From Lysinibacillus sp. B2A1 (lineage in GTDB: Bacteria > Bacillota > Bacilli > Bacillales_A > Planococcaceae): 64,000 nt of DNA. The stretch covers positions 5,196,001 through 5,260,000 of the forward strand of contig CP027224.1 of NCBI GenBank assembly GCA_002973635.1. The letters run 5' to 3'. The translations under genes were made by a program, and so were the position numbers. Below the pieces are notes generated by a model, which worked only from the letters and a program-made list of their open reading frames with translations, was not told the DNA's origin and made no database searches. Of the stretch, positions 1 to 64,000 are shown one piece after another. The stretch's first letter is position 1, and the number at the start of each line of letters is the position of its first letter.

Positions 1-260
1 GTGGTATAAGTCAAGATCAAGATGTATATTTACTTTATGAAGGTGATTCGTTGCCTGTAGAGGGGCGATATTACATTTTTAATACTTATAATCAACCAGA
101 TGGATCTATTCTGATTTCTGGACCGAATTCAAATATCGAATTAAATATAAATAGTAAGAGTGAGATTCTAAGTTCAGAAGAGTATAAAAAATATGTTGAA
201 GCAGTTAAAAATGAAGTGAAGAGTGATCGTAAAAGATTTGAATCAGACTACACTGAATAA
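1..260 (+). CDS. 3' end of an unrecognised gene (5' end outside window)
   Basis: The frame is open from the first complete codon (position 3) to a TAA at 258-260, so this is the tail of a gene that begins before the window. About 85 residues are visible. The C-terminal part is lysine/glutamate-rich (EEYKKYVEAVKNEVKSD) and looks like a soluble helix. A TTG at 51 could start a 69-residue protein, but no ribosome site precedes it and the frame continues upstream. No family is recognised. Confidence 0.5.
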   Translation, partial: GISQDQDVYLLYEGDSLPVEGRYYIFNTYNQPDGSILISGPNSNIELNINSKSEILSSEEYKKYVEAVKNEVKSDRKRFESDYTE

Positions 261-270
261 TTTTTTGGCT

Positions 271-378
271 GATTGCAGTTGTTTCCATTGCTTTGAAGTC
301 ATTGTGCCTGCAGCCGAGGTAAATCATCGTGCAAGTCAGATCTATTTAGATGCAATGGCTCTTGCAATACATCTGTGA
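271..378 (+). other. Coding-like relic, unrecognised
   Basis: A stop-free frame of 35 codons ends in TGA at 376-378. It reads like a protein C-terminus (contains VIVPAAEVNHRASQIYLDAM) but has no start codon or ribosome site. It may be the tail of a deleted gene. I do not recognise the family. Confidence 0.2.
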
Positions 379-396
379 TTTCAACTCTTTATCAAT

Positions 397-436
397 AAAA
401 AAGCGAAAATGTTGTTAATTCAACATTTTCGCTTTT
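397..436. terminator. Bidirectional intrinsic terminator
   Basis: Perfect 16-bp inverted repeat (arms 399-414 and 421-436, 6-nt loop) flanked by A and T runs. It lies between a plus-strand tail and the convergent flavin reductase gene and can serve both. Confidence 0.8.
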
Positions 437-454
437 AATTGCTTAGAAAGCAAT

Positions 455-1072
455 TTATTGTGGACGCTCTATCGCAAAAACATCACCAATTTTTGCATAG
501 TTAGCGCCGGCTAGCCTACTAACTGCCCTTAATTTTCTTGGATCAATGCGTCCCCCATGATAAATAGCCTCATCTATGTGAAACTGGACAACCTCTCCTA
601 AAAACAAATCGCCTGTCTGCTCCTTACCATTCATCAATGGAATTGCCTGCACTAAACGACACTCCATACGAACCTTTGCCTCTTGAATTCCTGGAACTGC
701 AATTTGTTGACTCTCTATTAGTGTAAAATGCGCTCTATCAATTTCGCTTTCTGTAGCAGGTAAGGAAGCCGCTGTTTCATTCACCTGCTCAACATTATCC
801 TCATCGACAATATGCACAACAAATTGATGCTGATAATGAATATGTCTGGCTGTATCTTTTAAACGTCCATTTGGTCTTTGAATCGCTAAAGAAATCATTG
901 GTGGATTTGATGACACGATATTAAAATAACTAAATGGTGCGCCATTGATGACACCTTGCTCTGATTTCGTTGTCACAAAAGCAATTGGTCTTGGGATGAT
1001 ACTACCTATCAAAAGCTTATAGTTTTCACGCTCAGAATTCTTCTTAGGATCAATCGAAATCAACCGACTCAC
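455..1072 (-). CDS. Flavin reductase-like FMN-binding protein
   Basis: A 205-residue protein of the flavin reductase-like (split-barrel, DIM6/NTAB type) family. The N-terminal stretch with RPIAFVTT, NGAPFSYFN and SSNPPMISLAI is the typical FMN-binding strand pattern of that family. It is expected to be a cytosolic flavoprotein that binds FMN and may supply reduced flavin. It is the last gene of a three-gene minus-strand operon, 6 bp after the ring-cleaving dioxygenase, which suggests a role in detoxifying aromatic or quinone compounds. The substrate is not visible from sequence. Length is normal for the family. Confidence 0.85.
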   Translation of the reverse strand: MSRLISIDPKKNSERENYKLLIGSIIPRPIAFVTTKSEQGVINGAPFSYFNIVSSNPPMISLAIQRPNGRLKDTARHIHYQHQFVVHIVDEDNVEQVNETAASLPATESEIDRAHFTLIESQQIAVPGIQEAKVRMECRLVQAIPLMNGKEQTGDLFLGEVVQFHIDEAIYHGGRIDPRKLRAVSRLAGANYAKIGDVFAIERPQ

Positions 1073-1078
1073 CCTTTC

Positions 1079-2017
1079 TTAATCAAGCACACGTACCTTG
1101 ATTGGGATTAAAGTTTTTTCTAATTGTTCTCGATGCTGCTCGTACTGAGATGGTAACATTAATTGGCTTCCCATTGTCTCAGGGGTTTCATCATGAGCGA
1201 ATCCAGGTGGATCAGTCGCAATTTCAAATAAAATTTCACCAGGTTCACGGAAATAAATCGCATTAAAATAATTACGATCCTTCACTTCAGTAACATGTTG
1301 ACCATGATTCATAACATACTCTTGCCATTCTAAATGATCTGCATTATCTTGAGCTCTCCACGCAATATGGTGAACCGTTCCTACACCCATCTGTCCATGT
1401 TGACCTGCAACCGTTTTTAAATCCACTGTATTGCCAATCTCTGCACTAGATTTAAAACGAGTATAGTCCCCCTCTGTTGCTACTTTTTCAAGACCCATTA
1501 CTTCTGTTAAAACCTTTGCAGTTTCTTCAGGATGGCTTGAGTATAGAGTAGCTCCACCAAACCCTTTAATGGCAACTTCAGGCGTTACTTCGCCAAATGT
1601 CCATTCATTTAATTCGCCTTCTGTACGTGCAACGAGTTCAACATGCAGACCATGCGGATCATCGATTTGAATGACTTGCTCACCAAAACGATCAGCTTTT
1701 TGGAAAGGAATCGAGAATTTCGCAAAGCGATTAACCCAAAATGGTAGTGCCCCTTCCGGTACAACATACGTGGTTACGCCGACTTGACCATCCCCAATAC
1801 GCCCTTGATACGCATTTACCCACGGAAAGAATGTAATAATAGTACCCGGTTTACCACCTTTGTTACCAAAGTAAAGATGATAAGTGCCTGGATCATCGAA
1901 GTTTACCGTTTGTTTTACTAGACGTAAGCCTAATACACCAGCATAAAAATCAATATTCTCTTGTGGATGCCCTACGATCGCTGTTATATGGTGAATACCT
2001 GCTGTATGTTTTTTCAT
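1079..2017 (-). CDS. Ring-cleaving dioxygenase, MhqO/glyoxalase-fold type
   Basis: About 312 residues with two vicinal-oxygen-chelate modules. The first begins GIHHITAIVGHPQENIDFY near residue 8. The second has VHHIAWRAQDNADH and the closing EILFEIATDPPGF. The His residues and the Glu in ILFEIA are the expected metal ligands. Relatives in Bacillus (MhqA/MhqE/MhqO) are induced by hydroquinones and catechol, and extradiol ring cleavage is the inferred reaction. The ATG at 2017 is preferred over a TTG at 2026 because GAAAGGG lies upstream at better spacing. It is the middle gene of the operon that starts near 2688. Confidence 0.85.
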   Translation of the reverse strand: MKKHTAGIHHITAIVGHPQENIDFYAGVLGLRLVKQTVNFDDPGTYHLYFGNKGGKPGTIITFFPWVNAYQGRIGDGQVGVTTYVVPEGALPFWVNRFAKFSIPFQKADRFGEQVIQIDDPHGLHVELVARTEGELNEWTFGEVTPEVAIKGFGGATLYSSHPEETAKVLTEVMGLEKVATEGDYTRFKSSAEIGNTVDLKTVAGQHGQMGVGTVHHIAWRAQDNADHLEWQEYVMNHGQHVTEVKDRNYFNAIYFREPGEILFEIATDPPGFAHDETPETMGSQLMLPSQYEQHREQLEKTLIPIKVRVLD

Positions 2018-2094
2018 AATTAACAAGCCCTTTCATGACTAATTCTTCTTACCTGTACTGTGCCCAATTACGACCTACCTCAAACTATACAAAC

Positions 2095-2688
2095 TTAGCG
2101 AATTGTATATAGCGCTTTAGACCATGGGATTAACTGATCTAACATTTGGTTCACTGAATCTGTTTGTACTTCTTTTGGTTTAAAGTCTGTACCATTTTCA
2201 AAATCTGTGAATAGTGATAATGCTGGGTGAACACGTACATCTGCGATTAAAAGCTCGCCCATAATGCCACGTAAATGCTCTGCTGCACGAGCACCACCAA
2301 CAGAACCATAAGATACGATTCCAGCTGCTTTGTTATTCCACTCTACACGTAAATAATCTAGTGCATTTTTTAATGCCCCCGTAATAGAGTGATTGTATTC
2401 TTGCACAATGAATACAAAACCATCTTGTTTAGCAATAATTTCTGACCAACCTTGTGCTCCTGAAGCATCTTGTCCTGGTTCGCCTAATAAAGGTAATTTA
2501 TAATCTGCAATATCAATTACTGTATAATTTGCGTCACCGCGTTGATCTGCGATTTCCTTTACCCATTGTGCTACTTGAGGACTTACTCGACCCTCACGAG
2601 TTGACCCAATAATAATACCGATATTTAATTCTGCCATTGTTTGCTCCTCCTCTTTTTTCGAACTAAAGAATTTATTCAAAAAACCCAT
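2095..2688 (-). CDS. NAD(P)H-dependent FMN reductase / quinone reductase family
   Basis: Flavodoxin-like fold of the NADPH-dependent FMN reductase family. The phosphate-binding loop reads GSTREGRVSPQ and the isoalloxazine-contacting segment reads EYNHSITGALKNALDYL. The likely reaction is two-electron reduction of quinones, azo compounds or FMN. Two starts compete: ATG 2688 (197 aa, behind GGAGG) and ATG 2637 (180 aa, behind GAGGAGGAG). The extra 17 residues (MGFLNKFFSSKKEEEQT) are not part of the usual fold, and both starts have strong ribosome sites, so two forms are possible. It is the first gene of the operon and is preceded by the palindromic operator at 2743. Confidence 0.85.
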   Translation of the reverse strand: MGFLNKFFSSKKEEEQTMAELNIGIIIGSTREGRVSPQVAQWVKEIADQRGDANYTVIDIADYKLPLLGEPGQDASGAQGWSEIIAKQDGFVFIVQEYNHSITGALKNALDYLRVEWNNKAAGIVSYGSVGGARAAEHLRGIMGELLIADVRVHPALSLFTDFENGTDFKPKEVQTDSVNQMLDQLIPWSKALYTIR

Positions 2689-2742
2689 AATTGTACCTCC
2701 TTGCGAGAACTAAAGGTTCGAATTCATTTATCTTCAAATTAT

Positions 2743-2791
2743 TTATCTTGAATTCGAGATAATAATAACACGACAATTTAATAAACGTCAA
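2743..2791 (-). promoter_or_regulatory. SigA-type promoter with overlapping palindromic operator (MhqR-like)
   Basis: On the minus strand a -35 TTGACG (2786-2791) and a -10 TATTAT (2762-2767) are 18 bp apart. The 20-bp palindrome at 2743-2762 (one mismatched pair, core GAATTC) begins at the edge of the -10 box, where a repressor would block initiation. A partial second copy lies at 2716-2735. The ATCT-GAATTC-AGAT layout resembles what I recall of MhqR operators of quinone-responsive genes, which fits the three genes downstream. That assignment is inference. Confidence 0.65.
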
Positions 2792-2982
2792 CACCTTTGT
2801 TTTTAAGAATTTAAAAGGCAGAAAAATTTAATTTTATTAAAAGTCAAGACATTACTTCTAATACATGGTATTAATATATTTGTATTTGATATCAGACATT
2901 TTATTTAATAAAAAATGCCCTTAGCTTTGTAATAAAGTTTGATCAAAAACATATCACAAACCAGCATTTTTCTATAAATAAA

Positions 2983-3023
2983 AAGACACCATTTTGAAAA
3001 AAGATTGATCAAAATGGTGTCTT
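2983..3023. repeat. Hairpin of the TTGATCAAAA family, copy 1
   Basis: Perfect 15-bp arms (2983-2997, 3009-3023) around an 11-nt loop containing AAAAAAGATTGA. The inner part is shared with other hairpins in this window while the outer stem is unique. The flanking DNA to about 3110 contains related degenerate motifs (GTTTGATCAAAA at 2938, TATGTTGTTCCATAATCGCG near 3080). Confidence 0.6.
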
Positions 3024-3229
3024 ATATTGTAATACTAAGATTGATTTTTATAAAAAAGATTGATTATTTTCTTCCTATGTTGTTCCATAATCGCGCCCGA
3101 CGTTGAATAACTATTTTTTATTATTAATAGCGTTTTCTCATATATTTCTATATCTATTTTAGGTAGTATATATACTAACAATTTTCTCGTTTATAAAATC
3201 TCTTTTTCTTTTTTTAAACCATTTTTTAT

Positions 3230-3445
3230 TGTGAACGACTACATTCACGTTTAAAACATTGGATAAATCGTTTTAAAGGCGTTGATTCTAAATACCTCGA
3301 TAATTACTTAGCGTGGTTTTTGTTTGTAGATAGTCATAGCAATGAAAGCGCAAAACATAATATTAAAGAATTTTTATTAACTTCATTTACTTTTGACATG
3401 ACAGAAATATATCGTAGTTTACGTCTGTCGAAGTTTATTATTTAG
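3230..3445 (+). pseudogene. IS1595-family transposase, C-terminal relic
   Basis: The frame reads CERLHSRLKHWINRFKGV then SKYLDNYLAWFLFV, which matches the end of IS1595/ISXO2-like transposases (HxxLKxWxxRFNGVSTKYLDNYLxWF). The DDE catalytic core is absent and no upstream start exists, so this is a decayed insertion sequence tail ending in TAG 3443-3445. It explains part of the otherwise gene-free stretch 2792-3516. Confidence 0.7.
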
Positions 3446-3475
3446 TAGTTCAATGACTATTGAAGTTACTTTTAA

Positions 3476-3513
3476 TAAAAATTAGAGCCACAGTTTAGTG
3501 ACTCTAATTTTTA
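3476..3513. terminator. Bidirectional intrinsic terminator
   Basis: 16-bp inverted repeat (3476-3491 / 3498-3513) with one mismatch and A/T-rich outer arms. It lies between the transposase relic and the small minus-strand gene at 3517. Confidence 0.75.
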
Positions 3514-3516
3514 TGT

Positions 3517-3672
3517 CTATTCTTTACAAAAATCTACAAATTTTTTTGCCTGTATTAAGGACATATCTGTTTGTTCTCTCACAAACTTCACCGCTTTAAT
3601 TTCACCGACGGACTTTATTTTCTCTTTTACTAAGGCAATCAGTTCCTCATTATAGATTTTAGTATAATCCAT
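3517..3672 (-). CDS. 51-residue protein resembling the ribosomal protein L7/L12 C-terminal domain
   Basis: ATG at 3672 is preceded by AGAGGAGG at ideal spacing, and the frame ends in TAG at 3517. The protein contains VGEIKAVKFVREQTDMSLIQ followed by AKKFVDF, the pattern of the bL12 C-terminal helix-turn-helix (IKxVKxVREITxxGLKEAKxxVD). It lacks the L12 N-terminal dimerisation domain. Small free-standing L12-like domains occur in Bacillales and their role is not known to me. A terminator follows directly. The coding call is strong because start, ribosome site and family pattern agree. Confidence 0.7.
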   Translation of the reverse strand: MDYTKIYNEELIALVKEKIKSVGEIKAVKFVREQTDMSLIQAKKFVDFCKE

Positions 3673-3846
3673 TTTTCCGACCTCCTCTAATCTATAATAC
3701 CTTATACGACTACTTTAACCTTTTAGTTTCAAATATATATTAATACAACAAAAATAAGGAAAAATCGATTGTGAGGGTTCATATTTACTAGATAAAAACA
3801 ACATTTAAATTTAACAGAGCCTTATGTTTAAATATATTCTAAGTAT

Positions 3847-4130
3847 TTAAATTATCCAGTATGTCATGCCAATAGCTTTTAGAACAGCTATTCCAAAATA
3901 CCCCAGTACTAACCAGCGTGGAACATTATTAGTCTTCTTTATTGTCACATATTCTATCGCTCGAACTACTACGTAAATAAAAGGAGCCGGTATAATAAGT
4001 GTATCAAAAGTAATAGGGTCATTAAATACACTCATTAAAGCAATAAATAGCATCCCATAAACTAATAGGACATGAATCCAAGACTAATTGAATCAAAAAT
4101 TCCACTTTGCGAGGTCCTAGGGTTCTTCAT
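3847..4130 (-). pseudogene. Small membrane protein gene broken by a frameshift
   Basis: A start ATG at 4130 follows a good AGAGAGGTG site but its frame stops after 22 codons (TAG 4062-4064). The overlapping frame continues as VLLVYGMLFIALMSVF and onward for about 75 residues to the stop at 3847, with three hydrophobic segments (near ALMSVF, PAPFIYVVVR, LVLGYFGIAVLKAIG). One frameshift near 4063-4085 would join both halves into a protein of about 95 residues with 3-4 membrane helices. The family is not recognised. Translation from the internal ATG at 4053 (68 aa) is possible. Confidence 0.5.
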
Positions 4131-4190
4131 TTAAACACCTCTCTTATTAAAAGCAATATGTTTGAACCCAATTGCTAACCAATCGCTAGC

Positions 4191-4364
4191 TTATGATGCC
4201 CCAGCTAATAATTGAACAGTAGCTTTAACTCCGCCTAATGCTTTAATTGCTTTATAGGCAGCCGCTCCTGGAACAAATACTGCTGTAATTGCAGCTGTAC
4301 ATTTAGCAACATCACAAGCCTTCATCATGCCATGTTTTAAGAATTTCTCCTCCAAGAAAATCAT
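4191..4364 (-). CDS. Possible 57-residue Ala/Val/Gly-rich peptide, overlapping the YunG relic
   Basis: A second frame, +1 to the YunG relic, is open from ATG 4364 to TAA 4191. The C-terminal 40 residues look like real protein: CDVAKCTAAITAVFVPGAAA then YKAIKALGGVKATVQLLAGA. This is an amphipathic to hydrophobic alanine-rich stretch of the kind found in small secreted or bacteriocin-like peptides. It may instead be the tail of another gene joined to the YunG fragment by a deletion. No ribosome site precedes the ATG. I do not recognise the family with confidence. Confidence 0.35.
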   Translation of the reverse strand: MIFLEEKFLKHGMMKACDVAKCTAAITAVFVPGAAAYKAIKALGGVKATVQLLAGAS

Positions 4365-4485
4365 GCACTACTAATGCGGTGACTCCACATTGTCCTCTTG
4401 CTGAATTATCATTACTCCATTTTGAGCTTGATTGATGTGACCATGATTTTTTTATAGCTATTAATAATTCTTTTTTTGTATACAT
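4312..4485 (-). pseudogene. YunG-family protein, truncated N-terminal fragment
   Basis: 57 codons from ATG 4485. The segment WSNDNSARGQCGVTALVVHD followed by FLGGEILKT is the signature of YunG-like proteins, which are normally about twice this long. After EILKT the frame leaves the family and stops within six codons, so a deletion or frameshift has removed the C-terminus. The function of YunG proteins is unknown to me. Confidence 0.6.
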
Positions 4486-4588
4486 TTCTCAACAACCTTT
4501 TCTATCTTCTCATTAGCACTACCTAAATTGTTTGCGAGAAATTCATTATTTTTCTGCACAAAAAAATTGTTTCAATACTTGAATAAAA

Positions 4589-4622
4589 AGCATGTCTTGA
4601 TGGAGATTTATCAAAACATGCT
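4589..4622. terminator. Hairpin / terminator of the TTGATCAAAA family
   Basis: Stem AGCATGT...ACATGCT with TTGAT/ATCAA inside, directly downstream of the cupin gene on the minus strand. It shares the inner TTTTGAT-AAATCT core with the hairpins at 2983, 33829 and 56454. Confidence 0.6.
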
Positions 4623-4634
4623 AGCCCTTACCTA

Positions 4635-5192
4635 TTATCCACCATGTCCATAGCCTTTTTCTGAGCTCATCGCATCGGCTTTTGTTACATGCACAGTACC
4701 AAACGGATGATTTGGAGGTGCATAAATTGTGAAAAGCTTTAACGGCTTATTCCCTGTATTTGTAACATTATGCCATGTTCCCGCTGGAACCATTATGGCA
4801 GAGTCTTCACTTACATTTCGTCGGTAGTTTAAATTATCCTTAGTTGGACCCATTTGGGTTATGCCTTGCCCTTCTTCAATACAGATAAATTGATCCACGT
4901 GAGGATGTACCTCTAAGCCAATGTCATCTCCGACGTTGATGCTCATAACGGTTACTTGTAAATGCTTCCCTGTCCACAGTGCTGTACGATAGTTTTTATT
5001 TAGCTTTGTAGCCTCTTCTATATCAACAACAAAGGGTTTTTGTCCAAAATCATTCCGAACATTTTTCCAGTAATCGGAATACTCACTTCGATTCCCTTGT
5101 TCTATCTGATTGGGATAGGTCCAATAAGCAGGTTGATAATTATAATGATACATCTGGTAATTTCCATAATAAGGATGATACATTTGCCTCAA
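4635..5192 (-). CDS. Cupin-domain protein with Tyr/His-rich N-terminus
   Basis: A 185-residue protein. Residues 1-30 are rich in Tyr, His, Pro and Gln (MYHPYYGNYQMYHYNY), as in spore-coat-like tails. The rest is a cupin: motif 1 GLEVHPHVDQFICIEEGQG supplies metal ligands and motif 2 AIMVPAGTWHNVTNTG the last His. It resembles the mannose-6-phosphate isomerase-like cupins of Bacillales. The C-terminus ends GYGHGG. Its substrate cannot be deduced. It stands alone with its own ribosome site (AAAGGGG) and a terminator at 4589. Confidence 0.8.
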   Translation of the reverse strand: MRQMYHPYYGNYQMYHYNYQPAYWTYPNQIEQGNRSEYSDYWKNVRNDFGQKPFVVDIEEATKLNKNYRTALWTGKHLQVTVMSINVGDDIGLEVHPHVDQFICIEEGQGITQMGPTKDNLNYRRNVSEDSAIMVPAGTWHNVTNTGNKPLKLFTIYAPPNHPFGTVHVTKADAMSSEKGYGHGG

Positions 5193-5283
5193 TCCCCTTT
5201 CACATTATAAAATTATCCTATGCAAGTGGGTAAAGGAAGGTACATTCATGTCGTGCTTATAAAAATTATAAAGGTGGGATTGT

Positions 5284-5722
5284 ATGTATAATCGTTTAAT
5301 AGAAAAATTAGAGCAAACTACAGCTAAAAAATAGTTTCCAGAGCGAGGGATTGAAGAGAGTTGGATTATCGAGGCAGAGGAGGAGCTTGGATTTACCTTA
5401 CCGCCCTCCTATTGCTGGTGGCTGAGAAACTATGGTAATGCATTTCTTGATGGCAGCTATATTCTAACATTAACTTCACCAGAATATCGGGATATTTTCT
5501 GATAATGATCAATGTGGCTGATGCGAATTGGTGTAAACAGCACCCTCATAGGCTAGAGTTATTTATCCCTGACTTGGATGAACTGTACTATTTTGATATA
5601 TCATCAAAAGATTCAGATGATGAATTTAAATTATGTGCTACGACCTAATGAATGGAATTATTTACGAATATGCCCCTACTTATACAGATTTTCTTAAAAA
5701 ATTAATCGATGAACGCATCTGA
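5284..5722 (+). pseudogene. SMI1/KNR4 (SUKH) family immunity-like protein, broken
   Basis: Starting at ATG 5284, codon 17 is a TAG, then the frame continues ESWIIEAEEELGFTLPPSYC and WWLRNYGNAFLDGSYI, the classic SUKH opening (EExxLGFxLPxxYxxFLxxYG). The frame breaks near 5500, resumes as HRLELFIPDLDELYYFDIS and breaks again near 5645, ending LKKLIDERI. One nonsense and at least two frameshifts make it a clear pseudogene. SUKH proteins commonly neutralise contact-dependent or polymorphic toxins. No toxin gene is seen nearby. Confidence 0.75.
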
Positions 5723-5737
5723 GAATGACAGCATTAA

Positions 5738-5773
5738 AAGTAGCTTCGATTCGTATAGCTATCGGGGCTACTT
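5738..5773. terminator. Intrinsic terminator
   Basis: 13-bp stem (5738-5750 / 5761-5773, with two G-T pairs) between the convergent SUKH and beta-lactamase-like relics. Confidence 0.55.
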
Positions 5774-5780
5774 CTAGTTA

Positions 5781-6251
5781 TTATTGGGACAATTCCTTTT
5801 GTAAATGTAATCGGAATCTCTCATCTGTTAAAAACTTCAATTGAAAGCTATTCATGTTTTTAGATAGCTTTGTCTGTTCTATCCTATTGATATTATTGGC
5901 AAAAAAGGCGATTTCCCTCTTTATCCGTAGTATATGCTGCTAATGTCAATACAAAGGCAGTAGAACCACCCTTTTGACCTCCATGTAAAAGCCATTTTTG
6001 ATTTTTAGGGTTTTGCATTAATTGTTCCATTATGGGAAAAGGGGCTTCTTTGTATTAATCTCTACCCATTTTTATTGATTGTAATGAATCGCTAAGGATA
6101 CATGTTCATTATCTTTATTTTCCTTTATGAATTGCAGGACATATTCGGGATTATCCTCATTGAAGTCTTTCTGAAATTTCCAAAACACTATGCCTATTAC
6201 TATTACAATACAAGCAAATAGACCTCCAATAATCCAAAAGATTGTTTTCAA
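5781..6251 (-). pseudogene. Beta-lactamase-like serine hydrolase, internally deleted
   Basis: A TTG at 6251 behind GGAGG opens a membrane-anchor N-terminus (IFWIIGGLFACIVIVIGIV), which stops at TAA after about 60 codons. Further on the family's C-terminal signature WLLHGGQKGGSTAFVLTLAA (the HxG/KTG-box region) appears, then after a frameshift FFANNINRIEQTKLSKNM and LKFLTDERF. The middle part with the SxxK nucleophile is missing. The gene was a class A beta-lactamase-related envelope hydrolase and is now dead. Confidence 0.75.
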
Positions 6252-6361
6252 TATTACTACCTCCGAAACTCTACTTCTATTACCTTGTAATGATTAATCA
6301 TATTATATCCGCAATTATCATAATTATGGTAATTTCACTATATTCTAAACGTATACAAAGG

Positions 6362-6388
6362 AAGGCTGGCCCATCTTTAACCAGCCTT
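6362..6388. terminator. Intrinsic terminator
   Basis: AAGGCTGG / CCAGCCTT stem with an 11-nt loop, just past the stop of the SRPBCC gene. Confidence 0.6.
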
Positions 6389-6413
6389 TACTAATCAATA
6401 CTGTCTTAATGAA

Positions 6414-6848
6414 TCAAGGAAGCTCTAAATTATTGATTCCGTTTTCGACATAAGCCTTTAAGCAAGTTAATGTATACACCCAACCTTCTTTTTGCTGCAT
6501 CATTATTGCCACCACATCTGGATCTTCTTCGTTTAATCCTGATTCACTGACTTCAATAACGGTTCCTGATTCATGCTCTGTGAGTGTAATGGTAACGACT
6601 GTTTCCTCGCCATGCTCCTCACCCCATGAAAATACTATTTTCCGATTGTTTTCAATTTCAAGCACAGTCATAATGCCCTTTGCATTATATTCATCATATC
6701 TTAATGTAATTCTTTTGCCCTTTTCCCATCTTTCTGAGCTGCTAGAGAACCAAAAGTTTCCGATTTTATCTGGAGATACAATAGCTTCAAATACCTCGTT
6801 GGCAGGCTTATTAATGATTAATTTAGTCTTCACAAGCGTATTTAGCAT
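6414..6848 (-). CDS. SRPBCC / AHSA1-type START-like domain protein
   Basis: A 144-residue protein of the activator of Hsp90 ATPase homology 1-like (SRPBCC) family. The N-terminus has INKPANEVFEAIVSPDKIGN, the middle has KIVFSWGEE and TVVTITLTEHESGTVIEVSE, and the C-terminus has GWVYTLTCLKAYVENG. This helix-grip fold binds hydrophobic ligands in the cytosol and the ligand is unknown. It is monocistronic with ribosome site GGATGATGAAGG. Length is normal for the family. Confidence 0.85.
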   Translation of the reverse strand: MLNTLVKTKLIINKPANEVFEAIVSPDKIGNFWFSSSSERWEKGKRITLRYDEYNAKGIMTVLEIENNRKIVFSWGEEHGEETVVTITLTEHESGTVIEVSESGLNEEDPDVVAIMMQQKEGWVYTLTCLKAYVENGINNLELP

Positions 6849-7038
6849 CCTTCATCATCCTTTTTCCTTTAGTATGTCTTCACTTCGCCAATTTTTTCCA
6901 TTTCCTTCTTTAGTATGCTCAATAGGTTAGATTTCAATAAAAATTAGTCTTCCGATTATTAAATATTATTGATAAACATTCCGAAAACGATATAAACTTG
7001 ATATAGAAAAAAATCAAAACATTTTGGTGGTGTGTGTA

Positions 7039-7878
7039 ATGAAAAAATACTTTATGGATATTTTCATAATTGCGGTTGGATCACTGCTTTTTGCACTGGC
7101 AGTTAATCTATTTGTTATTCCTAATGATTTAGGTGAAGGTGGCGTTACAGGTTTGACGATAATTGCGTATTATCTGTTTGGATGGTCGCCAAGTATTGTA
7201 AGCTTTGTGCTAAATGCAGTTTTATTAGTGGTTGGCTATAAATTTTTAAATAGGCAAACAACGATTTATACGATTATTGCAGTTACTCTCCATTCACTTT
7301 TCTTACATTTGACAGAATCATGGTCCATCGCGTCAGATGAAATTATTGTGAATACTATTTTTGGTGGGGTATTTGCTGGGGTTGGCATCGGTTTAATTAT
7401 TAGAGTTGGCGGAACAACAGCAGGTTCTACAATCTTAGCTAGAATTACCAACAAATACCTTGGTTGGAGTATTAGCTATGGCCTTTTATTCTTTGATTTA
7501 ATTGTCGCTTTTTCATCGTATTTTATTATTGGGGCAGAGGCGTTAATGCTGACTATTATTATGCTCTATGTCGGAACAAAGGTGATGGAGTTTGTTATTG
7601 AAGGTGTCAATCCTAAAAAAGCAGTTACCATTATTTCAAAAAAGCCAGAAGACATTGCGAGTCATGTAAATGGCTTTATGAATCGAGGCGTCACAGTATT
7701 ATCAGGACACGGCTATTATACGAAGGAACAAAAAGAAATTCTTTATATTGTCATTAGTAAACAAGAGGTCGTAAAACTTAAGAAAATAGTTAAAGAAATC
7801 GATAAGGATGCCTTTATTGCCATTCATGATGTCAGAGATGTCTTTGGACATGGATTTATAGAATTATCTAAATCTTAA
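7039..7878 (+). CDS. YitT-family membrane protein (DUF161 + DUF2179)
   Basis: About 279 residues from ATG 7039. Residues 1-190 contain five to six membrane helices with the family signature PNDLGEGGVTGLTIIAYYL near residue 27 and VGGTTAGSTILARI in the middle. The last 80 residues form the soluble DUF2179 domain (KKAVTIISKKPEDIASHVN...RGVTVLSGHGYY). The molecular role of YitT proteins is not established. ATG 7039 is preferred over TTG 7024 because GGTGG lies upstream of it and residues 1-5 of the longer form are atypical. It is monocistronic with a strong terminator after it. Confidence 0.85.
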   Translation: MKKYFMDIFIIAVGSLLFALAVNLFVIPNDLGEGGVTGLTIIAYYLFGWSPSIVSFVLNAVLLVVGYKFLNRQTTIYTIIAVTLHSLFLHLTESWSIASDEIIVNTIFGGVFAGVGIGLIIRVGGTTAGSTILARITNKYLGWSISYGLLFFDLIVAFSSYFIIGAEALMLTIIMLYVGTKVMEFVIEGVNPKKAVTIISKKPEDIASHVNGFMNRGVTVLSGHGYYTKEQKEILYIVISKQEVVKLKKIVKEIDKDAFIAIHDVRDVFGHGFIELSKS

Positions 7879-7890
7879 TTAAAGCGCCTA

Positions 7891-7933
7891 AACACCTTTT
7901 GCTAAAACCGACATTCAACAAAAGGTGTTTTTT
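7891..7933. terminator. Intrinsic terminator
   Basis: 11-bp perfect stem AACACCTTTTG / CAAAAGGTGTT followed by a T run, between the convergent yitT-like and ddl genes. Confidence 0.85.
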
Positions 7934-7956
7934 ATACCAAACAACCTATCACTGAT

Positions 7957-8859
7957 TTATCGTCTTACCTGTAAGGATGTTTTTATTATTTTATCTAATA
8001 GGTTTGCATAGCCTATTCCCGCCCCAAGTGCGCTTTTTGGGAGTAGGCTGTTTTTTGTCATACCTGGTAATGTATTGACTTCCATAACATACGGAATACC
8101 ATCCTTGATTAACATATCAATTCTGGCATAAACACTGCATTTTAAAGCGTTATAGCTGGCTATTGCAGCCTCCGCAACACGTTCATGTATGGCAGTCGGG
8201 AGTTCTATAACCTCTTCAATTGTAGAAGTAGCATTATATTTCGCCTCATAGTCAAAGAACTCTGCAGTATGTTGAATTGACAATATTGGTAATAGCTCAC
8301 CATCCATTATAGAGCAGGTTATTTCCTCCCCTTTAATAAACTTCTCGATAATAATTTCAGTATCCCATTTGAATACTTCCAAAGCCGCAGATATTAAGGC
8401 ATCTTTATCATTTACTATTTTCACCCCAACGCTGGAGCCACCCGAATTTGGTTTTACTACTATTGGATACCCCATTTTATCCACTTCATCTAGCCGCAGC
8501 TCTTCCACCGTAGAAAGATGAAGCCAATCTGGTGTTTCAATGCCCTCATAACGTAGAATTTTTTTTGATATATTTTTATCCATACAAATACTGCTTGATA
8601 GTATACCACTGCCAGTATACGGTACATCTAAGGTCTCAAGCACACCTTGTATTGTGCCATCTTCTCCAAACTTGCCATGAAGCGCCAGCAGGGCAATATC
8701 GATGTTTCTTACTTTTTCTATAAGCTCTGTTTTGTCATGTATTTCAATTGCGACAACTTCATATTTACTTTTATCTAAATGGGCAATCATTTCTTCCCCT
8801 GTCATGATAGAGACCTGTTTTTCCGAGGAAATTCCTCCCATAATAACGCCAACTCTCAT
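7957..8859 (-). CDS. ddl: D-alanine--D-alanine ligase
   Basis: A 300-residue ATP-grasp ligase joining two D-Ala for peptidoglycan precursors. The conserved blocks are in order: GGISSEKQVSIMTG at the N-terminus, LHGKFGEDGTIQGVLE, PYTGSG, SICMDK, VVKPNSGGSSVGV (ATP loop), and EVNTLPGMTKNSLLPK (Mg2+ and substrate site). It is shorter than the 350-residue main Ddl of Bacillus, resembling the compact DdlB type, and may be a second ligase. It starts 3 bp after a MocR-type regulator on the same strand, so the two are translated together. Confidence 0.88.
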   Translation of the reverse strand: MRVGVIMGGISSEKQVSIMTGEEMIAHLDKSKYEVVAIEIHDKTELIEKVRNIDIALLALHGKFGEDGTIQGVLETLDVPYTGSGILSSSICMDKNISKKILRYEGIETPDWLHLSTVEELRLDEVDKMGYPIVVKPNSGGSSVGVKIVNDKDALISAALEVFKWDTEIIIEKFIKGEEITCSIMDGELLPILSIQHTAEFFDYEAKYNATSTIEEVIELPTAIHERVAEAAIASYNALKCSVYARIDMLIKDGIPYVMEVNTLPGMTKNSLLPKSALGAGIGYANLLDKIIKTSLQVRR

Positions 8860-8862
8860 ATA

Positions 8863-10314
8863 TTAACTCCCCATTTCATTTTTCAACGTGTCACCAATAA
8901 TCTTAATTCCATGGACAATATCCTCTTCTTTTAACCGAGAAAACCCTAATCGAAAAGTATTACTACCTTTGCCATTGCTATAGAAAACATCCCCTGGATA
9001 AAAGACAACTCCTCTTTGATAGCATTTTTCCAATAGTGTACGAGCGTTTATTCCTTCCTCTAACTCAATAAAAAGATGAAGGCCACCATCTCCAGTTAAT
9101 CTTTTAAAAGGAATATATTGATTGCAAGCTTGACGAGCTAATTCATATTTTTTCTTATAGACTGACTTAGCCTTTTTTAAGTATTTTTCGAAATAGCCAT
9201 CCTGTAAATATTGATAGAGTACAGCTTGATCTAGTGTTGATGTATGAATAGTTCGTGCCCTTTTTACACTTTCCAAGCTATGGATAAGCTCCCTATCTGC
9301 CAATATCCAGCCAACTCGTAAGCCTGGAAAAAGGATTTTTGAAAAGCTGCTGATATAAATAACATTGTTACCTGCACCGATAAAGGTTATTAAAGGTGCA
9401 AGATGTGAGCCTGAATAACGTAATTCCTCGTTAAAGCCGTCTTCTACAATCGGAATCTGATATTTAGAAAAAAGGTTAATGATTACAGCTCTTTTTTCAG
9501 AGGAGGTTACAATCCCTGTTGGATTATGATAGGACGGAATCAGATAGGCGAAATCAAAATCCTTTGCTGCCAAGCTTTTTTCAACCTGATCTATATCGAT
9601 ACCGTCATCCTTCATGTCAATTCCGTGGATGTCAAAGCCATGCAAGCGAAAAAGCTTTAATGCGGCGTGATGAGTAGGGTTTTCACAAATCACACGCCCA
9701 GATTTTTTAGCAAAGGATGATAATAAAATGTCCAATCCCTCAGTAAAGCCATTCGTAATTAAAATGTCCTTATTAGAAATATCGACGCCCTTCCTCTCCA
9801 TATAATGAAGAAGGTACTCGATTAGTGGTTTATAGCCCTTGGCGTATCCGTAATTCAATACGATATCCCCTTCAAGTGACATCCTAGTTAAAAAGGCTCT
9901 TTTAAAATTTTCAACATCAAAAAGCTTTTCTTCTGGAGCAACACTATTGAAGGAAATCATGCCTTTTTCCCAGTGAATATCCTCTTGTTTCATCAAATCT
10001 AATTCATCAGCTAACAAAGTAACATTATTAAGCCTCTCCCTCCAATGGAGCTCAACAGAGGGTATTTTCACTGTTACGACCTTTCCTACAAAATTCCCTT
10101 TTCCTTTCACTGCATAGATGATGCCATCTTGCTCTAAATCTGCATATGCATTCAATACAGTATTTCTACTGACCGATAATAATTTACTAAGTTCACGGGT
10201 AGATGGAAGCTTCTGATGCTCCAGTAGGTGTCCTTTGACAATCATTTCTTTTAAATAATCCTTTAATTGAATATAAACTGGACGATCATCCACAAGCTTA
10301 AAATCATTAAACAC
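8863..10314 (-). CDS. MocR/GntR regulator with aminotransferase domain (DdlR/PdxR-like)
   Basis: A 483-residue protein. Residues 12-77 form the GntR winged helix (KLPSTRELSKLLSVSRNTVL). The rest is a fold-type I aminotransferase-like PLP domain with HNPTG (263-267), Asp292 and the PLP lysine Lys326 in SSFSKILFPGLRVGW. In Brevibacillus a MocR protein (DdlR) activates the D-Ala-D-Ala ligase gene. The 3-bp spacing to ddl here suggests the same job, in contrast to PdxR, which sits by pdxST. Activation is usual for MocR regulators, and the promoter was not resolved. Confidence 0.85.
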   Translation of the reverse strand: MFNDFKLVDDRPVYIQLKDYLKEMIVKGHLLEHQKLPSTRELSKLLSVSRNTVLNAYADLEQDGIIYAVKGKGNFVGKVVTVKIPSVELHWRERLNNVTLLADELDLMKQEDIHWEKGMISFNSVAPEEKLFDVENFKRAFLTRMSLEGDIVLNYGYAKGYKPLIEYLLHYMERKGVDISNKDILITNGFTEGLDILLSSFAKKSGRVICENPTHHAALKLFRLHGFDIHGIDMKDDGIDIDQVEKSLAAKDFDFAYLIPSYHNPTGIVTSSEKRAVIINLFSKYQIPIVEDGFNEELRYSGSHLAPLITFIGAGNNVIYISSFSKILFPGLRVGWILADRELIHSLESVKRARTIHTSTLDQAVLYQYLQDGYFEKYLKKAKSVYKKKYELARQACNQYIPFKRLTGDGGLHLFIELEEGINARTLLEKCYQRGVVFYPGDVFYSNGKGSNTFRLGFSRLKEEDIVHGIKIIGDTLKNEMGS

Positions 10315-10440
10315 TTCCTAACCCCCTTGCTTTATTTTTGCATAATTGTATTTCACTCAAAAGGTCCACTGCATATGGAGTTTTCTCTTGAAGTGGTTGC
10401 TACTTTTCCTAATTTTAATCTAAAAAACCTTCTGTCGCTG

Positions 10441-10593
10441 TCATTGACAAAAGTAAGGAAGCCATTCGTAGTATTTTTTGATATCCTCTGTTTTCTGTAA
10501 TTCTTTTACATATGTATAAACCAACCGCTTTAAATAATCACCATGCTGCTCCATCGCCTCATACAGCAATCGCTCTTTGTCATCACTAGTCAA
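10441..10593 (-). pseudogene. ECF sigma factor, N-terminal fragment
   Basis: TTG 10593, preceded by GAGGGGAGG, opens TSDDKERLLYEAMEQHGDYL then KRLVYTYVKELQKTEDI, the start of sigma-70 region 2 of an ECF sigma factor. The frame then runs into KKYYEWLPYFCQ and a TGA, so about 50 of roughly 180 residues remain. The DNA from 10315 to 10440 holds no recognisable remainder. This explains most of the gap between the MocR gene and the ABC exporter. Confidence 0.65.
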
Positions 10594-10723
10594 AGCATGA
10601 CCTCCCCTCTTATAAAGTTAGACAAATCTGGTAATGAACTGGTTTCATTTTATCAAAAGGAAACTTTTTATATGGTATAGTATATTTATGGTTAATTTTT
10701 CTAAAATTGAAAGGGGCTGCGAA

Positions 10724-11503
10724 ATGGAAGAGATTTTAACGATTACGAATCTAACGAAAAGTTATGGGAACAAGGAAATATTAAAGGGGATTGACCTCCA
10801 TGCATCTAGAGGAGAAATCATAGGCTATATTGGCCCAAATGGTGCTGGTAAAAGCACAACGGTGAAAATTATTTTAGGGCTAGAGGGTGACTATGGTGGA
10901 GATATTCAGCTCTTTGGGGAGAGCATTAGAGAAAATCAATTAGACTATAAACGAAAAATTGGTTATGTGCCAGAAATCGCAGAAGTTTATGATAATTTAA
11001 CAGGCTACGAGTATTTAACCTTTATCGGGCAATTATACGGGCTCGATTTAGAAGTAGCTGCAGACAAATCAAAGTCCTTAATGGAATTGTTTGGTGTTGG
11101 AGAAGCCTACCACGCTAGAATTTCCTCCTATTCTAAGGGAATGCGACAAAAACTATTAATTATTGCCAGTCTATTACATAATCCAGACATCCTATTTTTA
11201 GATGAACCTATTAATGGCTTAGATGCAAATAGTGTCATGATTTTTAAGGAAATCTTAACACAGTTAGCTGCCCAAGGAAAAACGATATTCTATTCATCCC
11301 ATATTATGGATGTAGTAGAGAAAATCAGTAGCCGAATTATCCTGCTGTACGATGGGAAAATTGCTGCTGATGGCACATTTGCAGAGTTGCAAGCAGAGAA
11401 TACGGAGGGAACATTGGAAAGAATTTTCAATCAATTGACAGGCTTCCATGAACATCAGGAAATTGGTGAGAAATTTGTTTCCATTGTACAAGAGGTACGA
11501 TGA
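10724..11503 (+). CDS. ABC transporter ATP-binding protein (YthP-like)
   Basis: 259 residues from ATG 10724 (AAAGGGGC upstream). A longer frame to 10634 lacks a ribosome site. Walker A is GPNGAGKSTT, the signature is YSKGMRQK, Walker B is ILFLDEP and the switch His lies in YSSHIMDVVEK. It is the cytosolic motor for the 540-residue permease that overlaps it by 4 bp (ATGA). The pair resembles B. subtilis YthP/YthQ. Substrate unknown, and export is inferred because no binding protein is present. Confidence 0.88.
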   Translation: MEEILTITNLTKSYGNKEILKGIDLHASRGEIIGYIGPNGAGKSTTVKIILGLEGDYGGDIQLFGESIRENQLDYKRKIGYVPEIAEVYDNLTGYEYLTFIGQLYGLDLEVAADKSKSLMELFGVGEAYHARISSYSKGMRQKLLIIASLLHNPDILFLDEPINGLDANSVMIFKEILTQLAAQGKTIFYSSHIMDVVEKISSRIILLYDGKIAADGTFAELQAENTEGTLERIFNQLTGFHEHQEIGEKFVSIVQEVR

Positions 11504-13122
11504 TGACAGATTTTAAAACCCTACAGTTACTTGATAAATTCCGCATTATTTTCATCAAATTGGGCATTGATTATGACATGATGAGAAAAATCCTCCATAT
11601 AAAATTAACAATGGATGAGCGTAAAGTACCGACAATATTTAACCAGAACAAGAAGAAGGATGATCAAAAATACGGCTATATTAAGTCTTTATGGATTTAT
11701 GTTTTATTTGGGCTTATACTCGTTCCACTGATGAGCTTTGGCCAAAATTTTCTTTTCCAGATGAGTATTGCATATGCCATGATTATTTTTTTAATTATGA
11801 CATCCTTGATTTCAGATTTTTCATCAGTCCTTCTGGATGTGCGCGACAGAAGCATCCTTTCGACTAAACCGATCTCTACGAAAACGATTAATGCCGCAAA
11901 GTTTATGCATATTTTCATCTATTTAACTTATTTAACAGTCGCATTAACAGCCATTCCACTTGTCGTTAGCCTCATCAAACAAGGCCTTGCATTCTTTATG
12001 TTAACAGTGTTTGAAATTTTTCTAATCAACCTATTTATTGTAGCGCTTACCGCCATTCTCTATATGATGATTCTACGATTTTTTGATGGAGAAAAGCTGA
12101 AGGATATGATCAATTATGTTCAAATTGGACTATCCTTAATGCTGATGATTGGCTATCAAGTTTTGATTAGATCCTTTGAATTTGTCAATTTAGATATGGC
12201 AGTAGTGTTTCATTGGTGGAGTATTTTTCTTATACCTATGTGGTTCGCCGCTCCTTACGAGCTGCTGCTAAATGGTAATCACTCCTTAATGACCATAGTT
12301 TTTTGTATACTAGCAATCATCATACCTATTATTTCAATATGGCTTTATATTAAACTAGTGCCAACCTTTGAACGTAATCTGCAAAAACTATTAAATACAA
12401 GCAAATCAAAAAAAGAAAGGAACAATCGACTAAAGGCATTTTTGTTAAAAATCATTTGCCGAACTAATGAAGAAAGAGCTTTCTACCGTTTTGCCTCCCT
12501 TATGATGAAACAAGAGCGAGAGTTTAAACTGAAAGTATATCCGTCTTTAGGCTTTTCCTTTGTCATTCCATTCATTTTTATGTTTACTTTTTCAAGATCA
12601 GAAGAAGTTGATTATTCGGTTAGCATGAGCTATTTAAATATCTATTTCAGCATGATAATTATTCCGTCAGCTGTGCTTATGCTTAGTTATTCAGCGAAAT
12701 ATAAAGCTGCTTGGATTTATAAGGTCTTTCCACTCAAAGATTATACAGACCTAAAAAAAGGTAGCTTAAAAGCATTTTTGATTAAATTGTATATTCCATT
12801 TTATATTGTGCTAAGCATCATTTTCTGCTTCATCTATGGTCCGAGAATCATCCCAGATTTGCTGATTGTTTTAGTGACAAGCTGCTTGTACACCGTCATT
12901 TGTTATATCACTATAGGAGGTAACATTCCTTTCACAAAGCCCTTTAATGATATTGGCGATGCCCAGAGCTGGAAATCTCTTATATTACTTCCCCCTTTAG
13001 GTGCTCTAGCGGGACTGCATTACTTCCTGGCAGCTCATATTTCTTATGGAGTACTAATTTATTTAATCTTGCTTGTCATCACGAATTTCGTTCTATGGAA
13101 ACTTGTATTTAAGCGCACATAA
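11500..13122 (+). CDS. ABC transporter permease (YthQ-like), 540 aa
   Basis: A large polytopic membrane protein with about 10-12 hydrophobic segments and a long cytoplasmic loop around residues 290-340 (FERNLQKLLNTSKSKKERNN). Its start overlaps the ATPase stop by 4 bp, indicating translational coupling. Architecture and length fit the YthQ/EcsB-type permeases of Bacillales. It forms an exporter with the upstream ATPase. What is exported cannot be read from the sequence. A strong terminator follows. Confidence 0.8.
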   Translation: MMTDFKTLQLLDKFRIIFIKLGIDYDMMRKILHIKLTMDERKVPTIFNQNKKKDDQKYGYIKSLWIYVLFGLILVPLMSFGQNFLFQMSIAYAMIIFLIMTSLISDFSSVLLDVRDRSILSTKPISTKTINAAKFMHIFIYLTYLTVALTAIPLVVSLIKQGLAFFMLTVFEIFLINLFIVALTAILYMMILRFFDGEKLKDMINYVQIGLSLMLMIGYQVLIRSFEFVNLDMAVVFHWWSIFLIPMWFAAPYELLLNGNHSLMTIVFCILAIIIPIISIWLYIKLVPTFERNLQKLLNTSKSKKERNNRLKAFLLKIICRTNEERAFYRFASLMMKQEREFKLKVYPSLGFSFVIPFIFMFTFSRSEEVDYSVSMSYLNIYFSMIIIPSAVLMLSYSAKYKAAWIYKVFPLKDYTDLKKGSLKAFLIKLYIPFYIVLSIIFCFIYGPRIIPDLLIVLVTSCLYTVICYITIGGNIPFTKPFNDIGDAQSWKSLILLPPLGALAGLHYFLAAHISYGVLIYLILLVITNFVLWKLVFKRT

Positions 13123-13160
13123 ACGGCTTGAGCCTAGATTACTGGGCTCAAGCCGTTTAT
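13119..13160. terminator. Strong bidirectional terminator (duplicated unit, copy 1)
   Basis: 16-17-bp stem (13119-13134 / 13144-13160) with T run. A near-identical hairpin sits at 14487-14522 beyond the paralogous permease, so it belongs to the duplicated segment. Confidence 0.85.
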
Positions 13161-13161
13161 T

Positions 13162-13776
13162 TTAAAAAACCTTTTTCTCATATATACGAATCGACAGTAG
13201 CCATGATCCAATATATAATATAACAGTTGTAATAATAGCTATGGAATACATTTGCGTTTCTTGTAAAGTCAAGAACTTTCGTGCTATTTCTCTTAATATA
13301 TCATTTATAGGAACTAGTAAACTAATTGTAAACATATAGATACCCAATAAAACACCTAAAGCAATCAATAAATAATGCGTTTTAAATTTATAGGAGATTG
13401 GAAACATGAATGATATAGCGACCATAACTAGACCAATAATAAACAACATTTCCTTCCATATAAAAAGACCCCCATTTCCATTTATGAAGAAATCCCCCGC
13501 ATAAATCATGAAAACAAATATTGTTGTAAATATCAGTGAACCTATATATTTTGAACTGACAATTTCCTTTCTCGTATATGGTAGAGAATTGAGCAGCATA
13601 TTAGCGTTGTCTTTTTCATCGTAAGCGAAAGCATTTAGTATAAATATTACACTATAAAGAAATCCCAAAGGTATTAGGGAGGGTACACCTGCCAATAAGT
13701 AGATTATTATAGTAGCAATGTAAAATAAAATTATTTTCTTTTGTATTAAAACATCCTTAAGTATAAGGTTAATCAT
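13162..13776 (-). CDS. ABC-2 type permease, duplicated module copy 1
   Basis: 204 residues from ATG 13776 with about six membrane segments. Signature pieces are NLILKDVLIQKK, FAYDEKDNANMLLNSLPYTR and KEIVSSKYIGSL, all shared almost word for word with the permease at 14526-15140, which has exactly the same length. It resembles the permeases of GntR-controlled PmtABCD/Ytr exporters. Its own ATPase has been deleted apart from an 81-bp tail, so it would have to use the ATPase at 15145-16005. Confidence 0.8.
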   Translation of the reverse strand: MINLILKDVLIQKKIILFYIATIIIYLLAGVPSLIPLGFLYSVIFILNAFAYDEKDNANMLLNSLPYTRKEIVSSKYIGSLIFTTIFVFMIYAGDFFINGNGGLFIWKEMLFIIGLVMVAISFMFPISYKFKTHYLLIALGVLLGIYMFTISLLVPINDILREIARKFLTLQETQMYSIAIITTVILYIGSWLLSIRIYEKKVF

Positions 13777-13857
13777 CCAATTACCATCCTTTTTTCGTAT
13801 ATTACATATAAGGGTACGCTTTTTCACAATAACCGTATCTCCAAATATATTCACCAC
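13777..13857 (-). pseudogene. C-terminal tail of a deleted ABC ATPase
   Basis: Reads VNIFGDTVIVKKRTL and then, one frame off, NIRKKDGNW. The intact paralogue ends VANIFGDSVIMEKPTLEDIM then YYTKKGW. The rest of the ATPase (about 780 bp) is missing between here and the GntR stop at 13880, a clean internal deletion. Confidence 0.7.
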
Positions 13858-13879
13858 ACGAATTTAACAGCTGTCTTCA

Positions 13880-14257
13880 TCACTCATTCTCTGTATACAA
13901 TAGTGTGAGCATTTCTTTGAGCTCTGCTAAGTCAATGTTCATTTCTTTAGCATTTTGAATGGCAATCAACAGATTTTCTTCAATTACCTTTATTTTCCTT
14001 TCTCTCATCATTTCCTTATTTTGCTCAGAGATGAACGAACCTTTTCCCACAATAGAATAAATAAACCCGTTTTTCTCTAGCTCTTCATAAGCGCGTTTTG
14101 TTGTAATAACGCTAATTTCTAAATCCTTTGCAAGCTGGCGCATAGAGGGCAATGACTGCCCTTCTTGTAGTTCACCTGTTAAAATAAGCTTTTTGATTTG
14201 AGCATAAATCTGCTCATAAATCGGCTCTTTTGAACTGTTTGAAATAATAATTTGCAT
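13880..14257 (-). CDS. GntR-family regulator (YtrA/PmtR type)
   Basis: 125 residues. The N-terminal winged helix reads PIYEQIYAQIKKLILTGELQ and QSLPSMRQLAKDLEISVIT, followed by the short YtrA-type effector tail of about 45 residues (ENLLIAIQNAKEMNIDLAEL). Such regulators repress linked ABC exporters and are released by antimicrobial or amphipathic peptides. It heads module copy 1, and module copy 2 has lost its own regulator, so it probably controls both. The ATG is followed by QIIISNSSKEPIY, typical for the family. Confidence 0.85.
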   Translation of the reverse strand: MQIIISNSSKEPIYEQIYAQIKKLILTGELQEGQSLPSMRQLAKDLEISVITTKRAYEELEKNGFIYSIVGKGSFISEQNKEMMRERKIKVIEENLLIAIQNAKEMNIDLAELKEMLTLLYTENE

Positions 14258-14486
14258 ACAAATACCTCTTCTTTATTTTTATGTGATTGGCACATGAAGA
14301 CATCAGTTATTTCGTTAGCATGAACCATTAGAATTTTTATTTCAACACGCTAATTATTTCGTCCGAATGTACAATGGAATGTATAATGTCTTTCACATAA
14401 AGATTACATTGTATATTGTTTAGAGTATAATTTTCTGCCTCACGGAAATTATCCATTTATTGATAGGGACTTTGTTTAAGCACATA

Positions 14487-14522
14487 AACAGCTTGAGCCT
14501 ACATCGCTGGACTCAAGCTGTT
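14487..14522. terminator. Bidirectional terminator (duplicated unit, copy 2)
   Basis: AACAGCTTGAG / CTCAAGCTGTT stem, homologous to the hairpin at 13119-13160, including the following TTTTAAAAAAC. Confidence 0.75.
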
Positions 14523-14525
14523 CTT

Positions 14526-15140
14526 TTAAAAAACTTTTCTCGCATATATACGAATAGATAGTAGCCACGATCCAACATATAAAATAATGATAGTAAGGAT
14601 AGCTACGAAATACAATTGCGTATCTTGTAAAGTCATGAACTTTTGTATCAATTCTCTTAATGTACCATTAAGACTAGGGGATAAAAATTTAATGATTAAA
14701 ATATATATTCCAAATAAAGCACCTACAGCAATCATTAAAGATTGCGTTTTAAATTTATAAAAGATTGGCAGTATAAATGACAAAGTGACCATAACAAGAC
14801 CGATAATTAGCAATATATCTTTCCATAAAAACAATACCTCTTTTCCATTTAAGAAGAAATCACCTATAGAAGTAATGAATATAATTAGTGATGTATATAC
14901 CAATGAACCTATATATTTCGAACTAACGATTTCCTTTCTCGTATATGGCAGCGAATTAAGCAAAATATTAGCGTTATCTTTTTCATCATAAGCAAAGGTC
15001 TGAGTAATAAAAGCCATACTATATAAGAATCCTATCTTTACTAGGGACACATCTATAAATAAATAAAGTAAAATTGTAGAAATGTATATTAAAATTAATT
15101 TCTTTTGAATTAAAACATCCTTAAGTATTAGATTAACCAT
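14526..15140 (-). CDS. ABC-2 type permease, duplicated module copy 2
   Basis: 204 residues from ATG 15140, 4 bp after the ATPase stop. It has six hydrophobic segments and shares NLILKDVLIQKK and YDEKDNANILLNSLPYTRKE with copy 1. It acts with the upstream ATPase as an exporter of the Pmt/Ytr type. A longer frame to 15230 only re-reads the ATPase 3' end in another frame and is rejected. Confidence 0.85.
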   Translation of the reverse strand: MVNLILKDVLIQKKLILIYISTILLYLFIDVSLVKIGFLYSMAFITQTFAYDEKDNANILLNSLPYTRKEIVSSKYIGSLVYTSLIIFITSIGDFFLNGKEVLFLWKDILLIIGLVMVTLSFILPIFYKFKTQSLMIAVGALFGIYILIIKFLSPSLNGTLRELIQKFMTLQDTQLYFVAILTIIILYVGSWLLSIRIYARKVF

Positions 15141-15144
15141 CCCA

Positions 15145-16005
15145 TTACCATCCTTTTTTCGTATAGTACATAATATCTTCAAGCGTCGGTTTTTCCATAA
15201 TGACAGAATCCCCAAATATATTCGCCACACGATTTTTATCCGCAGTTAATGCCTCAAAGCCTGTGTTCGATTTTCGGATGGCAACAAACTCTCGTTCCGT
15301 TTCCTGATCCAATAAATTCAATGTCCCTTTGACAATGGCATATTCCTCTTCAATCTTGTAAAATTCCTTCGTGAATATATGTTCACCATTATGAACAAAG
15401 GTAATATAATCTGCAATTCTATCCAGATCTGTTGTTATATGGGTCGAGAAGAAAATCGTTTTATCTTCATCTTGCATTAATTCATGTAGTATATTTAGTA
15501 GCTCTCTACGAAATATCGGATCGAGCCCAGCAGTTGGCTCATCCATAATAATTAATTCTGCATGATGAGCTAGGGCTATGGCTAATGAAGCTTTCATCTT
15601 CATACCCTTCGAAAAGGTCTTCATATTTTTATTCAATGGTAGTTCGAACTGATTGACATAACGTTGAAAGGCGTTATCATCCCAGTTTTTATAGGCTGGT
15701 TTAATAATCCTTTTCATATCCTTTAATGTTACATTTTCATAAAAGACATTTTCGTCATAGACAAAGCCAATACGTTCCTTTATTTCTTTTTCATGCTTCT
15801 TGTAATTCATGCCAAACACTGAAACAGTGCCACTATCTTGCTTTAGTAAGTTCATAATCAATTTGATTGTTGTAGATTTCCCTGCACCATTTCCGCCGAT
15901 AAATCCAGTTACAAAGCCCTTTTTCACGTTGATAGAGAAATCCTTTATCTGAAATCCCTTAAAAGATTTATGAACATGCTGTAATTCAATGACATTTTCC
16001 ATCAT
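15145..16005 (-). CDS. ABC transporter ATP-binding protein (PmtA/YtrB-like)
   Basis: 286 residues. Walker A GGNGAGKSTT, signature FSKGMKMK, Walker B LIIMDEPTAGLD, switch FFSTHITTDLDR. The 80-residue C-terminal extension (KGTLNLLDQETEREFVAIRK) is typical for PmtA/YtrB-like ATPases. It is the only intact ATPase of the duplicated module and probably powers both permeases. Ribosome site GGAGG lies before ATG ATG at 16005/16002. A palindromic operator lies 72 bp upstream. Confidence 0.87.
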   Translation of the reverse strand: MMENVIELQHVHKSFKGFQIKDFSINVKKGFVTGFIGGNGAGKSTTIKLIMNLLKQDSGTVSVFGMNYKKHEKEIKERIGFVYDENVFYENVTLKDMKRIIKPAYKNWDDNAFQRYVNQFELPLNKNMKTFSKGMKMKASLAIALAHHAELIIMDEPTAGLDPIFRRELLNILHELMQDEDKTIFFSTHITTDLDRIADYITFVHNGEHIFTKEFYKIEEEYAIVKGTLNLLDQETEREFVAIRKSNTGFEALTADKNRVANIFGDSVIMEKPTLEDIMYYTKKGW

Positions 16006-16047
16006 CCATCCTCCGTATACAATAATGTAAGTATTTCCCTTGAGCTC
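16004..16047 (-). pseudogene. C-terminal tail of a deleted GntR regulator
   Basis: Reads REILTLLYTEDG before a stop that overlaps the ATPase start. The intact regulator at 13880 ends KEMLTLLYTENE. The remainder of this regulator is absent, so copy 2 lost its regulator while copy 1 lost its ATPase. Confidence 0.65.
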
Positions 16048-16076
16048 CTTAAAACAAATGTTCCTCGCCTAAACAA

Positions 16077-16097
16077 TGTATATATACTTTATATACA
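16077..16097. promoter_or_regulatory. Palindromic operator upstream of the ATPase/permease pair
   Basis: Perfect 8-bp arms TGTATATA / TATATACA with a 5-bp spacer, in an AT-rich promoter region. It is the likely binding site for the YtrA-type GntR protein encoded at 13880-14257. The rest of the gap 16098-16340 contains only the terminator at 16216. Confidence 0.6.
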
Positions 16098-16215
16098 ATA
16101 TACACACCATAAACTTATTTTGCAAGTTTTAATTTTTTAATGTTCAATATAAAATTTTCATTACATAGTAAATCACTATGAAACCGTAACATATGTCTCT
16201 CTTTTTGAAGTATAA

Positions 16216-16248
16216 AGGCATACAGTCAAATTAAATGACTGTATGCCT
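16216..16248. terminator. Intrinsic terminator
   Basis: Perfect 13-bp stem AGGCATACAGTCA / TGACTGTATGCCT with a 7-nt loop, about 90 bp past the hydrolase gene. Confidence 0.75.
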
Positions 16249-16340
16249 AACGTTAATTTAGATTAATTTGTATTTTCCCAGATGGCAATTTAAAACAACG
16301 CACAAATAGCCTGATGATTATTACATTTTAAAGATTCTGC

Positions 16341-17306
16341 TTAAAAGTTAGAACTTTCTATAAATTTCTCTGATTCTTCAGCAATTCGCTTAAATTCAAA
16401 ATCATGAATATAGTGAGCGCAATCTAATTTTATGAATTCACCATCTTTTGACTTACTAATAAAATCCTTTTGAAAGTCAAGCCATGTATCCTTATCCCAG
16501 CCAGTTCCTTGCCCATTCGATGAAAATAAAAGTATAGGGACATTTGGGATTTCTAAGGTCTCTACCTTTTTTGCATTTGCCTTTATGTTTTTCACTTCAT
16601 TGATCATATTTTTAGTTACTGTTCTGCGATAAAAAATTACCCTATACAGTTCCTTCTCTTCCTCAGTCAGATTCCCATACTTCATCGCATCACTCTCAGA
16701 AAGATCTGGAATCCATCTTGTAATACCAATCTTTGCAGCAAGGGCGCTTAAATGAACCATTGGCATATTTATAGCATAATCCTCATATGCAGCAGGAACA
16801 GCCATATCCAATCCAACGATTGCTTTTACCTCGTCTGGATAAATCTGAGCCCAATACAGAGCTTCAATCCCAGACATTGAATGAGGAAATAAAATATAGG
16901 GTCCCTCAACACCTGATTTTAATAGAGCTTCCCTTGTTTCCTGTAAAATCGTCTCTATATCTCGATTAGCATCTGTAATGTCACTAAATCCATAGCCCGC
17001 CTTTTCAACGACTGCAATTCTATATTTATCACTTAGCAAGGAATACAATGATTTAAAATCTAAGATAGGTGCACTCGTGCCACCTCCAGACATAAATACT
17101 AGCGTTTCTTCACCTTTTCCTTCTATGTATACATGCATTTTATGATCATTAACCTCTACCATTTTCCCAAAGGGTGTAAATAGTTTTTCTTCTTTGGATA
17201 ATTGTATTTGGTGATTCATATAACTGGTAGTAATAGTTAATAGAAACAATGCCATTATTATGATTAACACTTGTACAATTCTTTTGAACACTAGCTTGTT
17301 ATTCAT
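16341..17306 (-). CDS. Membrane-anchored alpha/beta hydrolase
   Basis: 321 residues. Residues 8-28 form an N-terminal membrane anchor (VFKRIVQVLIIIMALFLLT). The hydrolase domain has the oxyanion-loop region FMSGGGTSAP (71-80), the nucleophile elbow PHSMSG with Ser143 in place of the usual GxSxG Gly, and a late His in DCAHYIHDFE. Substrate unknown, and the active site probably faces outward. It is the last gene of what was a GNAT - small membrane protein - hydrolase operon, now interrupted by an IS110 element at 17513. Confidence 0.82.
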   Translation of the reverse strand: MNNKLVFKRIVQVLIIIMALFLLTITTSYMNHQIQLSKEEKLFTPFGKMVEVNDHKMHVYIEGKGEETLVFMSGGGTSAPILDFKSLYSLLSDKYRIAVVEKAGYGFSDITDANRDIETILQETREALLKSGVEGPYILFPHSMSGIEALYWAQIYPDEVKAIVGLDMAVPAAYEDYAINMPMVHLSALAAKIGITRWIPDLSESDAMKYGNLTEEEKELYRVIFYRRTVTKNMINEVKNIKANAKKVETLEIPNVPILLFSSNGQGTGWDKDTWLDFQKDFISKSKDGEFIKLDCAHYIHDFEFKRIAEESEKFIESSNF

Positions 17307-17327
17307 TCCTCTCCTATGCTACTAGAT

Positions 17328-17498
17328 TTATTTAAATTTTTTAAAGTCACCTCTATCTAAATATATTAAAAATAAAAAGCCTACAAAACTGATTGCTAAA
17401 AGAATTGCTGCCCATGTTGTTCTAAAGTTTACAATGAAACTAAACAATGTAAAGATAGCTAATAAAATATATCTATAGGGTTTTTTCAAATATTTCAC
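17328..17498 (-). CDS. Small two-helix membrane protein
   Basis: About 56 residues from GTG 17498, or 61 from a GTG at 17513 that overlaps the ribosome site. Two hydrophobic segments, YRYILLAIFTLFSFIV and WAAILLAISFVGFLFLIYL, and a basic tail DRGDFKKFK. The sequence just upstream (AGGGAGG) is both its ribosome-binding region and the insertion point of the IS110 copy, so its promoter has been separated. Function unknown. Confidence 0.55.
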   Translation of the reverse strand: MKYLKKPYRYILLAIFTLFSFIVNFRTTWAAILLAISFVGFLFLIYLDRGDFKKFK

Positions 17499-17512
17499 TG
17501 TTTTAAATGTCA

Positions 17513-17914
17513 CCTCCCTCTATAAATGTTGATATATCAATGGTTCACGCCACTTTTACGTGTCAAAAAAATTTTTTTCGACACATCCATCTATCGTTAT
17601 TTTGTATTTCTTTCTTTTTCTTACAAACTATCCGTATGCTTCGCTAAAAGAAAGACCATTAATTGGTAATAATCTTCCTGATTTTATGCGTTATAGCGAT
17701 GCACTGTTGGATCTCTGCGTTGCTTATGATGACGGACCCTCCCATATCTCTAGGCGTCTGTTTGCGCGTACATTCCTTCGTTCGGTCTAGTCATAAGGCA
17801 GAGGCTGGCGATGCTCCCTTAGGGACTCATTTCAGTTGTTTGAATGGTCGGATGGTGAAAATAGTGCCGGCTTCTCCATGTCATCCTCTTGATTTTGACT
17901 TCTGATGGCGGCGC
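17513..17914 (-). ncRNA. Candidate bridge RNA region of IS110 copy A
   Basis: A 402-bp non-coding end lies downstream of the transposase. It contains a 10-nt copy (17811-17820) of the element's own opposite terminus and a GGGAGG-containing segment (17735-17745). IS110-family elements are known to encode a bridge RNA in a non-coding end that pairs with donor and target. The exact RNA ends cannot be set from sequence alone. Confidence 0.45.
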
Positions 17915-19192
17915 TTAGGCAGTCATCTGAAGATGGGCGAAATCCTTCATCATTTGATGTTCATCAAACATCGTTTTCTTTTTGCACAAGGCATGTAAAA
18001 TCTTTACTAACTTGCCACATAGCACAACGATCGATTGCTTTTTACGCAGTGGATTGTTGGCACGTGTGGTGTAGTATTCGTGTAACGCTCGAAAAGCTGG
18101 GTTATGTTTGATTAACGGCATCATTACGCGGAACAGGAGCGCACGTAATTGACGACGACCTCGCTTGGAGATGCGCTTTTGTCCTTTTTGCTGACCAGAG
18201 GAGTTTTCACGCAATGTGAGTCCCGCTAATTTGATTAATTGGCGTGGATGCGCATATTGTGTGAGTGAACCGACCTCTGAAAGTAAATCGACTATCGTGA
18301 TATCACCAATTCCAGGAACAGATGCTAAATAGTCATAATCCGTCATTTGTTTGGCTTGCTCAATGAGCTGTGCCGTTAATTTTTCAAGTTGTGTCTGCAT
18401 CAATTGGATTTGAGAGAGGAGTGTGGCAATTTCAAAACGTGCCATCACAAGACCTTCTGTCACTCCAATGGAGCTTTCTGCTACCTCGCCCAATTGCTTT
18501 GCCTTTGGTAGTTGGGGACTTTTCATTCCCTCTACTTGGCGATAAAGGAAGAGCAGTTCTTCCGGTGTTTTTCCATTGATATCCGATGGTAGAGGTGTTT
18601 TTTCAAGCACCGCATAGGCCATCTTCCCAAAACTTTTAAATACTTGAGTAAATTCAGGAAAAAAGCGATCGAGCCAACGAATGATCCGATTTTGAAGCGC
18701 ATTTAAGTCTTCTTGTATTTTGGCACGCAATGTCGCGCCGTTGCGAAGTTCTGCTTCTACACCCGCTAAAATACGTGGATAGCTGAAGCGTCCATCGCGC
18801 ATTAGACGAGCAATCACTAGTGCATCCTTTTGGTCATTTTTCGTTTGCAGGTTATCATCGAGTTCCTTCGAGCGATTGACGTGCATCGGATTCACCATCA
18901 CAAAAGGAATGCCGTAGTTTGTTAAAAACGCAGCTAAGTTCATCCAGTAGTGACCTGTTGGCTCGAAACCAACGAGGATTTCCTGTTTATCATGTATCGC
19001 CTTTAACGCAAGTAATCGTTCATAAAAAGCTTCAAATCCCATGTGTGATTGAGCAATCGGAAATGATTTTTGAAGCACACGACCACGATCATCGATGGCA
19101 CATGCAAAATGTTTATACTTCGCGATGTCAATACCGATGACAAGCGTATTTTCAGAAACTTGATTAATTTTTTCATTCGTATTAAAATTCAT
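17915..19192 (-). CDS. IS110-family transposase (DEDD recombinase), copy A
   Basis: 425 residues from the ATG behind GAGAGGAC (a longer frame to 19252 lacks a ribosome site). The N-terminal RuvC-like DEDD site is Asp22 in VIGIDIAKYKHF, Glu77 in VGFEPTGHY, and Asp120/Asp123 in NDQKDALV. The C-terminal transposase_20 domain has VPGIGDITIVDLLSEVG and RENSSGQQKGQKRISKRG with the candidate catalytic serine. It differs from copy B at two residues (Arg versus Cys in WLDRFF, Gln versus Leu in LIEQAK). Confidence 0.92.
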   Translation of the reverse strand: MNFNTNEKINQVSENTLVIGIDIAKYKHFACAIDDRGRVLQKSFPIAQSHMGFEAFYERLLALKAIHDKQEILVGFEPTGHYWMNLAAFLTNYGIPFVMVNPMHVNRSKELDDNLQTKNDQKDALVIARLMRDGRFSYPRILAGVEAELRNGATLRAKIQEDLNALQNRIIRWLDRFFPEFTQVFKSFGKMAYAVLEKTPLPSDINGKTPEELLFLYRQVEGMKSPQLPKAKQLGEVAESSIGVTEGLVMARFEIATLLSQIQLMQTQLEKLTAQLIEQAKQMTDYDYLASVPGIGDITIVDLLSEVGSLTQYAHPRQLIKLAGLTLRENSSGQQKGQKRISKRGRRQLRALLFRVMMPLIKHNPAFRALHEYYTTRANNPLRKKQSIVVLCGKLVKILHALCKKKTMFDEHQMMKDFAHLQMTA

Positions 19193-19317
19193 TGTTATAG
19201 AGTCCTCTCTGTAGATGTGCGAGTCAATTGTCTGTTGATACTCAAGCATCATACAAGAGGGCTTTTTTTATTTCAAGTCCCCGAAAACGTTTCTAACAGG
19301 AATGCTCCCTTTAATTC

Positions 19318-19821
19318 CTATCGTTCTAATATATAGTAGACAAAACTTAACTCCTGACCATTCAATTCAAATTTCTCGTCACTGATACTTACTTGTTTAA
19401 ATCCATTTCTTTCAAGGACTCGTTGAGAAGCAATATTATGAGTTGTTGTTTTTGCCTTCAACTTCTTGATAGTGCCCTCTGTTTCTAATAATAGCTTTAA
19501 AGCCCTAGCTCCTATTCCATTTCCCCCGTACTCTTCACCCACTCTATAGCCGATTTCTGCAGAATTATTAGTTGCATCAATATCTACTAAATTTATTCTT
19601 CCTACAATATTGCCCATGTTGTCTCTAATTAAGTAAAATATTGATTTTTGATCCTGTTGCTCTGCTAAAAGCTCTTTATGTCTCTCTTGAAATGTTTCAA
19701 ATTTATAATAATCTTCCCCACGGCTTGGTACCATTTGCTCAAAAAATAATCGATTATTCTTTTCAAAAGTAAATAATTCTTGCGCATCATTTTCTCGTAA
19801 TTTATAAATAGATATTTCCAA
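19318..19821 (-). CDS. GNAT-family N-acetyltransferase (RimJ/RimL-like)
   Basis: 167 residues. The acetyl-CoA site reads EIGYRVGEEYGGNGIGARAL and the C-terminal signature NIASQRVLERNGFKQV. Opening IYKLRENDAQELFTFEKNN is typical of RimJ/RimL-type enzymes that acetylate protein N-termini or small amines. The substrate is unknown. Its stop is 6 bp from the IS110 end. Before insertion the downstream gene was the small membrane protein at 17328. Confidence 0.87.
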   Translation of the reverse strand: MEISIYKLRENDAQELFTFEKNNRLFFEQMVPSRGEDYYKFETFQERHKELLAEQQDQKSIFYLIRDNMGNIVGRINLVDIDATNNSAEIGYRVGEEYGGNGIGARALKLLLETEGTIKKLKAKTTTHNIASQRVLERNGFKQVSISDEKFELNGQELSFVYYILER

Positions 19822-19988
19822 ATTTACACGACCCCCTTGTCATTATCTAAAGATGTTTCCTGCTGTATAATTTGTTATAAAATAACAGGTTTGTTTTATA
19901 ATTATCTTATCGAAGAGTTTAGGTTTTATCAAACTTTTGAAGAATGCCTGTGTATTGATAGAATTTATAATAGAGGAGAAATAATTTT

Positions 19989-20339
19989 ATGAAACGCATT
20001 GTAGCATGTATTGTGGCGCTTGCTTGGCTGATTGGTGCAGGTGTCTATTATTATGTAAATGTAGATAAGCATTATGTGTTCTTACATGAATTCAATGATT
20101 TCCCTATCCCAATGAAGGCAACGTTAGAGAGTGAAAGTGCGAAAGGAAATGGATTTATATGGGGAAAATCCACAGGTACAGAGGTTCCTCTTGGCTATCG
20201 TATAATGATTAAAAAGAGTGGATGGAAGCAGGTTAAAATGGATGGCCATAATGTCATTTATAAAAAAGATGACAAAGTAATAAATCTCTCATTAGCAAAT
20301 AAATATATCGGCGTCCTAAAAATAGAGGATAAAAATTAA
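19989..20339 (+). CDS. Unrecognised membrane-anchored protein
   Basis: 116 residues behind AGAGGAG. Residues 4-24 are an uncleaved anchor or signal (VACIVALAWLIGAGVYYYV). The remaining 90 residues are extracytoplasmic, with no cysteine and a mixed beta pattern (GYRIMIKKSGWKQVKMDGHN). No known domain is recognised. It is monocistronic, with a hairpin terminator 17 bp after the stop. Confidence 0.65.
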   Translation: MKRIVACIVALAWLIGAGVYYYVNVDKHYVFLHEFNDFPIPMKATLESESAKGNGFIWGKSTGTEVPLGYRIMIKKSGWKQVKMDGHNVIYKKDDKVINLSLANKYIGVLKIEDKN

Positions 20340-20355
20340 CTTCTATAATTTAGTA

Positions 20356-20383
20356 AAGCTGATTCATCATTTTGAATCAGCTT
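20356..20383. terminator. Intrinsic terminator
   Basis: 11-bp perfect stem AAGCTGATTCA / TGAATCAGCTT. The DNA from 20384 to 20577 holds a minus-strand coding-like relic (GKLGIHKTKDTIMYDLLKES) that I cannot assign. Confidence 0.75.
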
Positions 20384-20577
20384 ACTGAGCAATATAATTT
20401 ATATCAATTTACTTTCTTTCAGTAAATCATACATGATGGTATCTTTCGTTTTATGAATACCTAATTTCCCTATTTGCTTTAAGATAATGGTGCAACTATG
20501 AGATATATTAACAAATAATACAAATTTGCTTGCAACACAAGTTGGTTCTAACATTAGCATGAGCTGTTAAGCGTGTA

Positions 20578-21585
20578 TTAATTCTTACTGGTTAATGTTA
20601 ATTTTCCAAAGCCTTTAATAGTTAAACTTACTTGCTTTTTTTCATCCCAAATACTATAAGGATATACTAAATTAACTATAGTTTTTCCATCTATTGATTT
20701 TATATTGGCTCCTCTTGCATAAAAGGCCTCTCCTCGTTCATTTGTTAATGCCCATTGAGTAAATTGGGTTTCATCCTCTTTATCGAGGATGACAGATATA
20801 TGCATAGAGCCATTCGTAAGGGTTGCTGATTGAAGTTGAATGCCCTCAACCACATTTTCTGCTTCAAATGATTGTGTTACAACCTTCATTGGTGTCAATG
20901 TAAATGCCCATTCTCCATTAATAGTGACAATCCCTTTCTTTTCTGTTAAGAAATGAATTGTTTCAATTACTAATTGAGCGTTATCTAGAGAAGGCCACGC
21001 CCGTTCATTCGACTGTAATAGAAGTTCATAAATTATAGTTTCGTCGGTTCCTTTCAGCATTTGCACCTCAGCATTATCCGTAAAACCTTTTGAAGTAAGA
21101 GGCTTTGTATCTGAAATAAGAGCATCCATTTCTTTTCCTTTAGAATCATACATACGGTATTCAATACTCATATGCTGAATATCTTTTATATCCATGTTCC
21201 TTGGTAAAATCTCTAACTGTAGCCCTACACGGTAGGCATCAGCAAATGTATTTTCAAGTGTAACCGTAATATCTTGTGAACTTTGCGATACTCCGACATA
21301 TTGCACTTCTCCATTTTGACTAGCAAGTTCAATCCCAGCGTCCTGGAAACCTAGAAATGCTTTTAGTTTAGCCATTGCTGTATCATTAGACAAAATTACA
21401 CTCGCAGCCAGTACTACACATGCTGCCGCAGCTGAAATAGGCTTCAACCAACGTTTTTTTGTCTTTTTCTTTGATTTAGAGCGAATCTCTGTATAGGAAC
21501 GTTCAAAAGCTTTCTGCACAATATCTGGTATTTCTTGCTCTCTATTCATTTCCTCATGTAAACGCTCGTCTAATGATTTTTTCAT
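20578..21585 (-). CDS. Membrane-anchored anti-sigma factor, DUF4179-like
   Basis: 335 residues: a cytosolic basic N-terminus (KSKKKTKKRWLKP, residues 36-48), one membrane helix (ISAAAACVVLAASVIL) and a long extracytoplasmic beta-rich region starting FLGFQDAGIELAS. This is the DUF4179 anti-sigma layout. Its ATG overlaps the ECF sigma stop by 4 bp, so the two are co-translated. It should hold the sigma factor at the membrane until an envelope signal is sensed. Confidence 0.82.
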   Translation of the reverse strand: MKKSLDERLHEEMNREQEIPDIVQKAFERSYTEIRSKSKKKTKKRWLKPISAAAACVVLAASVILSNDTAMAKLKAFLGFQDAGIELASQNGEVQYVGVSQSSQDITVTLENTFADAYRVGLQLEILPRNMDIKDIQHMSIEYRMYDSKGKEMDALISDTKPLTSKGFTDNAEVQMLKGTDETIIYELLLQSNERAWPSLDNAQLVIETIHFLTEKKGIVTINGEWAFTLTPMKVVTQSFEAENVVEGIQLQSATLTNGSMHISVILDKEDETQFTQWALTNERGEAFYARGANIKSIDGKTIVNLVYPYSIWDEKKQVSLTIKGFGKLTLTSKN

Positions 21586-22100
21586 AGTAATTGTGCCTCC
21601 TCAACATAATAATTATTTTTCAGATATTGCTTCGCTCTGGAAATCCTCGACTTAATCGTCCCCTCTGATTCATGAAGAAATTCGCTTATTTCCCTTGTCG
21701 TGAGTCCATTCACATAATAAAGTGTTAAAGCAATGCGATAGCTCTCATCCAGACTCTCTAATGCTTCATCGAGCTCAAGAGAAATTTGATCTTGGTGTCG
21801 CAGTTCATGCAATGTCGTCACATCCAGAGGTACAGTACGCTGATCCTGCCTCATAAATCGATAGCAGTTATTTAAAAGAATTCGACAAATCCATGTATTA
21901 AAATATTTCGCTTCTTTTAGAGAATCTATTTTTTCAAACGCTGTCAGAATTGTATCTTGTAGAAGGTCTGCAATATCCTCATCTTTCAAACCAAGTCTTT
22001 TAGCCGTCCGATAAAGTGTCATTTCGTATTGACGGATTAATTGTATAAAAGCTTCTCCATCTCCCTTCTTTGCTTTTTTCACTAGAAACTCGTATTGCAT
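21582..22100 (-). CDS. ECF-type RNA polymerase sigma factor
   Basis: 172 residues. Region 2 reads YEMTLYRTAKRLGLKDEDIA then DLLQDTILTAFEKIDSLKEA, and region 4 reads SYRIALTLYYVNGLTTREIS then EFLHESEGTIKSRISRAKQY. It is paired with the anti-sigma gene that overlaps its 3' end. ECF units of this type usually autoregulate. A possible ECF-like promoter (GCAACTAAC ... CGGTA) lies upstream near 22130-22165 but is weak evidence. The rest of 22101-22497 shows a hairpin near 22188-22215 and the terminator at 22444. Confidence 0.88.
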   Translation of the reverse strand: MQYEFLVKKAKKGDGEAFIQLIRQYEMTLYRTAKRLGLKDEDIADLLQDTILTAFEKIDSLKEAKYFNTWICRILLNNCYRFMRQDQRTVPLDVTTLHELRHQDQISLELDEALESLDESYRIALTLYYVNGLTTREISEFLHESEGTIKSRISRAKQYLKNNYYVEEAQLL

Positions 22101-22443
22101 GTCATCACCTCTTTTTTCTCTTATATACCGTTAGAGCATTTTAATTGATAGTTAGTTGCATTGATTGATTATTTAATAACACTAAAAAAGCAACAAACGA
22201 AATAATAGTCAGTTGCTGCATTCTAATATAACTTTTAAACGAGAGGATATTAAACTTCAGATTTGCAAGCAACTAATCTGTCTATTCATGTACTTTTAAA
22301 AAACTTATTGTTCATCTCAGAAAATAGGTATTTTCGATGCATCTTTTTTGGTAAAGTCATTCTTTATTGATATTGAATTCCTTTTGTAAACTGTGTTATT
22401 CAATACTAAGCCAATCAATAGAGGGCCCCCTCATCATATAGAA

Positions 22444-22482
22444 ACCCCCGCATTTGAAACATATTGGTCAAAATGCGAGGGT
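22444..22482. terminator. Intrinsic terminator
   Basis: 14-15-bp stem starting ACCCCCGCATTTGA, just downstream of the broken acetyltransferase gene. Confidence 0.75.
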
Positions 22483-22497
22483 CAATTTTATCGATAT

Positions 22498-22908
22498 TTA
22501 ATTATCAAATATGCCTCGGCATATTTGCGTCTGGATTTGACGTTGTCTATAGATGTATTTTTTAGCTATATTTAAAAATACATTGTAATAGTCTTCTTCT
22601 GGAAAGTCCCCTATATATTCCAGACCATTTCTTAAATAAAACTCTTTTAACTTTTCATTTCCTGCCCAACAATCCAAATATATCGTTTTTTTCAACTCTT
22701 TTACAAAGGAACAAGCAAATTGTGTTATTGAGGAACCAAAATTTTTCCCTTGAAATTCGGGTAATATAGCAATTTGAGATAGATATTTACTTTTTGCTTC
22801 AACAGAGAACTCATTTGTCTTTTCAATTTCACTTATACAAAATGTTCCAATTATTTTTTTATCTAATATTAAAACGGGCTCAACGCCAAAATCTGTTCTT
22901 GCTTAAAA
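22498..22908 (-). pseudogene. GNAT acetyltransferase, C-terminal part cut off by ISL3
   Basis: The frame reads ARTDFGVEPVLILDKKIIGT then YLSQIAILPEFQGKNFGSSI (acetyl-CoA loop) and YLDCWAGNEKLKEFYLRNGL, a GNAT domain without its N-terminus. It opens directly at the ISL3 edge. The matching N-terminal part lies on the far side of the element at 24237-24393. The last 25 residues appear frameshifted. Confidence 0.8.
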
Positions 22909-24236
22909 ATAAATACAAAAAAACACCTGTATCCGCTAAAGTTGAGAGTACCACCAAACAACACAGCGAGGTATACAGATGCACTCTCATTCTATCAAGG
23001 ATTTATGGGATTTACCACAATTAAAAATTACTGCAACCGAAAAAATAGACCAACAGATTTTCATCGACGTGATGCCAATCGAATTGAAACAATCCTGTCT
23101 CGTTTGCAAGTCCAATCAAACGATTCGTCGAGGGATTAGTTATAGACGTACAGTCCGTCACCTTGATGCTTTTGGGTGTCGAGTTTATTTAAAGTTGCCT
23201 GCTATTCGTCTATCGTGTACAGCTTCATTCGTCTGGCATTACGCATTTGTAGCACCTAAAAAGCGCTATACAAAGGCATTTGAAGCGACTTTACCAAAAC
23301 AAGCAATTGGTGCAACCATCACACATACAGCGCGTGTAACAGGAACCCCTGCAACAACGGTAGCTCGTATCGTGAAAGCTTGGAAAAAGAAAGAAGCATC
23401 ACGTGTTCAACAAGCCTGTCAGCACAAGGCATCTTATTGTCAAAATCTCGTGCTTGGACTGGATGATTTCGCCATTCGCAAGGGGCATACCTACAATACT
23501 GGTTTGCATGACTTACGAAATGGCGCATTTTTAGATATTATTCCAGGACGCACCATCCTTGAATTAGAGGCATATTTCAGTGAACAGGTGACCCTTTGCG
23601 CATTAAAACCGATTGCCATCGTAATGGATTTAGCAAAGGCTTATCATACATTCGCTAAAAAGATGTTTCCAGCAGCAATCCGTATTGCCGATCGGTATCA
23701 TGTGAATCGATACGTGACAGAAGCACTCCAAGCTGTCCGAAAGTCTGTTCAAAAGAGGCTGAATGCCTTTGCGAAAAAGGATTTAAAACAATATTTTCGT
23801 ATTTTAGGAAAACGAAATGACCAGCTATCAATAGAAGAACGTATGATTTTAAAACGACTTTTACAATATGACACTGTTTTACGACAAGTTTACGATTGGA
23901 AAGAGGCTTTTATCGACTGGTACGATTGTAGTTCATCGTATAAACAAGCAAAAAAAGGCTTTCAACAATGGCTTTCGCAAGGTCGAGAAATTCTGCACCC
24001 TAAAGTGCAAGACTGTTTACAAACCATGCGTAATTGGCAAGATGAAATCTGTAATTACCATCAATTACGTTTCACCAATGCGGCAGTTGAAGGGAAAAAT
24101 AACCTCATTAAAGCCCTACAACGTCGTCACTTTTTCACGCGTAACCCGCAACACTATAAAGAAACGATTTTACTAGAGTGCAATGCAGAATGGATTGAAT
24201 ACGGCTCTTAGTCAAGCACATGTTTTGGTGAAGAGC
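22909..24236 (+). mobile_element. ISL3-family insertion sequence
   Basis: A transposase gene sits between a seven-base direct repeat CTTAAAA (22902-22908 and 24237-24243), close to the 8-bp duplications typical of ISL3. The right end has the ISL3-like terminal motif (reverse complement GCTCTTCACCAAAACATG). I could not find a convincing matching inverted repeat at the left end, so that boundary is inferred from the duplication. Confidence 0.7.
22979..24211 (+). CDS. ISL3-family transposase
   Basis: 410 residues of the ISL3 DDE family. N-terminal zinc-finger-like CLVCKSNQT, then a helix-turn-helix (TARVTGTPATTVARIVKAW). Catalytic acidic residues are in LGLDDFAIRKGH, IVMDLAKAYH and FTNAAVEGKNNLIKALQR. 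Full length and undamaged, so potentially active. It interrupts a GNAT acetyltransferase gene on the opposite strand. Confidence 0.9.
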   Translation: MHSHSIKDLWDLPQLKITATEKIDQQIFIDVMPIELKQSCLVCKSNQTIRRGISYRRTVRHLDAFGCRVYLKLPAIRLSCTASFVWHYAFVAPKKRYTKAFEATLPKQAIGATITHTARVTGTPATTVARIVKAWKKKEASRVQQACQHKASYCQNLVLGLDDFAIRKGHTYNTGLHDLRNGAFLDIIPGRTILELEAYFSEQVTLCALKPIAIVMDLAKAYHTFAKKMFPAAIRIADRYHVNRYVTEALQAVRKSVQKRLNAFAKKDLKQYFRILGKRNDQLSIEERMILKRLLQYDTVLRQVYDWKEAFIDWYDCSSSYKQAKKGFQQWLSQGREILHPKVQDCLQTMRNWQDEICNYHQLRFTNAAVEGKNNLIKALQRRHFFTRNPQHYKETILLECNAEWIEYGS

Positions 24237-24393
24237 CTTAAAACGTAAGAGAAATTATTCTCTATTTGATTTTATTGTTATCCCAGGGGTAATCCCATTG
24301 ATGTATCCCTTTTTGTTGCAAATCCAAAGTAGTGGTATTCAAAATATACAACAATTGCTGTAAGTCATCTAATTTAGCTAATCTTATCTTCAT
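24237..24393 (-). pseudogene. GNAT acetyltransferase, N-terminal part
   Basis: ATG 24393 behind GGAAGGG reads MKIRLAKLDDLQQLLYILNT then LDLQQKGIHQWDYPWDNNKI, a GNAT opening, and stops at TAG 24262 or continues one frame off as ENNFSYVL up to the ISL3 edge. It pairs with 22498-22908. Confidence 0.75.
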
Positions 24394-24563
24394 ATATTTA
24401 TTCCCTTCCTTTTATGGTACCAGCTTTAAATCACCTGTGATATGTAATAAGCAGATGGCAATGGAGAGGCTCGTTATAGAACTTCTAAACCATCTGCTTT
24501 TGTATGGAAGTACCTTTTTACCATTAGAAAGATGGAGAAAAGTTAGTTCCTAAGTTTCCTACT

Positions 24564-24800
24564 CTACACCTCTCCTTTTTTACGTGCTGCCATTTCATCT
24601 TTCATTTCTTCTTTTAATCCTTCAATTGACTTTTGACGTCGTTTATTTTTTTCTTTAATCATTTCACTTTGCATAGGGTCTGCAAATTCCAAACTAATTT
24701 CTGCTTCATGAAGTTTTTCTTCAGTATTTTTAACGATATCACGAATTCGTTCAACGTTATTGGATCTATCATCTGGTTTCGAGTATCTTGAATTAGCCAT
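24564..24800 (-). CDS. tlp: Small acid-soluble spore protein Tlp
   Basis: 78 residues from ATG 24800, which follows GGAGG. A longer frame to 24902 has no ribosome site. Reads KPDDRSNNVERIRDIVKNTE then EKLHEAEISLEFADPMQSEM and IKEKNKRRQKSIEGLKEEMK, matching the helical, charged Tlp family of forespore proteins. It is expected to be made late in sporulation under SigG or SigF control. It confirms a spore former. Confidence 0.88.
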   Translation of the reverse strand: MANSRYSKPDDRSNNVERIRDIVKNTEEKLHEAEISLEFADPMQSEMIKEKNKRRQKSIEGLKEEMKDEMAARKKGEV

Positions 24801-24904
24801 GGTAACCTCCTTAAATTTTGACATAAAATTAGTTTGTATTTTTCTTATGTTTATATGTACACTAACTTTTACTAAGTAAAGCGCATTTGCCCTTTTAGCC
24901 ACGA

Positions 24905-24972
24905 CAAGTGCTGGAGAAGGCCTACATTTGAAAATGCTGTTGAAGCAACTAGCAGCTGATGTGAATACCTAA
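24905..24972 (+). pseudogene. 3' end of an unrecognised deleted gene
   Basis: The frame reads TSAGEGLHLKMLLKQLAADV and stops at TAA 24970, followed by a strong terminator. There is no start, so it looks like a leftover C-terminus. Confidence 0.3.
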
Positions 24973-25000
24973 ACATCACGAAACTTATACTTCCTTATCT

Positions 25001-25039
25001 AAAAAGCCTTTAAGGAAATATATCCCTTAAAGGCTTTTT
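25001..25039. terminator. Strong bidirectional terminator
   Basis: Perfect 15-bp stem AAAAAGCCTTTAAGG / CCTTAAAGGCTTTTT. Confidence 0.88.
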
Positions 25040-25222
25040 ACTCAAATAATTAAATTAAAGTACAACTTAAAATATACATTTTCCCTAAGCTCTAAAGTTC
25101 TTTAAGGGAGCATTCCTGTTAGAAACGTTTTCGGGGACTTGAAATAAAAAAAGCCCTCTTGTATGATGCTTGAGTATCAACAGACAATTGACTCGCACAT
25201 CTACAGAGAGGACTCTATAACA

Positions 25223-26500
25223 ATGAATTTTAATACGAATGAAAAAATTAATCAAGTTTCTGAAAATACGCTTGTCATCGGTATTGACATCGCGAAGTAT
25301 AAACATTTTGCATGTGCCATCGATGATCGTGGTCGTGTGCTTCAAAAATCATTTCCGATTGCTCAATCACACATGGGATTTGAAGCTTTTTATGAACGAT
25401 TACTTGCGTTAAAGGCGATACATGATAAACAGGAAATCCTCGTTGGTTTCGAGCCAACAGGTCACTACTGGATGAACTTAGCTGCGTTTTTAACAAACTA
25501 CGGCATTCCTTTTGTGATGGTGAATCCGATGCACGTCAATCGCTCGAAGGAACTCGATGATAACCTGCAAACGAAAAATGACCAAAAGGATGCACTAGTG
25601 ATTGCTCGTCTAATGCGCGATGGACGCTTCAGCTATCCACGTATTTTAGCGGGTGTAGAAGCAGAACTTCGCAACGGCGCGACATTGCGTGCCAAAATAC
25701 AAGAAGACTTAAATGCGCTTCAAAATCGGATCATTCGTTGGCTCGATTGCTTTTTTCCTGAATTTACTCAAGTATTTAAAAGTTTTGGGAAGATGGCCTA
25801 TGCGGTGCTTGAAAAAACACCTCTACCATCGGATATCAATGGAAAAACACCGGAAGAACTGCTCTTCCTTTATCGCCAAGTAGAGGGAATGAAAAGTCCC
25901 CAACTACCAAAGGCAAAGCAATTGGGCGAGGTAGCAGAAAGCTCCATTGGAGTGACAGAAGGTCTTGTGATGGCACGTTTTGAAATTGCCACACTCCTCT
26001 CTCAAATCCAATTGATGCAGACACAACTTGAAAAATTAACGGCACAGCTCATTGAGCTAGCCAAACAAATGACGGATTATGACTATTTAGCATCTGTTCC
26101 TGGAATTGGTGATATCACGATAGTCGATTTACTTTCAGAGGTCGGTTCACTCACACAATATGCGCATCCACGCCAATTAATCAAATTAGCGGGACTCACA
26201 TTGCGTGAAAACTCCTCTGGTCAGCAAAAAGGACAAAAGCGCATCTCCAAGCGAGGTCGTCGTCAATTACGTGCGCTCCTGTTCCGCGTAATGATGCCGT
26301 TAATCAAACATAACCCAGCTTTTCGAGCGTTACACGAATACTACACCACACGTGCCAACAATCCACTGCGTAAAAAGCAATCGATCGTTGTGCTATGTGG
26401 CAAGTTAGTAAAGATTTTACATGCCTTGTGCAAAAAGAAAACGATGTTTGATGAACATCAAATGATGAAGGATTTCGCCCATCTTCAGATGACTGCCTAA
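25223..26500 (+). CDS. IS110-family transposase (DEDD recombinase), copy B
   Basis: 425 residues, full length, with the same DEDD and serine motifs as copy A. The start ATG follows GAGAGGAC in both copies. The Arg-to-Cys change in WLDCFF and the Gln-to-Leu change in LIELAK are the only residue differences, and neither lies in a recognised catalytic motif. It could mobilise either copy. Confidence 0.92.
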   Translation: MNFNTNEKINQVSENTLVIGIDIAKYKHFACAIDDRGRVLQKSFPIAQSHMGFEAFYERLLALKAIHDKQEILVGFEPTGHYWMNLAAFLTNYGIPFVMVNPMHVNRSKELDDNLQTKNDQKDALVIARLMRDGRFSYPRILAGVEAELRNGATLRAKIQEDLNALQNRIIRWLDCFFPEFTQVFKSFGKMAYAVLEKTPLPSDINGKTPEELLFLYRQVEGMKSPQLPKAKQLGEVAESSIGVTEGLVMARFEIATLLSQIQLMQTQLEKLTAQLIELAKQMTDYDYLASVPGIGDITIVDLLSEVGSLTQYAHPRQLIKLAGLTLRENSSGQQKGQKRISKRGRRQLRALLFRVMMPLIKHNPAFRALHEYYTTRANNPLRKKQSIVVLCGKLVKILHALCKKKTMFDEHQMMKDFAHLQMTA

Positions 26501-26902
26501 GCGCCGCCATCAGAAGTCAAAATCAAGAGGATGACATGGAGAAGCCGGCACTATTTTCACCATCCGACCATTCAAACAACTGAAATGAGTCCCTAAGGGA
26601 GCATCGCCAGCCTCTGCCTTATGACTAGACCGAACGAAGGAATGTACGCGCAAACAGACGCCTAGAGATATGGGAGGGTCCGTCATCATAAGCAACGCAG
26701 AGATCCAACAGTGCATCGCTATAACGCATAAAATCAGGAAGATTATTACCAATTAATGGTCTTTCTTTTAGCGAAGCATACGGATAGTTTGTAAGAAAAA
26801 GAAAGAAATACAAAATAACGATAGATGGATGTGTCGAAAAAAATTTTTTTGACACGTAAAAGTGGCGTGAACCATTGATATATCAACATTTATAGAGGGA
26901 GG
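26501..26902 (+). ncRNA. Candidate bridge RNA region of IS110 copy B
   Basis: 402 bp between the transposase stop and the element end. Inside, AAGGGAGCAT (26595-26604) repeats the first 10 nt of the element, in the context CCCTAAGGG, and TATGGGAGGG (26670-26679) resembles the other end and the target octamer. Placement downstream of the transposase is the arrangement described for the IS1111 group. Structure and ends need experimental mapping. Confidence 0.45.
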
Positions 26903-26923
26903 AATTCACTGGTAAAGGTTTTA

Positions 26924-28285
26924 TTATTGATAAAACGGCTTCACTTCGTACCCATTTTTCTCCAGATGATAACGAACGCTTTTCTCAATTAAGAAGTGAC
27001 CTGAACCAACAACAACAAAGTATGTACCTTTTTTCTCTTTAAGTACATTCATGATTTTCTTTGCCATTTGTTCATCACGTAAACCAAATAGCATTTCATT
27101 GTATTCTGATGATTCTCCTTCCATCGCTTGGAAGCTTTTCGCGAAGGCTTCAACGTCCCCTTGCTTCCAGCTTGTAAACCACTCTTGAAGCATTTCGGAT
27201 TGATTTTCTTCAGATGGCGTGAGTATGCTATCCAACACAGCAACTAAAGATTGTTCCTGTGCTTCTGGCGATAATGCGTCAAACATATCAACCTGTGCTT
27301 TAGTACCTTCTAATTCAATCACTGGCTTTTGCTTCAGCTGCGCATTCAATAAAAAGTATATATCAATACCATGCATCGCCATTTCTTGTGGCGTCATACC
27401 AAAGGAATCATCCATTGCCAGCAATGATAACGTGTTTGAAAGCATCCAAGGCTTTTGCAATGTCAGTTCTTCCATAGGGAGATCATAAAGTGCTGCAACT
27501 TTCTCTAGCTTTGCATAAGTTTCTGGCGCAATAGCATCTTTTAATGTTAAGCCATCTGTATACATGGCCTTTTCTGAATAGTATTCAAGCCCTTTTGTAT
27601 CCAGAATATTTGCCTCTACTAATAGCGCATCCGCTTCATCAAACGCTGTCACTAGTTTTTTATTGAATGGATATAAATCTGGTGTACCTAGATGAATGGA
27701 GCCCAGTAAATACACAAGCGTATCCTCATCCTCCACTATCCAGGCTACTCCCTTCGCCCCTTGCTCAGCAAGTTCATATGTATTTTTTATAAATCGAACA
27801 GCAAATAGAACAGCCTGTTGCGTCGTGGCCTTTTTCTCTAACTGCAGTCCATTTTTAGAACCTTGTAGTATGTTATGCTCTTTCATAAATTGAACAGCAT
27901 CAGTGCCAACAGGTAAATCATAACGTGCCACGATATTATACAAGCGATTCACAATATCACCGCGTGTGTTATCGTTCTTCACACTCACTGGCTTATACTG
28001 TTTATTTTCCGCTAAGCCCAGAGAGGCAATTTTCTTTTCTGTTAATGCCAGCAGTTCATTTACCTTCTCCACCGAGATTTCTTGAAGGAAGCCCTTATAA
28101 TACCAATCAGTTGGATAAATCCCGTATTTTTCACCCTCGTTTAATGTTTCAATAGCCCAATCACTAATCGATGGTACTAGGGGTGGTGACTGCTCCTCTG
28201 CATGTACTGCTGGCATAAGCGCAGTCAGCATCAATGAAGTGCCAAGCAACGCAGCACTCGTACGTTTCATTATCTTTTTCATCAT
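26924..28285 (-). CDS. Secreted TraB/GumN-family protein with SLH-like N-terminal region
   Basis: 453 residues. Signal peptide at residues 1-29 (SAALLGTSLMLTALMPAVHA). Residues 38-85 resemble an S-layer-homology repeat (WAIETLNEGEKYGIYPTDWY). From about residue 185 the TraB/GumN fold begins: YLLGSIHLGTPDLYPF with the His motif, VEANILD, PVIELEGTKAQVD and the closing VVVGSGHFL. The family is thought to be metal-dependent hydrolases, but the substrate is unknown. It is monocistronic. Confidence 0.8.
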   Translation of the reverse strand: MMKKIMKRTSAALLGTSLMLTALMPAVHAEEQSPPLVPSISDWAIETLNEGEKYGIYPTDWYYKGFLQEISVEKVNELLALTEKKIASLGLAENKQYKPVSVKNDNTRGDIVNRLYNIVARYDLPVGTDAVQFMKEHNILQGSKNGLQLEKKATTQQAVLFAVRFIKNTYELAEQGAKGVAWIVEDEDTLVYLLGSIHLGTPDLYPFNKKLVTAFDEADALLVEANILDTKGLEYYSEKAMYTDGLTLKDAIAPETYAKLEKVAALYDLPMEELTLQKPWMLSNTLSLLAMDDSFGMTPQEMAMHGIDIYFLLNAQLKQKPVIELEGTKAQVDMFDALSPEAQEQSLVAVLDSILTPSEENQSEMLQEWFTSWKQGDVEAFAKSFQAMEGESSEYNEMLFGLRDEQMAKKIMNVLKEKKGTYFVVVGSGHFLIEKSVRYHLEKNGYEVKPFYQ

Positions 28286-28524
28286 ATCTTTTCTCTCCCT
28301 TTTTCATATTTGCTAAAGCAACATTTGAGATTATACCATATAAAACCCATCTATTTTATACTTAATGTGTAAATGTTTACTATTTTGTTTTGGATTTTAA
28401 AGTTATGTAGATATACTTAATATAAAGGTGATGCAAATAAATCTCACAATATTAATTTCTATTACTAACCGCAGCTATGTTAGTAGATTCTCATTTTTAA
28501 TATGAAACGCATAATAAATCTAAA

Positions 28525-28559
28525 TAAGACGATGACAAACTATTCATGTCATCATCTTA
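28525..28559. terminator. Intrinsic terminator-like hairpin
   Basis: 13-bp stem TAAGACGATGACA / TGTCATCATCTTA with one mismatched pair. In the gene-free stretch 28286-28951 it is followed by an unassigned coding-like relic (ESKDGMYVAPDDRVSNW, ending near 28650) and by the hairpin at 28755. Confidence 0.6.
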
Positions 28560-28754
28560 TCTTTTAAATCTAGCTTTAAAGTTTATTGAAAAAATTTGAA
28601 TCTAAAGATGGCATGTATGTAGCTCCTGATGATCGAGTTTCTAACTGGTAAAAATTAGAGATGATAGAGATGATTCCAATAGCTCTTACATCAGTGTATA
28701 AAGTCAAAGAGGCTGTCTAGGAAGTCCTTTTAAGAGTAAATACACCAATATAAA

Positions 28755-28792
28755 TAGCCCAAGAATGGTCGTTTTACAGCATTCTTGGGCTA
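28755..28792. terminator. Intrinsic terminator-like hairpin
   Basis: Perfect 13-bp stem TAGCCCAAGAATG / CATTCTTGGGCTA, upstream of the germination operon, which it would insulate. Confidence 0.7.
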
Positions 28793-28951
28793 TACCTCTT
28801 TTCACAGTCAACGAAATTTTGTTGTCTGTTTTTTATATCTATCAAAAAAATGCATAATTCTATTAAATTCTTCTTCTCTTCGATAAACCTAGTATAAATT
28901 CTCTATCTATTGCATATTCTATTAAATAGAAAAGTAAAGGAGGACACTGTA

Positions 28952-30466
28952 GTGAGTAATTTAGAAAATGATAATCCTAAAACGATTACGTCTCTTTCTA
29001 CATCTCTCCTAAAAAATATTAAAACGATTAAAAGCTCACTAGGTAATAGTAATGATATTATTATCCGTGAATTTTTTATTGGTAAACCAATAGAGGTACC
29101 CATAGCTATTATTTATACGGATGGCCTAGCTGATAATATCTCGATTACAGACTTTATATTAGAATCTATTATTTCTGACTTTGAGGTGACATCTGAAACT
29201 ACTTTGCAAGAAATTGGGGATCGATTAAAAACATATTGCTTAACTGTGGGGAGTATAAAAAATGTATCCGATTTCCCCTCATTGTTTAACGCTATTTTGG
29301 GCGGAGAAACCATTTTACTATTAGATGGACTTGCTATAGGCATTTCCACAAGTACGAGAAGCTCCAAAGATAGAGCTATAACAGAACCAGCAACAGAAGC
29401 TGTTATAAGAGGTCCTAGAGAGTCATTTACAGAGACATTACGAACCAATACAGCTTTAATACGACGCAAAATAAAAAGTCCTAATCTTTGGATAAAATCA
29501 AGAGTTATTGGTGAAGTTACTCAAACAGAAATAGCTGTTATGTATATAAATGGTATAGCTAATGAAAAAATAGTACAGGAAGTACTTAAACGACTAGATC
29601 GAATTGATATAGACGGTATTTTAGAAAGTGGATACATCGAACAATTAATTCAAGATTCAAAGTTTACTTTATTTCCTACTGTATATAATTCAGAACGTCC
29701 AGATGTTATAGCAGGAGAATTACTAGAAGGAAAGATTGCTATTATAGTAGATGGAACACCATTTGTTTTAATTGTACCTGCATTATTCAATTCTTTTTTA
29801 CAATCGGCAGAAGATTATTATCAGAACGCATTTGTCAGTTCATTTATCCGTCTTATAAGATTTTTAGGCATTAGCCTTGCATTAGTTGCTCCATCTCTTT
29901 ATATTTCTCTAACGACTTTTCATCAGGAAATGATTCCAACCCCTTTACTTATCAGTATATATGCACAACGAGAAGGTGTTCCATTTCCCGCTTTTATAGA
30001 GGCCTTAATAATGGAAATTGCGTTTGAAGTTTTAAGGGAGGCGGGTTTAAGAATGCCAAGAATGATTGGACCCGCGATTTCTATAGTAGGAACGCTCATT
30101 ATTGGTCAAGCAGCTGTAGAGGCAGGAATTGTTTCTGCTGCAATGGTCATTATTGTTGCTTTGACAGCCATATGTAGTTTTCTTTTCCCAGCCTATGGTC
30201 TATCCAATTCTATCCGTATTTTACGTTTCCCATTAATGGTGTTAGCGGCTATGTTTGGACTATTTGGCGTATTTGTAGGACTTATGCTTTTGATTATCCA
30301 TTTATGTAGTTTGCGTTCCTTTGGTGTTCCATATATGAGCCCATTTGCACCATTAATACCAAAAGATCAAAAAGATGCTTTAATTATTTTTCCGCGTGGC
30401 TTCTTACTTACACGTCCACGATTGATTAGTCAGATTAATAACGTTAGAGGGCGCAAAAATCGGTAA
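28952..30466 (+). CDS. GerA-family germinant receptor subunit A
   Basis: 504 residues from GTG 28952, 8 nt after AAAGGAGG. A longer frame from 28910 is rejected. The N-terminal soluble domain includes REFFIGKPIEVPIAIIYTDG and ILGGETILLLDGLAIGIST. The C-terminal half has five to six membrane helices with PTPLLISIYAQREGVPFPAF and EVLREAGLRMPRMIGPAIS, the GerA A-subunit signature. It is part of the inner-membrane receptor in spores that senses nutrients. The operon order is A, C, small protein, B. SigG control is expected, but no clear SigG promoter could be read. Confidence 0.92.
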   Translation: MSNLENDNPKTITSLSTSLLKNIKTIKSSLGNSNDIIIREFFIGKPIEVPIAIIYTDGLADNISITDFILESIISDFEVTSETTLQEIGDRLKTYCLTVGSIKNVSDFPSLFNAILGGETILLLDGLAIGISTSTRSSKDRAITEPATEAVIRGPRESFTETLRTNTALIRRKIKSPNLWIKSRVIGEVTQTEIAVMYINGIANEKIVQEVLKRLDRIDIDGILESGYIEQLIQDSKFTLFPTVYNSERPDVIAGELLEGKIAIIVDGTPFVLIVPALFNSFLQSAEDYYQNAFVSSFIRLIRFLGISLALVAPSLYISLTTFHQEMIPTPLLISIYAQREGVPFPAFIEALIMEIAFEVLREAGLRMPRMIGPAISIVGTLIIGQAAVEAGIVSAAMVIIVALTAICSFLFPAYGLSNSIRILRFPLMVLAAMFGLFGVFVGLMLLIIHLCSLRSFGVPYMSPFAPLIPKDQKDALIIFPRGFLLTRPRLISQINNVRGRKNR

Positions 30467-30493
30467 TAACTAACTGTTAAATGAGGTTACCTT

Positions 30494-31681
30494 ATGAAGA
30501 AGAACATAATCATTATGTCATTGATCATTCTAATTTTGATTCTAAGTGGTTGTTGGAGTAAACGTGAATTAAATGAATTAGCACTTGTTGCAGCACTTGG
30601 TATTGATTTAATTGATGACGAATATGCTATTTCTGCACAAGTAATTGATCCTAGTCAAGTTTCTTCAAAACAATCTGCAAGTGGACATGCTCCAGTTGTC
30701 ACCTATCATGCTAAAGGAAAAACTGTATTTGAAGCTGTTAGAAAAATATTAGCTTTGTCCCCTAGAAAACTATACTTTGCACATTTACAATTAGTAGTTA
30801 TTGGAGAAGAACTGGCAGAAAACGGTTTACGAGATACCATTGATTTTTTAGCAAGAGATCAAGAGATACGAAATGATTTTACGGTTATAGTATCTCAGAA
30901 AGCAACTGCAAAAGATGTTTTAAATGTATTAACACCAATAGAAAAAATTCCTGCTAATAAAATGTTAAACTCCTTAAAAAGTATGCAAGATGCATGGGGT
31001 TCCACTTTAGTAGTTGATATTGAAGATTTAGTCACAGATTTAGGGGTAAACAACCAGTATTTTGTTCTATCGGCAATTGAAGTTCTAGGGGATAAAAGCT
31101 TAGGGATTGACCAAACAAATGTAGAAAGAATTGAAACGCCAGTAAAACTGAAGTTTACGGGACTTGCTATTTTTAAAGAGGATAAATTATTAGGTTATCT
31201 TGATGAATATGAAAGTAAGAGTTTAAATTACTTAAATAATAAAATTAAATCAACGATTGAAATTATTGGTTGTCCTTCGAAAGGAGAATTATCGACCGAG
31301 ATTACTCAATCTAAAACTAAAACAACAGGAGTAATTAGGGACGGCAAGCCTACAATTAATATTAGCATTAATGTTGTTCAAAATGTTGCCGAGGTAAATT
31401 GTGATATGGATCTAACAGAAATGGAAACGATGGATTGGATTAATAAACAAACTGCTGAACACATAAAGAAAAATATTAATCAATTGCTAAAAATTCTTCA
31501 AAAAAATTATCAAGCAGATGTACTTGGTTTTGGGGAGGCTATTCATCGTGCTGACCCTACGGAATGGAAAAAGATTAAAGGCGACTGGCAAACCATTTAT
31601 CCTGAGGTAGAAGTAAATGTTAGGGTTAATGTCAATACACAGGGTTTAGGGACTATGCAAAACTCAAAATTAAAGGAGTAA
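30494..31681 (+). CDS. GerC-type germination lipoprotein (subunit C)
   Basis: 395 residues, Ger(x)C family. The lipobox LILSGCWSKRELNELALVAA gives a lipidated Cys19 and the typical C(W/Y)xxxELxxLA opening. KTVFEAVRKILALSPRKLYF and the C-terminal GFGEAIHRADPTEWKKIKGD are conserved. It is anchored on the outer face of the spore inner membrane and required for receptor function. It lies 27 bp after subunit A. Confidence 0.92.
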   Translation: MKKNIIIMSLIILILILSGCWSKRELNELALVAALGIDLIDDEYAISAQVIDPSQVSSKQSASGHAPVVTYHAKGKTVFEAVRKILALSPRKLYFAHLQLVVIGEELAENGLRDTIDFLARDQEIRNDFTVIVSQKATAKDVLNVLTPIEKIPANKMLNSLKSMQDAWGSTLVVDIEDLVTDLGVNNQYFVLSAIEVLGDKSLGIDQTNVERIETPVKLKFTGLAIFKEDKLLGYLDEYESKSLNYLNNKIKSTIEIIGCPSKGELSTEITQSKTKTTGVIRDGKPTINISINVVQNVAEVNCDMDLTEMETMDWINKQTAEHIKKNINQLLKILQKNYQADVLGFGEAIHRADPTEWKKIKGDWQTIYPEVEVNVRVNVNTQGLGTMQNSKLKE

Positions 31682-31684
31682 AAA

Positions 31685-31936
31685 TTGATTATGTTTATCA
31701 CTTTAGGCATTTTCATAATTTCTGTTGCCATAATTTTAATTGAACTTCCTAAATTAAAAATAGGCAGTAAAAAGTTAACTTGGGCATTCTCTATTTTATT
31801 AGTCATGGGAACAGCCTTAAACATTGCTATAAGTTTAAATGTCTTAATTGCCAGTCCGTTAGACGCAATTATGTATATTTTTCAACCAGTCAGCGACATT
31901 CTAAAAGAAACATTGTTAAATAAAAATAACTTATAA
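31685..31936 (+). CDS. Small membrane protein inside the germination operon
   Basis: 81-83 residues with two hydrophobic segments (LGIFIISVAIILIELPKL and TWAFSILLVMGTALNIAISL). It has a good AAAGGAG site and sits 3 bp after the C gene and 12 bp before the B gene, so it is clearly part of the operon. TTG 31685 and ATG 31691 are both possible starts. Small D-type subunits occur in some ger operons and are thought to modulate the receptor. Confidence 0.75.
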   Translation: MIMFITLGIFIISVAIILIELPKLKIGSKKLTWAFSILLVMGTALNIAISLNVLIASPLDAIMYIFQPVSDILKETLLNKNNL

Positions 31937-31948
31937 GAGGCATTTATT

Positions 31949-33070
31949 ATGGAAAAACAATTGATAAGCTCCCGTCAATTCACAATAATTGTTATTCTTT
32001 ATACGGTTGGAACAGGAATATTAATTATACCAGCAAGTATAGCTTCAGAAGTACAGCAAGATGCTTGGATTGTAGCAACTATAGGGACTCTTTTAAGCTT
32101 ACTTTTAATAAAGCTATATATCATTTTATCAAATAAAATGGCGAACCTTTCTCTTGTTGAAGTATCTGAAAAGTTTTTAGGAAGCTTTGTCGGAAAATTT
32201 ATTTCCCTCTGTTTTGTAGTGTTAACACTTTTATCTTCAGGGGAGTTATTATATTTCATCGGTAATTTCTTACAAACAGAAGTAATGCCTGAAACACCGC
32301 CAGTAGTATTTGCCATACTTTTCAACTTTATTATTCTATTTGCTGCATATCAGGGTATAGAAGTTTTTGCACGCACATTAGAAATATTATTTCCAATTTT
32401 TTTGTTCATATTTATAATTTTTTTGTTCTTCGTTTCACCACAAATTGATATTAAAAATATACAGCCAGTTTTTGAAGTATCCATTCCGCCACTAATATAT
32501 AGTGTTTTACATTTCATGGGTTTGTTTTCGTTTCCATTGATTGTATTATTAATGATTTTTCCTTCTAATATTAATAACCTTCAATCTGGCAAAAAAGGCT
32601 TTTACATGGGTACAATAGTCGGCGGCTTTATTATAACAGCTTTTATTGCGTTATCGATTTTAGTATTAGGTGTAACCAATACATCTTTAAGAACATTTCC
32701 GAGTTATACATTAGCTCAAAAAATTTCTGTCGGAAACTTTTTACAACGTATTGAGATTATAATGGCTTTTATGTGGATGGTCACAATATTTGTAAGAGCC
32801 TTTATGTATTTTTATGCTTCTTTAATCGGTATAAGTCAAATACTTAAACTAAAGGATCATAGACCTTTAATTCTACCACTTGGAATGCTTGCTATAGCTC
32901 TTTCTCAAATTGTTCATGCAAATATCATTCATTCCGATAAATACAATCAGCAGACTTGGCCACTTTTTATAGCTATGTTCTCTATTTTTTTACCAATAAT
33001 ATTGCTATTCGTAGCTAAGTTCAGAAGATTAAAGGACAAAGACGTTGATAGGGATGTTAAGAATGTTTAA
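31949..33070 (+). CDS. GerB-type germination permease (subunit B)
   Basis: 373 residues with ten hydrophobic helices, APC-superfamily fold. The opening ISSRQFTIIVILYTVGTGIL followed by IPASIASEVQQDAWI is diagnostic of endospore germination permeases. The B subunit is thought to bind the germinant. It closes the operon and a terminator lies 24 bp further on. Confidence 0.92.
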   Translation: MEKQLISSRQFTIIVILYTVGTGILIIPASIASEVQQDAWIVATIGTLLSLLLIKLYIILSNKMANLSLVEVSEKFLGSFVGKFISLCFVVLTLLSSGELLYFIGNFLQTEVMPETPPVVFAILFNFIILFAAYQGIEVFARTLEILFPIFLFIFIIFLFFVSPQIDIKNIQPVFEVSIPPLIYSVLHFMGLFSFPLIVLLMIFPSNINNLQSGKKGFYMGTIVGGFIITAFIALSILVLGVTNTSLRTFPSYTLAQKISVGNFLQRIEIIMAFMWMVTIFVRAFMYFYASLIGISQILKLKDHRPLILPLGMLAIALSQIVHANIIHSDKYNQQTWPLFIAMFSIFLPIILLFVAKFRRLKDKDVDRDVKNV

Positions 33071-33093
33071 AATCATGATATTGAATAATCTAC

Positions 33094-33120
33094 AAAACCT
33101 CCAAATGGGGGTTTTCATTT
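33094..33120 (+). terminator. Terminator of the germination operon
   Basis: AAAACCTCC / GGGGGTTTT stem with a 4-nt loop and a T-rich tail. Confidence 0.7.
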
Positions 33121-33289
33121 TGCTAAGTATGAGACTTTTATAAAAAGATTTGATCATTTACTAATAGTGGTGTGCTACCATTGCTTCCTATTGTAGAATA
33201 TTGAAAAACACCGTAATTTTAAAATAACCCCACAGTCATTTTGCTAAAGCCTCATTTAATTTAATAAGGAAATTTTAAGAACCAACTTT

Positions 33290-33610
33290 CTAGTCCCAAT
33301 CCATATAAAAACTCACCTTTAGCTTTTCTTGCCCACAATCTGGACAATCTAGGACTTCACTTTGATTAATATTGACTAAAGGCTTTTTTGGCATTCGAGT
33401 ACTACATCGAGGACAAATACGAGTGTTCTTGTAAGATTCGGTTCCTGACTTCATATGTAAATATACTTTATTTAATAGGTAACAACACTTATGACAAACA
33501 TATAGACCATTGTAGCATTCAAAAGACGTTTCCTTGTCATTAATAAACTCTCTAATGTATTGCCGACCTTCTTCTTCCTCATACCATTCTAAAATCGAGC
33601 TCAAGTCCAT
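33290..33610 (-). CDS. Zinc-ribbon protein of unknown function
   Basis: 106 residues. The N-terminus is acidic (ILEWYEEEEGRQYIREFIND). Three CxxC motifs follow (CHKC, CPRC, CPDC) plus extra Cys, consistent with two zinc ribbons. No catalytic domain is visible. It may bind nucleic acid or protein. Ribosome site before ATG 33610 is weak (ATTTAGGTAT), so the start is less certain. Confidence 0.65.
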   Translation of the reverse strand: MDLSSILEWYEEEEGRQYIREFINDKETSFECYNGLYVCHKCCYLLNKVYLHMKSGTESYKNTRICPRCSTRMPKKPLVNINQSEVLDCPDCGQEKLKVSFYMDWD

Positions 33611-33828
33611 ATACCTAAATCCAATTCCTAAAAAAACATTTACAAGCTTCTCCCATAAATCTCAAATACCTCTCTTGTTCAGTTTAGATGGAAAAAAGTA
33701 CAGTTAAATTTTAATATATGTATCCATGTTTAAAAGGTATAATTCCATAAAACGGAATTTTTTTAACCTGGATTTCAACATAGTATTTCAATACTACTGG
33801 CTTTGATAAACAAACAAAAAGAAAGAAA

Positions 33829-33863
33829 GAGCTTGTTTTAAAAAGATTAATCAAAACACGCTC
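33829..33863. repeat. Hairpin of the TTGATCAAAA family, copy 2
   Basis: Outer stem GAGC...GCTC and inner GTTTT/AAAAC with the loop AAAAAGATTAATC. It is the only structure seen in the gene-free stretch 33611-33974. Confidence 0.55.
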
Positions 33864-33974
33864 GTACTATATTTTATAGAATCATTCTATTCATTAAAGC
33901 ACTCTTTAATAGAGAAACATGTCGAGCAAACCTCAGCTGATTTTCCATAGTTTTTGGGACAGCCCATCTATCCT

Positions 33975-34841
33975 TTAACTGATAGAAAACCTGTTCAATT
34001 TTGCCTCAGTACCAAGCATGACAGTATTAAACTCATTCCCTTGGCTATCTCGTCCCCTTCTGAAATAGAGGCTACGTAAAAAATTCTTACTGTTCACACG
34101 AGCAATCACCTGACTGCGACTTTTCGGCAAATTGCAGCATTGCGCTAAGTCACTAATCCAATCAGCGATTTCTTGATGTGGGAGTAACTCTTTGTCAATC
34201 ATCGTATCCACGATGTTGACCAACCGCTCATCATCCTCATCACTAAAAATGTGTCTTCCATTATGGAGCTTGCTAGAAATAGCGACAAGAACCTCCCTCA
34301 GCATTGCGACGCTACTCGCATCACATTGTACCAGCTCGACAAAAACATCTGCACCGTGAGACGCACTGTGAGCCCAGCCTCCTACAGAAAGGTAACCCCG
34401 CAGATCCTTCTCTTCTTTATAATAACGGAGCATTGTATGCATTAATTGCTCAATTTCTTCTTGATTTAAAAATGGATTCTGCCTGTGGCGTTGCACAATC
34501 AAAGCGATAGGCAATGCAGAAAACGTCCTTGTAAAAACTGACTGATCATCCTCGCTGCCAATATTAAAGAACAAATGGTTCTCATCAGTCAAAACAGTTA
34601 AAAGGCTACGCAACTCCTCTTCATTGAATCTGTTCTCTTCTTTAATCCACATATAAAACATCGGATAAATCAGGTTATCTCGTAATTCTGGCTGAGGATC
34701 ACCGATATATTGAAGTAACAAAGGTAAGAAATCTTGATGCTGCTCACCTTCTCGTAACTGATACTCATCCTTCTCAATTCTTTGCAAATCCTGCATCAAT
34801 TTGGTTCTCGTATCCTCAGATATTCTTCCTGTTTTAGACAT
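33975..34841 (-). CDS. DUF2785 protein
   Basis: 288 residues, largely alpha-helical, HEAT-like. RDNLIYPMFYMWI, RGYLSVGGWAHSASHGADVF and HNGRHIFSDEDDERLV match DUF2785, a family of unknown function found in Gram-positive bacteria. No membrane segment. Monocistronic. Its ribosome site AAAGGGG is buried in a perfect hairpin (see 34848-34877), which suggests control of translation. Confidence 0.8.
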   Translation of the reverse strand: MSKTGRISEDTRTKLMQDLQRIEKDEYQLREGEQHQDFLPLLLQYIGDPQPELRDNLIYPMFYMWIKEENRFNEEELRSLLTVLTDENHLFFNIGSEDDQSVFTRTFSALPIALIVQRHRQNPFLNQEEIEQLMHTMLRYYKEEKDLRGYLSVGGWAHSASHGADVFVELVQCDASSVAMLREVLVAISSKLHNGRHIFSDEDDERLVNIVDTMIDKELLPHQEIADWISDLAQCCNLPKSRSQVIARVNSKNFLRSLYFRRGRDSQGNEFNTVMLGTEAKLNRFSIS

Positions 34842-34847
34842 AAAAAC

Positions 34848-34877
34848 ACCCCTTTAGAAAATCATATCTAAAGGGGT
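34848..34877 (-). promoter_or_regulatory. Hairpin covering the ribosome site of the DUF2785 gene
   Basis: Perfect 11-bp stem (34848-34858 / 34867-34877, 8-nt loop). Its 3' arm is CTAAAGGGGT, the Shine-Dalgarno sequence, 6-7 nt before ATG 34841. In the folded mRNA the ribosome site would be closed. It may act as a translational switch, or may be the terminator of an upstream transcript. Confidence 0.55.
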
Positions 34878-35010
34878 AAAACGGTGCAACTTTATTTATA
34901 ACAGTATATCTCTTTTATAAACATTAATCTTTTCAACTAAGTTTTAGATTTTTATAAAAAAGTTTCTTCAATTAAATGAGCCCTATTCAACCAAGCCTCG
35001 TCAAAAATAA

Positions 35011-35895
35011 TTACCCTTCATCAAATCCTAAATTAATCGGCTCTAATGGCAAGTTTTCTTGACCAAGCATATTTGTTGATGTAACAGATAAATCTACTTC
35101 TTCAAACTTAAATCCATCAGCCCACACTTTACCTGTTCCTGTTAATAGAACACCGAAGTGAATAGAAGCGCTTTCTTTTGGTACATCTAATACAATCGAA
35201 TGCAGGTTCCAGTCCGTTGTACCCTGAATCGGTCGATTATCCATATTATCAAACTGAATCACATCACCTGTACTATTATCTACTCGACACCACACTCCAC
35301 ATTTTACAACTTTGTCTGTTTTTAAGAAACAAGATACTTTTATACGTTTTCCTAACCAATTTTCTGCTGAAAAACTTTGCATCATTGTCCCGAATTGACC
35401 TTCACCTACATCTGTCTTCGAAGACAGTAAACCTGATTTCATACCCGTATGAAATACTTGTCCATCGGCTTTCATTTCATAAAAAGTTGGGTGTGAACCA
35501 CTTAAAATCCAGCCTTTGATTGTTGTTAAATCATTCATATTTTTTTCCTCCGTCCCTTGAAGTGTTCGCATGATTTTGCGATATTTGCCTGGTGGCATTT
35601 TATATAGCTCTTTAAAAGAACGTGTGAATGCTTCTTGTGATTGATAACGTAACTCAAACGCAATTTGAAGTATCGATTCATCTGAATATAATAAATACAT
35701 TGCTGCTGTTGCCAGTCTTCGTTTTCGAATATATTCACTTATTGTCAATCCAGTTTCTTGTTTGAAAATACGTGATAAATGAAATTTTGAATAACCAATA
35801 TGTGATGCATAATCATCTAACTGCCAATCATCTAATAAACACTCTTCTAAAGAACAAATTACATCTTGAGTTACTTCGCTATACATTTTGCTCAC
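35011..35895 (-). CDS. AraC-family regulator with C-terminal jelly-roll domain
   Basis: 294 residues. Residues 10-105 contain the two AraC helix-turn-helices (WQLDDYASHIGYSKFHLSRI and ESILQIAFELRYQSQEAFTR) at the N-terminus, unlike most AraC proteins. Residues 125-270 form a beta-rich domain (GWILSGSHPTFYEMKADGQV ... KVWADGFKFEEVDLSV) resembling carbohydrate-binding or effector domains of B. cereus-type regulators. The ligand is unknown. No obvious target gene is adjacent. Confidence 0.82.
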   Translation of the reverse strand: MSKMYSEVTQDVICSLEECLLDDWQLDDYASHIGYSKFHLSRIFKQETGLTISEYIRKRRLATAAMYLLYSDESILQIAFELRYQSQEAFTRSFKELYKMPPGKYRKIMRTLQGTEEKNMNDLTTIKGWILSGSHPTFYEMKADGQVFHTGMKSGLLSSKTDVGEGQFGTMMQSFSAENWLGKRIKVSCFLKTDKVVKCGVWCRVDNSTGDVIQFDNMDNRPIQGTTDWNLHSIVLDVPKESASIHFGVLLTGTGKVWADGFKFEEVDLSVTSTNMLGQENLPLEPINLGFDEG

Positions 35896-36053
35896 CTCAC
35901 TACCTAATTTTAGAGGATTCTAAAAAATTTTTTTTGATATTGATTGCTATTTTACTACTCTTTCTATAATTGAATGAATATTACAGTAAGTGCAATTCAA
36001 ATTGTTTCACTAGGTAACAACTTTCCTACTTTATTCAAACTTCTAATCATTCA

Positions 36054-37775
36054 TTATATAGCTTCTGTCGTCATTAATTTAATTAGCTGTTTATAGTAAG
36101 TATGGTTTTCTTGAAGCTCCTCATGTTTTCCAGAGCCCGTAATCAGACCATCCTCAAACATTAGAATTTGATCCGCGTGTGTAATTGTCGATAAGCGATG
36201 AGCAATAATAACCGTTGTACGTTCTTTCATTACACGCTCGAATGCCTTTTGTACTTCTCTCTCTGAGTCGTTATCAAGGTTAGATGTTGCTTCATCTAAT
36301 AATAATATCGCTGGATTTCGGAGTAATGCACGTGCTATCGCTATCCGCTGCCTTTGCCCACCTGATAATTTAATTCCTCCCTCCCCTACTTCTGTATCTA
36401 ATCCTTTTTCAAATTGTTGGACAAAATGCCATGCATAAGCGTTCTTTAATGCACTTATAATATCTGCTTCTAAAACGTCATTTTTTCCATAAGCTACATT
36501 ATCTCGAATTGTTCCATTCATGAGTGGTGCTTCTTGCGATACATAGCCAAATAGACTGCGCCACTGCTTTAAATCGATACTTTCAATAGGCCGGTTTCCA
36601 AATCGAATAGTACCATCTGTTACATCATAAAATTGTTCTATTAATGAAAACATTGTGGTCTTTCCTCCCCCACTGGCACTAACCAATGCGGTTGTTTTTC
36701 CTGCTGGAATCGTAAAGGAAATACCTTTTAAAATAGGGTTATCATTGTATTGAAACGCAACATCTTCAAAAACAATCGACTCATTGGGAGAAGAAATAAC
36801 ATTCATCCCATGCCCTTCGATTGGTTCGTTCAGAATTTCTTGTAATCGTTCCGTTGCCCCCATTGCTTTTTGAAGTGCAGTGAAAAATGTTGCCATTTGC
36901 GTAAATGGCATAATAATTTGCACAAGGTAAATCATAATCGCTACAAGTTCACCTGCTGAAATCGCACCTGTTGCTACTTTTGCGCCACCATACCCAAATA
37001 ATAATATGAGCACAACCATGATAATGAACGTCATAATCGGTGATAAAACCGCTAATATTTTTGCTTCCTTCAACCCAAATCGATACAAATGATGAATTTT
37101 TTCTTCCCCATTTTGCTGCTCAAAATCTTCTGTTTGCGAAGCTTTCACGAGTCGAATATTCGTTAATACACGTCCCAAATGTCCAGTAAAACTAGCAAGT
37201 TCGTCTTGATTTTCTTTCGCGATTTTATGAATACGTTGTCCAAGAGGCAATGTCAATAAAATTGCTACTGGAACCGCAATTAGCATCAGTAGTGTCATTT
37301 TCCAATCAATGATAATTAATATTATTACTGCACCAACAATAGCAAATAAACCAGAAATAAAACTAATTAAATGATCTGTAATAAGCTCCTTAATAACATT
37401 GGAATCTTGCGTAATTCTGCTCATTGTTTCACCAGATTCATGTGCATCAAAGTAAGGAATTCTTAACCGTAAAACATGTGCCCATACCGTATTGCGCAAA
37501 TTAGCCACAATTCTTTCCCCAAGTTTACGCATCATATAAAACGTTACTCCACTCAGTACAGCTTGGGAAATTAGAAATGCACCTACTAATAATATTGCCT
37601 GCAATGAAAAGCCAATCGTTGAAAAATCATTGATCATTCTCATCGTAACTAAGGGAACAGCCAAACCGATAAGTGTTTCAACAATACTTAGTAAAAGAGT
37701 ACCTATCATGAGTTTCTTCGACAATCGATTACTATTAACAAGCTGCCAAATTCCTCTTACAGAATTATTCATCAT
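36054..37775 (-). CDS. Multidrug ABC exporter, fused membrane and ATPase domains (BmrA-like)
   Basis: About 573 residues from ATG 37775 behind GGAGGGG (a longer frame into the merR gene is rejected). Residues 1-300 hold six membrane helices, and the ATPase domain follows with Walker A SASGGGKTT, signature LSGGQRQR, Walker B ILLLDEATSNLD and the His switch IIAHRLST. It works as a homodimer or half-transporter pumping lipophilic drugs or lipids. Its start overlaps the end of the MerR gene by 11 bp, so regulator and pump form one unit. Confidence 0.9.
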   Translation of the reverse strand: MMNNSVRGIWQLVNSNRLSKKLMIGTLLLSIVETLIGLAVPLVTMRMINDFSTIGFSLQAILLVGAFLISQAVLSGVTFYMMRKLGERIVANLRNTVWAHVLRLRIPYFDAHESGETMSRITQDSNVIKELITDHLISFISGLFAIVGAVIILIIIDWKMTLLMLIAVPVAILLTLPLGQRIHKIAKENQDELASFTGHLGRVLTNIRLVKASQTEDFEQQNGEEKIHHLYRFGLKEAKILAVLSPIMTFIIMVVLILLFGYGGAKVATGAISAGELVAIMIYLVQIIMPFTQMATFFTALQKAMGATERLQEILNEPIEGHGMNVISSPNESIVFEDVAFQYNDNPILKGISFTIPAGKTTALVSASGGGKTTMFSLIEQFYDVTDGTIRFGNRPIESIDLKQWRSLFGYVSQEAPLMNGTIRDNVAYGKNDVLEADIISALKNAYAWHFVQQFEKGLDTEVGEGGIKLSGGQRQRIAIARALLRNPAILLLDEATSNLDNDSEREVQKAFERVMKERTTVIIAHRLSTITHADQILMFEDGLITGSGKHEELQENHTYYKQLIKLMTTEAI

Positions 37776-38505
37776 CCACCCCTCCATACACCCCAAGTCT
37801 TTCAGCCTGCGAAATAAACCACTCTTCCTCTTCCTTTGTAAAGGGTGTAGGAAATAACCATTCATTTAGTTGAATATCCTCATATTCCTTTAATACTTCT
37901 ACTAACTCCTCTACTATATCTTGTGGAATTAGTGAGATTAACTGCTCGATTAACGATTTCAAATATTCGTCTTGAATCGGTTGAATGTATGCCCGCTTCA
38001 ACTGATTTGCTAAATCTATGTATTTTTGATTTAATTCAATAATATTCATTCCGAAAAAGTCATATAGGCGCTCTACCAACTCATCAGGTAATATACTTCG
38101 CCAATAGTCCTTTTGTTCATCCTCTTTTAATAAGTTAAAAATCACCGTTAAAAAAATTGATGTATCGATTACTTCACTTTGTTTCCCTATTTCAATCGCC
38201 TGATCCAAGCTCGCAATAACACAATCAATTTGGTTTCGCTTCTTCTCTAGTTGTAGTTTTTGAAACATTAATGATTCTATTAGCTGCTGTTCCCCATTCC
38301 GTAAAAGATCTTCAATCTCCTCCAATGAGTAATCTAAATATTTAAGTGTTACGATTTTTTGAATTGTTTCAATACTATCGTCATTGTAATAACGATGTCC
38401 CGAATCTGAAATAAAACATGGTTCTAGCAAACCCTTTTCACTATAAAATCGTAAAGCTCGTACCGTTAGCCCTGTCTTCTTCGCAAATTGACCTATTGAA
38501 TACAT
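37765..38505 (-). CDS. MerR-family regulator of the adjacent ABC exporter
   Basis: 246 residues. N-terminal MerR helix-turn-helix (SIGQFAKKTGLTVRALRFYS EKGLL) and wing (GHRYYNDDSIETIQKIVTLK), a coiled-coil linker, then a TipAS-like effector region of about 130 residues. It is first in the operon with the exporter and reads from a promoter with a 19-bp spacer, the classic MerR target. A drug ligand is expected. Confidence 0.9.
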   Translation of the reverse strand: MYSIGQFAKKTGLTVRALRFYSEKGLLEPCFISDSGHRYYNDDSIETIQKIVTLKYLDYSLEEIEDLLRNGEQQLIESLMFQKLQLEKKRNQIDCVIASLDQAIEIGKQSEVIDTSIFLTVIFNLLKEDEQKDYWRSILPDELVERLYDFFGMNIIELNQKYIDLANQLKRAYIQPIQDEYLKSLIEQLISLIPQDIVEELVEVLKEYEDIQLNEWLFPTPFTKEEEEWFISQAERLGVYGGVDDE

Positions 38506-38526
38506 ATTTTCATCTCCCTTTCCTTC

Positions 38527-38557
38527 AGTATAAAATCTACCGTTACGTCAGATGCAA
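38527..38557 (-). promoter_or_regulatory. MerR-type promoter with 19-bp spacer
   Basis: Minus strand: -35 TTGCAT (38552-38557), -10 TATACT (38527-38532), spacer exactly 19 bp. The spacer carries CTGACGT-A-ACGGTAG, an imperfect dyad with five of seven pairs. This stretched spacing is the hallmark of promoters activated by MerR proteins through DNA distortion. Confidence 0.75.
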
Positions 38558-38580
38558 CTGCTTTAATTCACTTAACAAAA

Positions 38581-38606
38581 AAAGAACACAACCTATCGTG
38601 TTCTTT
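38581..38606. terminator. Intrinsic terminator
   Basis: AAAGAACAC / GTGTTCTTT stem upstream of the merR promoter, insulating it from the right-hand side. Confidence 0.55.
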
Positions 38607-38707
38607 AATAAATGAAAGTCTTATATGATTAATACGACGATTTTTATTTCTGTGAAATTCACTTACTTGGATTCGGCTCTCCATAACTAATGTAAGTACG
38701 CTAAAGT

Positions 38708-38956
38708 TTAACTGAAATTAAGCTTATATTCTTCTTTATATTTATCTTTAAATACAAGTGCTCTTAAAAAATTCAGTTCAACTTGAGGATTCACTTCTAA
38801 ATTAACATCTAATTTACCTATAGAAGTACTAAATAATTCATCATATATTTTAGATTTATTATATACAATCCCTTCTATAGTTAAATATACAGATTTCGCC
38901 AAATTTTCCTTACTTGCCTGCAAATTCGCGTTATTAAAAGCCCCTATGTTTTCCAA
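38708..38956 (-). pseudogene. Unrecognised protein, probably 5'-truncated
   Basis: The frame is open from about 39017 (after a TGA) to the stop at 38708, about 100 codons: FNAGDSEFDVWDLENIGAF continues into NANLQASKENLAKSVYLTIE and KLDVNLEVNPQVELNFLRAL. No ATG lies in the upstream part and a TTG at 38956 has no ribosome site. Probably the remnant of a longer soluble protein. The family is not recognised. Confidence 0.4.
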
Positions 38957-39069
38957 ATCCCATACATCAAATTCACTATCTCCTGCATTAAATTTGTACC
39001 TACTAAATTTAATTTTTCATAGTTATATTCCCTATATTCTGATTATAAAAGTAAATCAGTGCTCTACTT

Positions 39070-39939
39070 TTAAAATCGTTCGATAACTCTTTTCATGAAA
39101 CCTTCAGCTGCTTTACTCAAATATTTGTCGTTACGATAGAAGATATCAAGTTCTCTAGTTGGTGCATTTTCAATTGGTATTGATCGAATACCTAGCGATT
39201 GGAAGTTTTCGATAAGTTGGCTAGGTTGAATAGTGGCACCAATATCTTTTTGAACGAGTTGAAATAATGATGTAGCCGAGCCTGTTTCCATAACACTATT
39301 AATCGTTATTCCTTGTCTATCACACCATTTATCGATTAAGTCACGACCACATTTTCCTTGAGGATACATGACAAGTGGTATATCTATTAACTCTTCAGGT
39401 TTAATGCTCTTCCTCTGAGATAAGTCATGATTTTCATTCACAAATAGACTGTACCTCTCCGTATAGAATGGAATACGCTCTAAATGAGGATCTGCTTCTA
39501 CCTTTAAACCAATGCCAATATCAACTTCATTGCCTAGCACTTTTGATAAACTTTCTATTGTCGGAAACACTTGCACTTTCGTGTTCGGGAATTCCTTGCG
39601 AAAATCAATTAAAATTTCGGTTAAGCGATAATCAAGATCCGAAGGCAGTATTGCGATACGCAAATGCCCCATGTTTAAATCTATCAGATCGGAGATAGCC
39701 TTTTTAGCATTTTCTAGACCCTGAATAACCTGTAGAGCATAGTGCTCAAGTAACTCACCAGCTTCCGTTTTCACTGTTTTTTTGCCAATTCGATCAAATA
39801 AAGGTGCCCCAATTTCCCCTTCTAGAACACGTATCTGCTGACTTAACGTCGGTTGAGAAATCCCCAATTTAAAAGCAGCTTCAGAAAAATGTAACTCTTT
39901 ACATAGCATAAGGAAGTAATTTAATTGTCTAATCTCCAT
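39070..39939 (-). CDS. LysR-family regulator
   Basis: 289 residues. N-terminal helix-turn-helix QLNYFLMLCKELHFSEAAFK then LGISQPTLSQQIRVLE, followed by the two-lobed LysR substrate-binding domain (HLRIAILPSDLDYRLTEIL). It is divergent from a nitroreductase gene, and two LysR-type boxes lie in the shared promoter, so it most likely controls that gene. The effector is unknown. Confidence 0.9.
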   Translation of the reverse strand: MEIRQLNYFLMLCKELHFSEAAFKLGISQPTLSQQIRVLEGEIGAPLFDRIGKKTVKTEAGELLEHYALQVIQGLENAKKAISDLIDLNMGHLRIAILPSDLDYRLTEILIDFRKEFPNTKVQVFPTIESLSKVLGNEVDIGIGLKVEADPHLERIPFYTERYSLFVNENHDLSQRKSIKPEELIDIPLVMYPQGKCGRDLIDKWCDRQGITINSVMETGSATSLFQLVQKDIGATIQPSQLIENFQSLGIRSIPIENAPTRELDIFYRNDKYLSKAAEGFMKRVIERF

Positions 39940-39957
39940 TTCAACTTCTCCTTTTCT

Positions 39958-40003
39958 ATAGCCAAAACCTATTGTTTATATAGAAAAAATAGTATTGAAC
40001 TAT
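39958..40003. promoter_or_regulatory. Two LysR-type binding boxes between divergent genes
   Basis: ATAG-N7-CTAT at 39958-39972 fits the T-N11-A rule, and ATAGT-N5-ACTAT at 39989-40003 is a second perfect dyad 16 bp further. Two boxes, one near each promoter, are the usual recognition and activation sites of LysR regulators. Confidence 0.65.
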
Positions 40004-40096
40004 TATACATTGAATTTTACAATGAACGTATTAAGAAGGAAAGGAACTTAGGTTGGATATTGTTGTGAGAAATTATCAGAAAGGGAGTTTACAAAT

Positions 40097-40696
40097 ATGA
40101 AGAACAGATATATTGAATTGATGGAAAAGAGGCGTTCAATTTACGCCCTAGGAAAAAATGTAGAACAGACTAAAGAAATACTTCAAGACACTATTATGGA
40201 GGCAATAAAGCATAGTCCAACTGCTTTTAACTCACAAACTTCACGAGCAGTGATTTTATTTAACGAACATCATGATAAATTATGGGACCTAGTCGAAGAA
40301 AAGTTACGCTCAATTGTTCCAGCAGAAAATTTTGCCCGAACAGAAGAAAAAATAGAGTCTTTCCGTGCAGGCTTCGCGTCCATTTTATTTTTTGAAGACC
40401 AGGACGTCATTCAACAGTATCAAAATCAATTCTCTCTATACGCAGATCAGTTCCCTATTTGGTCTGAACAAGCAACTGGAATTGCGCAGCATTCTGTATG
40501 GATGGCATTAGCTCAAGAAAAAATAGGTGCATCCCTACAACACTACAATCCACTTATCGATCAAAATGTGAAAGATGAATGGGGAATTCCGGATCATTGG
40601 AAATTAACTGCACAAATGCCATTTGGAAGTATTGAAGCAGTACCAAGTGACAAAGAATTTTTGGCAAATGAAGAGCGCTTTAAAGTGTTTCGCTAA
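40097..40696 (+). CDS. Nitroreductase-family oxidoreductase (Frm2/YdgI-like)
   Basis: 199 residues. FMN-binding features EKRRSIYALGKNV at the N-terminus and IKHSPTAFNSQTSRAVILF match the small nitroreductases related to yeast Frm2. HWKLTAQMPFGSIEAVPSDK is the typical C-terminus. It acts as an FMN dimer using NAD(P)H on nitroaromatics, quinones or similar oxidants. Ribosome site AAAGGGAG. Divergent from and probably controlled by the LysR protein at 39070. Confidence 0.87.
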   Translation: MKNRYIELMEKRRSIYALGKNVEQTKEILQDTIMEAIKHSPTAFNSQTSRAVILFNEHHDKLWDLVEEKLRSIVPAENFARTEEKIESFRAGFASILFFEDQDVIQQYQNQFSLYADQFPIWSEQATGIAQHSVWMALAQEKIGASLQHYNPLIDQNVKDEWGIPDHWKLTAQMPFGSIEAVPSDKEFLANEERFKVFR

Positions 40697-40833
40697 TATA
40701 TCTAATAAAGTAAAACTTTAATCCGTGGTAGTTTTCCTTATCTCCCACCTAACTTCTTTGCCTACAGCTAATTTTTGAGGTGGGGGTATTACTGCCCGAT
40801 TATGCGGGATAAAAGGATTGGAGTCTTCCAAAA

Positions 40834-41778
40834 ATGTCTAAAAAATCAAAAGCTTATTTCTCTGCAACCATGTATGCACTCATCATTGGCTTTTCATTTA
40901 TGTTCGTAAAACTGAGCCTTGTTTCCTCTTCACCGCTTGATACACTGGCACACCGCTTTTCTATAGCTTTTATCATCGCTACTGCTATTATTGTCTTGAA
41001 AAGGATTCGCTTAAATGTGACAAAGAAGGACGTATGGCGGATTCTTCCGTTAGCTTTGGTTTATCCTACTTTGTTTTTCACATTTCAAACGTTCGGCCTA
41101 GTCTACGCCTCTTCTTCAGAGGCTGGTATTATTCTAGCTACTGTACCAATTTTCACACTGATTTTAGCAGCAATATATTTGAAAGAACATACAGTACCAT
41201 TACAAAAGGTGTCAGTGTTATTATCGGTCTCAGGTGTCATTTTCATTTTTGTTATGAATGGAGCAGATACAGGTTCACAAAGTATAAAAGGAATTGTCCT
41301 TATGTTACTGTCAGCCCTTACTGGTGCTTACAATACCGTTTTAGCACGTAAACTTGTGCAACATTACTCATTTTTCACGATAACTTACGTGATGACGTTC
41401 TTTGGCTTCACCTTTTTTAACATTGTAGCTATTGGTAATCATATGATAACGAAAACGATGCATCAATTCATCGAACCATTTTCAAGCGGAACGTTTATCA
41501 TCGCTATTGTTTATCTTGGAGCGCTTTCATCTTTAGGAACTTCCTTTTTCTCCAATTATGCACTTTCGCAAATTGAAGCGTCAAAAATGAGTGTCTTTAA
41601 TAATTTAGCTACATTAATTACGATTATTGCTGGCGTCCTTTTCTTAAACGAAACGATTCAATCCTATCATATTTTCGGTACCATCATTATTCTCCTAGGT
41701 GTTTTAGGATCAAACTATAACACTAAGCAAAAAAGTGAAAGAGCCTATGCTATTCCTAGACAAGCAAATGAGGAATAA
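40834..41778 (+). CDS. EamA/DMT-family transporter
   Basis: 314 residues with ten hydrophobic helices in two EamA repeats (first around FSFMFVKLSLVSSSPLDTLA, second around LLSALTGAYNTVLARKLVQ). The family exports amino acids, purines or other metabolites, and the substrate is unknown. The gap before it (40697-40833) contains an inverted repeat CTCCCACCTAA / TTGAGGTGGGG that may be the nitroreductase terminator. Confidence 0.87.
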   Translation: MSKKSKAYFSATMYALIIGFSFMFVKLSLVSSSPLDTLAHRFSIAFIIATAIIVLKRIRLNVTKKDVWRILPLALVYPTLFFTFQTFGLVYASSSEAGIILATVPIFTLILAAIYLKEHTVPLQKVSVLLSVSGVIFIFVMNGADTGSQSIKGIVLMLLSALTGAYNTVLARKLVQHYSFFTITYVMTFFGFTFFNIVAIGNHMITKTMHQFIEPFSSGTFIIAIVYLGALSSLGTSFFSNYALSQIEASKMSVFNNLATLITIIAGVLFLNETIQSYHIFGTIIILLGVLGSNYNTKQKSERAYAIPRQANEE

Positions 41779-41908
41779 CTAAAAGTCCGAAGATACCGTA
41801 CATTTATCTATGTAAGAAAAGCGTAAGCACCCTTAAAGTGCACTATGTTTTTTGCCAATTACGGCGTGTTTTGGACGAAACATTATATACACTATTACCG
41901 CTTTCTTT

Positions 41909-41947
41909 AGAGGATCAGTATGTGAATATGTCACATGCTGATCCTCT
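41909..41947. terminator. Strong intrinsic terminator
   Basis: 17-bp stem (one mismatch) AGAGGATCAG... / ...CTGATCCTCT. The rest of 41779-42082 shows nothing I can name. Confidence 0.8.
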
Positions 41948-42082
41948 ATTTTCGGTATTGTAATACGAGTTCCTATATAAGATATTATTTTCATAGTATT
42001 ATGAATATATATGATGCGAGATGTGAAACTCCACTCGAAAAGCTAATTTCAGATATAGGAGTATGGAAGGGAGGAACAATCG

Positions 42083-42778
42083 ATGGATCGCATTCAATAT
42101 TTGTCCCAGTTTAACCTACTGCGTTCACTCTCTACTGAAGATTTGATCAAAATGGACGAATTGACTTCGATCACAACTTTTCCAAAGCATACGTTCATTC
42201 AAACACCTGAAACGTTCACTGAAGAGTTGTACTTTGTGAAGGAGGGAAAAGTGCGCCTCTATCAACTAAATAATGAGGGGAAGCAGTTCACTTTGGATAT
42301 CTTGAGCGAGGGGAACATCTTTGGAGAGATAGGTGATATTTCATTGGGTACACGGGGACTGTTTATTGAAACGATCGAAGAAAGTGACATTTGTGTAATG
42401 GACAAAGAGCGTTTCGAGAGCTACCTCATTCGATGCCCACGATTCATGATGAATATGATTAAAGCCATGAGTGAACGGTTATCATACATGAGCAGCCTCG
42501 TTCAAAATCTAGCCATTGGAAAATTGCATGATAAAATCATTCATGTTCTGGTGGAACTTTCAGAGCGGTTCGGAGTTTGGGACGAAGGTAACGATTACTG
42601 CCGAATCGACATGCTCATTTCCCATCAGGAGATTGCTCACTTGGTAGGAGCTTCAAGAGAAGCCGTATCCGTGGCTCTAAAAGAACTTTCGGAGACTGGT
42701 ATAATCCGTACTGGATTCCGTACAGTTGCCGTTTGCCGTACCATTCTTGCGTCAGCGCAAAATTTGCTCAAAAGATAG
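42083..42778 (+). CDS. Crp/Fnr-family regulator
   Basis: 231 residues. Residues 15-125 form the cyclic-nucleotide-binding-type beta roll (KEGKVRLYQLNNEGKQFTLD, EGNIFGEIGDISLG). The C-terminal helix-turn-helix reads ISHQEIAHLVGASREAVSVA. No N-terminal cysteine cluster is visible, so it is not a 4Fe-4S Fnr, but single Cys residues could sense redox. It lies 90 bp upstream of a peroxiredoxin gene in the same direction and may control it. Confidence 0.88.
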   Translation: MDRIQYLSQFNLLRSLSTEDLIKMDELTSITTFPKHTFIQTPETFTEELYFVKEGKVRLYQLNNEGKQFTLDILSEGNIFGEIGDISLGTRGLFIETIEESDICVMDKERFESYLIRCPRFMMNMIKAMSERLSYMSSLVQNLAIGKLHDKIIHVLVELSERFGVWDEGNDYCRIDMLISHQEIAHLVGASREAVSVALKELSETGIIRTGFRTVAVCRTILASAQNLLKR

Positions 42779-42868
42779 CAACTTGTAAACTAAATTACAT
42801 CTTTTCACTTCGTCCACCTCGTATCATTGAGAAGAGTTAAAATGATATGACGAAATGGAGAGATCTTG

Positions 42869-43528
42869 ATGAAAAATGCACCTCTTTCACCCTTACACCT
42901 TGAATTGGATAACGCCACTACACAGATGGAACAGATGCTCACTCCAGAAACGGTGACAATGTTTGAACAATCGATCCTTCAATTGAAAGCATCAGGTCTC
43001 ACTACTGGCCTGAAGGTTGGAACAAAAGCTCCCGATTTTTCGCTGAAAGATCAGAACGGTACAAACGTTACCTTGTTTGATTATACAGCACACGGCCCTG
43101 TTATCCTGTTGTTTTATCGCGGAGTTTGGTGTCCGTTTTGCAATATTACTCTACGCGCTTATCAGCAAGCATCAGGACTATTTGAAGCGTCAGGAGCTCG
43201 GATACTTGCGATAAGTCCGCAATCCCCCGACTACTCAACTACTATGCAAACGAATAACAGTATCACCTTTCCAGTTTTAAGCGATACTGGTAACGAAGTT
43301 GCATCCCAATACAACATCGTATTTGAGCTTTCCGAATCGATACGCAACGTTTATCAGTCCCTTGGTATTTCGCTTGACGATTATAATGGCGATTCCTCTT
43401 GGAAGCTTCCATTTCCAACAACTTATGTCATTGATCGCGCGAACATCATTCGTCTAGCCTATGTCGAAGCTGACTATAAACGGAGGCTGGAGCCTTCGCA
43501 AGTATTGGACGTGCTGGCCTCATTATAA
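42869..43528 (+). CDS. Peroxiredoxin-like AhpC/TSA protein
   Basis: 219 residues from ATG 42869 (GGAGAG upstream). Thioredoxin fold with VGTKAPDFSLKDQNG and the active site FYRGVWCPFCN, where the CxxC replaces the usual single peroxidatic Cys, as in the peroxiredoxin-like group. It likely reduces peroxides or acts as a thiol reductase in the cytosol. It is preceded by a Crp/Fnr regulator. Confidence 0.87.
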   Translation: MKNAPLSPLHLELDNATTQMEQMLTPETVTMFEQSILQLKASGLTTGLKVGTKAPDFSLKDQNGTNVTLFDYTAHGPVILLFYRGVWCPFCNITLRAYQQASGLFEASGARILAISPQSPDYSTTMQTNNSITFPVLSDTGNEVASQYNIVFELSESIRNVYQSLGISLDDYNGDSSWKLPFPTTYVIDRANIIRLAYVEADYKRRLEPSQVLDVLASL

Positions 43529-43716
43529 GGTTTTGTCATCATGATGGAGACTTCTCCTGCAATTTAATGTACAATATTCCGACTCCGAATTCTATTGTAA
43601 ATCGGAAGAGAGCTTGTAAGACAGTACACGAATAGAGTTATCAACCTGACATGGATGTTTTCCATAACAGCATGTGAGTCTCATATTTCATAACTGTTTC
43701 CTCCTTACTACATGAC

Positions 43717-43754
43717 AATAACGATCAAGGTTGATCTTCTCCTTGATCGTTATT
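43717..43754. terminator. Intrinsic terminator
   Basis: Perfect 14-bp stem AATAACGATCAAGG / CCTTGATCGTTATT. In the gene-free stretch 43529-43934 the rest holds a possible minus-strand coding relic near 43800-43880 (SLEMGILYLPRY) that I cannot assign. Confidence 0.75.
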
Positions 43755-43888
43755 TATCCCACATCAACATACAGTAATTTATCTGTATTAATAGCGAGGC
43801 AAGTACAAGATGCCCATCTCAAGACTTGAGAAAACGATAAGGATAGGTGGGCGATCAACTGGCCGTATTAGCCTGATAAGTGAAAATT

Positions 43889-43926
43889 AACAATCAGTGG
43901 AGAATTGGAAAACCCCACTGATTGTA
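43889..43926. terminator. Terminator of the binding-protein gene
   Basis: ACAATCAGTGG / CCACTGATTGT stem directly after the stop of the minus-strand lipoprotein gene. Confidence 0.7.
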
Positions 43927-43934
43927 GTTTCACT

Positions 43935-44921
43935 TTATTGTTTTTGTACCAATTCAATAATTTGATCTGCCATGTGTTCTGCTTGATTGATAACAGAGAT
44001 TGGATCTGCTGCGAAGAAGTACTTCCCATCGAATGTAATCACTTTGTTATTTTTCACGACATCCAAACTATCCCATGTGAAAGTCGTTTCATATTCTTGA
44101 CCATAATCTAAAATACCCACATAATCACCTACATAGTTACCTATAATTTCCCATGAAATACGTTGCTTCTGCCAATCTCCGTTGCTATCTTCAATTAGCT
44201 TTTGAATAGATGCTGGTGGTGTAAGTTTTAATAAATCATACATCGCTTCACCGCCTGAGTTACCACTTGGAATCACCGCAATTTCTTTCTCTGCTAACGT
44301 AAAGAGTGAGAATGTTATGCCTTCTGGGATTACGGCTTTAATTTTTTCTTCAGCTACCTTTGCACGGGTTGTGTAATCTGCTATAAACTTCTTCGCATCC
44401 TCTTGGTGATTTAACATTTCACCAATTGCTGTAATTTCTGCCTCCACACTGTCGTAGCTAGCCGTACTGAACACAATAGTCGGTGCAATTTTTTCATATT
44501 GCTCAACATTTTTTTCAGCAAACGTAATAATCAAATCTGGTTTTAGACTAGTAGCTGTTTCTAAAGATACAGCATCCTCATTTCCAAGATCTACAATGTC
44601 CTGCCCTTGATAGTAATCTTTTAAAAATTCACCATAACCAATGACCTTTGTTGTTGAAGCAACTGGTACAACACCTACAGCTAATACGTGACCTAAATCC
44701 CAATCCACAATTACACGTTGTGGGTCTATTGGTACTTCTACTTCACGCCCTATCGAATCTGTTACAATACGTGTTGTTTCAGTCATTGTAGATTCCTTGT
44801 CATTATTTGTACCTTTTTGTTCTTGAGATGTATCATCATTTTTGCTGCCACAAGCCGCCATTATTAGCAGTAGACTCATTAACAACATTACTAATCCGGA
44901 ATTTTTTATGTACTTATTCAT
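43935..44921 (-). CDS. Iron-siderophore ABC transporter substrate-binding lipoprotein
   Basis: 328 residues, FecB/FhuD-type periplasmic-binding fold. Lipobox LLLIMAACGSKND gives an anchored Cys. RIVTDSIGREVEVPIDPQRV, VASTTKVIGYGEF and SLKPDLIITFAEKNVEQYEK are typical of catecholate or hydroxamate binding proteins (YfiY/YxeB-like). A perfect Fur box lies 39 bp upstream of the start. No permease or ATPase gene is adjacent, so it must dock on a transporter encoded elsewhere. Confidence 0.9.
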   Translation of the reverse strand: MNKYIKNSGLVMLLMSLLLIMAACGSKNDDTSQEQKGTNNDKESTMTETTRIVTDSIGREVEVPIDPQRVIVDWDLGHVLAVGVVPVASTTKVIGYGEFLKDYYQGQDIVDLGNEDAVSLETATSLKPDLIITFAEKNVEQYEKIAPTIVFSTASYDSVEAEITAIGEMLNHQEDAKKFIADYTTRAKVAEEKIKAVIPEGITFSLFTLAEKEIAVIPSGNSGGEAMYDLLKLTPPASIQKLIEDSNGDWQKQRISWEIIGNYVGDYVGILDYGQEYETTFTWDSLDVVKNNKVITFDGKYFFAADPISVINQAEHMADQIIELVQKQ

Positions 44922-44959
44922 TATCCTTCTCCTTTAAAGCTTATTGTATTTCATTATAT

Positions 44960-44980
44960 TGAAAATGATAATCATTTTCA
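44960..44980. promoter_or_regulatory. Fur box
   Basis: Perfect 21-bp palindrome TGAAAATGAT-A-ATCATTTTCA, matching the classic Fur 7-1-7 pattern, in the promoter of the minus-strand binding-protein gene. Confidence 0.88.
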
Positions 44981-45137
44981 ATAGTTTGTTTTAGAATATT
45001 ATGGAACTATACATCGTTTTAACAACTGCCATCAAAAACGAAACGAAACAGGCTTTGCATTAATGGTAGCAAATCTCCAAAAATATACGGTCATGGTCAA
45101 GGGATTCTTTGTGAACACTACTAAGTCAAATGAAGGT

Positions 45138-45265
45138 GATTTCCGTTCCAGGCTACTCGCTTTCCTGTGGGCGAGCGACGAGCCGCTTCCTGCGCTAACG
45201 CTCCGTGCAGGGTCTCGTCTGTCTCGCTATCCCACGGGAGTCGAGTAGCCTTGCACTCCAATCAG
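45138..45265. repeat. GC-rich structured repeat, copy 1
   Basis: About 128 bp, much richer in G+C than its surroundings. Ends GATTTCCGTTCC and CACTCCAATCA. Inner arms AGGCTACTCG / CGAGTAGCCT pair perfectly. It is inverted relative to copy 2. Such repeats recur in Bacillaceae intergenic DNA as far as I recall. Any reading frame across it is incidental. Confidence 0.75.
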
Positions 45266-45543
45266 CAATAGTGTAGAACTTTAAATATTTTTTTCCCCAA
45301 AAGTAAAGTAAAAGCATGTTACTCACCATCATTAAATGGATAAAATATTGGTACAATTCTACAACTGTTAACCTACATTTTATGTATAAAACTACTTTGT
45401 AATCTTTACATAAAGTACTCCTCTGCTTTCGTATAGAAAATTGTTATCAAAGCTCCATTTTTGCACAATATAGTATGGCTAAGACTTCAAATTTATCACA
45501 ATATATTTGTGTGAATTGCCAGAAGAAAATACGATGAGCAAAG

Positions 45544-45674
45544 GTTGATTGGAGTGTAGACTGAGTGACTCCTCGGGGATTCAGCGTCACAGATGAGACC
45601 CTGGAGCGAGCAACGCGAGTGAAGCGGCTCATCGGACGCCCCCAGGAAAGCACTCAGTCGGAACGGAGATCAAC
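45544..45674. repeat. GC-rich structured repeat, copy 2
   Basis: About 131 bp, opposite orientation to copy 1. Ends TTGATTGGAGTG and CGGAACGGAGATCAA match copy 1, but the inner arms are GACTGAGTG / CACTCAGTC, different in sequence yet again perfectly paired. The 45266-45543 DNA between the copies is AT-rich with no gene seen. Confidence 0.75.
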
Positions 45675-45721
45675 CCCTCGTTTTGAAAAAGGGCTATACT
45701 TTTTAGTATTTCAACAACATG

Positions 45722-45759
45722 GAAAAAGAGAAATCGAATGACATCGATTTCTCTTTTTC
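45722..45759. terminator. Strong intrinsic terminator
   Basis: Perfect 16-bp stem GAAAAAGAGAAATCGA / TCGATTTCTCTTTTTC with a 6-nt loop. Confidence 0.8.
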
Positions 45760-45959
45760 TTAGATATGAGCTAGTTATGTAACAGCCTCTTAATTTATCT
45801 CAATTAAAATGTGCAACCTTTTAACTTATCTCTTTGGCAATTACGCCAAGGACGAAATTTATTTCCTTATGTTATTCATTTTGAACTTGTGGTTTTTATT
45901 CCGTTTGCTGTGACATTCCGTAGTATACTTTTATCACAACAAACTAAAGGAGTAAATAA

Positions 45960-47564
45960 ATGCTTGATTCTAATCCTAATTGGCTGGCACATTGCACAGA
46001 AATAAAAGATTTAGCCAAATCATTATTTCAAAAAGCAACGATACACCTTGATAGTGCTGCTCTCTTATTGATTACGGATGGCCAAACCACTCTATCCATT
46101 AATGGGCACAATGAGCATATTGTATTTGGGCATTTAATTGCCCTTGAAAGTGGTGCCGTTATCCAACTTACAAATAAAAACCGACTTGATTTTTCAGGCT
46201 ATATAATTAGATTTGTGCTGTATGATACAGAAATGAAATCGACCTGTAATTTTTCTATCGAAACAATGGATGGTTACTACATTCAACGAGTGCCTGAAAC
46301 GGTCATTGCAGATATTCGCATATCGCTTGCTAAAAACATAGACCATCTACATATCACCATTCAACAATTTATTTTATACAGCTTGTTGAAGGAATTACAA
46401 CAAGAGAGGCCAACAGAAGAATACACACTTGAACAAAAAATTGAACATACTGTTATTTATATGCAAAAAAAATATTATCAAATGATGACAAGAGATGAAC
46501 TAGCAGCTATCGCTGGATATAGCCCATGGTATTATTCGAGAAAGTTTATTGAGTTATATGATAAAACACCGATAGCTTATTTAATTAGTTATCGTATTTT
46601 TCGCGCACAAGAAATACTATTAACAACAAATGATTTATCACAAAATATCGCAAAAAAAGTTGGCTTTGATGATGTGCAACACTTTAGTCGACAGTTTAAA
46701 CGCATCGTTGGTCGCCCACCTAAGCAATTCAAAAAGACCGTTGGTGAATATCGTGTTTGCTTTCTCTCACCTGCACACGCAGAAATTGCGATTGCATTAG
46801 GTGTTGTACCTAATTGTGTTACTGTGACTAGCTCCCTAACTCCAAAGTATCAAAAGATTCTTTTTCATGAAGTTGGTGCAACCATTTTAGAAATGCCTCA
46901 ATATGTGATTCAACAAGACATAATTGTACAACAACAACCCGATTTAATTATCAGTGTCGACCTAACGGAAGAGACAAAACAACATTTCCAAACGATCGCC
47001 CCCGTTATAACTGGACTACCTTATGATTTAAATTCACTCATTCGTTATTTTGGTGAATTGTTTTATAAAGAGAATGAGGCTACACAAATCATTCACGAGC
47101 TTACGGCACAGGTAGATGTTCTAAAAAATAAAATACAACATCAGATTGTAAAGGATGCTACTGTACTTTACTTACGTGTAGAGGAATTGGGTTATCGCTA
47201 TCTTGGTGAATCTTCTAGTGACTCGGCTATTCTTTTATATCAGGAGCTTGGCTTACAAATGCCTGAAATATTGCGCGCAAATGAAAATAGTTTCAACATA
47301 TGTTCCTTACAACAATTAGTGGCAGCCAATCCTACTTATTTGTTTATTGAAAAACGCATAATGGATTATTATACTGCTGACTTTAGCTTAGCTACTTTAC
47401 AAAAAAGTGAGCAGTGGGCAAATTTAGATGCTGTGAAAAATAAGCGTGTTTTTTATGTAGATACGGGTTTATGGATTAACAATTGCAGTGTGTTTGGCAA
47501 AAGGAAAATTATGCAACAGATTGAACAATCGATTATAGATAGCGATTGCCCTATAACACAATAA
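45960..47564 (+). CDS. Btr-like AraC regulator fused to a siderophore-binding domain
   Basis: 534 residues. N-terminal cupin-like region (1-160), AraC helix-turn-helices in the middle (MTRDELAAIAGYSPWYYSRK; SQNIAKKVGFDDVQHFSRQF), and a FecB-type binding domain from about residue 260 (HAEIAIALGVVPNCVTVTSS ... VATNPTYLFIEKRI-like segment). B. subtilis Btr has this layout and activates siderophore uptake genes when bacillibactin is bound. Here it probably activates the downstream lipoprotein and reductase genes. Ribosome site AAAGGAG. Confidence 0.87.
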   Translation: MLDSNPNWLAHCTEIKDLAKSLFQKATIHLDSAALLLITDGQTTLSINGHNEHIVFGHLIALESGAVIQLTNKNRLDFSGYIIRFVLYDTEMKSTCNFSIETMDGYYIQRVPETVIADIRISLAKNIDHLHITIQQFILYSLLKELQQERPTEEYTLEQKIEHTVIYMQKKYYQMMTRDELAAIAGYSPWYYSRKFIELYDKTPIAYLISYRIFRAQEILLTTNDLSQNIAKKVGFDDVQHFSRQFKRIVGRPPKQFKKTVGEYRVCFLSPAHAEIAIALGVVPNCVTVTSSLTPKYQKILFHEVGATILEMPQYVIQQDIIVQQQPDLIISVDLTEETKQHFQTIAPVITGLPYDLNSLIRYFGELFYKENEATQIIHELTAQVDVLKNKIQHQIVKDATVLYLRVEELGYRYLGESSSDSAILLYQELGLQMPEILRANENSFNICSLQQLVAANPTYLFIEKRIMDYYTADFSLATLQKSEQWANLDAVKNKRVFYVDTGLWINNCSVFGKRKIMQQIEQSIIDSDCPITQ

Positions 47565-47620
47565 TCCAATTTTTATGGCACTTTACGCTATAGTAGGCAC
47601 TCTCATTACCTGTTATTATT

Positions 47621-47641
47621 TGATAGTGATAATCATTATCA
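47621..47641. promoter_or_regulatory. Fur box
   Basis: TGATAGTGAT-A-ATCATTATCA, 21 bp with one mismatched pair, 21 bp before the ATG of the second binding protein. Confidence 0.85.
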
Positions 47642-47662
47642 AATAGTGAGGAGCTATAATCA

Positions 47663-48640
47663 ATGAAAAAAACGATGCAATATATACTTTTTATGTTAGT
47701 TGCTTTAACATTAGTTGCTTGCTCAAGCACTAACAAAGAAAGCGGAAATGAGGCAAAGGATCAAGAAAAAAAAAGCGAGCCTACAACGCATGTTGTAAAA
47801 GATGCCTACGGTGATGTCACGATCCCTAATGAACCTAAAAATATGTTAGTCCTTAGTTCTAACTATGCTGAAAATTTAATTGAAGTCGGTGTAACGCCTC
47901 AAATGGTGACAGTCGTTGAAGAAATTGAACCTGAATATCGCTTTAAATTATTCAATGACAATAATGTTAAAATAATTCCGACTGTGCAATATGAGGATAA
48001 TTTAGAAGTTATCCTGGAAGCAGCACCAGATGTCATTATTGCTCAAGGTGCAGCGATTGATGCTAAAAAATACGAGGCTTTAAGTAAAATTGCCCCTACT
48101 GTTGCTGTTGAGGCAGGCGTTGCAATAGATGAATATGTTCCTGTGCTTGGTGAACTGTTCAATAAAGAGAAAGAAGCTGAACTTGCTCTCAAGAAGTTTA
48201 AAGAGAAAATCGAAGAAACCAAAGAAAAACTACAGAATGCTATAGGTGACGAAAAAATTCTCGTATTACGTGTAGAACAAAATCAATATCGTGTGCTAGG
48301 CACTGAAAAGAGTAGCCCTGGAAGTGATATGCTATACACGCAACTTGGATTAAATATTCCAACTATGTTGAAAGATAATAATGAGTGGTTCACGCCTATT
48401 TCCTTAGAAGTTTTCCCTGAACTTGACGCAGATCATATTTTTGTCGAACAACGTCAAATGCAAAATTATAGTAGCGAACAATCCATGAAGGATTTAGAGA
48501 ATAGCCCTTTGTGGCAAGCAATGGATGCTGTGAAAGCAGGCAATGTTTACCCATTAAAAACAGCAGATTACGTTGTAGGTGAAGGTTTAATAGGCTCTCC
48601 ACTATTCCTTGATTATTTAGTTGAAAAGTTGGTGCCTTAA
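47663..48640 (+). CDS. Iron-siderophore ABC transporter substrate-binding lipoprotein 2
   Basis: 325 residues. Lipobox LTLVACSS (Cys20), then HVVKDAYGDVTIPNEPKNML, ILEAAPDVIIAQGAAIDAKK and LRVEQNQYRVLGTEKSSPGS, the FecB/FeuA-type fold. It is downstream of the Btr-like regulator with a Fur box in front. Its stop is immediately followed by the ATG of a ferredoxin-NADP reductase-like gene, so uptake and reductive release of iron are joined in one operon. No permease is adjacent. Confidence 0.9.
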   Translation: MKKTMQYILFMLVALTLVACSSTNKESGNEAKDQEKKSEPTTHVVKDAYGDVTIPNEPKNMLVLSSNYAENLIEVGVTPQMVTVVEEIEPEYRFKLFNDNNVKIIPTVQYEDNLEVILEAAPDVIIAQGAAIDAKKYEALSKIAPTVAVEAGVAIDEYVPVLGELFNKEKEAELALKKFKEKIEETKEKLQNAIGDEKILVLRVEQNQYRVLGTEKSSPGSDMLYTQLGLNIPTMLKDNNEWFTPISLEVFPELDADHIFVEQRQMQNYSSEQSMKDLENSPLWQAMDAVKAGNVYPLKTADYVVGEGLIGSPLFLDYLVEKLVP

Positions 48641-49684
48641 ATGGAACAAGAGATTTATGATGTAATTATAATCGGTGGTGGGCCAGCAGGCATGTATGCA
48701 GCCTTTTACAGTGGCATGCGTGAAATGAAAACAAAAATTATCGAAGTAAAACAGGAATTAGGTGGGTTTATGCGCACCTATCCTGAGAAATTAGTTTGGG
48801 ATGTCGGTGGCGTTGAGCCAGCTCGTTGTGAAGATATTATTCACTCCTTAATCAAGCAAGCTATGACATTTAATCCAACAATCGTATTTGGTCAAGAAGT
48901 TGTTGACATGGAAAAACGCGATGATGGCATTTTCGTCTTAACAGCTAAAACAGGCGAGAAACATTATACAAAAACGATTATTTTAGCTACAGGACGCGGT
49001 ATTACACGCATTCAGAAATTAACGATTGAAGGCGCTGACCGTTATGAACTAAACAACCTTCACTATACGGTAACGAACATCAATAGGTTTAAAGATAAAC
49101 GTGTACTCATTTCTGGTGGAGGCGACTCAGCTGTAGATTGGGCTATTGAAATGGCTCCTATCGCCAAAGAAGTATATGTCATTCATAGACGAGATGACTT
49201 TAGTGCTTTTGAATCGTCTGTAACACGCATGAAGTCTATCGCAACAACCTATGTTCCTTTTACGGTTTCTCGTTTACATGGTAATGGCAATAAAATCGAA
49301 CATGTCACATTACAGCATGTTGATACAAATGATACGACAAAAATTGAAGTAGACGAGGTGCTTGTTAATCACGGGTTTGACCGACACTTTGGTGGAGCTA
49401 TTATGGATTGGGGCTTAGCCTCTGAAGAATGGGGCATTTCCGTTACACCAAAAATGTGCACAAGCATGCCAGGCATCTTTGGTGCAGGCGATATTGTAAC
49501 GAATGAAGGGAAAATAAGACTGATTGCAGGCGCATTTAACGATGCTGTCCTCGCTGTAAATAGCGCCAAATTATACATTGACCCTACAGAATCAAAAATG
49601 GCGGGCGTTTCTTCTCACAATGACCGCTTCGCTGAAAAAAATGAAGCGTTACAACAAAAGAATAAAGCTGTAACTATTACCTAA
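48641..49684 (+). CDS. Ferredoxin-NADP reductase-like flavoprotein (YumC/IruO type)
   Basis: 347 residues, thioredoxin-reductase-like fold without the redox CxxC. FAD site IIIGGGPAGMYAAFYSGMR, NADPH site VLISGGGDSAVDWAIEMAP, and the closing FAD motif PGIFGAGDIVTNEGKIRLI. It directly abuts the siderophore-binding protein gene under a Fur box. S. aureus IruO, of this family, reduces Fe(III)-siderophores, which is the likely role here. The C-terminal 30 residues (KNEALQQKNKAVTIT) are charged. Confidence 0.88.
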   Translation: MEQEIYDVIIIGGGPAGMYAAFYSGMREMKTKIIEVKQELGGFMRTYPEKLVWDVGGVEPARCEDIIHSLIKQAMTFNPTIVFGQEVVDMEKRDDGIFVLTAKTGEKHYTKTIILATGRGITRIQKLTIEGADRYELNNLHYTVTNINRFKDKRVLISGGGDSAVDWAIEMAPIAKEVYVIHRRDDFSAFESSVTRMKSIATTYVPFTVSRLHGNGNKIEHVTLQHVDTNDTTKIEVDEVLVNHGFDRHFGGAIMDWGLASEEWGISVTPKMCTSMPGIFGAGDIVTNEGKIRLIAGAFNDAVLAVNSAKLYIDPTESKMAGVSSHNDRFAEKNEALQQKNKAVTIT

Positions 49685-49704
49685 AGGATATCCAATATAG
49701 AAAC

Positions 49705-49747
49705 GAAACCATTAATACAGCAACGATTGTACTGAATTAATGGTTTC
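49705..49747. terminator. Terminator of the iron operon
   Basis: GAAACCATTAAT / ATTAATGGTTTC stem 20 bp after the reductase stop. Confidence 0.65.
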
Positions 49748-49846
49748 CTCTAACTGTCACAATATCTTATATTTTATGACAAACATAATTATAAATTGTG
49801 ACAGTATTACTTATAACTCACAACAGTCTTAGACAGCTTTTCATGC

Positions 49847-50797
49847 TTATGCTTGTAATGCCTCAATTGTTTGGGCTACTTGCACTTCTGTTAAATTGTG
49901 ACGCACGATGTAGCGGTTGCGCGCATGCTTTGTACATTCGATTGTACAGCCACCTAAATGCTTTGCTTCATTTTCTTCAGATGCGATGATTTGCTTGTTG
50001 CATTCAGGATTTGCACAGTTAATGTAACGTTCACAAGGTTCGCCGTCATAGTGATCACGACCGATAATCACATGCTCTACTTGATTGATTGGCACCGTTA
50101 AACGCTCATCAAATACGTACATTTGACCGTCCCATAATTGGCCTTTCGCAACAGGGTCTTTTCCATATGTTGCAACACCCCCGTGTAATTGACCAACATC
50201 GCCAAAGCCTTCACGTTTCATCCAGCCCGAAAACTTCTCACAACGAATCCCGCCCGTGCAGTATGTTAAAACATTTTTTCCTTCGAATAGCTCACGGTTT
50301 GCACGTACCCATTCCGGTGTATCGCGGAAGTTTTGTACATCTGGTCGAATCGCGCCACGAAAATGACCGACATCGTATTCATACGTGTTACGAACATCTA
50401 ATACTACTGTATTTTCATCTTGCATTTCAGCAAAGAATTGTTCTGGTGACAAGTAGCGACCAGTTAATTCATGTGGGTTTACGTCTTCTTCTAAGCCTAA
50501 GTTTACTAACTCAGGACGTGGGCGTACGTGCATTTTTTTGAATGCATGCCCATTTGCCGCGTCAATTTTGAAGACAATGCCTTCAAATAATGGGTCTGCT
50601 TGCATGTTTGCCATGTATTGCTCTGTTTGCTCCATCGTACCTGAAACTGTACCGTTAATGCCCTCATTGGCTACTAAAATACGACCTTTTAAACCGATTT
50701 CTTTACACATTGCTAAGTGCGTTGCTGAAAACGCAGCTGGATCTTCAATCTTCGTGTAATGGTAATATAATAAAATTTGATAATTCATTGTTTCCAC
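49847..50797 (-). CDS. trhO: tRNA uridine(34) hydroxylase (rhodanese family)
   Basis: 316 residues. N-terminal UPF0176-type domain ([20 protein letters not shown]), central rhodanese domain with the active loop [15 protein letters not shown], and a C-terminal Cys-rich tail ([16 protein letters not shown]). Enzymes of this family form 5-hydroxyuridine at tRNA position 34. Single gene. A Fur-like palindrome sits 60 bp upstream of its ATG, which is unusual. Confidence 0.9.
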
Positions 50798-50856
50798 CTA
50801 TCATTTCATATATTTGCAGGATATACCTGATAGTGTCTTTTACGACCTATTAAACA

Positions 50857-50873
50857 TAAATGATAATCATTTA
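50857..50873. promoter_or_regulatory. Fur-like palindrome upstream of trhO
   Basis: TAAATGAT-A-ATCATTTA, a perfect 17-bp dyad with the same ATGATAATCAT core as the Fur boxes at 44960 and 47621. No iron gene is adjacent on either side. Confidence 0.6.
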
Positions 50874-51058
50874 ATATGCTATCGGTAATTAGGCTGAAAT
50901 AGGTATACAATATTGTTTTTAAAGAACTTGTGAAGTGGTCAGTGGATTTGAACTAACAAGAAATAGTTGATCCAGTTAATGAGATCAATAAAGTAAAGGA
51001 CTGGTAAGTAATAAATTAACCATCTCGTTTCAAATCCAACATTCAGAAGTTTTTAATC

Positions 51059-51151
51059 TTATTTGTTATGTTTTTCTACTACAGTACCAAATAGATATAC
51101 CCCGACTATCGAACTTCCAAGCAACCCCTCTACGATTTTTAATGCTTCCAT
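51059..51151 (-). pseudogene. Aminoglycoside nucleotidyltransferase-like N-terminal fragment
   Basis: 30 codons from ATG 51151: EALKIVEGLLGSSIVGVYLF then GT, resembling the start of ANT(9)/AadA-type nucleotidyltransferases (SIVGVYLFGS). The active-site DxD region is missing. The remaining gene-free DNA 50874-51058 shows nothing recognisable. Confidence 0.45.
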
Positions 51152-51335
51152 CCCTTGTTTTTTGGTATTTTTTCGTTACTCAAATCACTCATCTCACTAA
51201 CCTATTTGTTTGTATTCTCAAGTTTAGCGGATATAGATGTTTTTTGTGCACACTTCCCAACAAGAACACACGTTTGTATTATTCCTTTATATTTTGTATA
51301 ATAAAATAAAAATAAATCATAGAGGAGAAGTTTGG

Positions 51336-51434
51336 ATGTATCGACAAGTGGATGATTTTTTAAAGGAATGGGCAGTGGCTGTGAAAGGGACATTGCAAGT
51401 ATTACAAGCCGTAACAGATGACAAATTAGGATAA
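51336..51434 (+). pseudogene. DinB-family protein, N-terminal fragment
   Basis: 32 residues behind AGAGGAG: MYRQVDDFLKEWAVAVKGTL then QVLQAVTDDKLG, like the first helix of DinB four-helix proteins, cut off at KLG by a stop. The rest of the gene is absent. Confidence 0.5.
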
Positions 51435-51530
51435 AGTATATTAGGTTTTCCCTTCACGCCTTCGCTTTCTTTTCCCCTCCATCCCCCTCTGAAATATAAT
51501 AAGAAAACTAAACTAGAGGTAGGTGTGCAC

Positions 51531-52724
51531 ATGATTCAATTAACAAACCGCCAGGCACGGCAATTTATGTTGTTGAAACACGGACTTTTGGACGAATATA
51601 AATTTAGCGGGAAGCAGGGCGTATTGGACTTTGCTCGGCAGGTTGGCTGTATTCAATACGACCCCATCGATGTTTGCGGAAAAAACGCCGAATTGGTGTT
51701 ACAGTCGCGAATCAAAGGATTTACTAAGGGAATGCTCGCCGATTTGCTGTATGAAGATAGAAGCCTTGTCGATTATCCCGACAAGAACCTGGCCATTATC
51801 CCTGTCGAGGACTGGCCGTATTTTGAGCGGTACAGGCAGGCTGCCCGACAACATGCCGAACGCTATCCCGAAATGGAAGCGTTGACAGCGCAAGTACGGG
51901 CTCATATCCAAAATCACGGTGCACTAAGTTCGGATGATTTAAAATTGGATGGAAATTTCTCTTGGCAATCGGCCATCCACTGGAGCAGTGGAAACAATTC
52001 ATCTCGATCAGTGCTGGAACAGATGTATTCGACGGGTGAGTTGATTATCCATCACAAAAAAGGAACGCGTAAATATTACGATATAGCCAAGAAGTACATA
52101 CAGCCTAATCTGCTGAGTGCATCAGAGCCGCTGGAAGATGAGCTTGAGCATCATAAGTGGCGGGTACTACGTCGAATCGGCTCGGTTGGTCTCTTATGGA
52201 ATCGTGCGTCAGATGCATGGTTGAATATATGGGGGCTGAAAGCAGCACACCGCAAAGAGGTTTTTCACCAGCTATTACACGAAGCTCGCATTGTTGCTGT
52301 TGCCGTGGAGCAAACAAAGGATATACTGTACTGCCTCACGGAGGATTTACCACTTATTGAAGCCGTTCTGCAAAATAAGGAGCCGAAATTGCGTTGCGAG
52401 CTTATTGCCCCGCTAGATAATTTCATATGGGACAGAAAACTTATCAACGAATTGTTTGGCTTTGATTACACCTGGGAGATTTACACGCCTGCAATCAAAC
52501 GAAAATTCGGCTATTATGTGTTACCTCTATTATATGGAGAGAGCTTCATTGGACGAGCCGAGATTATCGCGGACAGAAAAACCGGAACACTTGTTGTTAA
52601 AAACATCTGGTACGAGAACGGTGTGAATCAAACAACACAATTGCGAACAGCTTTGAACAGTTGTTTCCAAAAGTTTGCGATATTCAACGGGTGTGAGACA
52701 ATTTCGGCAGAGTCTATGAACTGA
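51531..52724 (+). CDS. Winged-helix DNA glycosylase-like protein (YcaQ/AlkX family)
   Basis: 397-399 residues, HTH_42 family of tandem winged helices. The family's active-site region reads CIQYDPIDVCGKNAELVLQS. Further conserved pieces are YEDRSLVDYPDKNLAIIPVE and IAPLDNFIWDRKLINELFGF. Relatives unhook DNA interstrand crosslinks or excise alkylated bases, and some protect producers of DNA-damaging antibiotics. ATG 51531 and GTG 51525 are both usable. Base composition is more GC-rich than its neighbours (many CCG, GCG and CGC codons), which suggests horizontal acquisition. Confidence 0.82.
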   Translation: MIQLTNRQARQFMLLKHGLLDEYKFSGKQGVLDFARQVGCIQYDPIDVCGKNAELVLQSRIKGFTKGMLADLLYEDRSLVDYPDKNLAIIPVEDWPYFERYRQAARQHAERYPEMEALTAQVRAHIQNHGALSSDDLKLDGNFSWQSAIHWSSGNNSSRSVLEQMYSTGELIIHHKKGTRKYYDIAKKYIQPNLLSASEPLEDELEHHKWRVLRRIGSVGLLWNRASDAWLNIWGLKAAHRKEVFHQLLHEARIVAVAVEQTKDILYCLTEDLPLIEAVLQNKEPKLRCELIAPLDNFIWDRKLINELFGFDYTWEIYTPAIKRKFGYYVLPLLYGESFIGRAEIIADRKTGTLVVKNIWYENGVNQTTQLRTALNSCFQKFAIFNGCETISAESMN

Positions 52725-52780
52725 TATTTCCTGTATTTGTATAGAGATAATAAAGTTGTTTACTTTTGAAGTAAAATAAC

Positions 52781-52817
52781 AAGAGCCTTACTACAGTTCG
52801 TGTCTAGTAAAGCTCTT
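52781..52817. terminator. Intrinsic terminator
   Basis: 13-bp stem AAGAGCCTTACTA / TAGTAAAGCTCTT with one mismatch after the glycosylase gene. Confidence 0.75.
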
Positions 52818-53075
52818 TCAAGTTGTTAAAAAATTATTAGATACAATTTTTACTACTCCAAAAATGAATAATAAAGTTGTGCCCCTTACCCTATATTTCA
52901 AATTGATAATCACATTCTACTTTACATACACGTAATGCCAATCGACTATACCAAGCAATAATATCTCGAGTGTTTCGGTGCAACTTTTTTACAACAGGTA
53001 TAACATTCTTTTAAACGGTACATCTATTTTATAAACAGAACATCTTTATTTCAAATCTACAACACATGTAGCTTT

Positions 53076-53103
53076 GGAATAAAGATTGATTAAAAAATAT
53101 TCC
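53076..53103. repeat. Hairpin of the TTGATCAAAA family, degenerate copy
   Basis: GGAATA...TATTCC stem around AAGATTGATTAAAA. The surrounding gene-free stretch 52818-53448 also has ATTTTGAAAAAAGTTTGATC (53137-53156) and TATGTTGTTCCACAATTGCG, matching the DNA near 2998-3100, so a larger dispersed repeat is present. Confidence 0.5.
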
Positions 53104-53448
53104 TTAAACCTTATCTAATAGCAACATCAAAAACTCCATTTTGAAAAAAGTTTGATCATTTTTCAGCTATGTTGTTCCACAATTGCGCCCTTTAATGGAA
53201 TAACTAAGATGTTTATTAAATCCTATACTCATTAGTCATACTCTAATGAAAGTTCCTTGTTAACTTCTTCAATACTCGTTTACAAAAGGCGTTAAAATGC
53301 ACAGCGAACTTGCCATTCGGTACGTTCGTTCTAACATGCATTTCCTCTCCCTTCGCAACTGCAAATGTGGGTGATGATTTCCCCCTTCCATAACCTTCAA
53401 CAAGACTTTTTATAAAATGCCAAATATCGAAGAGTATTAAAAAAATAA

Positions 53449-53480
53449 AAACCCAACTGAATATCAAGGCAGTTGAGTTT
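53449..53480. terminator. Terminator of the MFS gene
   Basis: AAACCCAACTG / CAGTTGAGTTT stem 20 bp after the MFS stop. It also forms the start of a spurious 74-codon minus-strand frame. Confidence 0.65.
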
Positions 53481-53500
53481 AGAAATTACTTTTTAATTCA

Positions 53501-54688
53501 TTAAAGTCGATGGTGCTTCATAATTTTTTTATTTAGGTAGAAAGAACATCTGATAAAAATAAGTGCGAGTATAACGAATAATCCACCAATCCAGCTTAAA
53601 TTTTCTATATTAGTATATTGAATAATGATTCCTCCTAATGCAGAGCCCAGCATCATTCCCACATTCATTAAGGCGGTATTAAAACTGAGTACTGTTTCAG
53701 AGGATTGTGGTTTTAGTGAAATCAGATAAAACTGCTTTGCTGGTGTCGTTGTCCAAGTTGCTACTCCCCAAAAAGCTAGTGTGACAAATACACCCACTGC
53801 CCTATACTGTGTAAATGCTAGTACAAATAAAGAGATGATATGAACACATAAACTTAATGATATTGTTCGATTAGGTCCCCATCTGTCTACCGCATATCCT
53901 CCAAAGCGTGAACCAATAAAAGCAAAAGTGCCTAAAACAAATAAAGCGATACTTGTCATTTCAATAGAAAAGCCAGCAGTATGACTTAATAATGGAGCAA
54001 TGTAGGCAAACACCATAGTATATCCTAAAATCCAAAAGATCGTTGTCATTAAACCTGTAAGGACTCGTTTATCTTTAATAATTTGCAACTGTTGTTTAAA
54101 TGGCAGCGGTTGGTTTCCTTCTATATATGGTAATAATTTGTATAGTCCTATCAATAAAAAAACTGTGCTAAACGCAATGATTAAGAAAATATAGTGCCAA
54201 TCAAAATGTCCAGCTAAAAATGTGCCGATAGGCACTCCAAGTACTAATGAAACAGTGAAACCAGTAATGACTGTTGCCATAGCACTACCTCTTTTTTCTG
54301 GAACTGCAATTTGCGCAGCATAATTGGTGGCAACAACAATGTATAACCCTCCACTCATCGCCATAATGACTCTGGATAACATAAGAAAGACAAAATTATA
54401 GCTAAAAAATGCAACTAGATTTCCTAGAATAAATATAGAGATAGCATATAAAAGCACTTTTTTACGGTCCAATTTAGACGTTAGTATGACCAAAATCAAA
54501 GCTCCAATGGCATAGTATAAAGAATAAATCGTAATCAACTGGCCAGCTATTGAAATTGAAACATTTAATTCAAAAGAAATCAGTTCTAAAATTCCAGAAA
54601 CAACAAACTCTGCTGTTCCTGTTACAAAAGCTCCTAAAGCTAAAAGTATGATGATTAGTTGATTTATATTATTTTTCAATTTGTACAT
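53501..54688 (-). CDS. MFS drug/sugar efflux transporter (AraJ/YdhP-like)
   Basis: 395 residues with twelve membrane helices. The DHA1-type motif after helix 2 is LTSKLDRKKVLLYAISIFIL, helix 5 carries VLGVPIGTFLAGHFDWHYIF, and the opening FVTGTAEFVVSGILELISFE matches AraJ/YdhP exporters. It pumps sugars, arabinose analogues or drugs out with protons. Divergent from a LysR gene that is the likely regulator. The 91-bp gap holds both promoters. Confidence 0.88.
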   Translation of the reverse strand: MYKLKNNINQLIIILLALGAFVTGTAEFVVSGILELISFELNVSISIAGQLITIYSLYYAIGALILVILTSKLDRKKVLLYAISIFILGNLVAFFSYNFVFLMLSRVIMAMSGGLYIVVATNYAAQIAVPEKRGSAMATVITGFTVSLVLGVPIGTFLAGHFDWHYIFLIIAFSTVFLLIGLYKLLPYIEGNQPLPFKQQLQIIKDKRVLTGLMTTIFWILGYTMVFAYIAPLLSHTAGFSIEMTSIALFVLGTFAFIGSRFGGYAVDRWGPNRTISLSLCVHIISLFVLAFTQYRAVGVFVTLAFWGVATWTTTPAKQFYLISLKPQSSETVLSFNTALMNVGMMLGSALGGIIIQYTNIENLSWIGGLFVILALIFIRCSFYLNKKIMKHHRL

Positions 54689-54779
54689 CTCCTTATATTT
54701 GAACTGCTGTTTTTATTTTAGGTCCCATGTTAATATAAGTAAAATTGATGTTTTTAATAAAGGAGATGAGTAATTACTC

Positions 54780-55658
54780 ATGACTATTGTGCGCTACGAA
54801 ATCATTGCAAAAGTAGTCGAGCTAGGAAGCTTTACAGAAACTGCTGAAATATTAAATATGACTCAATCAGCCGTGAGTCATGCAGTTGCGAGTTTAGAAT
54901 CTGAATGGGGAGTTTCTTTATTAATTCGTGATAGAAAAAAAGGAATAACACTTACAGAAATAGGGCAAAAAATTCTGCCGAATATTAGAGAAATATTGAA
55001 AAGAGTGGAAGTCATTAATCAAGAAATTGCACTTATGACAAGCTTGGAAACAGGTATTATTCGTATCGGCACTTTTGCAAGTGCTTCTTCTTGCTTATTG
55101 CCTAAATTACTTGTGAAATTCCGGAAAAAACATCCTAAAATAGAATTTAAATTTTACGAAGGAACCTATGAGGAAATTACAGAATGGTTGGGTTCAGGCA
55201 TTATTGACATTGGATTTGTAGTAAAAGGAAAATCAAATCCAAATTTCGATTTAGTTCCTTTGATTAAAGACAAGATGGTAGTCGCTTATCACCCTGATCA
55301 TCAATTCCATTTTAAAGAAACAGTAGAAATGAATGATTTAATGGATGAATCCTTTATTATGCCAACAGGGATGTACCAATCACATGTTGAGGAATTATTT
55401 GCAGAAGCGCAAATTAAACCATCTATTCTTTTTGAAGTACACGACTGTACAACCATTGCTAATATGGTACAGGAAGGACTTGGAATTACGATAGGTCCAG
55501 AATTATATTTAAAGACACAGCAAAACATAAAAATCAGCAAACTAAATATTGAAAACAGCCGTGAAGTAGCACTTGCCTGTCATTCTATTGCAAATGCTTC
55601 TCCTGCAGTTAAGGAATTTCTCCATGTGGCAAAAAATGTTTTTTGGCGTCGATATTAA
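54780..55658 (+). CDS. LysR-family regulator
   Basis: 292 residues. Helix-turn-helix YEIIAKVVELGSFTETAEIL then NMTQSAVSHAVASLESEWGV, then the LysR effector domain (IRIGTFASASSCLLPKLLVK). Ribosome site AAAGGAGATG. It probably controls the divergent MFS gene. Its last codons lie at the edge of the Tn7-like relic, so the C-terminus may have been trimmed, though length is normal. Confidence 0.88.
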   Translation: MTIVRYEIIAKVVELGSFTETAEILNMTQSAVSHAVASLESEWGVSLLIRDRKKGITLTEIGQKILPNIREILKRVEVINQEIALMTSLETGIIRIGTFASASSCLLPKLLVKFRKKHPKIEFKFYEGTYEEITEWLGSGIIDIGFVVKGKSNPNFDLVPLIKDKMVVAYHPDHQFHFKETVEMNDLMDESFIMPTGMYQSHVEELFAEAQIKPSILFEVHDCTTIANMVQEGLGITIGPELYLKTQQNIKISKLNIENSREVALACHSIANASPAVKEFLHVAKNVFWRRY

Positions 55659-55746
55659 CGATATATACATAAGATTCTTCAATTTCTATAATTCGAATAC
55701 CTGTTGAATCTTTTACAGATTGAAGCACTTGGTTAATATAAATCAT
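55650..55746 (-). pseudogene. Tn7-like TnsB transposase, N-terminal fragment
   Basis: ATG 55746 behind AAGGTGA reads MIYINQVLQSVKDSTGIRII then EIEESYVYIVNI, resembling the opening of TnsB/Mu-type transposases in Bacillales, and then runs into the LysR 3' end. Only about 32 residues remain. It follows the tnsA relic in the natural A-B order. Confidence 0.5.
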
Positions 55747-55776
55747 CCGTATTTCACCTTCTTCAACTTGCTTTCA

Positions 55777-56198
55777 TCAATCGATTGGATAACAATAGGT
55801 TGTTCTACGTTTAACAGCTCTAGCATATCTACCCGAATAATTTTCTGCGAAAGTAAATGATAAAATAACGTCATACCACTTCCCAAAGGCATATGGGTGA
55901 TTAATTCCTTTCTCAGAAGCAATTTTCATTGTCTTTTTACGTTCTAGTGGAAATTGTTCTCTTATATCAATTACCTTTTTACTCCACTCCAAGTAAAAAA
56001 ATAAGAAAGTTCTAAATCAGATAAAAGATGATGAATTCTATTAGTTTTCCAACCACGAGGACTATGTACTCGTCCATTACTGGGTATTTCATTTGTTTTA
56101 ATCCACGGTAGATAATGATTCAGTTCCCCAGAACCTCTTCCTTCCGCATAAAATTTTGCTATTTTTTCTTCTGTCCAAGTATATTTATTTACTGACAA
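55777..56198 (-). pseudogene. Tn7-like TnsA endonuclease, frameshifted and truncated
   Basis: Two frames join near 55980: YTWTEEKIAKFYAEGRGSGE ... SPRGWKTNRIHHLLSDLELS YFF, then EWSKKVIDIREQFPLERKKT and GINHPYAFGKWYDV. This is TnsA, the restriction-endonuclease-like subunit of Tn7-type transposons. Candidate catalytic Glu (SDLELSY) and Asp (DIREQFPL) are kept. The third catalytic region and the C-terminal domain are deleted. TTG 56198 follows GGTGG. No TnsC or target-selection genes remain. Confidence 0.75.
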
Positions 56199-56283
56199 AA
56201 TACCGCCACCAATCGACTTCTTTCCACTATTAATACCAGATATTTAACAAGTGTGGCTTCAGAAGTTCTTAAAAGGTTAATCT

Positions 56284-56322
56284 AAAGCCTAATGAAATCC
56301 CTAAGGGTTTTCATTAGGCTTT
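56284..56322. terminator. Strong intrinsic terminator
   Basis: 14-bp perfect stem AAAGCCTAATGAAA / TTTCATTAGGCTTT upstream of the tnsA relic. Confidence 0.8.
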
Positions 56323-56453
56323 CGTATGTATAAACTTTTTATAAGGCTGTTTTCTAAAAGAATGTTGTTATTCAATATAGTGTAGTGCTTTAATTGAAGA
56401 TTCGCATACCGAAATAAACAATCTTTATTATAAAGACCAAACTAGATAAATAA

Positions 56454-56500
56454 AGAACCAACTATTTTGATCAAACTTTGTTTCAAAACAGTTGGTTTCT
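56454..56500. repeat. Hairpin of the TTGATCAAAA family, copy 3
   Basis: AGAACCAACTATTTTGA pairs with TCAAAACAGTTGGTTTCT (one bulge, one mismatch) around TCAAACTTTGTT. The gene-free stretch 56323-56823 contains more degenerate pieces of the same repeat (ATCAAACTTTATTCAAAA near 56545, ATCAAACTCTATTC near 56583). Confidence 0.55.
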
Positions 56501-56823
56501 TTCTGTATAAAATCAGCGTTTGCAACTTATCTTTTATCAAACTTTATTCAAAAGCTACAACAAATCTTGATAAAACATCCATAATCAAACTCTATTCTAA
56601 GTAACAATTGAACAACTTAAAGTAAACATCCTAAACCTTAGTATTACTACATTCAAGCTTGTTTAGCTAGAGTCTACTTATAATGAACATACTTATATTT
56701 TGTATAGAACTATATAATTATTTTTCTTCACTTTTTTTACCACCTTACATACTTTCGGTAGAATAGTGGTGGGAATACACTTTATTCCCAAATAAAATAT
56801 TAAGCAAAGGGGAATTATTATTT

Positions 56824-57081
56824 ATGACTGATTTTAGGCTTAGAATGAAGAAAAGTGTAGAAATTTTAGATATGAAGTTACAAAAAATTATTGATGCTAA
56901 AATGGCTATTGGGAGAAAAAAATTTTGGAGCGATACAAAAAGATATAAGTTGAACATGGAAACATTAACTTGGATTATAAATACAGATTCATTACTTTTT
57001 AAAAATGATAAAGATTATGAAGAATGCAAGATTAATTTTCAGAAAAAAATAGAAAAAGCATCCAATTGTTACTGTAAATGA
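56824..57081 (+). CDS. Small unrecognised helical protein ahead of the two-component genes
   Basis: 85 residues, lysine-rich and helical (MKKSVEILDMKLQKIIDAKM), ending in a Cys pair NCYCK. AAAGGGG precedes the ATG by 10 nt. It lies 38 bp before the response regulator in the same direction and could be co-transcribed. Family not recognised. It might be a small regulator, or a decayed gene. Confidence 0.5.
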   Translation: MTDFRLRMKKSVEILDMKLQKIIDAKMAIGRKKFWSDTKRYKLNMETLTWIINTDSLLFKNDKDYEECKINFQKKIEKASNCYCK

Positions 57082-57119
57082 TGCAAGATAAATTTGAAAT
57101 TTAGAGAGGGAAATGTTAC

Positions 57120-57797
57120 TTGAAAAGAAGCGTGTTATATATTGAAGATAATGAGAAAATAGGCAGTTGGGTAAAAGGAGAATTGGAACAGCGAGGATTT
57201 TCAGTTCAGTGGCTGCTTTCTGGCGAAGGAGCTGAAAAAGAAGTAAATCAGCATGAAATAGTTATCTTGGATATCATGTTACCCGGTTTAGACGGATTTA
57301 CTGTGGGAAAACGATTAAAAAAGGCAGCTCCTGCTGTTCCGATATTGCTATTATCTGCCAGAACATCAATAGATGATAAGGTAGATGGTTTACAATTTGC
57401 TGATGACTATTTAACGAAACCATTCCATACGGATGAATTAGTTGCAAGATTAGAAGTATTAATCCGTCGAAGTGGTGGTATACATTCCGAACGAATTGCA
57501 TTAGGAAATCATATTGAAGTAGATCCAGAAGTCCAAATGGTATATGACAAATACACAGGAGAAGAAATTATATTGACAGGGAAACAACATCAAATTTTAA
57601 TGTATTTCTTACGCCACCCTAATCAAGTGTTACCAAAAGAGCAAATTTATGAAGCGATTTGGAACGAAACTTACATAACTGGTGATAAAACAATACTGGT
57701 GCATATCCATCGATTGCGTCAAAAGTTGGAACGTCATCCAGATTCCCCAGAAATTATTGAAACATTGAAGGGAATAGGCTATCGGGTGAAACTATGA
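57120..57797 (+). CDS. OmpR-family response regulator
   Basis: 225 residues from TTG 57120 behind GAGAGGGAA. Receiver domain with acidic ED (9-10), phospho-acceptor Asp51 in VILDIMLPG and Lys100 in DDYLTKPF. C-terminal winged helix with LTGKQHQILMYFLRHPNQVL and HIHRLRQKLERHPDSPEIIE. It overlaps the kinase gene by 4 bp and probably controls the ABC operon that follows. Confidence 0.9.
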   Translation: MKRSVLYIEDNEKIGSWVKGELEQRGFSVQWLLSGEGAEKEVNQHEIVILDIMLPGLDGFTVGKRLKKAAPAVPILLLSARTSIDDKVDGLQFADDYLTKPFHTDELVARLEVLIRRSGGIHSERIALGNHIEVDPEVQMVYDKYTGEEIILTGKQHQILMYFLRHPNQVLPKEQIYEAIWNETYITGDKTILVHIHRLRQKLERHPDSPEIIETLKGIGYRVKL

Positions 57798-58819
57798 AAC
57801 AGAATAGATCATTATTTCGCCGTTTTCTAAAAGTCCATTTTCTATTTATCTTTTTTCCTCTTCTTGTGCTTATTTTCTTCACTGCGTTCGTTCCTGATAG
57901 CAATGAAAAAGAAATGAATATGTTAAATCTGTTTTACTTTACCGTACTTTTGTTTGGTTTTATTATTGTCGCATTTGTTGTAAGTTCTTGGCTGTTCTTC
58001 TTGAGACTTCGTAAACGTCTCACCCGCTTACAGGAAGTCATGTCATTTTCAGCTAATAATAATTCATTTCCTAAATCAATATCTGTTCAAACGGATCGTA
58101 TGGATGAAATAGACCAGTTAGGAAGTTCTTTTAATTGGATGATTCAGCAGCTTGAATACAGTCGCAAGCGAGAATATGAAGAGGAATTATTACGCCATCG
58201 ACTCATTGCGAATTTATCTCACGACTTACGAACGCCACTTACCATTTTGAGAGGACATATCACCAGATTAAATAAAAAATCAATGAGTTTTGAAGAGCAA
58301 GACTCATTAGCAGAGATGAACCATACAATTACAAGAGTCGGAGATCTAATGGATGATTTACTTTCCTATACATTACTTACATCAGGGAAACATCCTTTTC
58401 ATCCCACTTCAACAGATATTGTACGATTAGTAAGAGCATCTGTCGCTGAGTGGTATCCTGCATTTGAAGAAAAAGAAATTCAGTTAGATGTTGATTTACC
58501 GACAGAGAAGACTTTTTATTGGGAAGCAGATCCTAAATGGATGACACGAGTTCTGGATAATTTATTTCAGAATATTCTTCGCCATGCAGCAGAGGGAAAA
58601 TATACAAACATTGTGGTTGATGTAGAAAAAGAACTGATCATTGTTGCAGACAGAGGTCCAGGTATGGGTAACTCTTCCTACGAAGGTGGGGCGGGAATTG
58701 GTTTATCGGCTTCAAATTATATGTTAAAAAAAATGAAGCTGAAAGCTGACTTTACATCAAATGAAAATGGTACAAGAGTAGCTATTGGTAGAGTTAACCT
58801 AAAGTTAACCCAGAAGTAA
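57794..58819 (+). CDS. Sensor histidine kinase
   Basis: 341 residues with two membrane helices (13-33 and 49-70) separated by only about 15 outside residues (PDSNEKEMNM), so it is an intramembrane-sensing type. HAMP-like linker, phospho-acceptor His143 in SHDLRTPLT, N box DNLFQNILRH and G box DRGPGMGN. Short-loop kinases next to ABC transporters usually sense cell-wall antibiotics or peptides with the transporter's help. Confidence 0.9.
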   Translation: MKQNRSLFRRFLKVHFLFIFFPLLVLIFFTAFVPDSNEKEMNMLNLFYFTVLLFGFIIVAFVVSSWLFFLRLRKRLTRLQEVMSFSANNNSFPKSISVQTDRMDEIDQLGSSFNWMIQQLEYSRKREYEEELLRHRLIANLSHDLRTPLTILRGHITRLNKKSMSFEEQDSLAEMNHTITRVGDLMDDLLSYTLLTSGKHPFHPTSTDIVRLVRASVAEWYPAFEEKEIQLDVDLPTEKTFYWEADPKWMTRVLDNLFQNILRHAAEGKYTNIVVDVEKELIIVADRGPGMGNSSYEGGAGIGLSASNYMLKKMKLKADFTSNENGTRVAIGRVNLKLTQK

Positions 58820-58889
58820 ACAGCAAGATAACCGAGATTTAACTTTGCTTTTTTATAATTAGAACCATAACAGAAAGGGAGTGTTGTGG

Positions 58890-59603
58890 TTGCTTACGAT
58901 TAATAACTTAGTCAAACATCGCGGAACTCAAGAAATCTTATCAGGTATCAGTTTTAAAGCTAGACCAGGTAGAGTAACCGGTTTTTTAGGTCCGAATGGG
59001 GCAGGTAAAAGTTCTACACTTCGCATCCTGCTTGGATTAGATCGTGCCACCTCAGGGAGTGCACTAATTAATGGAAAGCCATTCGCAGAATTACATAATC
59101 CTCTAGTAACAGTAGGTGCCGCACTTGATGGATTTGGAGCTCATCGTATGCGAACAGGACGAGCACATCTGCGTTGGATTGCTCGTGCCTCAGGATTATC
59201 TCGCTCACGTGTCGAGGAAGTTCTGGAAATAGTAGGTCTTACGAATGTAGCTGGTAAAAGAATTAGAAATTATTCCCTAGGTATGGGAAGAAGACTTGGA
59301 ATGGCAGCTGCACTACTTGGTGATCCAAAAATATTGGTTTTAGATGAACCTGTAAACGGGCTCGACCCAGAAGGAATTCGTTGGATTCGGACATTTTTAC
59401 GTGAACGCACTGAGTCTGGAAACACGGTGTTACTATCCAGTCATCTAATGGGAGAGCTTGAAGAGACTGTTGATGATGTGGTGATTATTAATCATGGAAA
59501 AATCGTTGCAAATGGAACATTGAAAGAAGTAATAGGTAATCATTCCACGCTGGAGGAAGCTTTTTTTGCCCTGACATCTAAAAATGCAGGTGATGTTGTA
59601 TGA
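58890..59603 (+). CDS. ABC transporter ATP-binding protein, actinobacterial-looking
   Basis: About 237 residues from TTG 58890, 8 nt after AAGGGAG. Earlier GTG/TTG codons overlap the ribosome site. Walker A GFLGPNGAGKSSTLRI, signature YSLGMGRRLGMA, Walker B LVLDEPVNGLDPEGI, switch LSSHLMGELEE. Phrases such as RTGRAHLRWIARASGLSRSR are typical of Streptomyces-type ATPases and unlike the other ATPases here. It forms a transporter with the two permeases behind it. Confidence 0.88.
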   Translation: MLTINNLVKHRGTQEILSGISFKARPGRVTGFLGPNGAGKSSTLRILLGLDRATSGSALINGKPFAELHNPLVTVGAALDGFGAHRMRTGRAHLRWIARASGLSRSRVEEVLEIVGLTNVAGKRIRNYSLGMGRRLGMAAALLGDPKILVLDEPVNGLDPEGIRWIRTFLRERTESGNTVLLSSHLMGELEETVDDVVIINHGKIVANGTLKEVIGNHSTLEEAFFALTSKNAGDVV

Positions 59604-60349
59604 GAGCATTTAACGCGGAACTATCTAAATTGTTCTCCCTGCCGGGTATTTGGCTTGCCTTTCTTATTGGAGCATTTGCCCCAGCGGTCATTGCTGCCTT
59701 GGACAGTACAGCACAAAAAGAGAAGATTATAGCTGGAGTTAGCACACGTCTATCGGAAGTTGGCTATATTGGTTTAGGTCTTGGTGTACAAGGTGTCATT
59801 ATTCTTGGTGTGCTTGCTGTCAGCAGTGAGTATTTGACAGAGAGCAGTGAATCTGGTGGAGGGAATCAGATTACAACGAGTTTAACTGTTGTTTCATCCC
59901 GTTTCCATTTTTTGCTGGCAAAAGCAAGTGCAGTGACAGTGATCAGCATACTGCTTTCCGTTGTTGCTATTCTATCAACTGTGTCAGCAACAAATCTTAT
60001 TCTTGGTGAATACGCCCCTGCATTTGAAGCATCTAGATTGATCGGCGCGGTTTGTTACTGGATATTTACTGCTCTTTTAGCATTTGGGATTACGGTTCTA
60101 ACTAAGAATGGCATTATCCCGCTTGCTGTGCTCATAATAAATTCATCAGTTGTGACAGTCTCTTACCTCCTTGCTAAGGTTACAAAATTAGCGTTTTACT
60201 TACCAGATAAGGCTGGCGTTGATATGTTTATGTTTACGAGCGACAGTTTTCACACCCCATTCAAAGGTGGTTTAATCATGTTTGCTTGGGTAGCTGTTCT
60301 TTTCATTGTCGCAGCCATTGTATTCCATAGGAGGGACGTTACATCATGA
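59600..60349 (+). CDS. ABC-2 type permease 1 of the sensor-linked transporter
   Basis: 249 residues with six hydrophobic segments. The opening AFNAELSKLFSLPGIWLAF is typical of this class, and SSEYLTESSESGGGNQITTS is the conserved loop (SEY...G.I.TSL). Start overlaps the ATPase by 4 bp and its stop overlaps permease 2 by 4 bp. It is probably one half of a heterodimeric channel for peptide or antibiotic export, as in LanEFG or bacitracin-type resistance. Alanine- and glycine-rich for this genome. Confidence 0.83.
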   Translation: MRAFNAELSKLFSLPGIWLAFLIGAFAPAVIAALDSTAQKEKIIAGVSTRLSEVGYIGLGLGVQGVIILGVLAVSSEYLTESSESGGGNQITTSLTVVSSRFHFLLAKASAVTVISILLSVVAILSTVSATNLILGEYAPAFEASRLIGAVCYWIFTALLAFGITVLTKNGIIPLAVLIINSSVVTVSYLLAKVTKLAFYLPDKAGVDMFMFTSDSFHTPFKGGLIMFAWVAVLFIVAAIVFHRRDVTS

Positions 60350-61104
60350 GTGTCTCTTCTAGTAGAAAGATAACACTAATCCTTGGAGCTGAACTGGAAA
60401 AATTAGTTACATTACCATTGGTATGGCTCACTCTTATGGGGACATTCATTCTAAATTTAGTTTTAGCAGCAGCTTTTACTTCTGCTGGTCTACAAGGGGC
60501 AGCAGGAACGCAAAGTATACTGAAAATAGGACTTGCTTCTATGGGATATCTTCAAGCAGGGTTCATTATTCTAGGTATCTTAGCTACTTGTTCAGAGTAT
60601 ACGGGTGGACAGATTCGAACTACTTTAACTACGATCCCTTGGCGAGGGTTTCAACTATTCACGAAGCATTTAGCTTTGGCAATTGTAACCATTCCTATGG
60701 CGTTTATTACTGCTGCATCAGGTGTACTATATGCTTTTATTATGATGAAAGACACAGCATTAGTGATTGAAATAGACGCTATGATAAAAACTTTAGTAGG
60801 TGCAACCGGCTATCTAACATTAACCACCCTTCTCAGTGCAGCTATAGGTGTTCTACTCAGACGAACCACTCCTGCTTTAGTGGTACTGCTTGGTCATTAT
60901 TTCATTGTCAGTCCATTATTGAAAGATTTTTTACCCAGTATTAAAAATTATTTTCCGGATACGGCAGGATATTATATGTATATGCCGCCTTCCTCTGATG
61001 AAATAAATGTCCTTACACCAATGCAAGGGACAGGTGTTTCAATGTTATGGACACTGATTTTTATTACAGTAGCTATTGTATTTTACCGTAAACGAGATGC
61101 CTAA
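60346..61104 (+). CDS. ABC-2 type permease 2 of the sensor-linked transporter
   Basis: 252 residues, six membrane segments, paralogous to permease 1 (ILGAELEKLVTLPLVWLTLM; CSEYTGGQIRTTLTTIPWRG). It ends the translationally coupled ATPase-permease-permease set. The direct repeat that flanks the CPBP gene begins 31 bp after its stop. Confidence 0.83.
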   Translation: MSVSSSRKITLILGAELEKLVTLPLVWLTLMGTFILNLVLAAAFTSAGLQGAAGTQSILKIGLASMGYLQAGFIILGILATCSEYTGGQIRTTLTTIPWRGFQLFTKHLALAIVTIPMAFITAASGVLYAFIMMKDTALVIEIDAMIKTLVGATGYLTLTTLLSAAIGVLLRRTTPALVVLLGHYFIVSPLLKDFLPSIKNYFPDTAGYYMYMPPSSDEINVLTPMQGTGVSMLWTLIFITVAIVFYRKRDA

Positions 61105-61134
61105 GTTTAGGTTTCAGCAATTACCGGAAAAAGT

Positions 61135-61201
61135 GATTTATAAGATATACATAATAAACCTAAATAACGTTCCCAAATGCAATCTTGGTAAATATTCAAA
61201 A
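61135..61201. repeat. 67-bp direct repeat, left of the CPBP gene
   Basis: Matches 61962-62030: GATTTATAA, ATATACAT, ATAAAC and CGTTCCCAAA-GCAA blocks in the same order and spacing, roughly 70-75% identical by eye. Confidence 0.7.
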
Positions 61202-61231
61202 ATAGAAATAACTACATTAATGGAGGTAGAA

Positions 61232-61912
61232 ATGGAATCGCAATTAAGGGTTGAAAGTAAAGTGAAAAATAATGATGTAAAAGCAATGATAGGGTTTCTA
61301 CTCATATTTTATTTAGTATGGACAATTAAAGAATTATGGTTAATTGAATACATTTATTCATTCGGTGAAATAATCTCCCCATTATTAGAGGCGTTGGTTA
61401 AGGGGTTCGTATGGATTGTTCCAACTTGGTTATACATAAAATATTATTTACATACTAACCCATTTGACTACTTAAGAGTAAACGTTAATGTTAAAAAAGG
61501 TTTATTTTGGGGAGTAGTTCTTTCACTGTTAGTTGGCTTATATTTTGCTTTTGAAACATATATCATTAATCAGCAATCATTTCAATTTTCATTATCCATT
61601 GATGATTACCTTAATGGTTTTCTTATGGCAGGGTTAGCCGAAGAAATTGTTTTCAGGGGATTAATTTTACAAGAAATCAATAAAAAAATGGCTTTTTGGA
61701 AAGCAAATATTGTAACTGCTTTACTATTTTTGGTCATTCACTACCCAATTTGGATTTACAATGATGGATTCTATGATTTCTTTATAGCTGGGACCCATAT
61801 ATATGTTTTTGCAATAGGTTTACTTTTTGGTTTTGTCTATAAAAAGACAGGTTCATTATGGTCGGTTGTGTTGTTGCACGCGTTGCATAATTTTTTTGTT
61901 ACTATTATTTAG
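61232..61912 (+). CDS. CPBP-family intramembrane metalloprotease (Abi type)
   Basis: 226 residues from ATG 61232 behind GGAGG. A longer frame to 61076 lacks a ribosome site and crosses the direct repeat. Six to eight membrane helices. The active-site motifs are Glu137/Glu138-Arg142 in GLAEEIVFRG, His170 in FLVIHYP and His216/Asn220 in LLHALHN. The family includes prenyl-protein endopeptidase-like enzymes, several linked to bacteriocin self-immunity. It lies next to a peptide-exporter-like ABC operon and between direct repeats, as if inserted as a unit. Confidence 0.87.
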   Translation: MESQLRVESKVKNNDVKAMIGFLLIFYLVWTIKELWLIEYIYSFGEIISPLLEALVKGFVWIVPTWLYIKYYLHTNPFDYLRVNVNVKKGLFWGVVLSLLVGLYFAFETYIINQQSFQFSLSIDDYLNGFLMAGLAEEIVFRGLILQEINKKMAFWKANIVTALLFLVIHYPIWIYNDGFYDFFIAGTHIYVFAIGLLFGFVYKKTGSLWSVVLLHALHNFFVTII

Positions 61913-61961
61913 TGAAAAAATATATTATTAATTAACTAACGTGGTACTTTAGTGCAACAAG

Positions 61962-62030
61962 GATTTATAATGTATACATCAATAAACTAAAAAGCGTTCC
62001 CAAACGCAAGTTTTGGCGCACATTTAAAAG
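61962..62030. repeat. 69-bp direct repeat, right of the CPBP gene
   Basis: Partner of 61135-61201. Contains CGTTCCCAAACGCAAGTTTT. The gene-free stretch 61913-62608 otherwise holds a dyad TACACGATT / AATCGTGTA (62130-62162), two terminators and the tandem repeat. Confidence 0.7.
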
Positions 62031-62301
62031 CCATCAATGTTGTTAAAACAACGTTTCGCGGCTTTTCTTATAAACATTATTTATACAGTTTTTTATACAT
62101 GAAGCGTAAACACTTGATACACCAATATTTACACGATTATGGCTTAACGTTTAAATCGTGTATATTTCCTAAGATTGTAATCAGCACTTTTCTGGCGCTA
62201 ACGGGGCAGTTTAATACAACAAGCATTCTTGTTAAGATTTGAATGGAAAATCACAGGAATCAATATTCGTATAATCGACTTACTAAACATCAAAACAAAA
62301 A

Positions 62302-62335
62302 AGAGTCAATCTACAAACATTTGTAGATTAACTCT
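62302..62335. terminator. Intrinsic terminator-like hairpin
   Basis: 16-bp stem AGAGTCAATCTACAAA / TTTGTAGATTAACTCT with one mismatch and a 2-nt loop that opens in practice. Confidence 0.6.
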
Positions 62336-62384
62336 GCCATTATGATTGAACAGTAACAATTTTAAAAAACAGCCATAATTTAAA

Positions 62385-62417
62385 AGTGCCTTCCTTTATA
62401 CAATAGAGGAAGGCACT
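62385..62417. terminator. Intrinsic terminator
   Basis: Perfect 11-bp stem AGTGCCTTCCT / AGGAAGGCACT. It may end the glmS transcript. Confidence 0.7.
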
Positions 62418-62496
62418 AGCTTTTTAAGCCTAAAATCAACTAATTTTATTTTATATACCAGCCCTACATAAATTAGCTACTAACTTAAATATACTA

Positions 62497-62576
62497 GGGT
62501 ACAATTGAGTTGTACAGGGTATAATTAAGTTGTACAGGGTACAGTTGAGTTGTGTAGGGTACAATTAAGTTGTGTA
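62497..62576. repeat. Four tandem 20-bp units downstream of glmS
   Basis: Units at 62497, 62517, 62537 and 62557, each GGGTAYARTTRAGTTGTRYA with one to four differences. Units 1 and 2 contain nearly palindromic GTACAA-TTGAG-TTGTAC. Located 33 bp past the glmS stop. Confidence 0.8.
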
Positions 62577-62608
62577 CACACAAACACATTATTAAAAGAC
62601 AAACAACC

Positions 62609-64000
62609 TTACTCCACAGTCACCGATTTAGCCAAGTTACGTGGTTTATCGACATCGCAACGGCGGTGTAGTGCTGCATAGTAGCTAATTAATTGTAATG
62701 GCACTACAGAAACAAGTGGTGTTAGTAATTCGTGGACATGTGGAATTACTAAGCGATCACCTTCTTCATCAACGCCAGCCATTGCGATAATGCATGGATA
62801 TGCTCCACGGGCAGCTACTTCTTTCACATTACCACGAATATTTAGCGCTACAGCTTCCTGAGTAACAAGAGCGAATACGGGTGTACCTTCTTCGATTAAG
62901 GCAATTGTTCCGTGCTTAAGTTCTCCACCAGCGAAACCTTCTGCCTGGATGTAAGAAATTTCTTTTAGCTTTAGGGCACCTTCGAGACTTACATAGAAAT
63001 CGATGTTACGACCTATGAAGAATGCGTTGCGTGCAATTTTTAAATAGTCTTCTGCGATATCTTCTAAAACATCTTTAGAATCGATAATTGTTTGGATACC
63101 GTTTGCGGCAATTGCAAGCTCCTGTTTTAAATCGAATTCTAAGCCTTTGCCGTTTGCCCTAGCTGTTACATAGGCTGCTAAAGCAAGAACAGCTACTTGT
63201 GCTACATACGCTTTTGTTGAGGCTACCGCAATTTCTGGACCTGCATGTAATAACAATGTATGATCTGCTTCACGTGATAGTGTGGAGCCAGGTACATTTG
63301 TAATCGTTAATGTTGGATAGCCAAGCTCTTTAATTTTCACAAGCACTTGACGGCTGTCTGCTGTTTCACCTGATTGTGTAATAAAGATAAACAATGGTTT
63401 CTCAGATAATAGAGGCATATTGTAGCCAAATTCACTAGAAATATGAACTTCTACTGGGATACCCGCCATTTTTTCGAAATATTGTTTACCGATGAGACCT
63501 GCATGATAGCTTGTGCCCGCCGCAATAATATATAAACGCTCTGCTGCTCTTAATGCTTCTAAAATCTCCGCGTCGATTGTTAATTCGCCATTTTCACCTT
63601 CGTAAGCTTGAATAATTTTACGAATAACAGTTGGCTGCTCATCCATTTCTTTTAGCATGTAGTGAGGATAAGTACCTTTTTCAATGTCGCTCATATCAAG
63701 CTCCGCAGTATATGGTGCACGTTCTACTACAGAACCATCTAATTTTGTAATTTCCACACTAGCCTTGTGTACAATAACAACCTCTTTGTCATGTAACTCC
63801 ACATATTGATCTGTAACTTGTAGCATAGCCATAGCATCCGAAGCAACAACATTGAAGCCTTCACCAACTCCGACTAAAAGTGGTGATTTATTTTTCGCTA
63901 CAAAGATTGTATCTGCCGCTTCTGCATCTAAAAGTGCAAGTGCATATGAGCCATGTAATAGAGATAAAGTTTTACGGAAAGCGTCTGCTGTGCTAAGACC
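62609..64000 (-). CDS. glmS: Glutamine--fructose-6-phosphate aminotransferase, C-terminal part
   Basis: The frame is open to the window edge, so the 5' end with the glutaminase Cys, and any glmS ribozyme, lie outside. Visible are the end of the glutaminase domain ([20 protein letters not shown]), then two SIS sugar-isomerase domains: [20 protein letters not shown] with [20 protein letters not shown], and [20 protein letters not shown]. The end [13 protein letters not shown] is invariant in GlmS. It makes glucosamine-6-phosphate for the cell wall. Confidence 0.95.

Follow-up and report, generated by a model that had tools for sequence, protein, structure and literature searches.

How two copies of one IS110-family element came to be inserted at the same Shine-Dalgarno (SD)-like octamer, AAGGGAGG, and what such insertions mean for the gene downstream, are the questions raised by a 64,000-nt window of Lysinibacillus sp. 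B2A1 (GCA_002973635.1, contig CP027224.1, positions 5,196,001-5,260,000 of the forward strand). The element is very probably an RNA-guided IS110-family transposon, whose target guides spell an SD sequence and whose right end stands in for the SD's 5' half. Comparison of relatives shows both the match of guide to target and the structure of the RNA; a transcript, a circular intermediate and catalysis would be expected by analogy with the family.

Junctions were set by comparison with six near-identical copies, counting one AG core. Copy 2 lies at 25109-26899 on the forward strand and copy 1 at 17516-19306 on the reverse strand; both measure 1791 bp from core to core and differ at 2 of 1791 positions. 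The original prediction was right that both copies exist and that their flanks differ except for the octamer; the 1799 bp given there includes that shared octamer. The left crossover core AG of copy 2 (25109-25110), narrowed to these bases through relatives with a target ..GC-AG, follows the host bases AAGGG of the left target (25104-25108), which vary among copies of the same element, and its right core AG (26900-26901) is followed by the host right target from 26902, all on the forward strand. In copy 1, junction comparison placed the left and right cores AG at 19305-19306 and 17514-17515 on the reverse strand. The two insertion sites read TTAAAGGG-AG-G and TTTAAGGG-AG-G. There is no target duplication; AG is common to both junctions, a dinucleotide core as in the IS110 family, and where relatives have the site intact (that of either of two sister copies or of window copy 1) it carries a single AG. 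The genome holds seven near-identical copies of the element and three of a sister element. Alignment of flanks found, more than chance would give, a related octamer at all seven copies and not unrelated sequences, in line with the original prediction: GGG-AG-G in five, GAG-AG-G in one (L013) and GGG-AG-T in one (L012), the last having T instead of G 3' of the core, which counts against the guide-target reading.

The recombinase gene of copy 2 (25223-26500, forward strand; counterpart in copy 1 at 17915-19192, reverse strand) encodes a DEDD/serine recombinase of 425 aa, assigned by domain and structure-sequence matches. It contains the Pfam domains DEDD_Tnp_IS110 (E 3.3e-35) and Transposase_20 (E 1.5e-23) that mark the IS110 family and scores 231.7 bits with NCBIfam NF033542 (cut-off 140). 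Residues D22, E77, D120, D123 and S332-G333 align with ISCro4, the N-terminal stretch of that alignment being weak (14.7 bits). A promoter-like TTGAAA-17-TATGAT lies upstream of the gene (25139-25167, forward strand) and appears similar in relatives by eye; four promoter-like sites were found in the region and 4.9 are expected from shuffles. As in the IS1111 group, a long non-coding region with the RNA lies 3' of the recombinase gene, and the top-strand match is 5' of the bottom-strand match (right guide 26554-26561, left guide 26595-26601). Subterminal inverted repeats, 7-17 bp in IS1111 members, gave no basis for membership, the longest here being 3-6 nt (shuffled mean 4.6).

The non-coding end spans 26501 to the core at 26900-26901. 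The 3' non-coding ends of relatives have a two-loop RNA in common, a putative bridge RNA or seekRNA placed by comparative structure at 26530-26717 on the forward strand (ends approximate) and, by comparison with copy 2 and the RNA model, at 17698-17885 on the reverse strand in copy 1. Its target loop contains a right guide TTTTCACC, the complement of GGTGAAAA (26554-26561), recognised by covariation with the host right flank, and a left guide AAGGG with core AG (26595-26601), recognised by covariation with the host left flank; comparison places these guides in copy 1 at 17854-17861 and 17814-17820 on the reverse strand. The right donor guide AAGGAATG (26637-26644), invariant in 32 aligned sequences, is complementary to the element start CATTCCT over 7 nt, and a probable left donor guide ATGGGAGGG (26670-26678) resembles the element end GAGGGAG. 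The two sequences originally singled out as candidates for the two loops do fall one in each loop. One of them, AAGGGAGCAT, occurs four times on the two strands of the window, at both element starts (25104-25113, and 19302-19311 on the reverse strand) and once in each non-coding end (26595-26604, and 17811-17820 on the reverse strand). The repeat is real; its use as a donor guide was rejected, since AAGGGAG varies in step with the host flank from relative to relative and serves as the left target guide instead of repeating the donor end. The other, TATGGGAGGG (26669-26678), is within the conserved donor loop, and the right target guide TTTTCACC had been missed.

Pair counts were made on a hand-drawn structure over the alignment of 32 sequences. 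Seven pairs vary on both sides, giving 19 cells against 5.5 in shuffles and no more than 2 when slid. Pair types (16 versus 16.7) are not more numerous than in shuffles, and the RNA model was detected in 24 of 30 other loci. The target-loop stem was not predicted by RNAalifold on the alignment used for the counts, 5 of its 6 pairs were recovered on longer sequences, and 20 of the 32 sequences break one pair of that stem, as 19 of 32 do one pair of the donor hairpin. The fold of the window sequence is no stabler than shuffles (z 0.04), single-sequence folding being uninformative, and its MFE fold has a target loop unlike that of the consensus. No Rfam family reached its gathering score in the element region or in seven copies with flanks. 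The proposed two-loop guide RNA is upheld by comparison, with reservations on the target-loop stem.

Guide-target matching was examined in Bacillales relatives. Of 216 loci entering parsing, 111 were parsed and the mis-parsed L077 was dropped, leaving 110 distinct insertion sites; the others repeated a flank already counted, were truncated, gave no match or lacked an end that could be recognised. Looser parsing yielded 23 further rows; L077 was again dropped, and the remaining 22 formed a held-out set of more distant sites. Copy numbers in relatives are lower bounds, because at most six candidates were scored per genome. In averages taken by guide type (50 types; 109 of the 110 sites, the remaining one being N-filled), the left guide matched the host left flank at -1 to -5 with frequencies of 1.00,.98,.97,.88 and.85, against.56,.94,.55,.34 and.31 after shuffling, and at -6 with.35 against.27; summed over -1 to -8, none of 5000 shuffles reached the observed value. 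A test with 101 of the sites agreed closely. Within the SD class (59 sites, 27 types, E-class L213 excluded) again none of 5000 shuffles reached the observed value, with p of.004, <.0002 and.002 at -3, -4 and -5 and nothing beyond. For the right guide, the best of 11 registers reached z 6.8 and the next 5.2 (110 sites, 50 types); within the SD class p was.001,.011 and.004 at +1, +2 and +3, and no covariation was found at +4 to +6. In the 22 held-out sites, 103 of 110 left-guide bases matched. Relatives 65-68% identical target GGGGC-AG and others TTATG-AG or CCCGG-AG, the RNA segment changing in step, and parsimony on a tree of 61 recombinases gives a minimum of five target-class changes. By sequence comparison, the target guides covary with the host target, as bridge RNAs and seekRNAs do.

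The expectation that the target is SD-like was borne out in 60 of the 110 sites, the SD class comprising all sites that the rules did not place in class B, C, D or E. Start-codon counts drew on 57, 56 or 58 of the 60, copies whose flanks were short or N-filled being excluded. An ATG lies 5-11 nt downstream in 34 of 56 scorable SD-class sites (other 7-nt windows, mean 2.3 and maximum 8), and within 19 nt in none of 48 class B, C and D sites. The predicted direction to gene starts is right in part: SD-class relatives favour them, but in this element a clear ATG is downstream of just two of seven copies, neither of them in the window.

Silencing of downstream translation, which had also been predicted, found no support and was rejected. 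At its right end the element has GAGGGAG, with the spacing of the original SD, and predicted pairing with what we take to be the anti-SD tail of 16S rRNA is weakened by more than 1 kcal/mol in none of 58 SD-class insertions. The gene behind the insertion is probably still translatable, because the element end would supply a replacement SD. One copy lies at thrS; the genome has a second thrS, so this copy is no proof of continued expression.

Near-identical copies within one genome might be taken as products of homologous recombination or as assembly duplicates instead of guided insertions. Such an origin is already contradicted and has a negligible chance of being right: flanks are unlike except for the octamer, independent copies occur across many genera, and the site is uninterrupted in all 12 relatives examined for one sister copy, in both of the two examined for a second, and in one relative for window copy 1. 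For window copy 2, no match among 32 genomes (its own included) has the intact octamer; L249 spans the place without it. That the recombinase prefers GGGAG through protein-DNA contact, the non-coding end resembling the target by accident, would fit the GG-AG common to many targets and to the right end of the element, but the RNA segment tracks different targets in relatives, also within the SD class, and passages of PMC11187229 and PMC11208160 describe the family as RNA-guided; we consider it most improbable.

Granted RNA guidance, SD targeting may still lack selective value, the guide reading a short purine motif and gene-start copies being survivors after in-gene insertions were lost. Selective survival would fit the excess of gene-start copies (34/57) over motif-matched flank sites (5/27; Fisher p 4e-4), the presence of only 4 of 57 SD-class copies in reading frames of at least 130 codons (gene-start copies counted first), and the position of most copies of this element away from clear starts. 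Against it, the right guide of this element also holds the GTGA part of the extended SD, and SD-type guides persist across relatives 43-89% identical; survival without selective value has, in our estimate, slightly less than an even chance. More tentatively, the guide RNA of this IS110 lineage may copy the recognition of the ribosome, with the right end kept as a substitute SD and the gene translatable from the element's transcript, making an RNA-guided, translation-sparing, gene-start transposon whose sister lineages took on guides for different recurring sequences. The right target guide resembles the presumed anti-SD tail of 16S rRNA and the left guide an SD, and by such mimicry almost any gene start would be reachable without a dedicated repeat. 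We regard this wider account as possible, though rather doubtful.

Under RNA-guided insertion, the promoter-like site of the left end probably drives the recombinase gene, and transcription would continue into the 3' non-coding end to give the two-loop RNA. The donor loop may pair with the joined ends of a circular intermediate, and the target loop with both target strands around the AG core, the left guide reading the five bases that precede the core (AAGGG in this element) and the right guide three or more bases that follow it. Because the guides spell an SD sequence (AAAGG-AG-GTGA) in this element and in about half of the sampled sites, the element would land in ribosome-binding sites with the same orientation as the gene, and with GAGGGAG of the right end taking the place of the SD 5' half.

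The mechanism is known and the SD target looks new: in full-text literature, no IS110 element targeting an SD sequence appears in titles or abstract openings among the matches listed (PMC11187229 and PMC3196728 by passages). The 132 insertion sites (110 + 22), with at least five target-class changes, form a natural panel for reading the guide code of IS110 elements whose RNA is 3': five bases for the left guide, the AG core, and three or more bases for the right guide. They suggest a programmable recombinase directed at a functional signal, not a repeat, with a built-in means of keeping the hit gene translatable and, if true, a possible route for cargo insertion at gene starts.

Among known systems, the ISCro4 recombinase (PDB 9t56) is the top PDB sequence match (E 1.4e-13); it is likened by protein only and, at 341 aa, is shorter than the 425 aa found here. 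IS621, of the IS110 group, is alike in its recombinase, which has both DEDD and serine motifs (PDB 8wt6, E 2.5e-13), and in a bridge RNA whose two internal loops both contain a left and a right guide that include the dinucleotide core, as passages of PMC11208160 and PMC11208158 describe. It differs in a recombinase of 328 aa, a core CT instead of AG, and a guide order of left (50-58) then right (77-80), whereas the RNA here lies in the right, 3' end with the right guide preceding the left, and the target is an SD. Similar in arrangement are ISEc11, ISPa11 and ISKpn4 of the IS1111 group, whose seekRNAs, according to passages of PMC11187229, likewise come from the 3' non-coding region with the top-strand match 5' of the bottom-strand match, and which provide in ISEc11/ISXne4 a case of natural redirection through changed guides like that seen here. 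Unlike them, the present element has no subterminal inverted repeats above chance, carries a promoter-like site inside its left end, and has as its target a ubiquitous functional motif.

The two IS110-family copies of the original prediction are real: they lie at 17516-19306 (minus strand) and 25109-26899 (plus strand), span 1791 bp core to core and show 2 differences between them, with an ISL3-family transposase gene at 22979-24211 located between the copies. The genome (5.51 Mb, one contig) contains 7 near-identical copies, 3 copies of a sister element with 75% identity (L016, L017 and L018) and fragments. The protein of 425 aa is a recombinase of the IS110 family; it matches the IS621 and ISCro4 recombinases, both of solved structure, and has the DEDD residues and the SG motif. 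A longer ORF of 445 aa opens at an alternative ATG at 25163; since this ATG falls within the -10-like hexamer of a promoter-like site (25139-25167), a start at 25223 is likelier.

Relatives were drawn from 80 named loci, 32 genomes of the genus and 261 genomes of the order, of which 54 had a match at 1e-110 and at most 6 candidates per genome were scored. The resulting 216 loci yielded 110 distinct parsed insertion sites, together with 22 more distant ones. At the left junction the host left target is followed by AG and CATTCC (ATTCC in some), and at the right junction GAGGG is followed by AG and the host right target. The junction overlap was narrowed to AG, hereafter the core, because of the group B targets (..GGGGC-AG-GTTAGTT). 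Neighbouring copies of relatives at L075 and L027/L101 are tandem or N-bridged and are possibly head-to-tail insertions.

In the aligned non-coding ends, two short segments vary with the target group. The one that precedes AG (left guide) copies the five bases of host DNA to the left of the core, matching positions -1 to -5 at 1.00,.98,.97,.88 and.85 by guide type (109 of 110 sites, 50 types), against.56,.94,.55,.34 and.31 when guides were shuffled among types; 0 of 5000 shuffles reached the observed sum over -1 to -8, 101 sites gave a similar outcome, and the match drops at -6 (.35 vs.27 shuffled). The left guides inside the Shine-Dalgarno (SD) class differ only slightly, such as AAGGG, AAAGG, ATAGG and TGAGG, and the effect persists in this class alone (0/5000 shuffles), carried by -3 to -5; the sister element has a slightly different SD guide (TAAAGG vs TAAGGG). 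The right guide, which lies 5' of the left one, corresponds in reverse complement to the host bases on the right of the core, one of 11 registers standing out (z 6.8; next 5.2); in the SD class it is followed by host bases +1 to +3 and not by +4 to +6. The flanks are host DNA that differs between copies of one element and is uninterrupted in relatives, so shared ancestry of the element cannot on its own yield such a match. For the 22 held-out sites of more distant elements a covariance model was used to place the guides, which were of 7 types; 103 of 110 bases matched and 16 sites were perfect, a result equalled by 2 of 20000 shuffles.

The proposal that the non-coding end encodes a guide RNA with two loops is supported by a structure shared by 32 diverse non-coding ends. 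The predicted structure, drawn by hand, consists of a closing stem and two loops; in the target loop the right guide occupies the 5' side and the left guide the 3' side, and the other is the donor loop. In this model 95.5% of cells are paired and 7 pairs change on both sides; such two-sided change is seen in 19 cells, compared with 5.5 in shuffles and no more than 2 with partners slid; the number of pair types was not above shuffles, and the single window RNA sequence folded no better than shuffles. One pair of the target-loop stem is broken in 20/32 sequences; RNAalifold on the same 32-sequence alignment lacked this stem, and a run on longer sequences recovered 5 of its 6 pairs. The donor loop is conserved: its AAGGAATG is complementary to the element start CATTCCT, and ATGGGAGGG, similar to the element end GAGGGAG, is a candidate left donor guide in a tentative register. 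Of 30 other loci, 24 had a match to the RNA model downstream of the recombinase gene; the exceptions were L087, whose sequence stops shortly beyond that gene, and L019, L020, L021, L022 and L023, decayed IS110 fragments of the genome studied here. A further match (L132:2696-2893, E 8e-7) on an uncultured Lachnospiraceae contig, at about 500 nt downstream of a recombinase with 30% identity, suggests that the RNA type may extend beyond Bacillales.

Rule-based classification of the 110 sites gave SD 60, B 35, D 8, C 6 and E 1. In 34/56 SD-class sites an ATG that begins an ORF of 40 codons or more lies 5-11 nt from the core; other 7-nt windows give 2.3 on average and 8 at most. Within 19 nt such an ATG occurs in 36/57 SD sites versus 0/48 of groups B, C and D (41/57 versus 3/48 when GTG and TTG are also allowed). 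Motif-matched sites in the same flanks occupy gene-start positions in 5/27 cases and the actual copies in 34/57, so longer guide matching or the persistence of harmless insertions may contribute besides motif choice. Group B (L061-L079, L144-L194) lies mostly in a recurring palindrome, AACTAACGGGGC-AG-(G/T)TTAGTTGAA, which looks like a dispersed repeat and is matched on the left side only at L176-L178. Groups C and D (L064, L068, L069, L073, L080-L082, L206-L209) use other recurring sequences, GCCGAGG-AG-GCTCACCGCC and CCCGCGGG-AG-TCTCGC.

In this genome, GG-AG is found at the insertion sites of 9 of the 10 complete copies and GAG-AG at one (L013); 2/7 element copies and 3/3 sister copies are at ATG starts. 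Copy 1 lies 15 nt ahead of a GTG, the putative start of a 56-codon ORF, and in one relative, which matches at 92% over 402 bases, its site is uninterrupted and shorter by two bases, reading AAAAGG-AG-TGAC. Copy 2 lies beyond the 3' end of a convergent TraB-family gene. One sister copy is inserted in the SD of a threonyl-tRNA synthetase gene, a site intact in 12/12 relatives examined out of 16 matching across the junction; a second thrS is present in the genome.

Silencing of downstream translation, the effect proposed for insertion, was not supported: predicted SD pairing weakened by more than 1 kcal/mol in 0/58 cases and strengthened by more than 1 kcal/mol in 27/58. Mean predicted pairing with the 16S tail was -11.6 kcal/mol before insertion and -12.6 after. 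Since the right end reads GAGGGAG, the SD is restored at the same spacing; lineages with targets other than SD have this end as well, so it was not necessarily selected for SD restoration. Transcription of the gene behind the insertion would have to start from the element.

Mapped onto a tree of 61 recombinases, built by a quick method with some forks open and long branches flagged, the five target classes require 5 changes. Sites of the SD class turn up in several distinct regions of this tree, including relatives 43-49% identical, so that SD targeting may be old, with possible switches to other recurring sequences. Among the titles and abstract openings listed by the literature searches, none describes a guide directed against SD. 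RNA guidance and natural redirection of IS110 are described in PMC11208160 and PMC11187229, the latter also noting a downstream non-coding region for some IS110-type elements; RNA guidance itself is known, and the SD target appears to be new. The element carries its long non-coding region downstream of the recombinase gene, a position shared with IS1111 elements, but no subterminal inverted repeats above chance were found in it.
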